Shown here one piece after another: positions 1 to 48,957 of a stretch of 48,957 nucleotides of DNA. The position numbers were made by a program, and so were the translations under genes. Position 1 is the first letter of the stretch. Every line of letters begins with the position of its first letter. The notes below the pieces were generated by a model that saw nothing but the letters and a program-made list of their open reading frames with translations, searched no databases and was not told the origin of the DNA. The stretch comes from a virus. The stretch covers positions 1 to 48,957 of the IMG/VR virus record IMGVR_UViG_3300008262_000116; one strand, 5' to 3'.

Positions 1-204
1 CACTACACTCTCAATACCACTGAGCACTCCGGGCACACCCACGTGTTTGTTACTCCTGAACACTCAGGAACAAGTGGTTCCGTTGTAAACCAAGCATCCT
101 CAACTGGGCCGTCAACCGGTGACACAGGTTCAACTGGTGGTTCAACCCCAATAACCCATGTGCAACCAAACATCAGTATGCGCTGGTTTATAAGAGCAAA
201 ATGA
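1..204 (+). CDS. Tail collar/fibre-type protein, C-terminal end (partial)
   Basis: Frame 1 is open from the first base and stops with TGA at 202-204, giving the last 67 residues of a protein that begins outside the window. The piece is rich in Ser, Thr and Gly, has a GHTHVFV segment and ends in ITHVQPNISMRWFIRAK. That ending resembles the C-terminus of phage tail-collar and microcystin-dependent proteins, which commonly end with a QP-x-hydrophobic-W-IIR motif. A receptor-facing fibre or collar protein is likely. The family call rests on this short tail only. The next gene starts inside its stop codon (ATGA). Confidence 0.6.
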   Translation, partial: HYTLNTTEHSGHTHVFVTPEHSGTSGSVVNQASSTGPSTGDTGSTGGSTPITHVQPNISMRWFIRAK

Positions 205-356
205 CAGAAAAACTGCCTAAGCCATCTGGCACTGCCGACCAGATCAAGTTAAGGAAGGTAACCGCTGCTACGTCTATGCGTATAGAGCAGCCTGCGTTAA
301 ACCAACCTACACAAAAAACCGTCCCAGGCAAGGACTCAGCAGACACTCCGTCATAA
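201..356 (+). CDS. Small hypothetical protein, 51 aa
   Basis: The ORF starts at ATG 201, overlapping the TGA of the fibre-type gene as ATGA, and stops with TAA at 354-356. The product begins MTEKLPKPSG and is polar, with many Lys, Thr, Pro and Gln and no membrane segment. The ATGA overlap suggests translational coupling to the fibre gene. I do not recognise the family. A small virion-associated or assembly factor is possible from position alone. Confidence 0.5.
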   Translation: MTEKLPKPSGTADQIKLRKVTAATSMRIEQPALNQPTQKTVPGKDSADTPS

Positions 357-370
357 GGTAAACTTATACC

Positions 371-1012
371 ATGGCAACATTAACAGACATTGAGAATATC
401 GCAAGAACCTACCTCAGGGATTTCCCTAAGTTCTTTCAAACATCTTTTGATGTTGTCGGAAGAACCTATGATTTAAGCCATATCAATGTCGATTCAGAAT
501 CCTTATGGGTTGCCGTCTACACCACTGGATCTGGGTCTGCTTCTGCATTAAGTGCCTCTCAGTACTCTCTTGATGAGCGCAACGGAATACTGCGTTTAGC
601 TAACACATATGCGTCAGGGACAAAAGTGCTGGTAGAAGGCTATTACTACGAGTGGGTTACGCCCACTGACATTACTTCTGAGTCAGTTCATATACCAGCA
701 AGCCAGAGATTTAGAATGGTACAAGGTCTTCTAGCTCAGTGGGAAAAGGAATACGAACGACACGCAGCAAACCTAAACATTGGTTTTGACCGTCTTGAAG
801 TTATGAACTTGCGAAGAGTGTCTAGAACAACCAACAGGCTTGTCCCCTTGTACAAGCAGAAAGAGCTTGGCGACTTCTCCCCGATGGAACGACTATGGCC
901 AGAAATTGACGATGGTATTGTTACCCCTGAGACTAAGGGTGACCGCCTTCGTGAAGATGTTTACATTGATACAACCCCGCCGTCAGGCGCTACTACTAAC
1001 GCTTTCTACTGA
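371..1012 (+). CDS. Probable neck/head-tail connector protein, 213 aa
   Basis: ATG at 371 follows a weak AAGGTAAAC leader. The protein has a central Ser/Tyr/Gly beta-rich stretch (about residues 45-95), a helical charged region (about 110-150, with AQWEKEYERHAANL) and an acidic C-terminus. I do not recognise a specific family. It is the first of four genes between a fibre-type gene and the sheath, where myovirus neck, head-completion and tail-completion proteins are normally encoded, so a head-tail connector role is inferred from order. Its stop overlaps the next start as TGATG. Confidence 0.45.
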   Translation: MATLTDIENIARTYLRDFPKFFQTSFDVVGRTYDLSHINVDSESLWVAVYTTGSGSASALSASQYSLDERNGILRLANTYASGTKVLVEGYYYEWVTPTDITSESVHIPASQRFRMVQGLLAQWEKEYERHAANLNIGFDRLEVMNLRRVSRTTNRLVPLYKQKELGDFSPMERLWPEIDDGIVTPETKGDRLREDVYIDTTPPSGATTNAFY

Positions 1013-1554
1013 TGAATCTTCATACCGAACTTTCGTTAATAAATAAACACTTTAACAAACGCCACAAGGAGTCTGGGGAAGAGTTTATTGTCTGGTACGA
1101 GTTTGTTCCTCTAGGAACCTCTGCAACACTAAACAGTGTTTATGATGACGTGTACGATGAGTCACCATCAGGTTTAGGTGGCCGTAAATACAAGCCTGGT
1201 GTTGTCTTGCCGGTGCTCCTAGTCTCAGAGGCTGAGGATCAGCGTAGAGCTATTCCTGAGGGCCGGTTAACTCTAGAGACTATTGACGCTTTTATACCCA
1301 TAAAAGCTATGCGAGATGCTGGTCTATCAAATGTCTGGGAATACAGAGAGCATCTAAATGATGTGTTTTCCTACGACGGTAGATTCTACTCAGTCTTTGA
1401 TTACCGGGTTAGAGGTCGTCTAAAAGAGGAAGTGTTTGTGCTCTTACAAGGGCAAGAATTATACGTTGACCAGGAGTTTGTCAACGACGACACATTCCCA
1501 ACACTTAGCAGTAACAACCTTCCATGGCCTACATCCTTACCTCAAATAGGGTAA
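1012..1554 (+). CDS. Probable neck protein, 180 aa
   Basis: ATG 1012 shares its A with the preceding TGA, so translation is probably coupled. The protein is soluble, rich in Asp, Glu, Tyr and Val, and contains a VFSYDGRFYSVFDYRVRGR segment like the short beta-barrel folds of head-closure proteins. That comparison is an impression, not a motif match. Gene order (connector candidate upstream, tail-completion candidate downstream, then sheath) supports a neck or head-closure role. Product identity is not established from sequence. Confidence 0.45.
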   Translation: MNLHTELSLINKHFNKRHKESGEEFIVWYEFVPLGTSATLNSVYDDVYDESPSGLGGRKYKPGVVLPVLLVSEAEDQRRAIPEGRLTLETIDAFIPIKAMRDAGLSNVWEYREHLNDVFSYDGRFYSVFDYRVRGRLKEEVFVLLQGQELYVDQEFVNDDTFPTLSSNNLPWPTSLPQIG

Positions 1555-1566
1555 AATTAAGATAGT

Positions 1567-1582
1567 TATGGCGAGCGCCATA
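1567..1582 (+). promoter_or_regulatory. Short perfect inverted repeat upstream of a neck gene
   Basis: TATGGCG and CGCCATA flank a 2-base centre in the 60-base gap between two neck genes. An AT-rich TAAAATTAAGATAG stretch lies just before it and the AAGGAG ribosome site of the next gene just after. There is no T tract, so it is not a standard intrinsic terminator. It could be an operator, an RNA-processing hairpin or a weak attenuator. Confidence 0.35.
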
Positions 1583-1614
1583 GCATCCAACGCCTAGAAC
1601 TGTAAGGAGACCCA

Positions 1615-2067
1615 ATGATTGGGAATTCTAAATCTGTGTCTTCTGATTTCAGTTCTGACGCTCAAGTATCTAAACCAAAGCCCAGAATGCCGTGGGCTGT
1701 TCATAGTTTTATTTCTAAACTAGGCGAATTCCATAATGCTGTGGATAGAGCCGTTGCCGAGTATCAGAAGGAAGTACGCCAAGATGCTTCTGCCGACTGG
1801 GGTGACGTAGCCAACACAATAATTGTTGAATTTGATAAAGAAAAAATGATGGTTAGTATCTACTCGCCCCACCCTGACGCAACATTGTTGGAGTACGGTA
1901 CACCAGAACTACCACCAGCACCTGTTATACGTATGGCTTCTATCCGGGCTCAGGAAAAGTTAGTTCCACTAATTAAAGAAGAACTTTCTAAATTAGGGTC
2001 AGCCGAGCAGTTCAGGTGTTCTTTAGATACCCAGAGGGCGAAACCGAAAAGGCATACCCTTTTATAA
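1615..2067 (+). CDS. Probable tail-completion/neck protein, 150 aa
   Basis: ATG 1615 follows a good AAGGAG ribosome site. The middle (about residues 50-105) reads like HK97 gp10-type tail-completion proteins, with a helical AVAEYQKEV segment, an IYSPHPDATLLEYGTP segment in which a substrate-like loop precedes a YGT turn, and a Pro-rich PPAPVIR stretch. The last 18 or so residues are basic and unlike the rest. They lie in a 52-base overlap with the next gene, which is unusual for this genome. The natural C-terminus may be near LIKEELSKLG, so a frame disturbance is possible. Confidence 0.5.
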   Translation: MIGNSKSVSSDFSSDAQVSKPKPRMPWAVHSFISKLGEFHNAVDRAVAEYQKEVRQDASADWGDVANTIIVEFDKEKMMVSIYSPHPDATLLEYGTPELPPAPVIRMASIRAQEKLVPLIKEELSKLGSAEQFRCSLDTQRAKPKRHTLL

Positions 2068-2612
2068 CTGTTGAAATGGTGGGCATGTCTCATGACACCC
2101 GTAGACAGCTATCTGAAACGACGATGTATTACAGCAATAGTGCTTCGGCATCAAGTAAGCCTAATTACATTAATTATTATCCATCAGAACTGACCGAATC
2201 TGAGATGTCTTCTATGGTTACTAACTCTAATGTTTTAGCTGTACACTCGTTTATACCAGTTAACCTGGTATACCAAATAACTACTCACACCAGAAGTGCT
2301 CTACACGACAGACAACTTTCAAGTAAAATACTACGCAGAGTAGTGCCCTTTAGGCAGGGCTTTATAGAAATACCTGAAGATGGTACTATTAGAAGGTTTG
2401 ATTTACTGTCGTGGTCTACCGCAGACCTTTTGGACAGAGAATCTGGTTATAGAAAACGCATATTTAGAAAGATGTTTACAATTCAAATGAACGCTGAGAT
2501 AGCTGCAACAGACCTGACATCTGTCAAGAAGGTAGCATCTGTAGTTGGTAATATATATGATAACGATACGGCAATTCACACCCTAACACCCCAAATTTCA
2601 GAGGAGTTTTAA
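2016..2612 (+). CDS. Probable tail terminator/neck protein, 198 aa; start uncertain
   Basis: The first in-frame start-type codon is GTG 2016, without a clear ribosome site. The frame is open back to a stop at 1989, and the intervening codons also look protein-like. The product starts FFRYPEGETEKAYPFIT, then has a long charged body (TTHTRSALHDRQLS, IPEDGTIRRFDLL). It directly precedes the sheath gene, with no gap, in the place of tail-terminator or sheath-joining proteins such as T4 gp15. The role is inferred from position. It may be N-terminally truncated or made by frameshifting from the previous gene. Confidence 0.5.
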   Translation: MFFRYPEGETEKAYPFITVEMVGMSHDTRRQLSETTMYYSNSASASSKPNYINYYPSELTESEMSSMVTNSNVLAVHSFIPVNLVYQITTHTRSALHDRQLSSKILRRVVPFRQGFIEIPEDGTIRRFDLLSWSTADLLDRESGYRKRIFRKMFTIQMNAEIAATDLTSVKKVASVVGNIYDNDTAIHTLTPQISEEF

Positions 2613-4133
2613 ATGCCTGAATATAAGAATCCAGGAGTATACGTATCCGAATCGGCATTCTTGCCGAAGGTTCGTAGAGGAGTAACCTCAAGATCAGCAG
2701 CTGCTTTCTTTGGTGAAGCATCGCGAGGACCCTCAGCCGCAACCCTAGTACAGTCATGGTCTGAGTACAAGACACTCTATGGTGATCTTTCACAAACCTC
2801 TGACCTTGGATTTGGTGTTTACCATTACTTTGCAAACGGTGGTAGAGACGCATGGATCACCAGAGTTATCGGTAGCACTGCTGTAACAGCAACAGCTACA
2901 GTTGCTTACTACCCCAATGGTTCTGGTCAAGCATCCGCCACCTTGTTTACTGCTTCTGCAAAGAGTAAGGGTGCCTGGGGTAACAGCCTTACCCTAGAGT
3001 TTTCAAACGGAAACACCGCCGCCTCGTCAACGGTTATGCCTACCTTTAACTTGGTAATCAAGCTGAGCGGAGAAGAAGTAGAACGATGGAACGACTTGTC
3101 TCCAGACATTGCCAGTAGCCGGTATTTTGTTACTATCCTTAATAACTACTCAAGCTACATCACAAGTGTTGCTGCCGGTGCAGGAATTGTAGCCAACTCT
3201 AGCTGGGTGTATAACTCAGTAGCAACCACATTTACAAGTGGTTCAAACGGAAGCGCAGTGCAGGACTCAGACTACGTGACGGCCCTTAGTCAGCTAGATT
3301 CAGTAGAAGGTGTGTTGCTACTTAACGCCGTTAATAAAACTTCAGCAACTGTTATTAACCAGTTTCTTGCAAAGGCAGAATCACGAGGAAACTCCTTTGT
3401 AATTATCGACCCAGACATGACCGCTGTTGATGTATCCACCATTGGTGGTTCAGTAGTAGGAAGCTACACTAGTTCAAACTACGGGGCTGTGTACTACCCG
3501 CATCTAACCATGGTTGACCCATCCAAGACTGGGCCAGGAGCAGTTAGAGCCACTGCACCAGGTGGTGCAATCGCTGGAGTATATGTTCGCACCGAGATTG
3601 AACGCAACGTTGCTAAGAGCCCAGCTGGCTACAACGTTACTGTTCGTAACTCACTGGGTCTTGGTACTTCATTTACCGAAGCTCAAACAGGTACGCTCTA
3701 CTCAACATACAACGTTAACGTGTTGAAGGCTGTTCCTGGTGGTGGGATCATTATCAACGGAGCCCGCACTCTAGACAAATCAGCTCCTGGTAAGTTCATC
3801 TCTGCACGTAGAACCCTAAACTACTTGAAGCAAGTGCTTAAAGAAGGCACTGAGTCTGCTGTGTTTGAGCCAAACGACGCTCGACTTTGGGACCAACTCA
3901 CTGGATCTGTCTCCGCACTACTTGGAGAGTTCTGGCGCCAAGGTGGTCTTAAGGGCAAGAATGCCTCAGAGGCTTACTACGTAATTTGTGATGAGTCAAA
4001 CAACACGGCTGTAACCGTTGATAATGGTGAAGTACATATCGAGGTTGGTGTTGCTCTGCAGTATCCAGCCGAATTTGTGGTAATAAACCTGTCCCAATGG
4101 ACCGGTGGTTCAAACGCAACAGAGACACTCTGA
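2613..4133 (+). CDS. Contractile tail sheath protein, 506 aa
   Basis: This is the main tail sheath subunit, forming the contractile cylinder around the tail tube. The N-terminus (MPEYKNPGVYVSES) is the classical sheath start, in which PGVYV inserts into the neighbouring subunit. It is followed by a variable Ser/Thr/Gly-rich domain (about residues 90-230) and the conserved C-terminal core with NGARTLDKSAPGKFISARRT and an LQYPAEFVVINLSQW ending. About 500 residues is usual for phage sheaths. ATG 2613 follows a GAGGAG ribosome site directly after the upstream stop. The tube gene follows 17 bases downstream, the standard order. Confidence 0.95.
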   Translation: MPEYKNPGVYVSESAFLPKVRRGVTSRSAAAFFGEASRGPSAATLVQSWSEYKTLYGDLSQTSDLGFGVYHYFANGGRDAWITRVIGSTAVTATATVAYYPNGSGQASATLFTASAKSKGAWGNSLTLEFSNGNTAASSTVMPTFNLVIKLSGEEVERWNDLSPDIASSRYFVTILNNYSSYITSVAAGAGIVANSSWVYNSVATTFTSGSNGSAVQDSDYVTALSQLDSVEGVLLLNAVNKTSATVINQFLAKAESRGNSFVIIDPDMTAVDVSTIGGSVVGSYTSSNYGAVYYPHLTMVDPSKTGPGAVRATAPGGAIAGVYVRTEIERNVAKSPAGYNVTVRNSLGLGTSFTEAQTGTLYSTYNVNVLKAVPGGGIIINGARTLDKSAPGKFISARRTLNYLKQVLKEGTESAVFEPNDARLWDQLTGSVSALLGEFWRQGGLKGKNASEAYYVICDESNNTAVTVDNGEVHIEVGVALQYPAEFVVINLSQWTGGSNATETL

Positions 4134-4150
4134 TAAGGAGAGATGATTAA

Positions 4151-4768
4151 ATGGCACGTTCAGCGAGCACAGATCCGGTAAGGAACTTTAAGTTCCAAGT
4201 CCAAATTCAACCAACTAGTAACACACGACTTGCTACTGTCCTTAGCGGCATTGGAGATCTCGGGTTTGCTGCTATGACTGGTGTTTCAGTCCAGCACCAA
4301 ATGGTTGGTTACCGTGAGGGTGGTATGAACACCCACACCCATAAGCTAGTCGGACAATCCGACTTTGGACCAGTAACATTCAGTCGTGGTGTAATTGCTG
4401 AGCAAAGCCACCTCTGGAAGTGGTCTGAGTTTATCCACTCTTGGAACCAGGCCGCTGGTAACTCGGGTTCAGACTCAACTGTTGCCAACGGTAATGACTA
4501 CCGGTGTCACATTCTAGTGCGGGTTTTTGACCACCCACACTCAGTAGGAAACTACCAGGAATCTGGCGTTGTTTCTTCAGCAGCAACCAACCTTGGTAAA
4601 GCTCGGCTTGGAATTAAGCTGTTCAACTGCTGGCCAGGAGCCTACACACTAAGTGATCTCTCAGCTGGTGACTCAGGCATCGTTGTACAACAATTGACTG
4701 TTCACCACGAGGGATTTAAACTTGCATGGACAGAGACTGATATTACTGCTCTAGCAAGCGTTAACTGA
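4151..4768 (+). CDS. Tail tube protein (T4 gp19-like), 205 aa
   Basis: This is the inner tube subunit through which DNA passes. The start has the family pattern, NFKFQVQIQ followed by GFAAMTGVSVQHQMVGYREGG, where the loop after the second strand contacts adjacent rings. A THKLVGQSDFGPVTFSRGV strand pair follows, as in gp19-type tubes. The C-terminus has IVVQQLTVHHEGFKL, the typical closing strand. ATG 4151 is preceded by ATAAGGAGAG. Position directly after the sheath and a length near 200 residues agree. Confidence 0.93.
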   Translation: MARSASTDPVRNFKFQVQIQPTSNTRLATVLSGIGDLGFAAMTGVSVQHQMVGYREGGMNTHTHKLVGQSDFGPVTFSRGVIAEQSHLWKWSEFIHSWNQAAGNSGSDSTVANGNDYRCHILVRVFDHPHSVGNYQESGVVSSAATNLGKARLGIKLFNCWPGAYTLSDLSAGDSGIVVQQLTVHHEGFKLAWTETDITALASVN

Positions 4769-4791
4769 TTTAACTAAATAAGGAGAACAAA

Positions 4792-5586
4792 TTGGAAAAG
4801 TCAATAGAAGTTGAGTCGTTAGACCACGCGTTTAAAGACCCCGCTCCATCAATAGCCACACCAGAGACAGTTATCGTTGAACTTCATAGGGGTTTGCTAA
4901 ACCCAAACACCGGGCAATGGCAAACAACGGCAGAGGTGCGCGAGCTAACTGGCAAGGATGAGGAGTTCTTAGCTTCTCTTGAAAGCAACAAAACTATAAC
5001 GTACGCAATGTACGTCAATCAGTTGGTCAGTAGAGCTACTGTGAGAATTGGTGACACCTTGATCCAAGGCCACAAGGCGTTGATTGAAGACCTAATTACC
5101 GGCGACAGAGACACCCTTTTGTTGGGGATTATCAAAGCCACCTATGGTCCTGAGCGTACATTTAACTACCCGTGTAACGCTTGTAGAACACCAAACTCGA
5201 TAACTATCGAACTTGATAAAGACTTCCCAATTCAAGAATCCGAAGAGAATTTAAGAGAGCCATTTGAAGTAACATTCAAAAATGGCACCAAGGTAAAGTT
5301 TAAGTACCCAGTTGGCTCCGACAACATTGCTATGGGCAAAGCTGAAACTACAGCTCAACAGAGTACAATTTTAATTTCTCGTTGTGTTGTTTGGCCGGAG
5401 CACAGAGATTCTCTGTACAACGAAGAGTGGGCCAAGAACCTATCTATGAACGATAGAAACCTAGTATTAAGAGCCCTCCTTTCACCAAAGGTTGGGCCTA
5501 AGCTTGGGGAGGTGAATACCCAGTGCGCACATTGTGGCGCTGATATAAACATCAATATCGACTGGGTATCCCTTCTACTCGCCTAA
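4792..5586 (+). CDS. Tail assembly chaperone / gp26-like baseplate hub assembly protein, 264 aa
   Basis: The start is TTG 4792 after a strong AAGGAG site. No ATG fits, and the protein reads MEKSIEVESL. Two CxxC pairs (CNACRTP near residue 127 and CAHCGAD near residue 248) could bind one zinc. The body is an acidic helical protein with a VTFKNGTKVKFKYP strand. Position between tube and tape measure is that of tail assembly chaperones, and zinc-containing proteins of this size occur as T4 gp26-type hub assembly factors. An open continuation in another frame runs on past its stop (5549-5734), suggesting a programmed frameshift product. Confidence 0.65.
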   Translation: MEKSIEVESLDHAFKDPAPSIATPETVIVELHRGLLNPNTGQWQTTAEVRELTGKDEEFLASLESNKTITYAMYVNQLVSRATVRIGDTLIQGHKALIEDLITGDRDTLLLGIIKATYGPERTFNYPCNACRTPNSITIELDKDFPIQESEENLREPFEVTFKNGTKVKFKYPVGSDNIAMGKAETTAQQSTILISRCVVWPEHRDSLYNEEWAKNLSMNDRNLVLRALLSPKVGPKLGEVNTQCAHCGADININIDWVSLLLA

Positions 5587-5734
5587 TCTAAAAAGTATAT
5601 ACTGGGAATACGAAGGCGTGGCCTCTGTCTACAAAGGGTTTAGTTTAAACGACATACGGGACATGAGTGTCCGACAAAGAGATTTTTGGTTTCGTATGGC
5701 TAAGTGGCGACTAACGGATGGAGGTGGTGGTTAA
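5549..5734 (+). CDS. Frameshifted C-terminal extension of the tail chaperone (candidate)
   Basis: The frame one base ahead of the chaperone gene is open from 5549 to the TAA at 5732-5734. It has no plausible start codon before most of its length, and reads as protein (YWEYEGVASVYKGFSLNDI then RQRDFWFRMAKWRL, with a Gly-rich end). Its stop overlaps the tape measure start as TAATG. It overlaps the end of the chaperone gene by 35 bases, so a +1 (or -2) shift there would add about 50 residues. A TCC-C run at 5569-5572 is a possible +1 slip point. Chaperone frameshifting just before the tape measure is widespread in tailed phages. Confidence 0.5.
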   Translation, partial: TSISTGYPFYSPNLKSIYWEYEGVASVYKGFSLNDIRDMSVRQRDFWFRMAKWRLTDGGGG

Positions 5735-7767
5735 TGGCAAATGATGATGAAATCCAGAAAATGGTTTCAAAAGAAACTCAGTCTATGGCTAAGGCTGAAG
5801 TTGGCATTAACGCTGACACCACTGATTTACGGAACATCACAGAGGCCCTTAAAAAAGCGTCTGAGGAAGGTAAACGCCTAGCGACAAGCCTTGGTCAGGC
5901 TGTAAAAGCCATGCGACAACTAAAGGAGATGGGCCTCGTACAAGTGTACGACCAATCCGCGCATTGGAGTGGAGGTCAAGGTGGAGGTGGGGGAGGTGCT
6001 GCTGGTGGTGGGCAGCTAAGCGTCGGCAGCACCCCAGTAGCGGGCTCTAAACCCAGTCACCCAGCACCTATAACACCAGCACCAAACGCTGTTGCTGCCG
6101 CAGGAGGAGCACCACCTGGAGTTGCTGGACTACAGGGAGTACCAGGATCATTTTTTAGAGGAGCTAATCCTGGAACATTTGCAGGCGTTCCGGGAGTACT
6201 CGGTTCCGGTGGAAGTGGAGCAATAGGTGGATCGGCTCAGTTAGGAGCCGGTGGTTTTGGTGCAGGAAACATAGCATCAATAATTGGAAGTCTTGGTTCA
6301 CAAATTGTTAGTGCAATTGACAAGCGTGTTGATGCTGGTAGAGGATACTCACTAGCCGCAGATAAAAGCACACTAGTGATGCAACAGCTCACAGGCATGA
6401 GCCAAACCGGAGTAATGAATAACCTAAGAATGCCATTAACCCAGTATAAGCTTGGAGTTAATGGTATTAACGAAATGATGGATCTACAGGCAAGAACTGG
6501 TATAAGTGCCGCAGGTCAGGCCCGAAGCGTTGAAATGATGAGAACTCTTAGTGGGTTTACCATGGACGCTGCTGGGGCTACTGGAATTATTGAAAGTATG
6601 GCTGACCCAGAAACAGTGAACAAGATGTTCATGATGACTGGTATGAGCTTAATTGGGCCTGGTGGTAAACAAAGATCAGCTCAATCTTTGATTGAAAGTA
6701 TGGCTAAGAGAGCTGGACTAATGGACCCCAAGCTTGCCGCATCGGCTATGGCTCCAGGTTCTGTATCTCGTGCAACACTATCTCAAATGGGTGTTACTGG
6801 CGACATGCAGGAACAGGTTCTTAGATTTGCACAATCAAACGCAGCGTTTCGTAAGCGCGGTGGAAAAGGCACGTACGATCCAACAAATGAAGAAGATCGC
6901 AAGCTTATGGGTATCGATGACACATTTGCTATGGAAGCTGAGGAAACTCAGCGTCGTCGTGGAAAGCGCGAAGAGCAGTTTTATAGGGACCAGGCAGATG
7001 CGTACGCAAAATTAGAACGGCAGACACAACGCCTTACCGACGTGATGGCTAAGTTTGAGCATGCAATGGAAGGCATAATTGGCGCAAGAACCGGTGGAAG
7101 AGTTGGTCAAAAGATTCTTGGTGGTATGGCAGGAGCTGCTGGAATCGGAATGTTGGGGTTAGGTGTCGCTACCGGTGGAATTGGGTTGTTGGCTGGTGGA
7201 GCCATTCTCGGTGGTTTAGGCAAAATACTAGGCGACCCAAATACCAGTGATGATTTTGCGTCCTCAATATGGACCCCACGTAGTTCTAGTACACCAGTTA
7301 CTGGGAGTAGCATGGCTACTGTACCAGCTGGTACACCTGCTGGTCCACCTCCTGCTCCTCCCCCACCAGCCATAATAGTACCACCTCCAGTAGAGGTTTG
7401 GTCTCCTGGCCAATTTGATCAATTTAAAACCGGCCTTAAAGCTACGTATACTGATAGTTTTCTCCAAACTCAATACAGTGGTAATCCTGAGTACACAATT
7501 AAAAACACTGGTGAATTTAACGAACTGAACGGAGCACTAAGAAAAGCCATAAACAGCATGGCAGACAGAGCAATGGCAGAGGCTGGACTAGACATTAACC
7601 TAGTCAGTGGTAGACGATCTACTGATGAACAAGTAAAACTTTTCTTAGAGCGGTATCAAGTAGCGCCTAACGGTGTAAAAGAGTACAGAAATGGAGATTC
7701 AACCTGGTTTCAGGTGAGGGGGAAGAGCACCACTTACAGCTTGCTTGGACAAAAGACATGTCACTAA
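5734..7767 (+). CDS. Tape measure protein with C-terminal M15-peptidase-like half domain, 677 aa
   Basis: I chose ATG 5734 (MANDDEIQKM) because GGAGGTGG lies 6-14 bases upstream and it overlaps the preceding stop. The start region is helical, followed by a Gly/Pro/Ala linker (about residues 90-185), helical segments, a Gly-rich hydrophobic span (about 450-495) suited to membrane passage, a Pro-rich linker, and then about 90 residues ending with LVSGRRSTDEQ (from residue 623). That last motif resembles the SGYRSxxxQ motif of VanY-type M15 peptidases. Its second half seems to continue in the next gene's frame. The combination of tube length control, ejection and wall-cutting domains is common in tape measures. 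Confidence 0.75.
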   Translation: MANDDEIQKMVSKETQSMAKAEVGINADTTDLRNITEALKKASEEGKRLATSLGQAVKAMRQLKEMGLVQVYDQSAHWSGGQGGGGGGAAGGGQLSVGSTPVAGSKPSHPAPITPAPNAVAAAGGAPPGVAGLQGVPGSFFRGANPGTFAGVPGVLGSGGSGAIGGSAQLGAGGFGAGNIASIIGSLGSQIVSAIDKRVDAGRGYSLAADKSTLVMQQLTGMSQTGVMNNLRMPLTQYKLGVNGINEMMDLQARTGISAAGQARSVEMMRTLSGFTMDAAGATGIIESMADPETVNKMFMMTGMSLIGPGGKQRSAQSLIESMAKRAGLMDPKLAASAMAPGSVSRATLSQMGVTGDMQEQVLRFAQSNAAFRKRGGKGTYDPTNEEDRKLMGIDDTFAMEAEETQRRRGKREEQFYRDQADAYAKLERQTQRLTDVMAKFEHAMEGIIGARTGGRVGQKILGGMAGAAGIGMLGLGVATGGIGLLAGGAILGGLGKILGDPNTSDDFASSIWTPRSSSTPVTGSSMATVPAGTPAGPPPAPPPPAIIVPPPVEVWSPGQFDQFKTGLKATYTDSFLQTQYSGNPEYTIKNTGEFNELNGALRKAINSMADRAMAEAGLDINLVSGRRSTDEQVKLFLERYQVAPNGVKEYRNGDSTWFQVRGKSTTYSLLGQKTCH

Positions 7768-8642
7768 GTAAGTTCTTGGGCACCACCGGTTTAAGTATGG
7801 AGCAAGCAAATACTAATACCCATGTAGCCATGGGTGGAAACTCCCGTTATACAAATTCATTTAGACCTGGTTTTGGTGTTGACATTAATAAATTTTCAGA
7901 GGCGCTCCTTAGAAGGTGGGGTTACACCATAACCCCTGAAAAAATCATGTTACTTAGATCATGGTCCGACAAAGAAGGTACTGGTGGATCATACAACCCA
8001 ATGAACGTAGTCTCTGGCAACAACCGTGTTGATCCGGCTACAGGATACGAACGAGCCGAAACAAACTACAACGTTAACGGTGGTGGCTTGTTCCCTGTGC
8101 AAAACTTTGACAGCTTTTCACAAGGTGTTGAATACACCGCGCTGCACCTAGGTACAAACAACTCCGCATTAATGAGCGTTTTGTCAAAACCCAACCCAAC
8201 GGTTGACGAAATAAGAGGAGTACTATCCGCAGTTGGTAGAAAAACAATGCTAGGAATATTCAATGGTTACGTTGAAAAATCACAAGCTTCTGGATATGAT
8301 ATAAACGCTGCGTTTAACATGACCGGAACATCTGGAGTTCAAAAGATGATATCTGGTATGGACGTTGGTAAAAAAATGGCTGGATTTGCCGGTGATCCTC
8401 AGATGCCAGGTAGTGGTTCAACTTCTCCAGTATCACTTCCAAGTATTATGCCGGTGTCCCAATCGTCTGGAACTTCTTCAGTTGTTCATCAAGGGAGTAC
8501 AGTTACTATATCACCAGTAATAAACTTGCAGACAACTGGTACTGCAGGGAATATAAGTGAGTATGATTTAAGATTAATGGCAAAGAGGATTGCAAAGTTA
8601 ATCGAACAAGAAACAAACCTTGATAAGATCAGGAGAGCGTAA
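7758..8642 (+). CDS. Tail-associated peptidoglycan hydrolase-like protein, 294 aa; likely continuation of the tape measure
   Basis: ATG 7758 overlaps the previous stop by 10 bases. Residues about 40-175 match the wall-hydrolase-like domain seen in actinophage tape measures: FSEALLRRWG, ITPEKIMLLRSWSDKEGTGG, NPMNVV, a VQNFDSFSQGVEYTALHL segment and a helical end. The Glu in SDKEGT would be the presumed catalytic acid. A Ser/Thr/Pro-rich linker and a helical tail (RLMAKRIAKLIEQE) follow. Codons just upstream of the ATG are also protein-like (EEHHLQLAWTKD), so this may be translated as a fusion with the tape measure rather than from its own start. Confidence 0.65.
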   Translation: MSLSKFLGTTGLSMEQANTNTHVAMGGNSRYTNSFRPGFGVDINKFSEALLRRWGYTITPEKIMLLRSWSDKEGTGGSYNPMNVVSGNNRVDPATGYERAETNYNVNGGGLFPVQNFDSFSQGVEYTALHLGTNNSALMSVLSKPNPTVDEIRGVLSAVGRKTMLGIFNGYVEKSQASGYDINAAFNMTGTSGVQKMISGMDVGKKMAGFAGDPQMPGSGSTSPVSLPSIMPVSQSSGTSSVVHQGSTVTISPVINLQTTGTAGNISEYDLRLMAKRIAKLIEQETNLDKIRRA

Positions 8643-8644
8643 GT

Positions 8645-10927
8645 ATGTCTTATAAGACAAGCAGGGACTCACTATTTCAGCAACTACCCCCCGGTGTTAG
8701 GCAGGGTGAGGTAACCAACGATCTAACCGTTGAAAACCAACCATTTTCGTATCCAACAAATATTGCTAGAGTTTCTGATTTTAGTGGACTTGGGCAAGGC
8801 TCCCTATCTAACGCCAATAACCAAAGTGTTACGCTAACGCGTGGGTTTATGAGAAACCTAATGACAGACCTAGGAGAAAACCAACCAAAATTCCCAGATG
8901 TTAGGTGTTTCTTTCAGTTTAACCCTCAAGACATTGAACATGTCATTGAAGCTAGAAAAGACATGTATTTGCCTATTCTTCAAGATCCAAACCAGCTACG
9001 CCAACCAATGGCTGGCAATGCAATGTTCAACTTTGAGCTAATTTTTGACAGAACAATGGAAGTTAACTCAGCCGTGTACAGCACTGTTTCTCAGGGTGGA
9101 GAACCAATTCCTAACACTAAGTCTCCAGGAACCGTGGGGGTGTTTCATGATTTACGTGTTCTGTATTCAATCATAGGTCAAGGTTTAAGTGAAGAGTTGC
9201 TTGAAGCACAGCAGGCAAAACTAAAGAATGACGTTAGACAATTTGCTATAAAAAACTACAACTCTTTAAACCTGCAATACAACTCAGAGACTACCGAGTT
9301 TAAGGCAAACCAAACTCTATTAGACCCGTCAGAAGACACCTATGGTGACGACCCCAATGCGGCAGCAACGGCCAACTTCTTAAATAGCATTGTGTCTAAC
9401 CCCGAATCGTCATCTATAAATACATTCATGGCAGACTTCAACGTAGGGAACTCAGCTTTCTTAATTCCTCAACCATGTCGTGTTGTATTTTCACCAGTGT
9501 TTATGGTTGATGGATTTGTTATGGGTACAAAAGTTTTGTTTACTAAATTTAGTACAAAAATGATCCCTACTCAGTGTAAAGTTTACATAACTATGCAAGC
9601 TACTTATCTTGGATTTGCTAGAGCAAAAACATTTATAACTGAGCAACTTGATGAAACTGCAAGACAAAACACAGAAAACGATAGAATTGCTGTGAGTGAG
9701 TTAGGGTCTGTTGGGTTTGAGCTGTCTGGAGCTGTTTCCGACATTACGGTTGGGTTCTCCAGTGACCCTAGAGTAATAACCAAACCTGGCGATTCCGCAC
9801 AGGGTCAGTACTCTACTGAGATTTATGATTCTATATTAAATGACATTCCAACTACAGTTGGATACGCTTACCAACCTTTTTGGTTATACGCTACCAAGGG
9901 GTTTTGGTACACTCGTCCATCGATTCCAAACTACGCTGGAGCACCAATTGGAACTGGTTCCAAATCAAATATCGCCGTTGATGGTGGTAGTGAGGATTAC
10001 GACCCACTATATATGCTTCAAAGCCCATTAACAGACAGAACACCACACTTTCAACCACAGTTGTCTGTGCGAATTTCTCCTAGCGAAGAAAGCAAAAAAA
10101 GAATAAAAGAAGATGTGTTTGAAAAACTGCAGTCATCTAACCCAAAACTTACTTTTGAAGTAAAAGCACACATATTTGGCCCGTTTGCAACGCAAAACGA
10201 TGCAGACACATTTAACGCAACCAAGATTGGAAAAACCCCTTTCTCTACTTTATCTACTGCTGTTACAGGCTCTGGTCTGTACGTTGGTAAGTATTCTGTT
10301 CGTAAGGAAATTGCCACAGCAGATAAGTGGGATGACTACGCTAAAGATCCGCAAAACTGGACTATGGACATGAAGGCCACCAATGATGACTCAAACAGTC
10401 TAAATACTGCTCCTGACCCAATAACCCCCAGTACTAAAAATGCCCAAAATAAATCTGTAGCAGATGAAGCAGACGCCAGAGTTGCAGCAGCTTATTCTGG
10501 CGCGTTGATCGACTTTCCTAGTAAAACACCTGAAATAAACACAGCTATAGAAAACACACAAAGGCTTTATTACGACGGGCTATCATCAAAAGTTGAAAAA
10601 ATTAATCCAGACTGGAGCGGTCCGGATATAAACTTTAGAGGGTTAGTTGGAATGCCACAAGAGGTATATCAAATAACAGTAGAGAATGGTGGAGATAGAT
10701 TAGACTCTCTACTACAGTTAGTAGACAATGTACACGGACTAAGCTCCAAGTATTTCTCTATAGTAGTTGATGCAGTAATTGTGTATGAAATTGAAACGGC
10801 AGCTGGTGTATATAAGAAGGCTTCTCCAGGAGGGGTTAGAAGCACCGCTGTTAAATTAGGTAGTGACTTTGGTTTTACAACTTCATTGAACTTGGGATGG
10901 GGGTCGTTGGCTGTTCTGCCAATTTAA
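8645..10927 (+). CDS. Large tail/baseplate structural protein, 760 aa
   Basis: ATG 8645 comes 3 bases after the previous stop. The N-terminal part contains FQFNPQDIEHVIEARKD, an LQDPNQLRQPMAG turn and FNFELIFDR. This arrangement recurs in phage baseplate hub-side proteins encoded directly before a LysM-like protein. The rest is beta-rich with long polar loops and no membrane segment. It sits between tape measure/hydrolase and the LysM-like and gpD-like hub genes, so a baseplate hub or tail-tip component is most likely. The exact homologue in model phages is not clear. Confidence 0.65.
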   Translation: MSYKTSRDSLFQQLPPGVRQGEVTNDLTVENQPFSYPTNIARVSDFSGLGQGSLSNANNQSVTLTRGFMRNLMTDLGENQPKFPDVRCFFQFNPQDIEHVIEARKDMYLPILQDPNQLRQPMAGNAMFNFELIFDRTMEVNSAVYSTVSQGGEPIPNTKSPGTVGVFHDLRVLYSIIGQGLSEELLEAQQAKLKNDVRQFAIKNYNSLNLQYNSETTEFKANQTLLDPSEDTYGDDPNAAATANFLNSIVSNPESSSINTFMADFNVGNSAFLIPQPCRVVFSPVFMVDGFVMGTKVLFTKFSTKMIPTQCKVYITMQATYLGFARAKTFITEQLDETARQNTENDRIAVSELGSVGFELSGAVSDITVGFSSDPRVITKPGDSAQGQYSTEIYDSILNDIPTTVGYAYQPFWLYATKGFWYTRPSIPNYAGAPIGTGSKSNIAVDGGSEDYDPLYMLQSPLTDRTPHFQPQLSVRISPSEESKKRIKEDVFEKLQSSNPKLTFEVKAHIFGPFATQNDADTFNATKIGKTPFSTLSTAVTGSGLYVGKYSVRKEIATADKWDDYAKDPQNWTMDMKATNDDSNSLNTAPDPITPSTKNAQNKSVADEADARVAAAYSGALIDFPSKTPEINTAIENTQRLYYDGLSSKVEKINPDWSGPDINFRGLVGMPQEVYQITVENGGDRLDSLLQLVDNVHGLSSKYFSIVVDAVIVYEIETAAGVYKKASPGGVRSTAVKLGSDFGFTTSLNLGWGSLAVLPI

Positions 10928-10930
10928 ACT

Positions 10931-11176
10931 ATGAAGACAAAATACTTTTCTACTGATAGATACTCTTTAGACAGTTCTGGTCAAACTGCTTCAAGAACTA
11001 GGTTTGTTGCAAGTGGGTACTCTGTGTACACATCAGTCACCGGAGATACCTTTATGTCCTTAAGTATCAGATTTTTAGGGGATCAATCTCGTTATTGGGA
11101 AATCGCAGACATTAATCCTCAAGTTGAATGGCCCGATAGAATACCAATTGGTACAACACTTAGGATTCCAATATGA
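10931..11176 (+). CDS. LysM-like baseplate protein (tail protein X / gp53-type), 81 aa
   Basis: After about 30 residues the protein is a LysM-like module: SVYTSVTGDTFMSLSIRFLG, then DQSRYWEIADINP, ending IPIGTTLRIPI. This is the pattern of phage tail protein X and T4 gp53-like proteins, where the module binds other baseplate proteins rather than peptidoglycan. ATG 10931 follows the previous stop by 3 bases. The stop overlaps the next start as ATGA. The position right before the gpD-like hub protein is typical. Confidence 0.8.
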   Translation: MKTKYFSTDRYSLDSSGQTASRTRFVASGYSVYTSVTGDTFMSLSIRFLGDQSRYWEIADINPQVEWPDRIPIGTTLRIPI

Positions 11177-12336
11177 TTGGCCCTTCTATAAACAAGTTTT
11201 CTGCAAGCTGCAGATTCCAAATACACGGAGTACCATTAGACCACACGACTATTATTGAATACGAACTTTCGTTGTCCGAGAACAAACACGACTTATTAAT
11301 CGTAACTATGGCTGGCGTTCCAGCAGCCGCAGTAACTGATTACATAGGAGTACCCGTAACTTTTTCCCTTGGAGAGGGTGTGGGGACATCACAACAGTTT
11401 GTTGGGTATGTTTCGTATGTTGAACCAATGCATAACGCAAAAGACGGGCTGATCAACAAAAGCCCAATACAGCTAGCAAAGGTGTACTGCATTGGGGCAT
11501 CAATGGTCATGAAAGAAGTAAGATCAAAAGTATGGGAAACCCCTACACTTACAGAGATCGTTACTTTTATATCAGACACTCATGGATTTAGCGTTGATTA
11601 CCCTAAGGACTCCTATAAGCCTGTCCGTCTAGTTCAGTCAAACGAAAGCGACTGGTCGTTTTTAAATAGAGTCTGCAAGAAGTTTGGTTTGTCATTTTCT
11701 CTACACGGAACACACCTTCATCTGTGGGACAGAAACAAATTTACTGGCAGAGCATCGTCTTACCATAGAGCTTTAACTAGCAATAGGACTCAAGAAAACA
11801 GGCCATTCTATGTGCTTAATTTTGAAGCAACCCTAGGAAAGATCTCGTCTTCGGGAGACCGCAGTCGAAATGTGGTTACTGTTTTGGATTCACAAAATAA
11901 CATACATGTAGTAGTAGACGAAACCTCTGAGTACTTTCCCGGATCGACTGATTCGCCTAAGTTATTTAAAAAACCTCTTACGCTATCTCTGAACTCTTTA
12001 GAAGAGGGTGTTAGAACTATAGATTCATACGACAAGTACAACTCAATTTACAATGCAAAACTTAACGTAATGTATGGCGGAGGAGCTGTGCCTGGTGGCA
12101 TACTTTATCTTGATGGGTTTGACTCAAAGTTCGATGGGTTCTGGTATATATCTGACGTAACTCATTTTGTTAAATCAGAGAACTATGTAACAGAGTTAAT
12201 CCTGGCAAAATCAGATGAGTTTAACCAGGTTGTTGATACTTCCAATGTCACTACATTTCAAATACCACCGGAGTACAAGATGAGTTTTAATGAAGAATGG
12301 ATTGCTAGCACAGCTAGGGTGTTGGAATATGCCTAG
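11173..12336 (+). CDS. Baseplate hub protein (gpD/gp27-like), 387 aa
   Basis: The N-terminal half has features of the late-control-D and gp27 fold: CRFQIHGVPLDHTT, a strand pair EYELSLSENKHDLLIVTM, FVGYVSYVEP, then LTEIVTFISDTHGFSVDYP and SNESDWSFLNRVCKKFGLSF, a helix-turn region conserved in hub proteins. The C-terminal half is beta-rich, with GGAVPGGILYLDGFDSKFDG before a closing strand. Such proteins form the trimeric adaptor between tube and spike. ATG 11173 overlaps the LysM-like gene and the end overlaps the spike gene by 8 bases, so the three are probably made together. Confidence 0.85.
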   Translation: MIGPSINKFSASCRFQIHGVPLDHTTIIEYELSLSENKHDLLIVTMAGVPAAAVTDYIGVPVTFSLGEGVGTSQQFVGYVSYVEPMHNAKDGLINKSPIQLAKVYCIGASMVMKEVRSKVWETPTLTEIVTFISDTHGFSVDYPKDSYKPVRLVQSNESDWSFLNRVCKKFGLSFSLHGTHLHLWDRNKFTGRASSYHRALTSNRTQENRPFYVLNFEATLGKISSSGDRSRNVVTVLDSQNNIHVVVDETSEYFPGSTDSPKLFKKPLTLSLNSLEEGVRTIDSYDKYNSIYNAKLNVMYGGGAVPGGILYLDGFDSKFDGFWYISDVTHFVKSENYVTELILAKSDEFNQVVDTSNVTTFQIPPEYKMSFNEEWIASTARVLEYA

Positions 12337-12562
12337 CTCAGATATAACACTGCACAGGGCCCTTGTGGTTAGGGTATCTGGGGATGAAGTATACGTAAAG
12401 ATCCCAAGCGTACTTGGGGCAAATGAGTCAATAGCGTTACACACCCCCAAGACCCCGGCAGTTAGCTGGCCCCCTGTTGATGGTAACCAGTTAATTGTTG
12501 CAGTTGAAGGTGAGAACTTTAATAAAGTTTACGCTATAGCAAATATTGACACTGGTATATAG
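12329..12562 (+). CDS. Baseplate spike OB-domain protein (gp5/gpV N-terminal-like), 77 aa
   Basis: I chose ATG 12329 (MPSSDITLHRALV), which overlaps the hub gene stop by 8 bases. Upstream in-frame codons lie inside the hub gene. The protein is a short OB-fold-like barrel: ALVVRVSGDEVYVKIPSVLG, a central PAVSWPPVDGNQLIVAVEGE, then VYAIANI. That order of strands matches the OB domain of gp5 and gpV-type spikes and of Afp8-like proteins, without a lysozyme or needle domain. A separate spike tip is not recognised in the window. Confidence 0.65.
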   Translation: MPSSDITLHRALVVRVSGDEVYVKIPSVLGANESIALHTPKTPAVSWPPVDGNQLIVAVEGENFNKVYAIANIDTGI

Positions 12563-12574
12563 TTTGGAGTAACC

Positions 12575-12973
12575 ATGAAGTCTATAAAGATACCGTTTTC
12601 GTTCGTAGGTGGGAAGATAAACTCCACAACGGACGAGGGTACTATCGCCAACCAAAAAATAGAGGCTGTGTTAACCACAATGCGTGGAGAACGTATTTTA
12701 AACCAAACGTTCGGCAGCGACATGAAACTACTTGTAAATGATACACCTAATGAAATTATTTTAGCTGATGCTAAAATAGAAGCTATATATGACTTAAAGG
12801 GTCAGGTGTCGGGTGCTCAAATAATTGATATGAATTTTGACCTTGATTCACTGACTAGCGATGACCCAACTTTAAATGTATATGTTACATACAAACTACC
12901 ACTAGGAAACTATAGGACTGGGAGAGTTAAACTGGCTGTTCCTGGGTTAATTACAGAAGATACGATTGTGTAG
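12575..12973 (+). CDS. Baseplate wedge protein, GPW/gp25 family, 132 aa
   Basis: Family pattern: IPFSFVGGKI at the start, then IANQKIEAVLTTMRGERILNQTFGSDM, where the TxxGERxxNxxFG motif is diagnostic of gp25-like wedge proteins. A VTYKLPLGNY strand follows. Length is typical. gp25 proteins join sheath initiation to the wedge. ATG 12575 is preceded by a weak GGAG site at 12565-12568 and stands 12 bases after the OB gene, directly before the gpJ-like gene as in many contractile systems. Confidence 0.9.
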   Translation: MKSIKIPFSFVGGKINSTTDEGTIANQKIEAVLTTMRGERILNQTFGSDMKLLVNDTPNEIILADAKIEAIYDLKGQVSGAQIIDMNFDLDSLTSDDPTLNVYVTYKLPLGNYRTGRVKLAVPGLITEDTIV

Positions 12974-12980
12974 GTAACTA

Positions 12981-14453
12981 ATGACATCTGACCAAACATT
13001 TAATTACGCAAGTAGGACCTACGGTACTATCCGCCAGGACTTACTTGCTAGAGCTTCTACAGTAGCCCCAGAATGGACTGACAGAGACGCGTCTGATTTT
13101 GGTATGTTATTTGTAGACCTATGGTCGTATATCGGGGACATAGTTCACTATTACATTGACCGCACCGGTAGGGAATCCTTTATCTCCACAGCAACACAAA
13201 GAGAGAGCTTGTTGGCCTATGCCAACATGTTTGGGTACAAGCCAAGCGGTCGTGAATCTGCAAGAGGTTCTGTATATATAGCAAACTCTTCCAGTGCTTC
13301 TGCGTATACGCTACCTATTAACTCTCAACTTCGCGCAAACTTTGACAATGTTAACTACAATTTTTACACCACAAACGCTATAACCATAGCCCCAGGAACG
13401 GTAGAAGAAGTTGAAGTCGTTGAAGGAAAGCTAGTCACCAACGACGTATTAACTACCTCATCCTCCGGTTCTCCCAACCAGTCGTACATCCTAACTACTA
13501 CTGATCCAGCGATATCTTCAATAGAGATAACCGTAACAGAAGACGGTGTAGATGTCCCATACCTACAGTACGCTGACATATCAGACATGTCTAGTGGGTC
13601 TAGAGGGTTTATAGTTAAACTAACGTCCGCTGGAACAGTTCAGGTTAGTTTTGGTAACCGTATTAACGGGTTTGTTCCACCAGCTGGATCTAAGATAACA
13701 GCTTCCTACACTAGAAGCTCCGGGGTTAATGGCAACTTAGGAGCTAACCTAATTTCTTCTTTTGTGGAAAACCACCCAAGTTACATTACGATCTCATCAT
13801 CGACAGCTACCACCAGCGGTACAAACGGTGAGACTGCGGAAAGCTTAAAGTCAAATATCATTTCATCAATACGCACACAGGATAGAGCTGTGACCCTACA
13901 GGACTACGCGGACATTGCTAAAACGGTTTCTGGGGTATACAAAGCTATCTCTTCGTATACACCATCTGCCCTGGGCAGCTCAGCTGGGGCATCGGTAACA
14001 ATCTACGCACTACCGTTTGTCAGTGACTTCCTGACTACCACTAGCTATTCAATAACCGTTCCAACAACTTTAAAAAATGACGTTATAGAAAAGTTGACCC
14101 CAAGAAGTATGATTGGCGTAACACCCGTAGCAGCTAGTACTGTGACTTTAAGACGATTAGACATAACTGCGTCTATACAAGTTTCCGAAGGGTTCGTTAG
14201 TAGCTGGGTCGAAGCAAATGTTAGAAACGCCATTGATGGGCTATTTACATTTGATAATGCAGACTTTGGAAAAGAGATTCGTAGGGGAGAGGTATACAAA
14301 TTGTTGATGAATCTTACAGGGGTTGACTACATCGAAATATCTGACTTTTCGATAGAAGATGGTTCTAATACAGTAAACGCAGTGCTTGACCCTACACATA
14401 TTCTCAGAAAGGGCAATATAACATTGACGTTTGCTGGAGGGATGGGTAGCTAA
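12981..14453 (+). CDS. Baseplate J-like protein (gp6-like wedge), 490 aa
   Basis: The N-terminus has the classical start FNYASRTYGTIRQDLLARAS, then PEWTDRDASDFGMLFVDLWSY, then DIVHYYIDRTGRESFI and ATQRESLLAYANMFGYKP. This matches the baseplate J/gp6 family that builds the wedge ring around the hub. The middle is beta-rich (NGFVPPAGSKI, NGETAESLKSNI), and TQDRAVTLQDYADIAKTVSGV is the conserved central helix region. ATG 12981 lies 8 bases after the gp25-like gene. Length fits the family. Confidence 0.92.
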   Translation: MTSDQTFNYASRTYGTIRQDLLARASTVAPEWTDRDASDFGMLFVDLWSYIGDIVHYYIDRTGRESFISTATQRESLLAYANMFGYKPSGRESARGSVYIANSSSASAYTLPINSQLRANFDNVNYNFYTTNAITIAPGTVEEVEVVEGKLVTNDVLTTSSSGSPNQSYILTTTDPAISSIEITVTEDGVDVPYLQYADISDMSSGSRGFIVKLTSAGTVQVSFGNRINGFVPPAGSKITASYTRSSGVNGNLGANLISSFVENHPSYITISSSTATTSGTNGETAESLKSNIISSIRTQDRAVTLQDYADIAKTVSGVYKAISSYTPSALGSSAGASVTIYALPFVSDFLTTTSYSITVPTTLKNDVIEKLTPRSMIGVTPVAASTVTLRRLDITASIQVSEGFVSSWVEANVRNAIDGLFTFDNADFGKEIRRGEVYKLLMNLTGVDYIEISDFSIEDGSNTVNAVLDPTHILRKGNITLTFAGGMGS

Positions 14454-14456
14454 CTA

Positions 14457-16253
14457 ATGGCCCGCAAATCTTTCGTAGTACGCAGCTCTGCACCAAGTGG
14501 TGGTTCTTATCTACAGTATTATCCAGGTGGTGTTGGGGCATCACTGGGGTCTGCTAGCGCTACGGGTTCTGCTTCAGCAGCGTACATACGTGGTGACGGA
14601 GTTCAAGCTAGACCAACACTTGGTACAGCTGTACCTGTTGGTAATGTTCTTTATAACGCAGCGTACTTTGAAGCAGTGGCGTCTAGCTACCAAGAAACCA
14701 CTCTTACATGGGATCTTACCTTGTACGACACAGACCCATCAAACCCAGGTTTGGTAAAACCGTATTCGGTTTTAATTGTGTACTCTAATTATGGGTGCCC
14801 AGATACTATCTCAGAGGGATTTGTTCTAGTTGAAACTAGAGATTCAAAAAAGCATGTGCATACACCAGTATTAGGTAGCTGGGCGTACTACTCAATGTTC
14901 ATTAGGTACCGCTCACACGATGGTGATGACTACTACGAAATCGTGTCAAAGATCCCAGTGCTGCTACCGGTTGACCAAGATTCTTTGGAAGATCTTTACT
15001 CAAAAATTCCTGAGCACTATCGAGCCTTGGATGAGAATAGTTCTGGGGATCTTCGTAAGTTCCTGTCTATATTTAGTTGGGACTTAGACAAAATAAAGTC
15101 AACACTTAGACATTCCCTATCGATGCGCGACCCGTTAGTAGCGGATGAAGAATTACTAAACTATGTCGCTCAGGATCTAGGAGTTACCCTACAAACTAAT
15201 GACGTTGGATCTCAGAGACTTAGAGACTACTTAGTTAACTTCTCTAGACTAAAGAAGAGAGCGGGGTCTAAGTCTTCGATAGAAGCACACCTAGAAGCTC
15301 TGTGTGGGGCTGACGTTGAGATAAACGATACCTTAAAGACTATAAGTGTTTACCCGCAAAGAGTTAACCTTCTCTATGATCCAGCATTTGTAAATGGGGT
15401 TGCGTCGGGTATCGATGGTGGTGAGCCCACTGTTAGTAACAGCGCAATCTCGTATGATTCTGGTGTATTAGGTGAAGCCCAAACTATTTTTTATGACGGT
15501 GGAGACACGCCCACAACTACTCTGAGTTCGGGAACAGCCACGACAGAGCGATGGGTAAGCTTTCCAGACCCTACCAATGCCCTCTACTCTTATTTAGAGA
15601 CAGCTTCTACCGCTTCTCCGGGAAGCCCCAAGTACGTAAAAGTAACAGGTGGGGACATCCTATACTTCTCAATCTCAGTACCAACAGAAAGCGACGTTGC
15701 TGACTACGTAGAAGATTCTATTCAGTCAGTATCGTTCTACTACGCTGGAGGAGCATCAGGTGGGTCAGCCAACTTGATAACCACAGACATCACTGCTCAA
15801 GAGTATGCTGGGAAGAAGTACTGGAGATTAGAAGTTCCAAGCAGTGTTACTACCTACACAAACGCAGTTCTTAGTATTAAGTTTGCAAACAGCGTTGGTA
15901 GCTTTTCCATATCATACGCTGACTTTAAATACGCCCTTCTTGAAAGAAACACAATTGGTGAATACTTTGATGGTAACACCGTACGGGGCGGATGGTTGAT
16001 TGGTTCTACTGGGTCGATATCTGACTACAGGTGGAAGGGCACCCCAAATGATTCTCAGTCAGTATTCTCGTCAAACTGGGCAAAAACACAGAACGTTATA
16101 GACAGACTTCTGCAGTATATTATTCCTGTTACAGAGTCCATATCGTCTGGAACACTGTATAGTAACGGGTACTATAAGACTACCGGTGGTTCTATAACAA
16201 AACTACCAACTTACAAGTACACTTTTACATACGACAAAATACCGGGAGAATAA
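14457..16253 (+). CDS. Baseplate wedge protein with tail protein I (gpI-like) domain, 598 aa
   Basis: The first 165 residues are an extra beta-rich domain. From about residue 165 a gpI-like region begins: DSLEDLYSKIPEHYRALD, FLSIFSWDLDKIKSTLRHSL, LLNYVAQDLGVTL, and RLRDYLVNFSRLKKRAGSKS followed by IEAHLEALCG. This matches phage tail protein I and related wedge proteins, including the KKRAGS turn. The C-terminal half is Ser/Thr/Tyr-rich, beta-structured, and may contact fibres. It follows gpJ as in P2-like and many actinophage tails. ATG 14457 comes 3 bases after the previous stop. Confidence 0.85.
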   Translation: MARKSFVVRSSAPSGGSYLQYYPGGVGASLGSASATGSASAAYIRGDGVQARPTLGTAVPVGNVLYNAAYFEAVASSYQETTLTWDLTLYDTDPSNPGLVKPYSVLIVYSNYGCPDTISEGFVLVETRDSKKHVHTPVLGSWAYYSMFIRYRSHDGDDYYEIVSKIPVLLPVDQDSLEDLYSKIPEHYRALDENSSGDLRKFLSIFSWDLDKIKSTLRHSLSMRDPLVADEELLNYVAQDLGVTLQTNDVGSQRLRDYLVNFSRLKKRAGSKSSIEAHLEALCGADVEINDTLKTISVYPQRVNLLYDPAFVNGVASGIDGGEPTVSNSAISYDSGVLGEAQTIFYDGGDTPTTTLSSGTATTERWVSFPDPTNALYSYLETASTASPGSPKYVKVTGGDILYFSISVPTESDVADYVEDSIQSVSFYYAGGASGGSANLITTDITAQEYAGKKYWRLEVPSSVTTYTNAVLSIKFANSVGSFSISYADFKYALLERNTIGEYFDGNTVRGGWLIGSTGSISDYRWKGTPNDSQSVFSSNWAKTQNVIDRLLQYIIPVTESISSGTLYSNGYYKTTGGSITKLPTYKYTFTYDKIPGE

Positions 16254-16254
16254 G

Positions 16255-16509
16255 ATGGAGCTACTCATAGCTAGTTTAGCTGTGTACAAGATATTGCAGT
16301 TTATTGATTCTCTGCTTCCCAAAGAGGCAATGCCATGGGTGAAGCTCCTAGCCTCTCTAGTGCTTTCATACGGTGTATGTGTGGTTATGAAGGTAGAGAA
16401 TATTTTTGTAAGTGGTGCTGCAGTAGCTGCCATATCTGGTACAGTTCACTCAGTTCTCCGATTACTAACGCTTCTTGGAGACTCCGCTTACAGAAAAAAC
16501 ATTAGATAG
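16255..16509 (+). CDS. Small membrane protein, possible holin, 84 aa
   Basis: ATG 16255 starts one base after the gpI-like stop. Three hydrophobic stretches are visible: about residues 2-19 (LLIASLAVYKILQFIDSL), 27-45 (WVKLLASLVLSYGVCVVM) and 50-72 (FVSGAAVAAISGTVHSVL). The C-terminus is basic (YRKNIR). Size, hydrophobicity and position at the end of the tail operon fit a holin. However, the only lysozyme-like gene with an export signal is 30 kb away, so another membrane role is possible. Confidence 0.5.
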   Translation: MELLIASLAVYKILQFIDSLLPKEAMPWVKLLASLVLSYGVCVVMKVENIFVSGAAVAAISGTVHSVLRLLTLLGDSAYRKNIR

Positions 16510-16517
16510 GAGCTAAC

Positions 16518-17318
16518 TTGAGTAAGAGTTCGACTTACGGGATTCTAGGAACGTCAGATGTGCCTAGAGAAGTCATTGTGGCGTCACTGTCCGATAGTGG
16601 TAACGCACAGTACATCATTCCTTGGTACGGCACCAAAAAGATATCACCAGCTCTTGAGTATGTGTATGACTGGCTCATTGACAATGAGATCAACTACCAA
16701 GTAGTTGAGTCTACGGAAGGACGCCCATTACCAAATGCAATTAAAAAGCTGGCCACGGAAGTAACCCAAGCCGATGCAGTAGACATAGAGATCATGATGT
16801 GCCTCAAAAAGCATGAGGACAGCGCTGCGTTGATCATGTGGGATGAGGAGAACCCTCAGAGATCATTGTTCCTTGCCTCAACAGCAATTAGCATGGGCAT
16901 CCAATCATTGGAGCTTACAAACGGGTTGGTTCCCATCATTGTTGAGGACTCTGACTTGATTGTGTCTTCAAACAACGACGACACATCAAAAATGCAGATT
17001 GTTGCAAAGAGCAATGCAGAAGCGCACATTGACACTCTTCTAGATCTAGACACGAGCAGCTTTGACAGAGAAACTTTAGAAGTGATGCCAGCAGTGTCGG
17101 TTAAGCGTATGGCAGCAAATGCTGGGTTTGATGTGAAGACTAAGGAAGAAGCCATCAACGCCCTAACAGGTGGTGTTGCTGAGGAACCAAAATCAAAGTT
17201 TGATGTTGGCACGGTTCTACTGATGTTCAACGATGGTACAGAACTTGGGTTCTCGATGAATAAGGATCTTCTACAGAAGATCATGGATGTAGTCTTAGAG
17301 TATCAATCAAACTTGTAA
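16518..17318 (+). CDS. Hypothetical protein, 266 aa
   Basis: The start is TTG 16518, eight bases after a TAGGAG site. The protein is soluble and acidic. The first 90 residues look alpha/beta (YGILGTSDVPREVIVASLSD, LEYVYDWLIDNEINYQVVE) and resemble a nucleotide-binding-like fold without a motif I can name. The C-terminal third has a helical region ending in VAEEPKSKFDV, then a strand-helix tail. It is the last gene of the rightward tail block and is followed by the bidirectional terminator. Function unknown. Confidence 0.55.
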   Translation: MSKSSTYGILGTSDVPREVIVASLSDSGNAQYIIPWYGTKKISPALEYVYDWLIDNEINYQVVESTEGRPLPNAIKKLATEVTQADAVDIEIMMCLKKHEDSAALIMWDEENPQRSLFLASTAISMGIQSLELTNGLVPIIVEDSDLIVSSNNDDTSKMQIVAKSNAEAHIDTLLDLDTSSFDRETLEVMPAVSVKRMAANAGFDVKTKEEAINALTGGVAEEPKSKFDVGTVLLMFNDGTELGFSMNKDLLQKIMDVVLEYQSNL

Positions 17319-17340
17319 GAGTTTCTGACACAAAGAGAAA

Positions 17341-17363
17341 AGCCCCAGGAAAATCCTGGGGCT
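17341..17363. terminator. Bidirectional intrinsic terminator
   Basis: A perfect 10-bp stem (AGCCCCAGGA with TCCTGGGGCT) has a 3-base AAA loop. On the + strand it is followed by ATTTCTT, and on the - strand by TTTTCTC, so it can stop transcription from both sides. It lies between the convergent rightward tail block and the leftward Dps block. A second, smaller dyad (TACCTACA, centre AC, TGTAGGTA at 17372-17389) lies next to it. Confidence 0.85.
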
Positions 17364-17399
17364 ATTTCTTGTACCTACAACTGTAGGTAACTAGTGAGT

Positions 17400-17516
17400 T
17401 CACTTCTTCTTGGGAGCTGCCTTCTTGGCAGGTGCTGACTTCTTGCCCTTGGCGGGACCCTTGCCATAGCCGGGGTCCTTCTTGTCCTTAAGGCCACATC
17501 CACATGATGCACACAT
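17400..17516 (-). CDS. Very small basic Cys/Lys-rich protein, 38 aa
   Basis: ATG at 17516 (reading left) follows a strong GGGAGGT site, and the stop is at 17402-17400. The product starts MCASCGCGLKDKK and ends in a KKAAPKKK run. Twelve of 38 residues are Lys against two Asp, giving a net charge near +10. The N-terminal CxxCxC could bind a metal, and the Ala/Pro/Lys tail resembles histone H1-like tails. It is the last gene of the leftward block, 1 base after the preceding stop. Function unknown, with nucleic acid binding the plain guess. Confidence 0.65.
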   Translation of the reverse strand: MCASCGCGLKDKKDPGYGKGPAKGKKSAPAKKAAPKKK

Positions 17517-17517
17517 A

Positions 17518-17766
17518 CTAGTTACCTCCCTTCCGGTACTTGCTTGTCTTCTTTGCAATCTTATCGGGTTGTTTCACAAATTGCTTGCCTTCGGCATTAC
17601 CTTTTGCTTTTGCCCGATTGGTGGCAGCTTTTTCTGATGGGGATAGAGAGTCCCATGCCTTGTCTGGTAGGTAGCGCTTCTTGCCTTTGGATTCGGAGCC
17701 GTCAGAGGTGCGCCATTTCTCATTAGTCCACTTATCAAGATCCTTTTGCGGCTTAGCTTTAGCCAT
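17518..17766 (-). CDS. Small basic protein, DUF5872-like, 82 aa
   Basis: The sequence KDLDKWTNEKWRTSDG, then KRYLPDKAWDSLSPSEKAAT and a Lys-rich end (FVKQPDKIAKKTSKYRKGG) matches my memory of the DUF5872 family of small basic proteins found in bacteria and aquatic phages. The family name is from memory and should be confirmed. The protein is strongly basic with no membrane segment. Start ATG at 17766, two bases after the upstream neighbour's stop. The tight packing with four neighbours suggests one operon. Confidence 0.65.
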   Translation of the reverse strand: MAKAKPQKDLDKWTNEKWRTSDGSESKGKKRYLPDKAWDSLSPSEKAATNRAKAKGNAEGKQFVKQPDKIAKKTSKYRKGGN

Positions 17767-17768
17767 GG

Positions 17769-17960
17769 TCAGTCCTTGTACCCGCCGCCAGCTTCCTTGT
17801 AGCGCTTAGCCAGAAGCTGGGCTTTGCGGGCAGACCACTCACCTGGGTCGCCGCCCTTGGTGCCAGCTTTGATTTCATTGAACAGGCGCTTGCGCAGAGC
17901 AGGCTTGGTGTAGTTACCAGCCTCATTGACCTTTGATTCGGCCTTCTTTTTAGCAGCCAT
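17769..17960 (-). CDS. Small basic protein, 63 aa
   Basis: I chose ATG 17960 (MAAKKKAESK), which overlaps the upstream stop by one base (TGATG). An in-frame ATG 12 bases earlier would lie in the neighbour. Core: GNYTKPALRKRLFNEIKAG, then GGDPGEWSARKAQLLAKRYK and a GGGYKD end. I recall near-identical short proteins in many aquatic phages and bacteria without a known function. It is strongly basic, like its neighbours. Confidence 0.65.
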   Translation of the reverse strand: MAAKKKAESKVNEAGNYTKPALRKRLFNEIKAGTKGGDPGEWSARKAQLLAKRYKEAGGGYKD

Positions 17961-18229
17961 CAGCAATCCCACTTACGAAGTGACTTGTTGATGCGTGAGT
18001 CGGGGTCGTTTGCGGTCTTCTTTGAAGTGTTCTTTTTCTTCATACCCTCCATGCGGGCACAGAAAGACTCACGACGAGCAGCATCCTTCTTGGACCTTGC
18101 TGCGCCTTCTTTGGACACGGGGGGCTTTAAGTTATGACCCTCTTTCTTTGCAGAAGCACGACCCTTAGCGTTTAGCCCGCCCTCGGGATCTTTACCTTCT
18201 TTACGTTGCCATGCTGGACTTTTTGCCAT
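17960..18229 (-). CDS. Small basic protein, DUF6321-like, 89 aa
   Basis: I chose ATG 18229 (MAKSPAWQRKEGKDPEGG). The ORF can extend 19 codons upstream, but those run into the Dps gene. Motifs: SPAWQRKEG, GGLNAKGRASAKKEG, RRESFCARMEGMKKKNTS and NDPDSRINKSLRKW, a recurring aquatic phage/bacterial pattern I associate with DUF6321 (name from memory). It is rich in Lys and Arg. Seven bases separate it from the Dps stop. Confidence 0.65.
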   Translation of the reverse strand: MAKSPAWQRKEGKDPEGGLNAKGRASAKKEGHNLKPPVSKEGAARSKKDAARRESFCARMEGMKKKNTSKKTANDPDSRINKSLRKWDC

Positions 18230-18236
18230 AAATACC

Positions 18237-18671
18237 TCACTTAGTCGAGGCGCGGAGTTGCCACGCCCATTTTTGGTGCATATCAATACGACCGGAAATA
18301 AAATCAGCTATGCCCTGCTGGTCTGCTTTGGTAGCCTTTTTAAAAACATCGTTTAGAGTTTTAATGACTGACTCATTTGCGGTGAGCAAAGCTTTGGCCA
18401 TGGCCTTTGGAGTAGGTTCTACATCTTTAAACGTTACAGTGGTAAGTTCATTAAACTTCTTTAGGCTAAATGGCGCGTAGTCATCCAGCTTTCTAACGTT
18501 CTCAGCAATGGGGTCGATTGAACCGTAAGCATCCTCATAAATGTCGGCAAACAGCCCGTGGTACTGACTGAAGTCTTGCCCCTCCACGTTCCAGTGATAC
18601 CCATGAGCCATGAAGTAGAATGTAACCACGTCAGACATGAGTACTTTTAAAGCTTTAATTAATTCTTCCAT
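18237..18671 (-). CDS. dps: Dps-type ferritin-like DNA-protection protein, 144 aa
   Basis: I chose ATG 18671 (MEELIKALK). Dps proteins form 12-mers that oxidise and store iron and often bind DNA. The ferroxidase ligands are all present with canonical spacing: His26 in HGYHWNVEG, His38 in YHGLFADIYEDAY, Asp53 and Glu57 in SIDPIAENVR. This matches the 12-15-4 spacing of Listeria Dps (H31, H43, D58, E62). It is the first gene of the leftward operon and diverges from the initiator-like gene. It probably protects phage DNA or controls iron and peroxide in the cell (inference). Confidence 0.88.
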   Translation of the reverse strand: MEELIKALKVLMSDVVTFYFMAHGYHWNVEGQDFSQYHGLFADIYEDAYGSIDPIAENVRKLDDYAPFSLKKFNELTTVTFKDVEPTPKAMAKALLTANESVIKTLNDVFKKATKADQQGIADFISGRIDMHQKWAWQLRASTK

Positions 18672-18722
18672 TGTGCTCCTAGTCAAACGGTCACCCCAAA
18701 TAATACCACCTCAACAATCGTT

Positions 18723-18739
18723 GCGGATTGCAAATCCGC
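18723..18739. promoter_or_regulatory. Perfect dyad in the divergent intergenic region, tRNA-Cys anticodon-arm-like
   Basis: GCGGATTGCAAATCCGC is a 7-bp perfect inverted repeat with a GCA centre, 21 bases before the initiator-like gene's likely start and between the divergent operons. It also reads exactly as the anticodon arm of tRNA-Cys (stem GCGGA/TCCGC, loop TTGCAAA with anticodon GCA). No D or T arm can be folded around it, so it is not a tRNA gene. An operator for the divergent operons is the simpler reading. A former or actual attachment site core is the alternative. Confidence 0.45.
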
Positions 18740-18759
18740 CCGCTACGCTTCCGAGTCCA

Positions 18760-20013
18760 ATGGGAACTAGCAACGTATTTGGTGGGCGATTTATAGCCGT
18801 GCCCGAGTGGGCCTTGGCCTACATAAACGAGCATGGGCAACCACGCGACCTACAGATTCTGACTTGCCTTGTGTCAATGATAAACTTGCACGATAAGTCG
18901 GTAACTGTGTCTGTGGTAGACCTAGCGAAAGTCGCCCGCACTTCAAAAGAAACTGTAAAGAGATCACTCAAGTGGTTGTCCGATAACTTTGTAATTGGTG
19001 TTACGGTTGGCAAAAAGCCAAGCCCAAACACCTACACGGTACACTACACACAGCAAGTAATAGGGTCATCAGTGACCCCATATAGGGTCATGGATGACCC
19101 ATTGATAGGCACACCAGTGACCCCATTCGGGGTAGGGGGTGGGGTCACACATGACCCTATCAAAACGATTGAAATCCCAGCGTGCGATGGGTTTTCTGAA
19201 ACCCCTAGAGTATTACTACTATTGAATAGAGAAAATACAGAATCTATAAAGAGGGCCGATGGCCAGGATGGTATGGTTGTAGACATGATTTTAGGTGCAG
19301 ACCCAAACGAAATCTCTAAGGTTGAAGAACCGGTAAAACGCAAACCGCGTCCAGAGGTAAACAACCTAGTAAACTACTTCGTATATCACCCACGATCAGT
19401 GATGAGTTGCTCCTACACTTTCCAAGAAACTCAAATACTGAGAAGAACCATGCGGTTGTTGCTTGACTCAGGATTGACACGGGCATCCATTGCAAAAATG
19501 ATTGATAAGTTCTTCAGCACAGACCGTATGCGGTCAGCAGATTCACCAGTACATATGTTCTCTAGCAAAGCTGTACAGCAGTCATTGATGGAAAAGGTTG
19601 AAACTGAGCTGGATAGTGACACCAGCCCGGTGCTCACGTTGATGCTTAACGATTTCAACAGAGACAACGTACAACTACCGTGGGACTCATCGTCAGACAA
19701 ACACCTGCGCAACACCGTGATTATGACTGCAATAGACGCGTGCTATCGCTACCCAGAAGTAGTTGCTAGAGTTATTGAATCAACTGCGGACTTCTCAGTT
19801 CCAGAGTTTAGAAATAAACTTTCAGCCCTTAACTCGCTGGTTAAGTGGCATCTCAATACAGAGGATTGCGATAGAGATGAGCTCCTTAGCACCCTCTCCG
19901 ATATCACACTTCCAAAAGAATTGCTTGCTAAAACACGCTCATCCTTGAGACCCGCTGCTGATACGATTGTGTCAGCAATTTACAATTACAGAAGAGGTTC
20001 TCATGGGGTATGA
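18760..20013 (+). CDS. Winged-helix replication initiator-like protein, 417 aa
   Basis: I chose ATG 18760 (MGTSNVFGGRFIAVPEWALAY). TTG 18721 in frame is possible, but neither has a clear ribosome site. Residues about 10-90 form an HTH domain: ILTCLVSMINLHDKSVTVSV then LAKVARTSKETVKRSLKWL, then a wing. A polar linker encoded by repeated GGGTCA/TGACCC motifs follows, then a helical C-terminal domain (about 210-400). The gene directly precedes a helicase loader and a DnaB-type helicase, as initiators do in lambdoid phages (O, P). Role as initiator is inferred from the fold impression and gene order. Confidence 0.6.
   Translation: MGTSNVFGGRFIAVPEWALAYINEHGQPRDLQILTCLVSMINLHDKSVTVSVVDLAKVARTSKETVKRSLKWLSDNFVIGVTVGKKPSPNTYTVHYTQQVIGSSVTPYRVMDDPLIGTPVTPFGVGGGVTHDPIKTIEIPACDGFSETPRVLLLLNRENTESIKRADGQDGMVVDMILGADPNEISKVEEPVKRKPRPEVNNLVNYFVYHPRSVMSCSYTFQETQILRRTMRLLLDSGLTRASIAKMIDKFFSTDRMRSADSPVHMFSSKAVQQSLMEKVETELDSDTSPVLTLMLNDFNRDNVQLPWDSSSDKHLRNTVIMTAIDACYRYPEVVARVIESTADFSVPEFRNKLSALNSLVKWHLNTEDCDRDELLSTLSDITLPKELLAKTRSSLRPAADTIVSAIYNYRRGSHGV
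19063..19157. repeat. Cluster of GGGTCA/TGACCC motifs with three 6-4-6 dyads (candidate origin or operator)
   Basis: Seven copies of the 6-mer GGGTCA or its complement occur in 95 bases. Three pairs form perfect palindromes with 4-base centres: 19063-19078 (centre TCAG), 19085-19100 (TGGA) and 19142-19157 (CACA). A further TGACCC lies at 19118-19123. The constant half-sites and constant spacing over variable centres look like binding sites for a dimeric protein. They lie within the initiator-like gene just after its HTH-coding part, as origin iterons lie inside lambda O. A further spaced pair occurs at 20064-20088. Confidence 0.7.
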
Positions 20014-20218
20014 CGGTGTGTTTGCATTCGCAAGTTTTGAAGACCTTGTTCACTTTGTGAATTGGGTCACATCATCATTTGATGACCCACAAGAGTTCAA
20101 AGACTGGATAGAGTCACGGACTCTCGACTTTGCAGAAATCGACAACCAATTTTGGAGCATAATTGAAAATGGCTATTATTCGGAAAGCAACGGCTCAGAC
20201 CTTCCCAGTTCCGACTGA
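20003..20218 (+). CDS. Small acidic protein, 71 aa
   Basis: I chose ATG 20003 (MGYDGVFAFASFEDL) with AGAAGAGG 8-15 bases upstream. It overlaps the initiator-like gene by 11 bases and the loader gene by 50. The protein is acidic and rich in Asp, Glu, Phe and Ser, with FEDLVHFVNWV and FKDWIESRTLDF helices and no known motif. The spaced GGGTCA ... TGACCC pair at 20064-20088 lies in its coding sequence. Function unknown. It may be an accessory replication factor by position. Confidence 0.55.
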   Translation: MGYDGVFAFASFEDLVHFVNWVTSSFDDPQEFKDWIESRTLDFAEIDNQFWSIIENGYYSESNGSDLPSSD

Positions 20219-20798
20219 TTGGAAATCAGAAAAATGGTGGCGCAATCGTTCAACTGACGAGCGCCTGTTTCACACCCGCATACCCACTAGGTGGTTGTCG
20301 TTTACTCTAGACAACCTAGAAGTCAGCGATTCAACAAAGTCTGACGTTTCAGAGTGGATTGCAAACTACCAACCAGGAGACAGTCTGTTCTTGCATGGCA
20401 AGTCTGGTTGTGGCAAGAGCGTTGTTGCTCAAGCCGTTCTTGCTCAGCTAGTCGCAAACAATGAACTGTCTGGGAGATTTGTTAGCAGTGATCGGTACAT
20501 CGACATGCTGAAAGACACCTTTGAGCAGGACGGTGGGTTGCTCCCAGAGATGTACTCCATGCCCTACCTACTAAAATACATTCAGGGTGTGTTTGACATT
20601 GTGATGCTTGATGGTGTTGGGCAGGAACGAGAGACAGACTTTTCAACACATGAGATAGGTAGCTTGATTAGACGCAGATACGAAGACACTAGATCCATGA
20701 TCATTACAACAACCATGGGAGTCATGGACTTCAATCGTCGGTACGGTGATCGTGTAAAGGTAGCGACAACGGAGATGACCGAGATTAGGGTTTCATAA
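20169..20798 (+). CDS. DnaC/IstB-like AAA+ ATPase, probable helicase loader, 209 aa
   Basis: I chose ATG 20169 (MAIIRKATAQ). TTG 20163 in frame is an alternative. Walker A is GKSGCGKS (residues 77-84) and a Walker B-like segment is FDIVMLDGVG. The arginine-finger region is probably RRRYEDTRSMIITT, followed by DRVKVATTEMTEIRVS. The length and fold match DnaC/DnaI-type loaders that place the replicative helicase on DNA. It lies between the initiator-like gene and the helicase, exactly where a loader would be expected. The stop overlaps the next start (TAATG). Confidence 0.8.
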   Translation: MAIIRKATAQTFPVPTDWKSEKWWRNRSTDERLFHTRIPTRWLSFTLDNLEVSDSTKSDVSEWIANYQPGDSLFLHGKSGCGKSVVAQAVLAQLVANNELSGRFVSSDRYIDMLKDTFEQDGGLLPEMYSMPYLLKYIQGVFDIVMLDGVGQERETDFSTHEIGSLIRRRYEDTRSMIITTTMGVMDFNRRYGDRVKVATTEMTEIRVS

Positions 20799-21241
20799 TG
20801 GAGCGTGGGGATATATCCGATTACACGACGATTGCCCAATCGTGTATATGGGAAGGGGTTTTGGCAAACCCACCTGAAGGATTTACTTCAAAAACTCGTT
20901 ATCGTCTGTACGAGAGAGCCAACAATTGGGAGTCAGCTATACCAATGTGGAAGCCGAACGACCTATCGGTTCGTTCAATTGCAGACTGTACAAACAGGCT
21001 TCACATCGGTACTGACGTAATCACGTTTCTTTCACAGGACGCCGTAGACCCTATATACAACTGGCTCCTTCGGAAAGGAATTACCACAACCGTGTTGTAT
21101 TACCCGTCAGCCAAAGAGTATGCTCTCGACCTGCGTTACAACCGGGGAATAAAAACTGTCTACGTTGCCAACGACGATGATGCTTTCACGATAGGCTTAC
21201 GAGCTCACGTCGTTCAACCAAACACTGCTTGGAGAATTTGA
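20798..21241 (+). CDS. Hypothetical protein, 147 aa, HAD-like or nucleotide-binding-like fold
   Basis: ATG 20798 overlaps the loader's TAA, and the stop overlaps the helicase start (TGATG). The second half reads VDPIYNWLLRKGITTTVLYY, then a helix, KTVYVANDDDAFTIGL and HVVQPNTAWRI. This strand-helix-strand with an acidic NDDD cluster is like the end of HAD or receiver-type folds and resembles the 156-aa protein at 43591. The catalytic Asp motif of HAD enzymes is not visible at the N-terminus. Function is open. Confidence 0.5.
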   Translation: MERGDISDYTTIAQSCIWEGVLANPPEGFTSKTRYRLYERANNWESAIPMWKPNDLSVRSIADCTNRLHIGTDVITFLSQDAVDPIYNWLLRKGITTTVLYYPSAKEYALDLRYNRGIKTVYVANDDDAFTIGLRAHVVQPNTAWRI

Positions 21242-22494
21242 TGGCTTCCAGTGAGCTGTATCTCGTTTCAAAAATCATTCAAGAAAAAGACATGACGACG
21301 CCAGTGCGAGCAGGACTAAAGCCTGATCACTTCACTGGGTCGTGGGTAGAGGTGTGGTCTTGGCTACTTGACTTTCAAAGAACACACGGAGCAGTACCGA
21401 CTGAGCGGGTATTCTCACAAGAGTTTGGTGACATTCATTTGGAGGATGCATCAGGCGAAACATTCTCCAGATTGATCGATGAGGTTCTGTCTGCTTATCG
21501 GCAGAGAACCATCATGGATTCTTTGTCTCACGCCATACCTGCAATCAACAACAATGATATTGACGACGCAATGGCCGCTCTTGCGGCTGGTCTACAGAAA
21601 GCGTCAGTTGAATCGTCAAGACTTCGTGACATTGATATCATTCAAAACTGGGAAAACCGCATGTCTCGTTACGAAGAGATGCGCAACACACCAAACGCTT
21701 TGCGTGGTATACCAACAGGGTTTCATGGTCTTGACAGAATCACTCACGGACTACGCCCACAACAGTTTATTGTCTTTGCTGGAGAGCCCAAGCGAGGAAA
21801 GTCATTGTTTGCTTTGATCTTGGCTAACTCAGCACACATCCACGGCAAGAGACCATTGTTTGTTTCGTTTGAGATGAGTATTGAGGAACAGGAAGCTCGG
21901 TACGACTCACTTATTTCCAGAGTTCCTTACACACGGATACTTTCAGGAGATTTGTCAAATGCGGACATGGCAAAAATCAAGCGTGCATTGAGTCTCCGAA
22001 AGAACATGCAACCGTTTGTGTTTAGCGAAGACACATCTTCTCTAACTACTGTCACAGCTCTGGCTGGCAAAGTACAGGAGTATCAACCGGACTTGCTTGT
22101 TGTCGACGGTGTGTACTTGATGGACGATGAAGAGGGTGAAGCCAAGGGTTCCCCACAAGCACTGACCAACATCACTAGAGCACTAAAGCGACTTGCCCAA
22201 CGGTTTGACATTCCTGTCGTAGCCACTACTCAGGTTCTCTCTTGGAAGCTACAGAACAGAAAGACAAGAGCAGTTACAGCTGACGCAATTGGTTACACCT
22301 CGTCGTTTGCACAGGACGCTGACTTGATCCTTGGTGTAGAGCGCAACCCAGACGTTGATGATCAAGCAATTATCAGAGTTGTCCTAGCAAGAACTGCACC
22401 AACTGGAGAAGTGCATGTAAAGTGGGACTGGTCTACTATGGAGTTTGAGGAAGTAAACGACTATGACGACTACATCAACCCCTCATTCGATTAA
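21241..22494 (+). CDS. DnaB-type replicative DNA helicase, 417 aa
   Basis: I chose ATG 21241 (MASSELYLVSK), which overlaps the previous TGA. The first 130 residues are the helical N-terminal domain. The C-terminal RecA-like domain begins GIPTGFHGLDRITHGLRPQQ, with Walker A GEPKRGKS (residues 181-188), Walker B-type LLVVDGVYLMDD, an IPVVATTQVL segment, and FAQDADLILGVERN. This matches the DnaB/RadA-type hexameric helicases. It is preceded by a loader and overlaps the primase by 32 bases, a compact replisome operon. Confidence 0.9.
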   Translation: MASSELYLVSKIIQEKDMTTPVRAGLKPDHFTGSWVEVWSWLLDFQRTHGAVPTERVFSQEFGDIHLEDASGETFSRLIDEVLSAYRQRTIMDSLSHAIPAINNNDIDDAMAALAAGLQKASVESSRLRDIDIIQNWENRMSRYEEMRNTPNALRGIPTGFHGLDRITHGLRPQQFIVFAGEPKRGKSLFALILANSAHIHGKRPLFVSFEMSIEEQEARYDSLISRVPYTRILSGDLSNADMAKIKRALSLRKNMQPFVFSEDTSSLTTVTALAGKVQEYQPDLLVVDGVYLMDDEEGEAKGSPQALTNITRALKRLAQRFDIPVVATTQVLSWKLQNRKTRAVTADAIGYTSSFAQDADLILGVERNPDVDDQAIIRVVLARTAPTGEVHVKWDWSTMEFEEVNDYDDYINPSFD

Positions 22495-23380
22495 CATCGC
22501 TCAAGTCCTAGAGTCAGTGGGCGTAGAGATCAAGCGAGTTGGTGAACGAGAGATCACCGGTAAATGCCCTGTTCACATTAGGACGGTTGGGCGACATGAC
22601 AACTCCCCGTCATGGAGCATGAATGCCAACACCGGACTATGGATTTGCTTTTCCTGCGGAGCCAGAGGGTCTTTGTCCTCACTTCTGTACGAACTGACTG
22701 GTGGAGCCAACTCTCTTGACATACAGAAGATGTTGGTTGAGTCTTCTTTTGAAGCCCTAAAAGCACCAAAGATCGTACAAGAAGAAACCTACGTAGATCG
22801 AGATGTGTTCTTTGGGTTCGCAAGAGTACCAGAAGCTTTGTGTGAGTCAAGAAACCTTGACCCAGAGCTAACGCACAAGCATGGCGTTAGGTGGAACAAA
22901 GATCACAGAGCCTGGGCCATACCGATAATGTCGCCAACAGGTCGCTTAGAGGGTTGGCAAGAGAAGAAGCATGGTAGTGTGCTGAACTACCCAAACGGAG
23001 TAAAAAAGTCCAAGACTCTATTTGGCATAGAACGCTTTAGAAGCACTACAGCTGTACTTGTTGAATCGCCATTGGACGTAGTTCGGTTTGCATCTCTTGG
23101 GTTAGATGCTCAGGCATTAGGTACCTTCGGTGCGTATGTATCTGATGAACAACTAAGATTAACTTTGTATGTCGCTGATAGAATTGTTGTAGCTATGGAC
23201 AACGATGACGCTGGGATTGCTTCTAGTAAAAAGATTTACAAAGCAATAGGTACACCAAGAGCAGGGCTTTTGTGGTGGAACTACAGTGGTTCAGACTGCA
23301 AGGACATAGGTGACATGGAAGACGAGGAAATTAAGGTAGGATTAGATACCGCAACTGTCCTACCACCTTGGATTACCTAA
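22463..23380 (+). CDS. DNA primase (CHC2 zinc finger plus TOPRIM), 305 aa
   Basis: The primase makes RNA primers with the helicase. The CHC2 zinc ribbon is complete: Cys35 and His38 in GKCPVHIR, Cys62 and Cys65 in ICFSCGARG. A linker follows, then TOPRIM motifs: AVLVESPLDVVRFASLG (Glu in VES) and a MDNDDAG motif at about residues 245-251. The protein is short compared with bacterial DnaG (about 600 residues), lacking the helicase-binding C-terminal domain, as in many phage primases. ATG 22463 lies inside the helicase gene. Confidence 0.9.
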   Translation: MTTTSTPHSINIAQVLESVGVEIKRVGEREITGKCPVHIRTVGRHDNSPSWSMNANTGLWICFSCGARGSLSSLLYELTGGANSLDIQKMLVESSFEALKAPKIVQEETYVDRDVFFGFARVPEALCESRNLDPELTHKHGVRWNKDHRAWAIPIMSPTGRLEGWQEKKHGSVLNYPNGVKKSKTLFGIERFRSTTAVLVESPLDVVRFASLGLDAQALGTFGAYVSDEQLRLTLYVADRIVVAMDNDDAGIASSKKIYKAIGTPRAGLLWWNYSGSDCKDIGDMEDEEIKVGLDTATVLPPWIT

Positions 23381-23381
23381 C

Positions 23382-24929
23382 ATGTTTACAGGATCTCTAT
23401 ACCCATACCAAGAAGAGTCTGTCGAAAAAATGCTCGACAGAGGCCAAGTGCTACTCGGGCTTGTGATGGGCGCCGGTAAAACCGTAACAACTATTGCCGC
23501 CATAGAATCCCTTTTTGAGAGTAACGAAGTAGATCGTTGTTTAGTTGTTACCCCAGCGTCGCTGAAGTACCAGTGGAAGCGTGAGATTGAAAGGTTTACA
23601 AACTCACGTGTAGTTGTAATCGACGGTACTGTCAAAGCACGCGAACGCTGTTGGAAATCAGCATTATCAGCTCGCTATATCATCGTAAACCCTGAGTGTC
23701 TATTGCGAGACCTTACCTTGTTTAAAAAGGTAGATTGTCAGGCAATTGTTGTTGACGAAGCAACTATGCTTAAGTCACGGGTTAGCAAGAGATCAAAGTT
23801 AGTTAAAAAGATTGCTAAGCCGATGCTGTACCGGTACGCCCTTACAGGACAGCCTATTGAGAATAAACCTGAAGAACTGTTTTCAATAATGGAATTCGTA
23901 GACCCAACGGTTCTTGGCCCGTTCACAGACTTTGACCGCACATTCATTGTGCGTGATCACTGGGGTAAGCCCTTAAGGTACAGAAACTTAATGGAGCTGC
24001 ACAACTCCTTGTCACACTGCATGATCAGAAAGACTCGTGAAGACATCGCTGATCAACTTCCTGAGATTATTCACCAAGTAATCCCTGTACCATTTGATGA
24101 GGCTGGGGCTTCCCTCTATAGGTCAATCGCAAAAGACTTGTTGTACCATCTACAACAGGCTATGTCTAAACATGGTGGGTCTTTTAACCTATGGAAGCAC
24201 TACAACGATCCTGAGTCTAACGAAGCCCAGGGACAGATTATGTCCAGGTTAACGGTGCTAAGGATGCTGTGTGATAACCCACAACTAGTGGTTAGATCCT
24301 CAGAAATTTACGCCGATCCAAAGAGGCCTGATGAAGGCAGCGCTTATGCTCATGATATCTATTCTAGAGGACTCATGTCTAAGGTTACGGCGTCTCCAAA
24401 ATTAGATGCAGTGGTCGAGTATATCGAGGAAGTTCTCTCCGCCGATCCCAAAAACAAAGTAGTTTTGTTTTCCTTCTTTAAGGAGAACCTAAGACTGATT
24501 CAACAAGCAACTTCAAAGTTAACGAACAGCGTTCTGTTCATGGGTGGTATGAGCGCTGAGGAAAAAGACAAGGCAAAACAGCTATTTGGAAACGATCCAG
24601 ACACACGTCTGTTCTTATCTTCTGATGCTGGGGGATACGGAGTAGACTTGCCGATGGCAAACTACCTGATATCCTATGACCTCCCGTGGAGTAGCGGTAA
24701 GCTAGAACAAAGAGAAGCGCGAATAATCCGGTTATCTTCACAATTTCCCCATGTAACTATTGCAACTTTTGTTATGCAGGGTAGTATTGAAGAGAGACAG
24801 TATGAGATGCTGCAACAAAAGCGTTCAATTAACGAAGCGTTTGTCGATGGGAAACACCACGACCACAAGGGTGGGTTTGACATTACATTGGGTAGCCTCT
24901 CAAACTTCTTAAAACAATCACACGTATAG
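23382..24929 (+). CDS. SNF2-type DEAD/H helicase, 515 aa
   Basis: Walker A is GAGKT (residues 30-34, in VMGAGKTVTT), motif II is DEAT (in IVVDEATMLKS) and motif III-like YALTGQPIENKPEELF. The C-terminal helicase domain has KVVLFSFFKENLRLI and FLSSDAGGYGVDLPMANYLI, then LPWSSGKLEQREARIIRL, the typical SNF2 motifs V-VI. The family remodels protein-DNA complexes and acts in repair or replication. Phages with recombination-dependent replication often carry one. ATG 23382 starts just after the primase stop. A short protein with no fused domain. Confidence 0.88.
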   Translation: MFTGSLYPYQEESVEKMLDRGQVLLGLVMGAGKTVTTIAAIESLFESNEVDRCLVVTPASLKYQWKREIERFTNSRVVVIDGTVKARERCWKSALSARYIIVNPECLLRDLTLFKKVDCQAIVVDEATMLKSRVSKRSKLVKKIAKPMLYRYALTGQPIENKPEELFSIMEFVDPTVLGPFTDFDRTFIVRDHWGKPLRYRNLMELHNSLSHCMIRKTREDIADQLPEIIHQVIPVPFDEAGASLYRSIAKDLLYHLQQAMSKHGGSFNLWKHYNDPESNEAQGQIMSRLTVLRMLCDNPQLVVRSSEIYADPKRPDEGSAYAHDIYSRGLMSKVTASPKLDAVVEYIEEVLSADPKNKVVLFSFFKENLRLIQQATSKLTNSVLFMGGMSAEEKDKAKQLFGNDPDTRLFLSSDAGGYGVDLPMANYLISYDLPWSSGKLEQREARIIRLSSQFPHVTIATFVMQGSIEERQYEMLQQKRSINEAFVDGKHHDHKGGFDITLGSLSNFLKQSHV

Positions 24930-24936
24930 GAGAGAC

Positions 24937-25377
24937 ATGGAAAAGGTTGTTAAGATTATCCGTAGATACCCTGCTCAGGAGTTAGCCCTGATCAGCAAGG
25001 AATACAGTGACCTTAAGAGCTTAATTGATAAGTACCAGGTCAGACTAGATCAACTAAAGAAAGAGCTAAATGACCAAGCAGACACCTTTGGTGACGAGGA
25101 TGACAAAGGACATAAGTGGCTGAGAGCTGGAGACTTCCAGATCAAAAGAGAGCGTCGTGTTTCGGTTAACCTAGATTCTAGGGAGGCTGAGTCATGGGCC
25201 AAGGAGAACAACATTTGGGATGATGTGTCTGAGGTAGTTAGAGTACTGGATGAAGATAAGCTTCTTGGTAAGGTATGGGAAAACCCAGAGCTAAAGCCAG
25301 CCCTAGACAACTTGTATGTAAAGAAAGAGACGTGGGCTTTCAAGTTCTCAGAAAGCAAGAGTTATGACGACGAGTGA
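24937..25377 (+). CDS. Coiled-coil protein, 146 aa
   Basis: ATG 24937 follows a GGAGAG site. The first 60 residues are predicted coiled coil (LALISKEYSDLKSLIDKYQV then LDQLKKELNDQAD), then an EDDKGHKWLRAGDFQIK segment and a mixed C-terminus with WAKENNIWDDVSEVVRVLDED. I see some likeness to phage Gam-like or Gp157-like nuclease-associated proteins that share a coiled coil and strand end, but no diagnostic motif. It sits between the SNF2 helicase and a MerR-like protein, so a recombination accessory role is a guess. Confidence 0.55.
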   Translation: MEKVVKIIRRYPAQELALISKEYSDLKSLIDKYQVRLDQLKKELNDQADTFGDEDDKGHKWLRAGDFQIKRERRVSVNLDSREAESWAKENNIWDDVSEVVRVLDEDKLLGKVWENPELKPALDNLYVKKETWAFKFSESKSYDDE

Positions 25378-25546
25378 AATCTACGAATGGTTAAAAGCAC
25401 ACGCTGTTGTGCATACTGCAACTGGTGGAACTTACGACGTAGTACGCTTTAAACAGGCAGTGTCCTTGATTGAGTTTTTGATGGAAGAACGTGACTACTG
25501 GAAGAACGCCTACATGGAGGCAACAAGTGCCACGCGATCCTCTTGA
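25364..25546 (+). CDS. Small hypothetical protein, 60 aa
   Basis: ATG 25364 overlaps the previous gene by 14 bases. The protein MTTSEIYEWLKAHAVVHT has one helical region (EFLMEERDYWKNAYMEATSA). The MEERDYWKNAYME segment resembles part of the 70-aa protein at 32517 (MFDKMRVGRNYWRKYAEQ), both with a charged-x-YWxxxY motif near the end. The GGAGG for the next gene lies inside this one. Function unknown. Confidence 0.5.
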   Translation: MTTSEIYEWLKAHAVVHTATGGTYDVVRFKQAVSLIEFLMEERDYWKNAYMEATSATRSS

Positions 25547-25961
25547 CTTTTTCAATGATCTACCAGACTTCCCTGGAAAGACCCCACCAAAGAATCGTTC
25601 TTCAAAGAAGTCTGACAACCGACTTGACGACCGTTTCAACGGAGCAAAAGGTAAAGTCTTTAGAATTAGTGGTGAAGAGCGGGTGTTCTACACAGTAGGA
25701 GAACTTGCAAAATGCTTGAATCGTAAGCCAGTTACGATTAGGATGTGGGAGCAACAGGGGTGGATACCCAAAGCCACCTACAGAACACCCACGCCAAGGG
25801 GCGAACAAATTCCTGGAAAAACTTTGAAAGGTCGTAGACTTTACAGTTTGGAGCAGGTAGAGTTCTTGATGGATGCTCTTGAGCATTTCAAGATAGACGA
25901 TCCCAACAAGGCCAATTGGGATGGTTTCAGAAAACACATAAAAAACAAGTGGCCCAACTAA
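25527..25961 (+). CDS. MerR-like DNA-binding protein, 144 aa
   Basis: I chose GTG 25527 (MPRDPLDFFNDLPDF) with GGAGG 6 bases upstream. Later in-frame starts would lose the acidic N-terminus. An HTH is visible from about residue 52: VFYTVGELAKCLNRKPVTIRM, then WEQQGWIPKATYRTPTPRG and LKGRRLYSLEQVEFLMDALEH. This matches the MerR winged-HTH with its RRLYS wing. Such phage proteins may be transcription factors or excisionase-like. The location inside the replication cluster suggests it regulates it or acts in replication. Confidence 0.75.
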   Translation: MPRDPLDFFNDLPDFPGKTPPKNRSSKKSDNRLDDRFNGAKGKVFRISGEERVFYTVGELAKCLNRKPVTIRMWEQQGWIPKATYRTPTPRGEQIPGKTLKGRRLYSLEQVEFLMDALEHFKIDDPNKANWDGFRKHIKNKWPN

Positions 25962-25980
25962 CAAGAGAAAAGAGAAAAAC

Positions 25981-26670
25981 ATGTCAAGATACGACGACGA
26001 CGATACCGAAGTGATGGAAGAAGAAGCTCCTGTACGCCGACAGACAAAGGTAGTAGAGGACGACGACGCGGTATCTGTTAGTGCCGCGAGTGCCATCCGC
26101 CGTGGATGGGGAGCAGTAGAGCAGGCAAAGTCCGCAGACTCACCGTACGCCCAACGCCTTCGTGTTAGCGAAGAACCAATCATCATCAAGTTCCTTGAAG
26201 ATGAGCCTTACGCTACCTACAGACAGCACTGGGTTGAGCGCTCAGGACAGAAGTCATTCACCTGCATTGCCGACCTCGACCCCAAGGGTTGCCCACTGTG
26301 CGATGCCGGTAGCCGTCCGTCAACACGGTTTGCGTTCAACGTTGTCTTGCTGTCTCCTGATTCAGAGCCAGTCCTGAAGTCCTACGAGGTTGGTCCTAGA
26401 GTCATTGACCAACTCAAGAACTTCCACGTTGACCCACGGCAAGGACCTTTGTCTAAGCACTTCTGGGCCGTAAGCCGTTCGGGTAAGGGTGCTACCTCCG
26501 CAACCAACCACCAGCTGGTCAAGGAGCGAGACCTAGAAGAGTGGAACATCGATACCCTGACTGAAGCAGACTTCAAGGTCATGAACAAGTCTGTGTACAC
26601 CGCCGATATCATTCAGATCCCGTCCCGCAAGGACCTCATCCAGATTGCATTGGAAGATTTGTCTGACTGA
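25981..26670 (+). CDS. Probable single-stranded DNA-binding protein, 229 aa
   Basis: ATG 25981 follows an AAGAGAAAAGAG leader. The N-terminus is very acidic with two Asp/Glu runs (SRYDDDDTEVMEEEA). The core resembles the gp32-like ssDNA-binding proteins of actinophages: RLRVSEEPIIIKFLEDEPYA, then HWVERSGQKSFTC, GCPLCDAGSRP, FAFNVVLLSPDSEPVLKSYE and HFWAVSRSGKGA. A Cys cluster (C...CPLC) could bind zinc as in gp32. The immediate position before DNA polymerase supports the call. An acidic tail at the N-terminus rather than the C-terminus is notable. Confidence 0.6.
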   Translation: MSRYDDDDTEVMEEEAPVRRQTKVVEDDDAVSVSAASAIRRGWGAVEQAKSADSPYAQRLRVSEEPIIIKFLEDEPYATYRQHWVERSGQKSFTCIADLDPKGCPLCDAGSRPSTRFAFNVVLLSPDSEPVLKSYEVGPRVIDQLKNFHVDPRQGPLSKHFWAVSRSGKGATSATNHQLVKERDLEEWNIDTLTEADFKVMNKSVYTADIIQIPSRKDLIQIALEDLSD

Positions 26671-26671
26671 T

Positions 26672-28759
26672 ATGTCACAACTCAACAACCACGTGGGGGG
26701 CCTCATGGCCCCCCACGTAGTATCTTCAATTGAAGAGCTTCACAAAATTGTCCAACACATCCAGAGTGTTGGCGCTTTTGCTTTTGACGTAGAAACACGC
26801 GGCAACGTAGAACGTCACAGTGATGTTCTTGCGTGGATTGAACAAGAGTGGAAGCAGCACGAAAGCACTCTGAAAACAACATCTGAGGATGTGTTGGCTA
26901 GATCTAAAGAGGCCATCATCACTAGGTGGCAAAACACTTTGGCCCTAGATCCAATGAGAAACGAAGTCTTTTGGATTGGCTTAGCAACAGAGGGTAAGTC
27001 CTGGGCCGTACCCATGGGCCACCCAAATGGTGAGATACTCGTACCAGAAGAACGGGGTGACGGTACAACCACACCACCTCCTGGTTACCGCAAAGTCTTA
27101 GCAAATGGCAAAGAGTCCATGGCAAAGGCTAGGTACTACATACCGGCTGAGTACTCAGCAGCTCCTGAGCAACTTTCACGTACTGACGTGTTCAAAGTTT
27201 TGGAACCAATCTTCTTTAGTGATGTTGTCAAGGTTGGCCACAACGTCAAGTTTGACGCCAGATCGATCCGCAAGTATTACAACGACCGCTTACCCGATGG
27301 GCCGTTCATCGACACGATGATTATCCAGCACATTCTCAATGAGAATCTTTCTGAGTACAGCCTTGACAAACTGATTGCCCACAATTTTGGGGGCTTTAAC
27401 CCCTATCACATGGACGGCAAGATTGGTGCAATAATCACTCAGGTGCCATTCTCCAAAGCAGTTAGGTACGTGCACCTAGACGTAAAGTGGACATGGCATC
27501 TATACAAAGTCCTGTGGCAAAAGATCCAAAATAAAGAGCAGTTGCTTTCCTGCCTTCGGCAAGACATGGAGGTTATCCGTGTGTTGATGGACATGGAAGA
27601 CAACGGGATACCCGTAGACCATCGCTCCATGACTAGGCTTGGCAAAGAGTTAGACACTCATCTAAATGAACTCTTGCTTGGGATGATGGATTACGCACCT
27701 CCTGGGTTTAACCCAGACAGCCCTAAGCACAAACAACAACTGTTGTTTAGCAAGAAAAGCGAGGGTGGTCTTGGGCTAAAGCCCACCAAGTACACCGACA
27801 AGGGTTCGGCATCGGTTGATGAAGAAGCTCTTCGCAATCTTGAAAGCAAACACCCTGTAGTACCGCTGCTTATAGACTGGGCAGAAACTAAAAAGATCAA
27901 GTCAACCTATGTTGATGGGTTACTTACCAAACTACACAAAGGTTCTCTGCACCCGTCGTTCCACCTGCATAGAACAGCTACTGGAAGACTTTCCTCCAGC
28001 AACCCCAATCTGCAAAACATCCCAAGAGACAGTAGCGTCCGTGGTTTATTCGTAGCTAACCCCGGCCATGTATTGCTAGTCGCTGACTACGACCAGATCG
28101 AGCTTCGTGTTATGTGCATGTTCTCCGGAGACAAAAAGATGAGCGAGTTTTTCTTGAACAACGAGGACATCCACGCGGGTGCTGCCGCTCTTATCCTAGG
28201 TAAGGATGTGTCTGAGGTTACCCCAGAAGAACGCCAGCTTGGTAAAGGTGTTAACTTTCTCACGGCTTATGGTGGTGGCCCTCAAAAGTTGGCAAGAACC
28301 ACAGGAGTTGACGTAGAACACGCACGCTCCGTCATCGATCAGTACTACAAGCAGTTCTCTGGCATCACTAAATGGAAAAAGAGTGTTATTGAAGCAGGTA
28401 TCAAGAATGGGTACGTTGAGACCATCTCAGGAAGACGGCGTAGACTGCCAGATCTGCGCTCGGATGACAGCATGTTAAAGTCCAGAGCAGAGAGACAGGC
28501 AGTCAACGCGGTGGTACAGGGTTCTGCTGCTGACATATGTAAGAAAGCCATGATTGATGTAAACAATGTACTAACTGGGACAGGATCAAAGATCTTAGTC
28601 CAGGTGCATGACGAACTAGTAGCCATGGTCCCAGAGCAGATAGTTGACGAGTTACAGCAAAAGTTTGTATTAGCTATGGGAGATGGTAACATTATTAATG
28701 GTATTCCGTTAAAAGTTTCATGCCACTCAGCGTATAATTGGTCGGAGGCGAAAGGGTGA
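26672..28759 (+). CDS. polA: DNA polymerase I, family A, 695 aa
   Basis: The exonuclease domain has Exo I FAFDVETRG, Exo II KVGHNVKFDARSI and Exo III YVHLDVKWT (motifs complete). Polymerase motif A is VADYDQIELRVM, motif B RQLGKGVNFLTAYGGG (Lys, Phe and Tyr as in E. coli Lys758, Phe762 and Tyr766) and motif C VQVHDELVAMVP. The 5' nuclease domain is absent. Start: ATG 26672 follows the previous stop by 1 base, but ATG 26705 in frame, with GGGGGG just upstream, also works. Both lie at a perfect hairpin (26691-26718), so translation may be controlled there. Confidence 0.93.
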   Translation: MSQLNNHVGGLMAPHVVSSIEELHKIVQHIQSVGAFAFDVETRGNVERHSDVLAWIEQEWKQHESTLKTTSEDVLARSKEAIITRWQNTLALDPMRNEVFWIGLATEGKSWAVPMGHPNGEILVPEERGDGTTTPPPGYRKVLANGKESMAKARYYIPAEYSAAPEQLSRTDVFKVLEPIFFSDVVKVGHNVKFDARSIRKYYNDRLPDGPFIDTMIIQHILNENLSEYSLDKLIAHNFGGFNPYHMDGKIGAIITQVPFSKAVRYVHLDVKWTWHLYKVLWQKIQNKEQLLSCLRQDMEVIRVLMDMEDNGIPVDHRSMTRLGKELDTHLNELLLGMMDYAPPGFNPDSPKHKQQLLFSKKSEGGLGLKPTKYTDKGSASVDEEALRNLESKHPVVPLLIDWAETKKIKSTYVDGLLTKLHKGSLHPSFHLHRTATGRLSSSNPNLQNIPRDSSVRGLFVANPGHVLLVADYDQIELRVMCMFSGDKKMSEFFLNNEDIHAGAAALILGKDVSEVTPEERQLGKGVNFLTAYGGGPQKLARTTGVDVEHARSVIDQYYKQFSGITKWKKSVIEAGIKNGYVETISGRRRRLPDLRSDDSMLKSRAERQAVNAVVQGSAADICKKAMIDVNNVLTGTGSKILVQVHDELVAMVPEQIVDELQQKFVLAMGDGNIINGIPLKVSCHSAYNWSEAKG
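26691..26718 (+). promoter_or_regulatory. Strong 12-bp hairpin at the DNA polymerase start
   Basis: ACGTGGGGGGCC (26691-26702) and GGCCCCCCACGT (26707-26718) form a perfect 12-bp stem with the 4-base loop TCAT. The in-frame ATG 26705 has two bases in the loop and its G in the stem, and the G run that could be its ribosome site is buried in the 5' arm. No T tract follows, so it is not a standard terminator. A translational operator is suggested, comparable in location to T4 gp43's autogenous operator hairpin. Confidence 0.65.
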
Positions 28760-29214
28760 TGATGGCGTCAAGTCCAGTCGAAGAGCGTAACTTTTACCTC
28801 ACCCTTTCTATACTTGAAGGGCAGAAGTTAGCGCATGCTGCAGGGTTCTCTGTTCCCTCTGCAGAAGTTCAAGAACACGAAATCATGGACATAATGCAAA
28901 AATGGTTTACTTTATCTCACGCAGGTATCCTAGACAGCGTAAAAGAATGCGCAAACTGGATGGTAAACATCCTGCGTGATACTAGCGATCTAGACGAGGA
29001 CACCATTGTCTCTACAGAGAACATTATTACAGCCTTTGGTATAGCAGCCATAGCTCACCTAATTGACCAAGAGATGCTGAACATTGTCGAACCTGAGAAG
29101 TATGACCCATCATTAGTTGAAACTAATATTGTGTCACTGCTAGGATTCATGTTATCATCAGCACTATCAGATGACGATTACGACTTAGAGGAGGATGACG
29201 AGGATGAGCAGTGA
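28759..29214 (+). CDS. Acidic hypothetical protein, 151 aa
   Basis: I chose ATG 28759 (MMASSPVEERNFYL), overlapping the polymerase TGA, with GGAGG 10 bases upstream. The protein is helical, with ILEGQKLAHAAGFSVPSA, a QKWFTLSHAGILDSVKECAN region and ENIITAFGIAAIAHLIDQEM. The C-terminus is an extreme acidic tail (DDDYDLEEDDEDEQ). An acidic tail is a mark of ssDNA-binding or DNA-mimic proteins. No family is recognised. The last bases overlap the next gene, whose ribosome site lies in the acidic codons. Confidence 0.55.
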   Translation: MMASSPVEERNFYLTLSILEGQKLAHAAGFSVPSAEVQEHEIMDIMQKWFTLSHAGILDSVKECANWMVNILRDTSDLDEDTIVSTENIITAFGIAAIAHLIDQEMLNIVEPEKYDPSLVETNIVSLLGFMLSSALSDDDYDLEEDDEDEQ

Positions 29215-29614
29215 TTGGTGGTCTAAGAAACTTAGTGGTAATCCAACCACTTCTTCTAGACCCACAACTTCATCTATGCCACCGACTACAATCCCTATAC
29301 GCCTACCGTCTGGGCTGACTCACTCTAATCCTCAGCCATACAGAGACACTCCACTACCTCAACAACCTGTATCAAACGAACCCATTACCATGGGTGAAGC
29401 CCTAAGACAACCGCATCTATGGGAAGGTCGAGGAGAAGCTGCTAAGAAGCAGGGGAATCTAACCTGCCCAGAGTGTGGTAGTGGTAACGTATTTGTGCGT
29501 ACAGCTAAAGGTGGAAACACAACAATCAACGGTAACAGCCCAGCACCGCGATGCTTTGAATGCGGTTGGAATGGTATGTACGACCAAGCCTCCCAAGCTT
29601 CTTGGGGAGTATAA
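29204..29614 (+). CDS. Zinc-ribbon protein, 136 aa
   Basis: I chose ATG 29204 (MSSDWWSKKLSGN), which lies in the previous gene's acidic codons with a GAGG site. The first 75 residues are Pro/Thr/Ser-rich and disordered. Residues about 85-125 contain LTCPECGSGNVFVRT and APRCFECGWNG, a two-CxxC zinc ribbon. A small transcription- or recombination-associated ribbon protein is plausible. It is followed by recA, and the recA ribosome site lies just after its stop. Confidence 0.6.
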   Translation: MSSDWWSKKLSGNPTTSSRPTTSSMPPTTIPIRLPSGLTHSNPQPYRDTPLPQQPVSNEPITMGEALRQPHLWEGRGEAAKKQGNLTCPECGSGNVFVRTAKGGNTTINGNSPAPRCFECGWNGMYDQASQASWGV

Positions 29615-29628
29615 CAACAAGGAAAACA

Positions 29629-30648
29629 ATGAAAAGTGAAACTGGCCGTGAGAGCCTTGAATCCATTATTTCTTCTATTAACAAGAAATATGGAGATCAA
29701 GTTATTGTACAAGGAAACCAGGTAAAAGAAGAAGTGCCCCGTATTACAACAGGAGTACTAGCTTTTGATCTTATGCTTGGCGGCGGGTGGCCTATGAACC
29801 AATGGTCTGAGATCATTGGTGATGAGTCATCAGGGAAGACAGCTTTGGCTTACAAGACCATTGCTGCTAACCAAGCTGCTGACCCGGAGTGGGTGGCTAT
29901 GTGGATTGCCGCCGAAGAATTTGTTCCAGACTATGCAAAAGCTATCGGCGTTGATCTAGACCGCCTGTGGGTAGTTGAGACTAACGTAATGGAGCAAGTC
30001 TACGATCTTATTATTCGCGCAATGGAGAATAGGGCAGTTGACTGCATTGTTCTAGATTCACTTCCGGCACTAGTCCCCGGTGATGAAGCTGAGAAGATGA
30101 TGGATGAGTTCTCCATGGGTCTAGGAGCTAGACTGACTGGAAAGTTTTTCCGTAAGAGCAGCAAGGCGCAAAAGCGGTCGTTGATTAACGAGGATCGCGG
30201 GTGCACTGGTTTGATCATCAACCAATGGCGCGAGAAGATTGGCGTGATGTATGGAGACCCACGCACCACACCAGGTGGTAAAGCCAAGAACTTTCATTAC
30301 TTTGTAAGACTAGAAGTAAAACGAGATGAGTGGTTGAAGTTTAAAGATGAGCCAGTAGGTCAGACCATTAAAGCCAGAACTCTAAAGAACAAGACGTACA
30401 GACCGCAACAGGTTGCTGTTGTTGACTTCTACTTTGCTGACTGCCAATCATTCAAACTAGGTGACTTTGATGTGATCAAAGACATTGTTAACATCTGTAT
30501 TGCAACAGACATAATCACAAGAGCTGGAGCGTACTACAACTACAAAGACCAAAAGTGGCAAGGAAAAGATGCCCTATTGCTTGGAGTTCGCGAGGACTTG
30601 GGGCTACAATCTGAACTCAAAGAGAAAGCAAAGGAGTATTTCCTATGA
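29629..30648 (+). CDS. recA: RecA/UvsX-family recombinase, 339 aa
   Basis: I chose ATG 29629 (MKSETGRESLESII), just after AAGGAAAA. Walker A is GDESSGKT (residues 64-71), with GVLAFDLMLGGGWPMNQWSE before it. Walker B is CIVLDSLPALVPGDEAEKM, and the L2-type region is the helix plus TGLIINQWREKIGVMYGDP, where the strand ends in NQWREK. It lacks the long RecA C-terminal domain. It drives strand exchange and recombination-dependent replication with the nuclease genes that follow. Confidence 0.9.
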   Translation: MKSETGRESLESIISSINKKYGDQVIVQGNQVKEEVPRITTGVLAFDLMLGGGWPMNQWSEIIGDESSGKTALAYKTIAANQAADPEWVAMWIAAEEFVPDYAKAIGVDLDRLWVVETNVMEQVYDLIIRAMENRAVDCIVLDSLPALVPGDEAEKMMDEFSMGLGARLTGKFFRKSSKAQKRSLINEDRGCTGLIINQWREKIGVMYGDPRTTPGGKAKNFHYFVRLEVKRDEWLKFKDEPVGQTIKARTLKNKTYRPQQVAVVDFYFADCQSFKLGDFDVIKDIVNICIATDIITRAGAYYNYKDQKWQGKDALLLGVREDLGLQSELKEKAKEYFL

Positions 30649-30998
30649 TATTCGGTAGAGAAGACAGAGCAGATCAGCAACGTGAGATTATGAGAGCTTC
30701 CAAGAAGCAGGAGAAGCGTTCTGCCAAGATGTACAAAGGCAGTAGGAACGCAGGATCTGGGTCTGGTTGGCTTAGAAAGAACGACGTGCGCACTCACGAG
30801 CTTCTTATTGAGAACAAGCTCACAAACAATCTAAAGTCCTACTCAATTAAGGCTAGTGAGTTGGCTGATCTTACTCAGCGCGGTGTCCTTGAAGACCGTC
30901 TTCCAGTGCTTCAGTTTGACCTTGGGGGCAGACACTACGTAATTCTTAACGAGGCTGACTTCCAAATGTTGGTAGGAGTAGACGGGGATCGTCTGTGA
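30645..30998 (+). CDS. PD-(D/E)XK nuclease-like protein, 117 aa
   Basis: ATG 30645 overlaps the recA stop (ATGA). The centre has KMYKGSRNAGSGSGWLRKND, then VRTHELLIENKLTN, a good D-x(n)-ExK motif (Asp in NDVRT, Glu and Lys in IENK), then a helix and a GGRHYVILNEADFQ strand. This is the plan of small Hjc-type/endonuclease-fold proteins. The N-terminus is a basic helical lead. It lies with RecA and two more nucleases. Substrate is not known: junction resolvase is a fair guess. Confidence 0.6.
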   Translation: MIFGREDRADQQREIMRASKKQEKRSAKMYKGSRNAGSGSGWLRKNDVRTHELLIENKLTNNLKSYSIKASELADLTQRGVLEDRLPVLQFDLGGRHYVILNEADFQMLVGVDGDRL

Positions 30999-31864
30999 CA
31001 GAGACACCTTGGTACGCCAAGACTTACAAAGAATCAATAAAGTCAAAAGGTCGTATACTACCAGTAATACAAGAGCGGCTTGTGGTAAACAACCGTGAGA
31101 GAAACCAACACAGAGACACTGACCACTTGCATCCCTCTGAGCTTTCAAAGAAAGACTGGTGTGCTAGAGCCGCATGGTATAAAATTAACAAGTATCCTGC
31201 CTCAGATGAGTCATATAATATGACTAGATTAAATGTGTTTGAGGAGGGCCATGCGATTCATGCAAAGTGGCAGAAGTGGATGCACCAAGCTGGCATCCTT
31301 GGTGGCAAATGGGAATGTGCGTCGTGCTCTGAAGTATGGTACGGGGTTTCTCCTAGCTCTTGCCACCAGTGCAATTCTAGTAATGTCCTTTATCGCGAGG
31401 TACCTGTACGTGACGATGGGTTTCGCATACTCGGTCACGCGGATGGAGAATTGGTTGATGGGGAAGGCAAAGCCCTTATTGAAATAAAGAGCGTTGGCCT
31501 TGGCACCGTGCGGTGGGATCACCCAAACTTGTACAAAGCATACTCAAGTGGTGAACTAACCCTAGACGGCCTTTGGAAAAACATAAAAAAGCCATTTGCG
31601 TCCCACGTCCGTCAGGGCCACATCTACATGCACTGCACAGGCCACGACAAAATAGTGTTCATCTATGAGTGGAAGCCCACCCAAGAGGTAAAGGAATTTA
31701 CTGTTACCTTTCAAGAAGAAATAATGCAGCCAATTCTTAACAACTGCAGCAAAGTTATTGCACACTTAGAGGACAACACAGAACCAGAGCGCCCAGTTTG
31801 GGCATCTGATAGTAAGGCTAACGGTTGTAAATACTGCCCCTACAAGAAAGTTTGTTGGAATTGA
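30995..31864 (+). CDS. Cas4/RecB-like PD-(D/E)XK exonuclease, 289 aa
   Basis: GTG 30995 overlaps the preceding stop as GTGA. The nuclease core has HLHPSELSKKDWCARAAWYK, EEGHAIHAKWQKWMHQAG, then a CASCSEVWYG ... CHQCNSS zinc-ribbon insertion, then GHADGELVDGEGKALIEIKS, the active-site D ... EIK motif, and VRQGHIYMHCTG. The C-terminal SKANGCKYCPYKKVCW is the Cys cluster seen in Cas4-like 4Fe-4S nucleases with the first Cys in DWCARA. A role in end-resection for recombination is expected. Not a CRISPR-Cas component here. Confidence 0.8.
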   Translation: MTETPWYAKTYKESIKSKGRILPVIQERLVVNNRERNQHRDTDHLHPSELSKKDWCARAAWYKINKYPASDESYNMTRLNVFEEGHAIHAKWQKWMHQAGILGGKWECASCSEVWYGVSPSSCHQCNSSNVLYREVPVRDDGFRILGHADGELVDGEGKALIEIKSVGLGTVRWDHPNLYKAYSSGELTLDGLWKNIKKPFASHVRQGHIYMHCTGHDKIVFIYEWKPTQEVKEFTVTFQEEIMQPILNNCSKVIAHLEDNTEPERPVWASDSKANGCKYCPYKKVCWN

Positions 31865-32355
31865 GAGTAATACCAAAAGATGATGGAGACCCTGCTCTCT
31901 CCAAATTTAAGAGTAAGTTCTCCCTGCCTACTAGGCCGTCAGACAACCCACCAGAACTACCAGACCACCTAGACGACCTAGACGACAGTGACCTAATGGA
32001 TTTGTATACAGAGTTCATGTCTTGGGTATCTTACACAAAGGGCCAGTTAGTGCAAGCTGAAATTGATGAAGATAGGGATGGCAACCTATGTAGAATCACA
32101 GAAGCAAAAGTATTGATTGAGCAGTGGGGGTCTGATGTTAAGGGTGACCGGGTAACGATTGCTAAGGCACGTCGAGACACAGACCATCGGGTTGTTGCTC
32201 AGCAAGAGAAGTACCAAGTTTCTAGAGCTTATCGTAAACTAGTTGAAGCTGTATTTGAATCCTGTGAACGCGGGGCCCAGTTGCTTTCGCGAGAGCTAAG
32301 TCGTAGAATTGGTTTAAGTAGTAAAGACAGCAGAACATCAAGATTCGGAGCATGA
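31861..32355 (+). CDS. Hypothetical protein, 164 aa
   Basis: I chose TTG 31861 (TTGA overlap with the previous stop), giving MRVIPKDDGDPALSKF; TTG 31852 and 31855 are alternatives. The protein begins polar and acidic (HLDDLDDSDLMDLYTEFM) and is then helical, with KVLIEQWGSDVKGDRVTI and EKYQVSRAYRKLVEAVFESC. The acidic N-terminus followed by helices is like small nuclease-associated or terminase-like subunits, but there is no family motif. Function unknown. Confidence 0.5.
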   Translation: MRVIPKDDGDPALSKFKSKFSLPTRPSDNPPELPDHLDDLDDSDLMDLYTEFMSWVSYTKGQLVQAEIDEDRDGNLCRITEAKVLIEQWGSDVKGDRVTIAKARRDTDHRVVAQQEKYQVSRAYRKLVEAVFESCERGAQLLSRELSRRIGLSSKDSRTSRFGA

Positions 32356-32356
32356 T

Positions 32357-32524
32357 ATGTCAGATCCCTACGGATACGCCGCAGCAAAAGAAGCAAACGC
32401 CCGACTTAAGCGGCAGCAAGATACCTACCGGTATACAACCGAGCCACTTAACAGACTCAATGATACCCTGCAGGATATCCTAAATGAACTTCGTAAGATC
32501 AACGACAAGCTACACAATGACTGA
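32357..32524 (+). CDS. Small helical protein, 55 aa
   Basis: ATG 32357 comes just after the previous stop, and the stop TGA is at 32522-32524. The protein MSDPYGYAAAKEANARLKR has a helical heptad pattern in its second half (LNRLNDTLQDILNELRKIND), suggesting a coiled coil. It overlaps the next gene by 8 bases. Function unknown. Confidence 0.5.
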   Translation: MSDPYGYAAAKEANARLKRQQDTYRYTTEPLNRLNDTLQDILNELRKINDKLHND

Positions 32525-32729
32525 CGACATTGTTACCCGGCTAGAAAACTGGGATGATCAGCAGCCACCATTCTCAGTAATGCAGGAAGCCGCAGATGAG
32601 CTTAAACGGCTGCGAGCCGCACTTGAAGACTGTGAGAGAGATTTCCACTCACTCAAGGTGATGTTTGATAAAATGAGAGTTGGCCGGAACTACTGGCGCA
32701 AGTATGCAGAGCAGAACTATGGCAAATAG
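32517..32729 (+). CDS. Small coiled-coil protein, 70 aa
   Basis: I chose ATG 32517 (MTDDIVTRLENWDD), overlapping the previous stop. The protein has a helical body, AADELKRLRAALEDCERDFH then MFDKMRVGRNYWRKYAEQNY. Its end resembles the 60-aa protein at 25364 (YW-x3-Y motif). It overlaps the resolvase gene by 11 bases. Function unknown. Confidence 0.5.
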   Translation: MTDDIVTRLENWDDQQPPFSVMQEAADELKRLRAALEDCERDFHSLKVMFDKMRVGRNYWRKYAEQNYGK

Positions 32730-33084
32730 AGCTAAACAAAAAGGCACATCGTTTGAAACGTCTATTAAACGTTATCTAAACGCTAATGGTTTTCTAAAAG
32801 CCGCCCGTACTGTCCTCAAAGGTAGTGAAGACACAGGAGATATCAACGGAATCAGAAACAATCTTGCCGAAAGAGAGCTTGCTATACAGTGTAAAAACCA
32901 ACGTAAGCTAAACCTAAGTGGTTGGTTAGACGCAACTGTTGAGCAAGCATCCAAACTGGGCAAGTCGATGCCAGCTTTAGTTGTTAAGCGGGCTGGTAAA
33001 GGTGAAAAAGCATTAGGTGATACCTACGTTGTGATGCGGTTAGATGACTTTGTTACTCTGCTGAAAGAGGGCGGTTACTCGTAA
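32719..33084 (+). CDS. Holliday junction resolvase-like PD-(D/E)XK protein, 121 aa
   Basis: I chose ATG 32719 (MANRAKQKGTSFETSIKRY). The fold matches the archaeal Hjc/phage resolvase type: GTSFETSIKRYLNANGF, GSEDTGDINGI (active Asp in GDI), ELAIQCKNQRK (the E/QxK strand), a helix and GDTYVVMRLDDF. QxK in place of ExK is a common variant. It forms, with the two nucleases at 30645 and 30995, a set near recA. A weak terminator follows. Confidence 0.75.
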   Translation: MANRAKQKGTSFETSIKRYLNANGFLKAARTVLKGSEDTGDINGIRNNLAERELAIQCKNQRKLNLSGWLDATVEQASKLGKSMPALVVKRAGKGEKALGDTYVVMRLDDFVTLLKEGGYS

Positions 33085-33090
33085 AATTAT

Positions 33091-33110
33091 AGGGTTGATA
33101 ACAACCTTTT
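33091..33110 (+). terminator. Weak intrinsic terminator after the nuclease cluster
   Basis: GGTTG and CAACC (33093-33097 and 33102-33106) form a 5-bp stem with loop ATAA, extended by an A and a G-U pair, and followed by TTTT. It sits in the 44-base gap before the SpoVS-like gene. It is short, so read-through is likely. It may set the ratio of the replication block to downstream genes. Confidence 0.45.
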
Positions 33111-33128
33111 AAACATACGGAGTAAACT

Positions 33129-33410
33129 ATGTCCCAAGAACCAGTAGATGATATTGTAAAAGTATCAGGTGGAAGCAATCCACAAAGCGTAGGGTCGATT
33201 GTAGCCAGGTCAGTAATCGCTGGACAGTCCCCTAAAATGCGCGCAATAGGCGCCAGTGCTGTTAACCAAGCAGTTAAGGCATGCGCTATTGCCAGAGGCT
33301 TCGTAGCACCAAGAGGGGTCGACCTATGCTTTATCATAGGGTTTGACGACATTCCAGGAGACAACGGAGAAACGATTTCCGCTATCTCTTTTAAGCCTGT
33401 TACACGTTAA
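33129..33410 (+). CDS. SpoVS-like protein, 93 aa
   Basis: ATG 33129 has an ACGGAG site upstream. The protein matches the stage V sporulation protein S family through almost all its length: VKVSGGSNPQSVGSIVARSV, then MRAIGASAVNQAVKACAIAR, GFVAPRGVDLCFI and ISAISFKPV. In known SpoVS the AIGA-x-ALNQAVKA segment and GFVAPxGVDL loop are the hallmark. SpoVS is an Alba-like, possibly DNA- or RNA-binding fold, with regulatory roles in Bacillus. In this phage the role is unknown. It stands alone between two presumed transcription units. Confidence 0.85.
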   Translation: MSQEPVDDIVKVSGGSNPQSVGSIVARSVIAGQSPKMRAIGASAVNQAVKACAIARGFVAPRGVDLCFIIGFDDIPGDNGETISAISFKPVTR

Positions 33411-33426
33411 CCATAACCCAAATAAC

Positions 33427-33438
33427 TGGTATTATATT
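33427..33438 (+). promoter_or_regulatory. Candidate extended -10 promoter
   Basis: TGGTATTATATT lies 33 bases before the 1685-residue gene and resembles an extended -10 (TGG plus TATTAT). No -35 TTGACA is visible. A similar TGGTAATATAGA occurs at 46537, also in a gap before an unlinked gene. The two share GGTA-T/A-TATA and may be a phage-specific promoter class. This is motif reading only. Confidence 0.4.
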
Positions 33439-33470
33439 AAGTAACGCGTGCTTTTCTCATGGAGTAACCA

Positions 33471-36400
33471 ATGGCCAAAGACCCAAACGAAGACACATCC
33501 AACCTCAGTGGGTTATCAGCTGAAGATGCCGCTCAGCTTAAAAAGCTAATCGACGCTTCAGGTGGTTTTTACGCTGCTAAAGATGGCAAAGTTGTAGACG
33601 TTTCCAACACACCAGAGTTCAAAGCACTGTTTAAGTCGTCTAGCGCAGATGTACGTGCTAAATTAAGTGGTTTAAAGAAAGCAGCAAAATCAAAAGTATC
33701 TAAAGAGGTAAAAGCTGATAAAGAAGACCCAGAAAGAAAGCGTAGACTTGGATCTTCAAAAACAGAAACCACTAGAAACGTAGCAGCTTCACAAGTTAAA
33801 AAACTTGGTACTGCTCAAGAACGTGCTGATGTAATCTCTGCACGACAAGCTCGTGTTGAAAAATTCCCAACCACTGAAAAGATTGCCGACGTTAAAGAAG
33901 CTCTGTCGCTTAAACAGCGTGGGCAAGCTAAGGTAACTGACCCAGACACTGGGGTTACCACGGTAGTTCCAGACCCAAAGGGAGTCCCCCAACTTGAAGG
34001 TACTGGTGCAATACCACGTATTCAAGGAGGAACATCACAGCTAGGTACTCCCCAACCTGGCAGAGACCGGGCTACAACAACCCCTGCCCCACAAATACCC
34101 AGAGCTAATGCAGACGAGATGGGAAGAGTTGGCTTTCGTGGTAGAAAGCCCACTGCTGCAGAATACGTAGCGCACATTCTATATATGCAAGGATGGGGAA
34201 AAGAGGGTGCAAGTGATGATCTTGCACCTAACGAAATGTACGAAGCCCCAAGGGCATCTGATGATGAAACAGCCGCAGACGTATCGGAACAAGTAGAGAT
34301 ACCAACCACACCCTTTACCGAGAGCTCTTCTCTAGTAGAAAAAGGTGAACAAGGAGCGATCACCTTTGGTGAAGGTGGAAAAGACATTGTAAAAGGATCA
34401 GCACGGTCCGCTGCTGACACAGAGCAAAGAGCTTTGTCTGAACTTGGAGCAATCCCAGCCCCAGATCAGGGGTCTAACCCATTAGCAGAAGCTGCATCGT
34501 TAGAGCAAGGTGCGCTACATACTGGCCAAACCTCAGCGGCACTGTCTGGCCAATTTAAGGATACAGTAGATGCTGCAAGGCTAGCTGCCGCTGCAAACTT
34601 GTTGATTTCCCCAGAATTAAACCGTATGCGTTTGCGTGAGGGTGAAGTGGCTAGAGGAGTAGCTGAGCCCGTATTCAGAGGAAACTTCACAGTACGCAGA
34701 ACCCCTAGTGAGTTTAAGTTAGTAAAAACACCAGTTATGGACCCAACTACGGGTAAACAGAAAAGAGATGCTAACGGTAAACTCGTTTGGCAAAAAACAA
34801 GAGGTGGCATTCCCGAAACTCAACCGATGAAAGTCTCAGGTAAGGAGTCACTACGCCCAAGCACGGCTACTGTACGAGGACCGTTTGCTGTCGAGCCAGA
34901 TGAAACATCATCAACGCTAACGCCATACGAAGAGCAGATTGCTGAGTCATACACAAGATCTGTAGGGGAAGCAGGTTCTAAAGAGTTCGCTGAAGCCGAC
35001 AAAATGTTGGACACAGTAACCGGAGGCTACACCGCTTCCCTTGAACCCTCAGAGTTTGGTAATTACACTCCAGTTACCAACCTTAGCCCACAGTTGTACC
35101 CATGGGTAGATAGATCACAGCAACCTGCTGTTAGAACTATACCTGGATCAAGCGAAAGTAAATCAGTAGACGAACTGTCTACTACTAAGCCTAACGCTGA
35201 AACGCCTAGTGAAAAGGAAGCTTACTTTTCTAAGCTACAAGAAGGTATCGAAAAGCAAGATGAAGCCCGTGGGTCCAGGTATGGAGTGCGTAGAGACAGC
35301 GAAGGAAACATCATTGATGTAGGTCTTGACACAGACGTTGTAGGGATGGAGCTACGAAAAGGCGGCCTGATTAAGGAAGTAGTGGGGTCTGAGCAAGTAG
35401 TAGTAGACCCAACTACTGGTAAACCTAAAAGATCAGGACCTAGAAGGGTACACATTAGAAGAAGCCCAGAATCATTAAGACGACAAAACATAGTTCTTCA
35501 AGAGCTAGCAACTGACTCGACTATAAACCAAATGCGTGTACCAAGTTATTATGTACAACCACAACCAGCTGGAGTGTACAGAGATGATACTCCTATTGAC
35601 CCAGAAACCGGAAACGTTCGCACACCAAAAGGTGTAGCCGAAAAACTTAAGTTTGGTTCTGGAGAAAGGGTAATCTCAAACGTTGAAACGTCAGATCCAA
35701 GATGGACCGATTACGACTACTCAACAAAGATGGTTGAAAAAGAAGGAACAGATGCTTCAGGAAAACCAACAACTATTCCAACGGCAGAAGAAGGCGTTGT
35801 AAGACGTATTATTCCAACTGCAAGAGGTCTTAAGCCAGAGGGACCAACGGTTGAAGAAGACACAGCTGCCAAGATTGAACAGGTAATACCTGGATTTAAA
35901 GAAAAAGGTATCCCTGGTGTAATAAGTCCTCAACTGGTTACCAATGTTTTTGCAAATGTACAAAAAGATATTTTAAGGAGAAAAGCTGGCGGTGAAACTG
36001 GCCCAGTTCGCCGTCGTTCTGAAGAAGAACAAAGAAACTACCTACAGTCAATTGGCGAAAAGCCAATGTACACAGATGAAGAGTTTGGAAAAATACAAGA
36101 GTTTCGTGAAAGAGAAAGATCAGCTGATGACGAAGCATTGAAATCAGCAGTAGAAGCACTATCCCAAAGAAAGCCGCTAGTAGAGCAAGCGTTGAAAGAC
36201 CTAGCTACTATTAAAGATGTAAAGTCCAAGGCGGAAGAAGAAGTAGCAAAGCAAATTCGTGAAGGTAGCCATCCAAGTGCTATAAGAAAAGATGGTTCAA
36301 CCAACCCCACGTTTATGCCAATCGAACCATTGTCACCGACAGCTTCACCGGAAGAAAAGAAACTACACAAAGCGAGAACCTCAGCTCAAAATCGTGTCAT

Positions 36401-38528
36401 AAGAGCAGCAGGAAGAGAAGCTGTTAACGCACACATTAACTCTGTTTCAGAGTCTTCAGGGTTCAAGACTGACGTTAGAGGCGATGTAAAAGTCGATGAA
36501 TCTGGAACTCCAATTCAGCTTGACGACACGTCAGACTCATTAGTAAACCCAGAAGACGAGACAGAAATCCGTGTAAGGGTAATGAAAGCCTTACACCAAA
36601 AAATCAGTCCATCTGTTGCTGGAACAGAATCTAAAAGAACTGTACCAAGAAAGTTCTATTACCGCATTCAAAAAGATAAACGCGGTAATGCCGTACTAGA
36701 CGAAGACGGTAATCCAGTTGTCATGGAATCTGAGAAACGGTCGTTCCCTGTTCAAAAAACAGACGACCAAGGTAAGCCCGTTAGAGACACTAGAGGTAAC
36801 GTCACACAAGATGTTGACGAAACTGGAGCTCCAATAACAGAGAGGTCTACTGTAAAACTAACCCCGTTTGTAACAACAGCAGAACAACTGGGTAAAGGTA
36901 AAGGAAAAACTCCTGGAATTTCAGTTAAAAGTGAACTGGATATCAAATCTGAGGGGGGTGTGTGGCACCCCACAGAGAACCCCAAGGGAAGCTACATAGT
37001 AAAGGATGCAACCCCATTAACCGTTGCTCGCACCAAATCAGAACGTCTAAGAGAAAAAGGTGGCGCTACATCCGCTGGTGATCTAGAACTTGGTGATGAA
37101 GGACTAATCCACAGTGTGCTGGATAGCCTTCGCGTACCAGCAGGTGAGGGCACTACTGCTCCGTTCTTGAGACCAGTACCTGCAGGTGTTAGTGTCCAAA
37201 CGTTAAATGACCTAAACTACAAAGTAACAGCACCTGAAACCGCCCGCGACATGCCTACAGTTGAAGAAGCTACAGGAGCGGCACCTTCACCTACCCGCCC
37301 AGGTGCACTGGGGTCCCAATTTGATATTAGAACAACTGAAGCTACCCCACGTGACCCTGCAGCGTCGTTCACTATTCCAGAGACTACTGAAGAAAAGGTA
37401 GCTCTTGCTAAAAAACTAAAAGTAAACTTGTCAATAGCAACTCCAAACATGCTACGTACAAGTCGTGGTGTTACTCGTCAAAGTGTTGGTGCTTCCACCG
37501 GGGACATTCTTGGGGACAAACCAAGACCAGCAGACACCCGTGTGAGTGCAATGACCGATGTTGGTACTCCAACTGAAGTTGATGAGGGAACATCCCCATT
37601 GCAGGCCGTTGCTCAAATACAAAGTGGAGCTCTTGGCGTTGGCGACATGCAAAAAGAGTTCTCAATTCGCGACGTTCGTGCAAGAAACGCATCCGATCGC
37701 GCAGCTCAGCATGAACGTAACAAAGCTGATGCTCTAAGGAGAGTCCCACAACAACCTATAAGCAACCCATACGTTGAAGCCTTTAAGGCAAAATTAGGAC
37801 CTACCCCCATTAAAATTAATGTTCCCCCGTCTAGGGAGGCTCGTAACCAGGCGGATGCTCTAAGAGCAGAGCGCACAAATCTACTAAGAGACCGGGAGGG
37901 TAGCTTAAACCCTTCTAGTATTGACGAGCGCACGGCACAATTAGAAAAAGAAATTTCTGAATTACACGCTGGAACTACCATATCAAGGCCCCTTAGTGAC
38001 CTTCCTATGGCAATTAACCAAGTTCGTTCGGGCCAGGGAACTAGATCAGTTGACACTCGTGCTCCATTAATGCCAACAACTGATATGCCAGTAAACCGCC
38101 CATATCTAGAAGGTGACGCAGTTCCTTCTAGTAGATTAGTAAATGCTGGTCAATACGCTCGTATTGCCCCTAGAACTGGAAACTTCACACGCGGATCAGG
38201 TAAGCAGTACTACGGAGAGGTCACATACACCGGAGAAGGGCCAAGGTACTCAGAAATTGCAGGTCCAGAAGGTAGGGGTAAGAGAGCTAATACGCTTACC
38301 ACCATGTCAGAAAGTGCTCCTTACATAGAAGGGGTAGACCGAGATACTAATACTATTGGTGGACGCGAACTTCTTCCAATACAATCTGCCCAAAAAGCAC
38401 CAGCTTTTCCTGGTCAAGCACCACCAGCAAGGGGAGCCGCACAAACACCAGGACCTGACTTTACACCAGATCCAATACAGAATCGCAGCCTTTCACCACA
38501 ATTTAAAAATACCAACAAACAACCTTGA
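33471..38528 (+). CDS. Giant polar repetitive-like protein of unknown function, 1685 aa
   Basis: ATG 33471 follows a GGAG site. This is by far the largest gene in the window. The protein is rich in Glu, Lys, Arg, Ser, Thr, Pro and Gly with few aromatic residues, no signal peptide and no membrane segment. Short hydrophilic blocks recur, such as VMDPTTGKQKRDANGKLVW, VVDPTTGKPKRSGPRR and VLDEDGNPVVMESEKRSFPV, which look like DG/TG hairpin repeats. It appears largely disordered. I do not recognise a family. It precedes a cluster of small Gly/Pro-rich genes, so a virion or ejected protein is possible. Confidence 0.6.
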   Translation: MAKDPNEDTSNLSGLSAEDAAQLKKLIDASGGFYAAKDGKVVDVSNTPEFKALFKSSSADVRAKLSGLKKAAKSKVSKEVKADKEDPERKRRLGSSKTETTRNVAASQVKKLGTAQERADVISARQARVEKFPTTEKIADVKEALSLKQRGQAKVTDPDTGVTTVVPDPKGVPQLEGTGAIPRIQGGTSQLGTPQPGRDRATTTPAPQIPRANADEMGRVGFRGRKPTAAEYVAHILYMQGWGKEGASDDLAPNEMYEAPRASDDETAADVSEQVEIPTTPFTESSSLVEKGEQGAITFGEGGKDIVKGSARSAADTEQRALSELGAIPAPDQGSNPLAEAASLEQGALHTGQTSAALSGQFKDTVDAARLAAAANLLISPELNRMRLREGEVARGVAEPVFRGNFTVRRTPSEFKLVKTPVMDPTTGKQKRDANGKLVWQKTRGGIPETQPMKVSGKESLRPSTATVRGPFAVEPDETSSTLTPYEEQIAESYTRSVGEAGSKEFAEADKMLDTVTGGYTASLEPSEFGNYTPVTNLSPQLYPWVDRSQQPAVRTIPGSSESKSVDELSTTKPNAETPSEKEAYFSKLQEGIEKQDEARGSRYGVRRDSEGNIIDVGLDTDVVGMELRKGGLIKEVVGSEQVVVDPTTGKPKRSGPRRVHIRRSPESLRRQNIVLQELATDSTINQMRVPSYYVQPQPAGVYRDDTPIDPETGNVRTPKGVAEKLKFGSGERVISNVETSDPRWTDYDYSTKMVEKEGTDASGKPTTIPTAEEGVVRRIIPTARGLKPEGPTVEEDTAAKIEQVIPGFKEKGIPGVISPQLVTNVFANVQKDILRRKAGGETGPVRRRSEEEQRNYLQSIGEKPMYTDEEFGKIQEFRERERSADDEALKSAVEALSQRKPLVEQALKDLATIKDVKSKAEEEVAKQIREGSHPSAIRKDGSTNPTFMPIEPLSPTASPEEKKLHKARTSAQNRVIRAAGREAVNAHINSVSESSGFKTDVRGDVKVDESGTPIQLDDTSDSLVNPEDETEIRVRVMKALHQKISPSVAGTESKRTVPRKFYYRIQKDKRGNAVLDEDGNPVVMESEKRSFPVQKTDDQGKPVRDTRGNVTQDVDETGAPITERSTVKLTPFVTTAEQLGKGKGKTPGISVKSELDIKSEGGVWHPTENPKGSYIVKDATPLTVARTKSERLREKGGATSAGDLELGDEGLIHSVLDSLRVPAGEGTTAPFLRPVPAGVSVQTLNDLNYKVTAPETARDMPTVEEATGAAPSPTRPGALGSQFDIRTTEATPRDPAASFTIPETTEEKVALAKKLKVNLSIATPNMLRTSRGVTRQSVGASTGDILGDKPRPADTRVSAMTDVGTPTEVDEGTSPLQAVAQIQSGALGVGDMQKEFSIRDVRARNASDRAAQHERNKADALRRVPQQPISNPYVEAFKAKLGPTPIKINVPPSREARNQADALRAERTNLLRDREGSLNPSSIDERTAQLEKEISELHAGTTISRPLSDLPMAINQVRSGQGTRSVDTRAPLMPTTDMPVNRPYLEGDAVPSSRLVNAGQYARIAPRTGNFTRGSGKQYYGEVTYTGEGPRYSEIAGPEGRGKRANTLTTMSESAPYIEGVDRDTNTIGGRELLPIQSAQKAPAFPGQAPPARGAAQTPGPDFTPDPIQNRSLSPQFKNTNKQP

Positions 38529-38575
38529 AATAGACCAAAATAACCAGTAGCATATGTTTAGAGGTAACACACAGT

Positions 38576-38737
38576 ATGCGTAAGTACAGTAACGATGATT
38601 GGCGTAAGCTAGCTAATTCACAAAACATAGACGACGTATTTGACGAAGTGTATGAAGAACAAGAAAAGCTAGAGTACAAGCAAAAACGTAAGGAAAAAGA
38701 GCGACATGGCCTCAAAGAAGACTTCTTCAACTTCTAA
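38576..38737 (+). CDS. Small charged protein, 53 aa
   Basis: ATG 38576 has a weak GAGGTAACAC site upstream. The product MRKYSNDDWRKLANSQNIDD has a helical EEQEKLEYKQKRKEKERHG stretch and ends DFFNF. It is highly charged. It overlaps the next gene by 32 bases, in another frame. Function unknown. Confidence 0.5.
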   Translation: MRKYSNDDWRKLANSQNIDDVFDEVYEEQEKLEYKQKRKEKERHGLKEDFFNF

Positions 38738-38846
38738 AAAGAAGAAGACTGAAAAGAAACAGACTCCTAAACCTAAGCCAATCTCAAACGTTGGTGGTGG
38801 ACAAGGCGGTATCCTAGGAGCTTTTGGAGGAACCCTTGGCCGCTAG
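38706..38846 (+). CDS. Small Lys/Gly-rich protein, 46 aa
   Basis: ATG 38706, stop at 38844-38846. The start is a run of Lys and Ser (MASKKTSSTSKKKKTEKK), the end Gly-rich (GGGQGGILGAFGGTLGR). The basic N-terminus could bind DNA. The gene lies with 32 and 11 bases of overlap to its neighbours. I see no better frame here. Function unknown. Confidence 0.5.
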   Translation: MASKKTSSTSKKKKTEKKQTPKPKPISNVGGGQGGILGAFGGTLGR

Positions 38847-39339
38847 TCCAAACCAGCAGACATTTACTGATTGGGGTGGAGGCTACGATCCTTATGTACC
38901 AGAAAGCCAGCCCATGCTTGGCCCAACCCCATCGTTTAGGAATGCTAAGGATGCACGTTTAGCTGCATGGGGTGGTTCCCCTGACACTCAGTACCCAGAC
39001 GGTTACTTGGGTACAATGTCTTCCAACCGTAGACAAGATAAGATTGTAAACGCTGTTGCTAGAACCAACACTAGGCCCTATAGTCGAGGAGTCCACAAGG
39101 GGGAGCGCATCAACGCTGGCGACTACCTATGGCCAGAAGAATTTAACCTTCAAACTGGTTTACTATATCAATCACAAGGTATGAAGTTTGCACCCCCAGG
39201 TGCCGCGCCAGTTCAGCTAACCAACGATGGTAAGGCTGGTCCAAGGGGTATACCAAGAGGTATAGGTAGACAGCAGCAAGAGGTTATTGACATGCAAAGA
39301 CGGAGCCTTCTTAAAACCCTAGCTCCGCCTTGGAAATGA
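38836..39339 (+). CDS. Hypothetical Gly/Pro-rich protein, 167 aa
   Basis: I chose TTG 38836 (MAASPNQQTFTDWGG) with GGAGG 5 bases upstream. TTG 38824 would place the ribosome site inside the gene. The protein is rich in Gly, Pro, Asn and Tyr with LGPTPSFRNAKDARLAAWGG, YLGTMSSNRRQDKIVN and PRGIPRGIGRQQQEV segments. No transmembrane or known domain. It may be a minor virion protein with its neighbours (inference from composition and clustering). Confidence 0.55.
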   Translation: MAASPNQQTFTDWGGGYDPYVPESQPMLGPTPSFRNAKDARLAAWGGSPDTQYPDGYLGTMSSNRRQDKIVNAVARTNTRPYSRGVHKGERINAGDYLWPEEFNLQTGLLYQSQGMKFAPPGAAPVQLTNDGKAGPRGIPRGIGRQQQEVIDMQRRSLLKTLAPPWK

Positions 39340-39367
39340 TAAACTATAGTTAGTAAAAGGAGGAAAT

Positions 39368-39790
39368 ATGATTGGTGGAACCCTTCCAGGAGGATCAGGT
39401 GCAGGTCGTGGGGACAACCCCCATGGTGTTGCCTCCGGCAAACCACTAGGTAGTTTTGGTACAAGTAACCCAAATGCACCAGTAGGTCGATTCGCACCAA
39501 ACGTGATGGCATTTTCATCGCAAACTCGTAACGCCCCATACCCAACAAAAGAAGAAATTGCTGATAACACAGCTCAAGGAAAGATTTCTCCTATCAGCAA
39601 CAGCAGCCAAGCTGGGTACAGTGTTCCTGCAGGAAGCATGGGGTCTTTAAAGAGTAGTTACAAAAAACTACGTAAAGAAAACCCCGGACTGGGACCAGAC
39701 TGGGCTAGAAGTACTGCAATTGGTGGAGTTGGTGGCGCTAACATGGTACAAGATGCCAGTGGTAACGCAACCGACGCTAGATACAAGTAG
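39368..39790 (+). CDS. Hypothetical Gly/Ser/Asn-rich protein, 140 aa
   Basis: ATG 39368 follows a strong AAAAGGAGG site. It begins MIGGTLPGGSGAGRGDNPHG and is of low complexity up to about residue 50. A basic helical segment (SLKSSYKKLRKENPGLGPDW) and a Gly/Ala/Asn end follow. No family is recognised. The sequence type matches the cluster of small disordered proteins around it. Confidence 0.55.
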   Translation: MIGGTLPGGSGAGRGDNPHGVASGKPLGSFGTSNPNAPVGRFAPNVMAFSSQTRNAPYPTKEEIADNTAQGKISPISNSSQAGYSVPAGSMGSLKSSYKKLRKENPGLGPDWARSTAIGGVGGANMVQDASGNATDARYK

Positions 39791-39826
39791 AGTTATATTT
39801 GATAATGCATAACAAAGGAGCATACA

Positions 39827-40036
39827 ATGAGTGACACAACAACACCAAAAATTCAAGCACCACTAACGCTAGCTGATGCTTTGTATAAAATATATGTTGA
39901 GGGTATCAACCCTGGACTGACACTTGAACAAGCTCAAGAATTACACAGAAGCATTCAAGAGCAATACAAAGATGTCATAGCTAAGTCAAAAGCCCAAAGC
40001 ACCACTTGGAATGGCGTTAGGGATAACTCGAAATAA
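39827..40036 (+). CDS. Small hypothetical protein, 69 aa
   Basis: ATG 39827 follows an AAAGGAGC site. Start MSDTTTPKIQAPLTLADALY, then one helix (TLEQAQELHRSIQEQYKDVI). It has no known motif and is followed by a gap of 46 bases. Confidence 0.5.
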   Translation: MSDTTTPKIQAPLTLADALYKIYVEGINPGLTLEQAQELHRSIQEQYKDVIAKSKAQSTTWNGVRDNSK

Positions 40037-40082
40037 AAAACTAGGCCCCAATTGGACGGGACCACGTAAGAAAAGAGAAAAA

Positions 40083-40298
40083 ATGGCAATTAAATCAAGT
40101 TTTCGCGGGGGCATGGACGGTTACCACGCTCATCACGCCGAAATTCAAAAAATGCAAATGAATAGTCGCACCTCCATTGACGAAAACAGCTTGCCTATCT
40201 ACCGTGAAGACGATGACGGTGCTTACGTAGAAGAAGACACATCTAGAGACCCCTACAAAGAACTCGGAACTGCAAAGGAGATGGACAGTGGGTATTAA
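40083..40298 (+). CDS. Small protein, 71 aa, with IKS-RGG N-terminal motif
   Basis: I chose ATG 40083 (MAIKSSFRGGMDG). Upstream in-frame codons reach 40011, but the AAGAGAAAAA leader and the paralogue next door support this start. The N-terminal motif M-A-I-K-S-S-F-R-G-G is nearly repeated by the next gene (MGIKSTIRGGLAG). A His-rich stretch (YHAHHAEIQKMQM) and an acidic end follow. Function unknown. Confidence 0.5.
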   Translation: MAIKSSFRGGMDGYHAHHAEIQKMQMNSRTSIDENSLPIYREDDDGAYVEEDTSRDPYKELGTAKEMDSGY

Positions 40299-40743
40299 AT
40301 CAACCATTCGTGGTGGTCTTGCAGGCATAAAGAATTATGTAGTTGGCCCATCAAGCAACCCAGGTCCAGCTATTGACCCAATGATTGCTGACTCTGAAAA
40401 AAAGCTAAAGCCAGTTGGCTCAGCAACTAGAAAGGCATTGGACAATTTTGCGGTACCAGACAGCAAACCACCCAAAAGATTCCAAGAGCCCCAGCGCGAA
40501 GATGAAGCAAATCCTTATGGGATACCTCGTCCAACTACTGAAAAACTTAAGTCTAAACCAGTTAAAAAATCTGCTACTGAATACCCTAAAGACATCTCTA
40601 AGATAAACTCAGCTCCAAAACCCATGGAACAATCCCCAAGTCAGCTATACGCTGAGAAGGACCAAGCAGACCCCCAGGGTATCAAGCGACCTGACATTAA
40701 ACCAAATAAATCCATGAGCCAATACGACGGTAAAGGTAAGTAA
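40288..40743 (+). CDS. Hypothetical Lys/Pro-rich protein, 151 aa, paralogous N-terminus
   Basis: GTG 40288 with an AAAGGAG site upstream and an 11-base overlap with the previous gene. The N-terminus MGIKSTIRGGLAGIKNYV matches its neighbour's start. The rest is Pro/Lys/Ser-rich and probably disordered (PKRFQEPQREDEANPYGIP, then KRPDIKPNKSMSQYDGKGK). The shared start may be a common signal for assembly or packaging. This is a guess. Confidence 0.5.
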   Translation: MGIKSTIRGGLAGIKNYVVGPSSNPGPAIDPMIADSEKKLKPVGSATRKALDNFAVPDSKPPKRFQEPQREDEANPYGIPRPTTEKLKSKPVKKSATEYPKDISKINSAPKPMEQSPSQLYAEKDQADPQGIKRPDIKPNKSMSQYDGKGK

Positions 40744-40744
40744 A

Positions 40745-41038
40745 ATGGCCAAACCATGGGGTACTCGTCAGGAGTTTCTTGTAGACCAGGCTCTACAAGC
40801 AGCTATCAGTGATCCTGAGACTATTAGGCAAACACGCCCCGTGGTACCCCAACAACTATTCCCACAAACTCGTGGCATGGCAAAGCAAGAGCACAATTTA
40901 ATGTCAGTCTTTTCTATGTCAAGATACGGGGTGTCTTACAGGTCATGGGTGTCTGGAACTCCCGTGATGCCAGCTCTAATGACTGGTGATTTTGAGGGTA
41001 CTGGAAGGTACTCAATGAACTCTTTGGGGAATGTGTAA
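40745..41038 (+). CDS. Hypothetical protein, 97 aa
   Basis: ATG 40745 starts one base after the previous stop, with a GGTAAG site just upstream. Product MAKPWGTRQEFLVDQALQAA is rich in Gln, Ser and Arg, with MSVFSMSRYGVSYRSWVSG. No recognised motif. The end overlaps the region before the next gene. Confidence 0.5.
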   Translation: MAKPWGTRQEFLVDQALQAAISDPETIRQTRPVVPQQLFPQTRGMAKQEHNLMSVFSMSRYGVSYRSWVSGTPVMPALMTGDFEGTGRYSMNSLGNV

Positions 41039-41039
41039 C

Positions 41040-42872
41040 ATGCCTTTTGACGGAAACTTTTATACAAATAACCAAGATCTGGCCCCAACCTACGACTTCT
41101 ACCAGGAACGTCTTAAGCAGCAGGGAACCCTACCAGGCTCCTGGCAAATGCGTAACGCATACGGCGCAGGCGGAAATGCAGCAGGTAGTAACCCAAGTTC
41201 CCCCGGATTTACGTCAAGCTACTCACGTGATGTAAACACAGGCGGTAGGGCACCTGGAACTGCATATCAAGCTAGATCAGTGTCAGGAACAATGCGTGCA
41301 CCACAGGGGGGTACCGCCTACGGCCCCGGTTCAGAAGAGCAAACCGTAAAGAACTTTTTTGGTAAAATGGGTAAGTTAAAAGATAAAAAAGACAGAGAAT
41401 CTAATGAAAAAACACCTAAAGGTGGACAACCAGCGCCAAGCGGCGGCGGAGGAGTAGACATGGGCTCACAGCAAAGTGGTAACACATCAAATAATAGAGC
41501 TAAAGCCAAGAATATGAACCAATCCGCCAACACTAACGTTGGTGGTAACCAGGTTATTTCTGGTGGTAACACCAGCATTGACGGTGACTTTAACATGGCT
41601 CAAATTGGCGCTGGTGCTACTGCACTTGCTCGTGGAGCAAGCCTACAACACTTTATGTTTGACCCCAATCATCCGTATTTTGGAGGTGGTGGAGGTGGTA
41701 CTCCACAACCCCCCGCCTCTGCTCCTGACGCGCCAAAACCAAACGCAGGTGGTCCAAAACCCACACCCGACCAGGGCACCCCTACACCTACTAAAGAAAC
41801 CTGGAAACCTGCGGATCGTGGAGTAATGGATATTGGTGTACCCCGTCCAGGACAGCCTGGGTCAAACACTGGGGGCATGCCACCACAGTATGCAGGTATG
41901 GGTGGAGATTACGACGCTAGTGGTAACCTTGTTTCTAAACCAGAAACAGGCACACCCAAAGCTGAAACTCCCAAAGCTGAAACTCCCAAAGAAAGCTCCC
42001 CCACCCCCGGTACCGGTCTAGAACTATACCGTGGTGGCACACCAGCCACAACCGGTGCCCCCACAGGAGCACCAACAACCGGCGCACCAGCTGGTGGTCC
42101 TGGTGCACCAGCACCAACAACTGGTCTTCCACAAAGTCGTACAGGCTTGCTTGACCGCATGTGGAACAGGGCAGCTGACCGTGTGATGCGCGGTACTACA
42201 TATGGTCCAGGCCAGGAGTACACAGCACAAGCAACAACTGACTATACGGCAGACACCAGAGGTCTACCCTCTGGTGCCCCAACCACTGGCCTTCCAGCAG
42301 GTGGAGCACCTATGGGGGCATTAAATGCAGGACCACAGATGACCGGCTATAACCGAGCGGCTCAATCCCAGATGCAGGCAATGGGGATTAGCCCATCTGT
42401 ACTCCGAGATATGACCTATGGTAACTCTGCTAACAACGGGTCACCCGCAAGCGCCCCAGTTGGTAGGGCTACCCAGCAAGGAGGTGGCACACTTGGCCGA
42501 TTTGGTGGCCGTGGGCCAGCTCCTGCCGCTGCCAAAACAGGTAGGTACGGTGAAGATCGTGGATTCATGGATATGGGTGTTCCACGTCCTGGAGAACCAG
42601 GATCAAACACTGGTGGAATGCCACCACAATACGCCGCTATGGCCCCCGCCCAACCCTCTAGGCACGACATGAATCCAATCACAGGAGCTGTACGACCTGA
42701 CTTTGGCAATCCTTCATACACTGGCCCATCACGCCATCCTAGCCCACCAGCTCGTGACATGACCGGAGGGCAGACTGGCTATGTAGGTGTTGCTATGCAA
42801 GGAATAGGCCAAGCAGACAGTGAGCTAAAGCGTCAAGCTTTCCGTCAACGCTCAAGACGCCCAGGAACCTGA
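41040..42872 (+). CDS. Gly/Pro/Thr-rich protein with duplicated 29-residue motif, 610 aa
   Basis: I chose ATG 41040 (MPFDGNFYTNNQDLAP). ATG 41031 in frame is an alternative. The protein is of low complexity: Asn/Gly-rich at 100-200, a poly-Gly near 220, Pro/Thr blocks (TPKAETPKAETPKE, GAPTTGAPAGGPGAP). A 29-residue unit, MDIGVPRPGQPGSNTGGMPP, occurs twice (41814-41900 and 42555-42641) with 25 of 29 residues alike. No enzymatic domain is seen. An appendage or minor structural protein is the likely role (inference). Confidence 0.6.
   Translation: MPFDGNFYTNNQDLAPTYDFYQERLKQQGTLPGSWQMRNAYGAGGNAAGSNPSSPGFTSSYSRDVNTGGRAPGTAYQARSVSGTMRAPQGGTAYGPGSEEQTVKNFFGKMGKLKDKKDRESNEKTPKGGQPAPSGGGGVDMGSQQSGNTSNNRAKAKNMNQSANTNVGGNQVISGGNTSIDGDFNMAQIGAGATALARGASLQHFMFDPNHPYFGGGGGGTPQPPASAPDAPKPNAGGPKPTPDQGTPTPTKETWKPADRGVMDIGVPRPGQPGSNTGGMPPQYAGMGGDYDASGNLVSKPETGTPKAETPKAETPKESSPTPGTGLELYRGGTPATTGAPTGAPTTGAPAGGPGAPAPTTGLPQSRTGLLDRMWNRAADRVMRGTTYGPGQEYTAQATTDYTADTRGLPSGAPTTGLPAGGAPMGALNAGPQMTGYNRAAQSQMQAMGISPSVLRDMTYGNSANNGSPASAPVGRATQQGGGTLGRFGGRGPAPAAAKTGRYGEDRGFMDMGVPRPGEPGSNTGGMPPQYAAMAPAQPSRHDMNPITGAVRPDFGNPSYTGPSRHPSPPARDMTGGQTGYVGVAMQGIGQADSELKRQAFRQRSRRPGT
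41814..41900 (+). repeat. First copy of the 87-base coding repeat
   Basis: It codes the unit DRG-x-MD-x-GVPRPG-x-PGSNTGGMPPQYA-x-M. The second copy lies 741 bases downstream at 42555-42641 in the same frame, so the two units are 247 residues apart. Differences in the protein are Val/Phe, Ile/Met, Gln/Glu and Gly/Ala. Confidence 0.85.
42555..42641 (+). repeat. Second copy of the 87-base coding repeat
   Basis: Matches 41814-41900 with conservative changes. The duplicated units flank a Pro/Thr/Gly-rich region, which suggests internal duplication of a binding module. Confidence 0.85.
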
Positions 42873-42882
42873 GGAGGATCAA

Positions 42883-43104
42883 ATGGCAGTAAATACATCA
42901 AGATCAATGAACGGCGACCTTCACGATGGTATCAACGACGGTCGTCTAAAGAGCCTAACTCCTGGACGAGGTGGAGAGCGCACGGATGATTACGCTGTAA
43001 CCAGAGCAAAAATGCTACAAACTCAATACAATGTTGTTGACTTTATGCGTGGGATTACTGTATCATCTGATGAAGAATACGAATACGGTTACGCAGAAGA
43101 CTGA
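42883..43104 (+). CDS. Small hypothetical protein, 73 aa
   Basis: ATG 42883 follows a GAGGAGG site. Product MAVNTSRSMNGDLHDGINDG with a helical middle (AVTRAKMLQTQYNVVDFMRG) and an acidic Tyr/Glu end. Function unknown. It is the last of the Gly/Pro cluster. Confidence 0.5.
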   Translation: MAVNTSRSMNGDLHDGINDGRLKSLTPGRGGERTDDYAVTRAKMLQTQYNVVDFMRGITVSSDEEYEYGYAED

Positions 43105-43135
43105 ATAACCAAACAAACCTAATTAGGAGTACAAC

Positions 43136-43594
43136 ATGCCCCGTCTTTTGACGTGCCAATCCTGCGGTACGATGTACCGTATGCGAGATTACGATGGTCC
43201 AGCTGAGTATGACATGGAGCTTATTGAGCTCTGTAATCGTCACCTCGGTCAAGCCTCAAACCCAGACCCTGACGCACACAAGTCAATAATCTTGCGATGT
43301 GACCAGGAGACGTGGGAAAAGCTTGGGGATGAGACCAAGATCAAACAAGAGCTAGCAAAAAACGAGTGGGAAGTGCGAGAGCTAAAAGACGATCTAAAAG
43401 TCGAAGCTCTAAAGTGCTTTAACCGCCATAATCGCCCATCTGGTATGTGCCCTGACTACGAGAACGAGTCAAAAACTATTGGGCGCAAGATTGGCGTTCC
43501 AAAAGAAAACCGCCAGTACCTATGCCACTATTGCCCAGCATCAGCTTTTGTGACTTTCAAGAATCGTCAAGCAAAAGGGATGTATGACGGGTGA
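43136..43594 (+). CDS. Cys-rich putative zinc-binding protein, 152 aa
   Basis: ATG 43136 follows a TTAGGAG site. Cys pairs: TCQSCGTMYRM near the start, CNRHL, then KCFNRHNRPSGMC and YLCHYCPASAF near the end. This spacing suggests at least two zinc sites. The middle is a helical, charged stretch (KIKQELAKNEWEVRELKDDL). No family is recognised. It starts a compact block with the HAD-like and two-domain proteins that follow. Confidence 0.6.
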   Translation: MPRLLTCQSCGTMYRMRDYDGPAEYDMELIELCNRHLGQASNPDPDAHKSIILRCDQETWEKLGDETKIKQELAKNEWEVRELKDDLKVEALKCFNRHNRPSGMCPDYENESKTIGRKIGVPKENRQYLCHYCPASAFVTFKNRQAKGMYDG

Positions 43595-44061
43595 TCATAT
43601 TTAACTTTTCTGTATTGGCTCGCCCAGCGGAAACTCTGGCTCTAAGACAGCCCGATCCTCAGGGGTTTTCACTTTGGCGCATGATGCACGATTTTTCAAT
43701 TGGTCGTGTTTGCTTGGTAGTCAACGAAACATACGACAAGCTGCCAATAGAAGACTGGCTAAAGAAAGAGGGTATAAAACCCTCGTTTTATGAAATGTTA
43801 GATGAGCCAGACTCTTATTTAAGAGCCGAGAGAGTTCATCGAGTAGCCGCAGTGTTTGGCAAAGCGGAATGGTACGTTGATAACGACCCAATAACCTGTG
43901 CCGAAACCTTAAAACTTGGTATGCCCACGTTGATGGCTGCGTCACCCTACGTTGTACGCCCAGAATGGGCTGGATTACGCGTGATAAAGGACTGGGATAC
44001 GCTTGTTCAGGAGATGGATAATCAAGCCCTAAAGGCCGCAGAAAAGACTTGGAGAGAATGA
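43591..44061 (+). CDS. HAD-like protein, 156 aa
   Basis: GTG 43591 overlaps the previous stop as GTGA. The protein has an alpha/beta plan: IFNFSVLARPAETLALRQP, IEDWLKKEGIKPSFYEML, AAVFGKAEWYVDNDP, then LKLGMPTLMAASPYVVRPEW. The YVDNDP strand-turn with a following helix and strand is like the second half of HAD phosphatases, but the N-terminal DxD nucleophile motif is not visible. It resembles the 147-aa protein at 20798 in plan. Phosphatase activity is thus uncertain. Confidence 0.5.
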   Translation: MIIFNFSVLARPAETLALRQPDPQGFSLWRMMHDFSIGRVCLVVNETYDKLPIEDWLKKEGIKPSFYEMLDEPDSYLRAERVHRVAAVFGKAEWYVDNDPITCAETLKLGMPTLMAASPYVVRPEWAGLRVIKDWDTLVQEMDNQALKAAEKTWRE

Positions 44062-45491
44062 TGAAGATATTCTTTGGCGGTGCTGAAAAGGGAACCCATA
44101 GAAGCCTGCTGGTTGCTAATGGTGTCGACAAGATGGGTATAAACATCACACACTTTCCAGTGCCAAAGCGTAAGGAGCTAGATCTGGCCACGCTTTACGG
44201 TGGGGCTGAGTTACTTGTGTACACATCAGAAAATGATGAGGATCTAAACAAGTATGAAAACTTTGTAAGAGATCATGCAGACAGCCTTTCTGTAGTCATT
44301 GGTAGGCCAGATATGGACGGCGAATGGCTAGGGGAAAAGTACGTACCCGTCTGGTCAGATGGGGACGACCTAGAACGCATGGCATGGCTTTGTCAGAAGA
44401 ATGGAAGAGTGGCCATATCAGACAAGGCTATAAATAGTAAGACGTTGCCAAGAATACGCTCTCTAGCACAACGCTGGGGGGCAAAGTTGTACGGTCTGAC
44501 AAGCAAACCAGACATCATCCAGGAGTTGCCATGGGAGGCAGTTATTGTTGGATCATGGACTTCTGCCATTAGGTATGGGGAAACTCAAGTATGGGATGGT
44601 CATGGTTTACACAGGTACCCAGCCCAACATAAAGAGTCTGCCAGACGTAAGCATCGGGCCGATATTATTCGACTTGGAGTAGATTACGATCTAATCATGG
44701 AAGACGATGTTTCTGAGGTAGGGGCGTTGTCAATAAGGTCCTGGAAGGCTTGGGAAGAGGGTACTTTTTGGGCCTATGACCCCAGCGATGAGGACGACGA
44801 GTCAGAGTTTACCCCCCAAGAAGAGGGGGATATAGTTGATATACCCCCCACTACCCCTACTGCACCTAAACCGGTTTCACGGGGGGGAAGTATTGCTATA
44901 CCCCCGCTAGAAAAGCGGCACGACAGTGAGCGGTTATTACTACCGGTTATGGGCATTGAAAACATAGTTTCAATGGGTACACAAACAGGCTCTGAGCAGG
45001 ATGAATACATAGAAATAGCACCAAAAGAGACCCCTGTAATACGCTACCAAAGCAGCCCTTTGCGTCAGTGTGATAGTTGCTATCTAGCCTCACGTTGTCC
45101 CGCATTCCGCGAACATTCTGATTGTGGCTTCAAGCTACCTGTAGAGATACGCACCAAGGATCAACTACAAGCAGTGCTACAGGCAATGATCGAGATGCAA
45201 GCCAGCAGAGTTTTGTTCGCAAGATTTGCTGAGGAACTTGAAGGTCAAGGGCTTGACCCAGCCCTCTCATCAGAGATGGATAGGTTGTTCTCACTCATAG
45301 ATAAGTTTAAGAACATTTCAGACACCCGTGATTTGATGCGCATTGAGGTTGAGGCCCGAGGTAACGCTGGTGTACTTTCTAGATTGTTTGGTACAAAAGC
45401 TGGAGAAATCTCAAAACAGCTACCTAGTGGGGGATTTGGGCCAAATCAAACCGACCAATTTATCCAGGATGTTATTGACTTTAGCGAGTAG
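44061..45491 (+). CDS. Two-domain protein: possible TGT/DpdA-like barrel plus Cys-cluster C-terminus, 476 aa
   Basis: I chose ATG 44061 (MKIFFGGAEKGTHRSLL) with GGAGAGAA 3-10 bases upstream. The N-terminal 225 residues are alpha/beta: YVPVWSDGDDLERMAWL, VAISDKAINSKTLPRIRSLA, YGLTSKPDIIQEL and VGSWTSAIRYGETQVWDG. The last resembles the active-site region of tRNA-guanine transglycosylase-like DpdA proteins, although the usual Asp there is not obvious. After an acidic Pro/Thr linker comes CDSCYLASRCPAFREHSDC with helices (VLFARFAEELEGQGLDPAL), which recalls small terminase-type regions. Both assignments are tentative. No 7-deazaguanine genes are in the window. Confidence 0.4.
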   Translation: MKIFFGGAEKGTHRSLLVANGVDKMGINITHFPVPKRKELDLATLYGGAELLVYTSENDEDLNKYENFVRDHADSLSVVIGRPDMDGEWLGEKYVPVWSDGDDLERMAWLCQKNGRVAISDKAINSKTLPRIRSLAQRWGAKLYGLTSKPDIIQELPWEAVIVGSWTSAIRYGETQVWDGHGLHRYPAQHKESARRKHRADIIRLGVDYDLIMEDDVSEVGALSIRSWKAWEEGTFWAYDPSDEDDESEFTPQEEGDIVDIPPTTPTAPKPVSRGGSIAIPPLEKRHDSERLLLPVMGIENIVSMGTQTGSEQDEYIEIAPKETPVIRYQSSPLRQCDSCYLASRCPAFREHSDCGFKLPVEIRTKDQLQAVLQAMIEMQASRVLFARFAEELEGQGLDPALSSEMDRLFSLIDKFKNISDTRDLMRIEVEARGNAGVLSRLFGTKAGEISKQLPSGGFGPNQTDQFIQDVIDFSE

Positions 45492-45536
45492 CTCCCTTAC
45501 ACTGGGTGACGCCAGTACTACAACAAGGAGCACAAT

Positions 45537-45848
45537 ATGGCAAGAACATGGCGCAAGATTGGTACCACCAGTAGCGACAAGTCAAACAACGTTTGTGTAG
45601 ATGGTTCACAAATCGTTGCAGACAACGTTACTATAAACGGTGATGGTTTCATGTCTGAAACTGCATTGAGTGTAGATACCGTCAAGAGCTACCTGTCTAC
45701 AAAAGGATGTACTTTGTGGATGAACTGGGATATAACTAACGATGACGGTCGTGAAGAAGCAGCAGAATGGCTTCTCAGCGAAATTTACAATGTTTTGATG
45801 TTCTCGGCATACAACGACAACGAAATGGACAACACCAACAATGCCTAA
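45537..45848 (+). CDS. Hypothetical protein, 103 aa
   Basis: ATG 45537 follows a strong CAAGGAG site, 45 bases after the previous stop. MARTWRKIGTTSSDKSNN starts it. A mixed alpha/beta body with CVDGSQIVADNVTINGDGF, a WLLSEIYNVLMFSAYND helix and an acidic Asn-rich tail follows. Overlaps the next gene by 8 bases. Function unknown. Confidence 0.5.
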   Translation: MARTWRKIGTTSSDKSNNVCVDGSQIVADNVTINGDGFMSETALSVDTVKSYLSTKGCTLWMNWDITNDDGREEAAEWLLSEIYNVLMFSAYNDNEMDNTNNA

Positions 45849-46137
45849 CCCAAATGAGTTCATGGATGCAGTACAAGAGGTCATTGACATGCATGACCGA
45901 AAGGGTGCTGATTATGGGTCACAGGCTGACCAGTTTGCAAACGTATCGGCCTCAAGTCAATGGGGAATCCCACCGTGGGTTGGAGCAATGATGCGTGCTA
46001 ACGACAAGGTTGTACGACTCCAATCTGCGGCCAGAGGGTCAACACTGCGAAATGAGGGCATAGAGGACAGTCTTCTGGACATCGCCACCTATGCCTTGAT
46101 TGCTCTGTGTCTATTCAGACGAGATCTAGAACAGTAA
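45841..46137 (+). CDS. MazG/DUF1599-like protein, 98 aa
   Basis: ATG 45841 overlaps the previous gene. It contains VIDMHDRKGADYGSQADQFA, WVGAMMRANDKVVRLQSAA, then EGIEDSLLDIATYALIALCL. This all-alpha pattern, with RANDKVVRL and EDSLLDIATYA, is found in DUF1599-type and MazG-like NTP-pyrophosphohydrolase-related phage proteins (from memory). A nucleotide-pool role is likely. The deaminase near 48.5 kb would fit this. Confidence 0.65.
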   Translation: MPNPNEFMDAVQEVIDMHDRKGADYGSQADQFANVSASSQWGIPPWVGAMMRANDKVVRLQSAARGSTLRNEGIEDSLLDIATYALIALCLFRRDLEQ

Positions 46138-46138
46138 C

Positions 46139-46513
46139 ATGGACTGGATGGAAGATGCTCCGTGCCGTGGATTGAATCCGGATATCTTCTTTCCTCCCCT
46201 TGATCAGACAAACCACAACTCTTACTACAAAGCTGGAAAAGCCGTATGTCACACATGTGATGTGTGGGAAGAGTGCTTGAACTATGGTATAGACGAAACT
46301 TGGGGATTGTGGGGTGGGTTGACTCCGCAAGAACGAAGAGGTACAGCGAGACTTCATCACGGAGTTATCGAAATGTATCGTTCTGGGTGTCGATGCCCGA
46401 AGTGTAGAGAGTCATCTGTAACAGTAAGAAAGAGAATCCCAAAAGAAATATTCCCTGCTAGAGGGCAAGAATTCAACATAGAATCGTTAGTTTTCAAACT
46501 TTCCAGCATGTGA
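46139..46513 (+). CDS. WhiB-family 4Fe-4S transcription regulator, 124 aa
   Basis: ATG 46139 comes one base after the previous stop. The four cluster ligands are Cys9 (DAPCRGLNPD), Cys37 and Cys40 (VCHTCDVW) and Cys46 (EECLNYG), the canonical C-x(n)-CxxC-x5-C pattern. The GLWGG motif at 56-60 followed by LTPQERR is the WhiB signature turn. A C-terminal extension (about 77-124) has CRCPKC and a basic RKRIPKE, perhaps for DNA. Such phage WhiB proteins can change host gene expression or exclude other phages (known for mycophage TM4). This gene fixes the host to Actinobacteria. Confidence 0.93.
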   Translation: MDWMEDAPCRGLNPDIFFPPLDQTNHNSYYKAGKAVCHTCDVWEECLNYGIDETWGLWGGLTPQERRGTARLHHGVIEMYRSGCRCPKCRESSVTVRKRIPKEIFPARGQEFNIESLVFKLSSM

Positions 46514-46536
46514 TGTAGTAAGTTCTCGTCACAATT

Positions 46537-46548
46537 TGGTAATATAGA
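46537..46548 (+). promoter_or_regulatory. Candidate extended -10 promoter for the lysozyme-like gene
   Basis: TGGTAATATAGA lies after the whiB stop and before the lysozyme-like gene. It resembles TGGTATTATATT at 33427. A hairpin (46552-46578) starts 3 bases later, so it would lie in the leader RNA. No -35 is visible. Motif reading only. Confidence 0.4.
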
Positions 46549-46551
46549 TAC

Positions 46552-46578
46552 GTGCCCAACCACCCAACGGTTGGGCAC
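46552..46578 (+). promoter_or_regulatory. 10-bp hairpin in the leader of the lysozyme-like gene
   Basis: GTGCCCAACC (46552-46561) and GGTTGGGCAC (46569-46578) form a perfect stem with a 7-base loop. TGTCTTTATCCCC follows, with only a weak T run. It could be an incomplete terminator after whiB or, if the promoter at 46537 is real, a leader hairpin stabilising or attenuating the mRNA. Confidence 0.6.
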
Positions 46579-46608
46579 TGTCTTTATCCCCTATCAAGGA
46601 GAATACTT

Positions 46609-47157
46609 TTGAAATTGAAATACTCAAAACCAGTGATTCTGGTGGCGTTTGCTACCAGTCTCGCGATCTTGTTACCACTGGCAAACGGTATAGAAAATCC
46701 AAAAGAAGAAGTAACCACCCCACTAGTCACCACCCTCCCACCCCAAACGACAGTGGTACAACCAACAACTACAGTAATAGAAACCACGACAACCACCACA
46801 GAGGCACCAGTCACCACTACGACTACCTTGGTGCCACCCGGTAGCAAATGTGAAGAATTGGCACCAATTGCGCTTGCAGCCGGATGGCCCCAAGAACTAC
46901 TAGTAGACGTTCTGGATGAGGCTTGGCAAGAATCTCGTTGCCTCAACATCATCGACGGTCACAAGAACTTTAATGGGCATGACCGAGGCCCACTCCAGAT
47001 CAACCAGGTGTGGCTCAACGAGATTGAAGCCAAATATGGAAGCTGGGAGTACGTCAAAGACCCGTACTACAACTTCGCGTGGGCGTGGGAGATGTACATT
47101 TGGCATGACATTCACAAGGGTTGTGGTTTTAAACCCTGGTCAAGAAAATGTAAATAA
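46609..47157 (+). CDS. Secreted or membrane-anchored lysozyme/transglycosylase-like protein, 182 aa
   Basis: I chose TTG 46609 (MKLKYSKPVILVAFATSL) with AAGGAG 7 bases upstream. Residues 1-25 are a signal/anchor segment (LVAFATSLAILLPLANG), followed by a long Thr/Pro-rich linker (about 33-80) with a TTTTTTEAPVTTTTT block. The catalytic domain has EAWQESRCLNIIDGHKNF, then HDRGPLQINQVWLNEI and a Cys-Trp rich end. Glu in WQESR followed by LQIN is the transglycosylase/lysozyme pattern. It may act at the wall during lysis or entry. The anchor makes release by a signal route possible. Confidence 0.8.
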   Translation: MKLKYSKPVILVAFATSLAILLPLANGIENPKEEVTTPLVTTLPPQTTVVQPTTTVIETTTTTTEAPVTTTTTLVPPGSKCEELAPIALAAGWPQELLVDVLDEAWQESRCLNIIDGHKNFNGHDRGPLQINQVWLNEIEAKYGSWEYVKDPYYNFAWAWEMYIWHDIHKGCGFKPWSRKCK

Positions 47158-47248
47158 CTAAAAAAATAAACAACAATAGTTGCAATTGAAAACAGCCACG
47201 TGTAGCATACAAACAACGGGCAAAGCCCAAGACACAAGGAGAAACACA

Positions 47249-47488
47249 ATGAATGAAAATACAATTACAGTTCAACTTCCCGAAGAGATGTTGTTGATCA
47301 AGATTGCAGACATTGTTGGAACAGCAGAGGTTGCCAGCATTCTCAACTGCCCCAAACAGCAGATCCATGCTCTGAGAAAGCGCGCAGACTTTCCGGCCCC
47401 AATTGTCCAGCTGTCAGCAACCCCTCTTTGGAATGCCCAACAGATCATTGAATTCGGCTCAAACTGGAAGCGTCGCACAAAGATCTGA
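47249..47488 (+). CDS. Small HTH DNA-binding protein, 79 aa
   Basis: I chose ATG 47249 (MNENTITVQLPEEML) with ACAAGGAG upstream. An HTH is visible: GTAEVASILNCPKQQIHALR, then a wing-like FPAPIVQLSATPLWNAQQI. This matches AlpA/excisionase-type and MerR-like short regulators. It is in a regulatory neighbourhood with whiB. The 91-base gap in front holds only AT-rich sequence and a small GGGC-AAA-GCCC dyad. Confidence 0.65.
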   Translation: MNENTITVQLPEEMLLIKIADIVGTAEVASILNCPKQQIHALRKRADFPAPIVQLSATPLWNAQQIIEFGSNWKRRTKI

Positions 47489-47499
47489 GGAGTAGTACA

Positions 47500-47691
47500 A
47501 TGTTGCTCATGGAGACAGACAGACAAAAATATCCAGCTGGTATCTATGAGTGCCCCAAGTGCAGTGCGTGGGTGGAGGTGTTCGTTCCCTTGAACGAGCT
47601 CCCCACCCACCCCTGCGGGGTTGGAAAGAGACCAAAAAATATGGAGTACAAAGGAATGGGCCGTGCTAAGACTAGGGATAGTGTCGGGTGA
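47500..47691 (+). CDS. Small Cys-containing protein, 63 aa
   Basis: ATG 47500 has a GAGGAGT site upstream, following the HTH stop. MLLMETDRQKYPAGIYECPK starts it, with CPKCSAWVEVFVPL and HPCGVGKRPKNM forming a probable zinc knuckle (CPKC plus HPC). It overlaps the glycosyltransferase gene by 29 bases. Function unknown. Confidence 0.5.
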   Translation: MLLMETDRQKYPAGIYECPKCSAWVEVFVPLNELPTHPCGVGKRPKNMEYKGMGRAKTRDSVG

Positions 47692-48388
47692 TTGGCTTCA
47701 CCCTATAAAAACAGGAGAACCTGTAGCGTTGTGGGGAGGAAGTGGCTGGGCACGCCTGGGCCAGTATGTTGACCACCTTCCATTTGAAGTGCACGTTGGT
47801 ACACTCACTTGGTATTACGACAGATTTGTCGTAGTAACTGTAGACGACGAGATGCATGAAGTAGATGTGATCTACATGCAACGTTTAATGCATGAGGGGC
47901 TTACCCAGCACGTGCCAATGGCTATTGCAAATGGACAAAAAATAATAAATGATCTTGATGACTGGTACTGGGGTCTAGACACATCAAACATGGCGTTCTT
48001 GCATAACCATCCAAAAGTTAACAAAGTTGAGAACACTAACAACTACAAAGCAATCTTGTCGAAGTCCACAATCCTGACTGTCAGTACCCCCTATCTTGCG
48101 GATAGGGCTTCTTCGTTTGTACGATGCCCAATACAGGTTATTGAAAACACTGTAGACATAAACCGATTTACACAAACAAACTACACAGACACGGACACTC
48201 CAGTTGTTGGATGGGTAGGGTCAACAGCACACCGAAGCAAAGACATTGAGACACTAAAGGGTGTGCTTGACCCAATGGTAAGATCTCGATGCCTACGTGA
48301 ACTTACACAAAAAATTAAATGTAGGGCTGGTAGCAACCAAACCAAAGGACTGGGTGAAGCACATAAAGTACCTGTCAGACCCAGATAA
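47663..48388 (+). pseudogene. Glycosyltransferase (GT4-like), disrupted, N-terminal part, 241 aa
   Basis: I chose GTG 47663 (MLRLGIVSGDWLHPIKTG) with AAGGAA upstream. The N-terminal half looks like a family-4-type glycosyltransferase: WGGSGWARLGQYVDHLPFEV, VDVIYMQRLMHEGL, SKSTILTVSTPYLADRA and VVGWVGSTAHRSKDIETL. After LDPMVRSRC the frame continues into codons unlike the family (CRAGSNQTKGLGEAHKVPV) and stops. The family's C-terminal part appears in another frame at 48297. A central stretch including the usual E-x7-E region is missing. It is probably non-functional or a deletion derivative. Confidence 0.6.
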
Positions 48389-48485
48389 TCGCAGAAATGT
48401 TGGAATGGAGCTACGGTCACGTATACAATCACGTGACATATCCCACGGAATACAGAGACTGACAGACTTAATCAGTAACATATGA
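48297..48485 (+). pseudogene. Glycosyltransferase C-terminal remnant in a shifted frame
   Basis: The frame reads KLNVGLVATKPKDWVKHIKY, LSDPDNRRNVGMELRSRI and SRDISHGIQRLTDLI, a typical end of GT4-type enzymes (DW-x2-H-x3-LSDPD-x-R). A run of six A at 48309-48314 is where one base less would join it to the preceding frame as LTQKLNVGLVA. Even when joined, about 90-100 residues of the family would be missing between LDPMV and this part. The next gene starts at its end (ATG 48482). Confidence 0.55.
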
Positions 48486-48874
48486 TTACCACAAGACAAC
48501 TTAAATGGCTTAATTACGCTGTAGACGTATCTTCCACAGCAACGCACTCTCAATGGAGAGTCGGTGCGGTGTTGGTCAAAGGTGGGAGAGTTCTGAGCAT
48601 GGGTGTAAATCGGTATAGAAATTTACCTTCTCAGGTTGATCTTGAAGGAGTTTCGTACCATGCGGAAGAAGTAGCTTTGAAGCGTGCTGGAGACGTAACG
48701 GGGGCAACGATATTTGTCGCAAGAGTTACCAGAAGTGGGCATCTTGGGTTAGCAAAGCCTTGTGAAAGATGCCAAGAACTTTTGCATGAACATGGGGTTC
48801 ATTCAGCGATTTGGACTGAGCCAACGGGATTTGGAAAATCGAAAATTGATGACATGATTTTCAGCCGGATTTGA
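48482..48874 (+). CDS. Cytidine/deoxycytidylate deaminase family protein, 130 aa
   Basis: ATG 48482 overlaps the glycosyltransferase remnant by 4 bases. Zinc-site motifs are complete: His60-Ala61-Glu62 in YHAEEVALKRAG and Cys94/Cys97 in KPCERCQELL. The ATHSQWRVGAVLVKGGRV lead is the usual substrate strand. The length fits the CDA/dCMP deaminase fold. It may feed dUMP/dTTP pools in phage replication or act on modified bases. The family alone cannot tell these apart. A strong terminator follows. Confidence 0.88.
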   Translation: MITTRQLKWLNYAVDVSSTATHSQWRVGAVLVKGGRVLSMGVNRYRNLPSQVDLEGVSYHAEEVALKRAGDVTGATIFVARVTRSGHLGLAKPCERCQELLHEHGVHSAIWTEPTGFGKSKIDDMIFSRI

Positions 48875-48888
48875 GACAAAAAAATAAC

Positions 48889-48936
48889 ACCCCGAGCGAA
48901 CGACCACGATGTGTAGTCGCCCGCTCGGGGTTTTTG
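48889..48936 (+). terminator. Intrinsic terminator
   Basis: ACCCCGAGCG (48889-48898) and CGCTCGGGGT (48922-48931) form a perfect stem with a 23-base loop that includes a further 4-bp CGAC/GTCG dyad, followed by TTTTTG. It ends the accessory block after the deaminase. A run of seven A's before the stem (48878-48884) suggests it could also act from the other side. Confidence 0.88.
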
Positions 48937-48957
48937 TCATTTGGACGGGGCCACGAT

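Follow-up and report, generated by a model that had tools for sequence, protein, structure and literature searches.

In the phages examined here, the gene for a SpoVS-type protein is a fixed core gene of the recombination block and no stray accessory. SpoVS is more likely to belong to the phage DNA machinery than to be a borrowed sporulation gene, and with about even confidence it can be proposed to be an Alba-like nucleic-acid binder which serves phage recombination or junction processing and is translated under hairpin control from the message of a resolvase. The computed evidence for this proposal comprises the protein family, the predicted fold, a fixed linkage to the resolvase-type gene, strong conservation, a phage branch separate from bacterial SpoVS and the tendency of the leader to form a hairpin.

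The window, i.e., the whole stretch of DNA analysed, is an IMG/VR virus record of 48,957 bases (Table 1). Its SpoVS gene starts with ATG and codes for 93 amino acids with no internal stop. The original prediction had recognized stage V sporulation protein S over most of this protein, an identity borne out by the Pfam family SpoVS (PF04232, E 3.7e-20, 71.9 bits against a cut-off of 24, with residues 8–88 aligned to positions 1–80 of the 83 of the profile), by PHROG 35646 "sporulation protein" (E 1.5e-15, class moron, auxiliary metabolic gene and host takeover) and by the Thermus SpoVS structures 2eh1/2ek0 (E 7.7e-11); both sequence motifs that it quoted are found in the protein. The G-A, N-Q and K positions are invariant across all 56 aligned SpoVS, phage and bacterial, and the net charge of the window protein, from a residue count, is about +1. 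By tblastn, SpoVS was detected in 11 of 50,697 phage records, each time at less than 60 percent identity, and a DNA-level search of phage records with positions 20000–44999 of the window gave no near match.

Table 1. Features of the window around SpoVS and elsewhere in the record
Feature	Position	Strand	Basis
Family A DNA polymerase	26645–28759	+	Pfam
RecA/UvsX recombinase, SpoVS-independent search anchor	29560–30648	+	Pfam/PHROG
Second small nuclease, PHROG 2002 "Holliday junction resolvase"	30645–30998	+	PHROG
Exonuclease, PHROG 2506, also Cas4-domain PHROG 1990	30995–31864	+	PHROG
167-aa block protein, no family found (Pfam/PHROG), kept in many relatives	31852–32355	+	
Holliday-junction-resolvase-type nuclease, PHROG 244 "RusA-like", E 2.8e-27	32719–33084	+	PHROG
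Hairpin, downstream of the resolvase stop and upstream of the SpoVS ribosome-binding site	33087–33112	+	Fold, –7.7 kcal/mol
GGAG, likely SpoVS ribosome-binding site	33119–33122	+	Read from sequence, six bases before ATG
SpoVS, 93 aa, predicted Alba-type fold	33129–33410	+	Pfam, PHROG, PDB matches, predicted model
1685-aa protein downstream of SpoVS, no family found (Pfam/PHROG)	33471–38528	+	
WhiB-like regulator, PF02467, E 2e-15	46139–46513	+	

An AlphaFold2 model of the window protein, built from 56 own sequences (pLDDT 91.7), matches SpoVS 2eh1 (Z 15.3, rmsd 1.5 over 86 residues) and a YunD-SpoVS cross-link model (Z 16.0). The model also matches 1udv (Z 10.5), the Alba-RNA complex 3wbm (Z 10.4) and an Alba2-DNA complex (Z 9.2), and RNase P/MRP Alba-type proteins are among its fold matches too. 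The predicted fold and these solved structures lend support to the Alba-like nature proposed for the protein, and a 2024 survey assigns SpoVS to the Alba superfamily (PMC11621453); the words phage, virus and viral are absent from the available main text of this survey.

A search of IMG/VR with SpoVS retrieved 191 relatives from 223 stretches, of which 80 (77–100 percent identical) were used. In this SpoVS-chosen set (80 of 191) the resolvase-type gene lies directly before SpoVS in 80 of 80 loci, and seven block genes keep an uninterrupted order wherever they are present. Because choosing the set by SpoVS brings a selection bias, RecA was used as an independent anchor, and the best 80 of 323 contigs were taken. 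SpoVS comes right after the resolvase-type gene in 53 of the 53 contigs with room, that is, with the resolvase-type gene present and at least 400 bases beyond it; the remaining 27 are too short to judge, 4 of them stopping at the resolvase gene and 23 showing none, the latter ending 2 to 1926 bases past RecA. Among 31 nonredundant genomes (of 54) from the RecA-anchored set, SpoVS is the slowest of nine block genes, with the highest median pairwise identity (0.81, vs. 0.76 for RecA, 0.67 for the resolvase, 0.64 for the polymerase, 0.60 for g167, 0.54 for the exonuclease and 0.36 for g158), and the synonymous difference is similar among the block genes compared and near saturation. A recent non-functional copy with a disrupted core, the case put forward as refuting the original prediction, is excluded for the protein, whose sequence is intact and strongly conserved and which is fixed throughout the clade. 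All 73 distinct loci of the window clade have the resolvase next to SpoVS; the largest BLAST cluster before the resolvase fills 11 loci and that after SpoVS 8, a variability of the outer genes possibly overstated by BLAST clustering. Since gene order within the block is generally conserved, with no break across 80 loci, the adjacency of SpoVS and resolvase on its own may reflect inherited order.

In the window, SpoVS closes a run of genes on the + strand without break (polA, recA/UvsX, exonuclease, resolvase-type nuclease). Its position after a nuclease block had thus been correctly predicted; of the description of a gene standing alone with its own leader, the leader holds, being 44 bases long and carrying a hairpin, and the isolation does not. 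The resolvase-type reading frame is open from 32680, with an ATG at 32719, and its nearest Pfam models, PDDEXK_15 and Mrr_cat, are each below cut-off. The block carries two genes labelled as Holliday junction resolvases. The 1685-aa protein is altered or undetected in most relatives, and beyond this changing gene another one (38824–39339) recurs in many of them. BLAST matches the gene of the WhiB-like regulator in 17 of 80 relatives, a set in which many contigs end before this region; WhiB proteins are actinobacterial, and the host of the phage is therefore probably an actinobacterium. The contig also has a tail-sheath gene (PF17482), an SNF2-type helicase (PF00176, 23382–24929), a deaminase (PF00383, 48482–48874) and a ferritin-like gene (PF00210, E 1.3e-17, 18237–18686, – strand), Dps-like by eye, on the strand opposite to the flanking long reading frames.

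The linkage extends beyond the window clade. Two added viral searches used distant SpoVS alignments (best 80 of at least 600 matches each), and 272 viral SpoVS loci were reduced to 203 that are distinct by gene and 150 upstream bases, or 204 rows with the window. The direct upstream neighbour is RusA-like in 82 rows, RuvC-like in 68 and an endonuclease VII in 6 (five from clustering and one, L170, from its reading frames); a resolvase is found at positions 2–4 in 21 rows, the contig edge is reached in 4 and none is found in 23. In 19 rows, placed by a hand list with the bacterial-type SpoVS, no resolvase lies within four genes (18 none, 1 edge), and in the remaining 185 it does so in 177, with 3 edges and 5 rows where none was called. 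In the other phage groups, 25 of 112 loci have a zinc-ribbon or DUF1599 gene directly next to SpoVS instead, and for 21 of these 25 a resolvase is called 2–4 genes upstream. The neighbour families were confirmed on representatives, with PHROG 244 matched by six outlying RusA-like neighbours and L272, PHROG 159 by six RuvC-like neighbours, and PF02945 and PHROG 307 by two endonucleases VII; the resolvase calls rest mostly on PHROG labels, Pfam matches being below threshold or missing except for endonuclease VII. RusA-like, RuvC-like and endonuclease VII proteins have three unrelated folds.

In the SpoVS tree (92 rows, 95 columns, 31 of 89 inner branches open and the bootstrap not fully settled), a branch with support of 100/100 splits 60 phage rows from 32 others, 15 bacterial and 17 bacterial-like viral. 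On the 57 rows labelled by resolvase family (30 RuvC, 25 RusA, 2 endonuclease VII) the fewest changes are seven, where two is the minimum possible, and the well-supported branches force at least four changes of the RusA label; the resolvase next to SpoVS thus appears to have been swapped among three families in about seven exchanges. The bacterial rows are the ones closest to phage SpoVS among the matches listed (best 80 used), and actinobacterial SpoVS is represented among these matches by one Actinobacteria-labelled MAG (L326). Within that same best 80 the top identity to the window protein is 57 percent and, together with the separate branch, this value led to the rejection of a recent acquisition of the window gene from the host. 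An origin in the host fits better the SpoVS of Lysinibacillus LysYB1 and Stenotrophomonas TS-12, which lie among Bacillota with modest support. TS-12 (L084) carries a host label unexpected for this position, as does Chryseobacterium sp. ISL-80 (L334), which turned up in the Bacillota hits; both may be mislabelled or have transferred genes. In the bacterial loci spoVS directly follows a YmdB-type cluster in 55 of 80; RNase Y lies two or three genes upstream in 49, and in 15 the third place upstream is taken by a RecA-type cluster. The cluster names come from one representative each. This YmdB/RNase Y context is usual, although not required for the family, and in the window a resolvase-type gene is found instead.

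The hairpin of the window leader, two bases past the resolvase stop, has a 7-bp stem and three outer pairs (z –2.2, with 4 of 200 shuffles as low). In the window clade (31 nonredundant of 73 leaders) the median folding z is –1.78 and 42 percent of the leaders are below –2, compared with a median of 0.01 and 7 percent for 216 control starts in the same loci with gaps of at least 25 (p 4e-8, kinship not removed) and with 6 percent for 300 starts having smaller gaps. Among the nine block genes the SpoVS leader alone is strongly low (median z –1.98, the others ranging from –0.50 to 0.28). The 40 bases past the resolvase stop have a median z of –2.12, with 58 percent below –2; past the RecA stop 30 percent are also below –2, with a median of –0.37. 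Over 29 nonredundant leaders the ungapped identity is 0.29, so that folding is better preserved than sequence. Within the clade, 16 of 31 leaders leave the ribosome-binding site unpaired and 11 pair it, and in 4 no such site was found. The other phage groups, when pooled, show the signal more weakly (59 leaders, median z –1.42, 39 percent below –2; 256 controls, –0.28 and 14 percent; p 1e-7), and in them the stem often includes the ribosome-binding site, partly as judged by eye. Stems of this type were seen by eye in L264 (3903–3970), L206 (3952–4003) and L223 (3933–3994), and in L264 a second hairpin, with a GGGA loop, lies inside the stem. In windows of 45 bases before the start, z is –1.11 for the RuvC group and –0.58 for the zinc-ribbon group, both weak signals, and –1.93 for DUF1599 (n = 4); the leader signal is absent from the endonuclease VII group (+0.82, n = 3) and from bacterial spoVS (+0.38, n = 69 of 80 loci).

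Rfam gave no match in 15 loci at the gathering score, nor in window positions 32000–34000 at E up to 1. RNAalifold returned no consensus on the leader alignments A6 and A8, which we think is due to misalignment of such diverged leaders by MAFFT. In A6, which holds 30 of 53 group leaders selected by a shared motif, a helix named by eye, and thus chosen after looking, has 75.1 percent of its cells paired and scores higher for covariation than all 500 shuffles; in 11–14 of the 30 rows, four of the nine pairs do not form. The A7 helix, predicted by RNAalifold from the same six rows, is 93.1 percent paired and equalled by 19 of 500 shuffles. A model of the RuvC-group leaders (R1) has 70 matches in 100 sources, every one at a SpoVS start, which is weak evidence as these sources are mostly close kin of the training set; in the remaining sources, including the window and L037, it has no match, and the window clade was not shown to share any loop or stem sequence with the other groups. 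Reading the leader as a terminator is not favoured: the consensus scan calls none there on the + strand, giving the same stem as a candidate for the – strand, and the T run after the stem is missing in several relatives. For the window itself a terminator may still be considered.

Taken together, the linkage, the conservation and the fold suggest that SpoVS acts on nucleic acid within a step of phage recombination, and the hairpin suggests a dose control tied to the resolvase message. Within the Alba superfamily, SpoVS of the phage would be a form of the SpoVS branch specific to phages, acting inside a recombination/replication module of the phage itself. It would oligomerize like Alba-type proteins, bind branched or single-stranded recombination intermediates, or RNA, and assist a step of the neighbouring Holliday-junction-resolvase-type nuclease, for example the clearance of branched DNA before packaging. 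A message shared with the resolvase is suggested by the spacing of only 44 bases, and the leader hairpin may gate SpoVS translation from it, either by coupling, in which the ribosome finishing the resolvase would melt the hairpin, or by self-repression, in which SpoVS would bind the hairpin and limit its own synthesis. A stronger version, which can be put forward only tentatively, is that SpoVS is an obligate Alba-type cofactor of junction resolvases, kept while the nuclease swaps among three unrelated families, and that a phage-specific hairpin operator in the leader sets its dose.

An alternative, although an unlikely one, is that SpoVS acts mainly on RNA, as an Alba-like translational repressor of phage mRNAs including its own leader. 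The Alba-RNA complex and the RNase P/MRP proteins among the fold matches are in favour of it, as is the folding signal of the leader; however, translational coupling explains the hairpin equally well, and neither the R1 model nor any demonstrated loop or stem sequence joins the window clade to the other groups. It is rather improbable that SpoVS is a chromatin-like coat which condenses or shields phage DNA after replication, or is carried in the virion. The predicted Alba fold and the place of the gene at the downstream end of the replication block would suit such a coat, but the near-neutral charge of SpoVS would not, and the constant tie to a resolvase would be left unexplained.

About as improbable is the reading found in viromics papers, according to which the phage protein imitates host SpoVS and directs development or dormancy of the host. 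Besides the literature, where spoVS is listed as a viral sporulation gene (PMC6172770; PMC8940887; PMC9765229, in the parts available), it draws on the PHROG category of the protein and on the WhiB-like gene of the same contig. Against it, the patchiness expected of a moron or auxiliary metabolic gene is not seen, SpoVS being universal in the contigs with room, and the gene lies in the replication block. The 100/100 branch parts it from bacterial SpoVS, to which its best identity is 57 percent among the best 80 matches listed, and the sampled bacterial genes mostly adjoin YmdB and RNase Y.

Phage spoVS has thus already been published as a sporulation auxiliary gene, a role against which the present evidence argues. 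As far as the accessible parts of these papers go, viral spoVS is read as a help to host sporulation in PMC6172770 and PMC8940887, and likewise in PMC9765229; this sporulation role is proposed without a test, which is consistent with the statement in the original prediction that no role in phages is established. A table of sporulation genes of gut phages in mBio (PMC10294663) lists, in the part available, spoVG, spoVT and others, and does not show spoVS, and the available text of a study on Bacillus thuringiensis SpoVS (PMC8510167) contains no DNA- or RNA-binding test of the protein. In the open-licence literature searched no phage paper deals by title with SpoVS and the Holliday junction, no title concerns the SpoVS-resolvase linkage, and no paper on SpoVS with YunD was found. 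Ecology papers count viral spoVS as help to host sporulation, and if these genes are truly recombination genes, such inferences need revision. If the proposal is true, a small phage system that offers a candidate partner gene and an assayable leader would make the molecular job of SpoVS testable; we know of no assay of this job in bacteria either.

Among the systems already described, the viral spoVS genes of PMC6172770 and PMC8940887 share the family name with the window gene, a likeness known by name, and unlike the present loci they are reported, in the available parts of both papers, with no mention of a resolvase linkage or of a leader. The "sporulation protein" gp51 of Streptomyces phage BRock is a SpoVS located 120 bases after a RuvC-like resolvase, in the same order as in the window, with 41 percent identity to the window protein and a resolvase of a different family. 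Bacterial SpoVS (Bacillus; Thermus 2eh1/2ek0) matches the same PF04232 model, has the same fold (Z 15–16) and the same invariant residues, with 37 percent identity between the Thermus and window proteins; phage SpoVS, in contrast, has a branch of its own and a resolvase neighbour in the place where YmdB and RNase Y are found in most of the sampled bacterial loci, and its leader has the folding signal that bacterial spoVS lacks. Archaeal Alba, a chromatin- and RNA-binding protein, has the same predicted fold as phage SpoVS (Z 9–10.5), at an identity of 11–20 percent for the archaeal Alba entries matched; Alba proteins are basic, whereas the charge of phage SpoVS is near zero.
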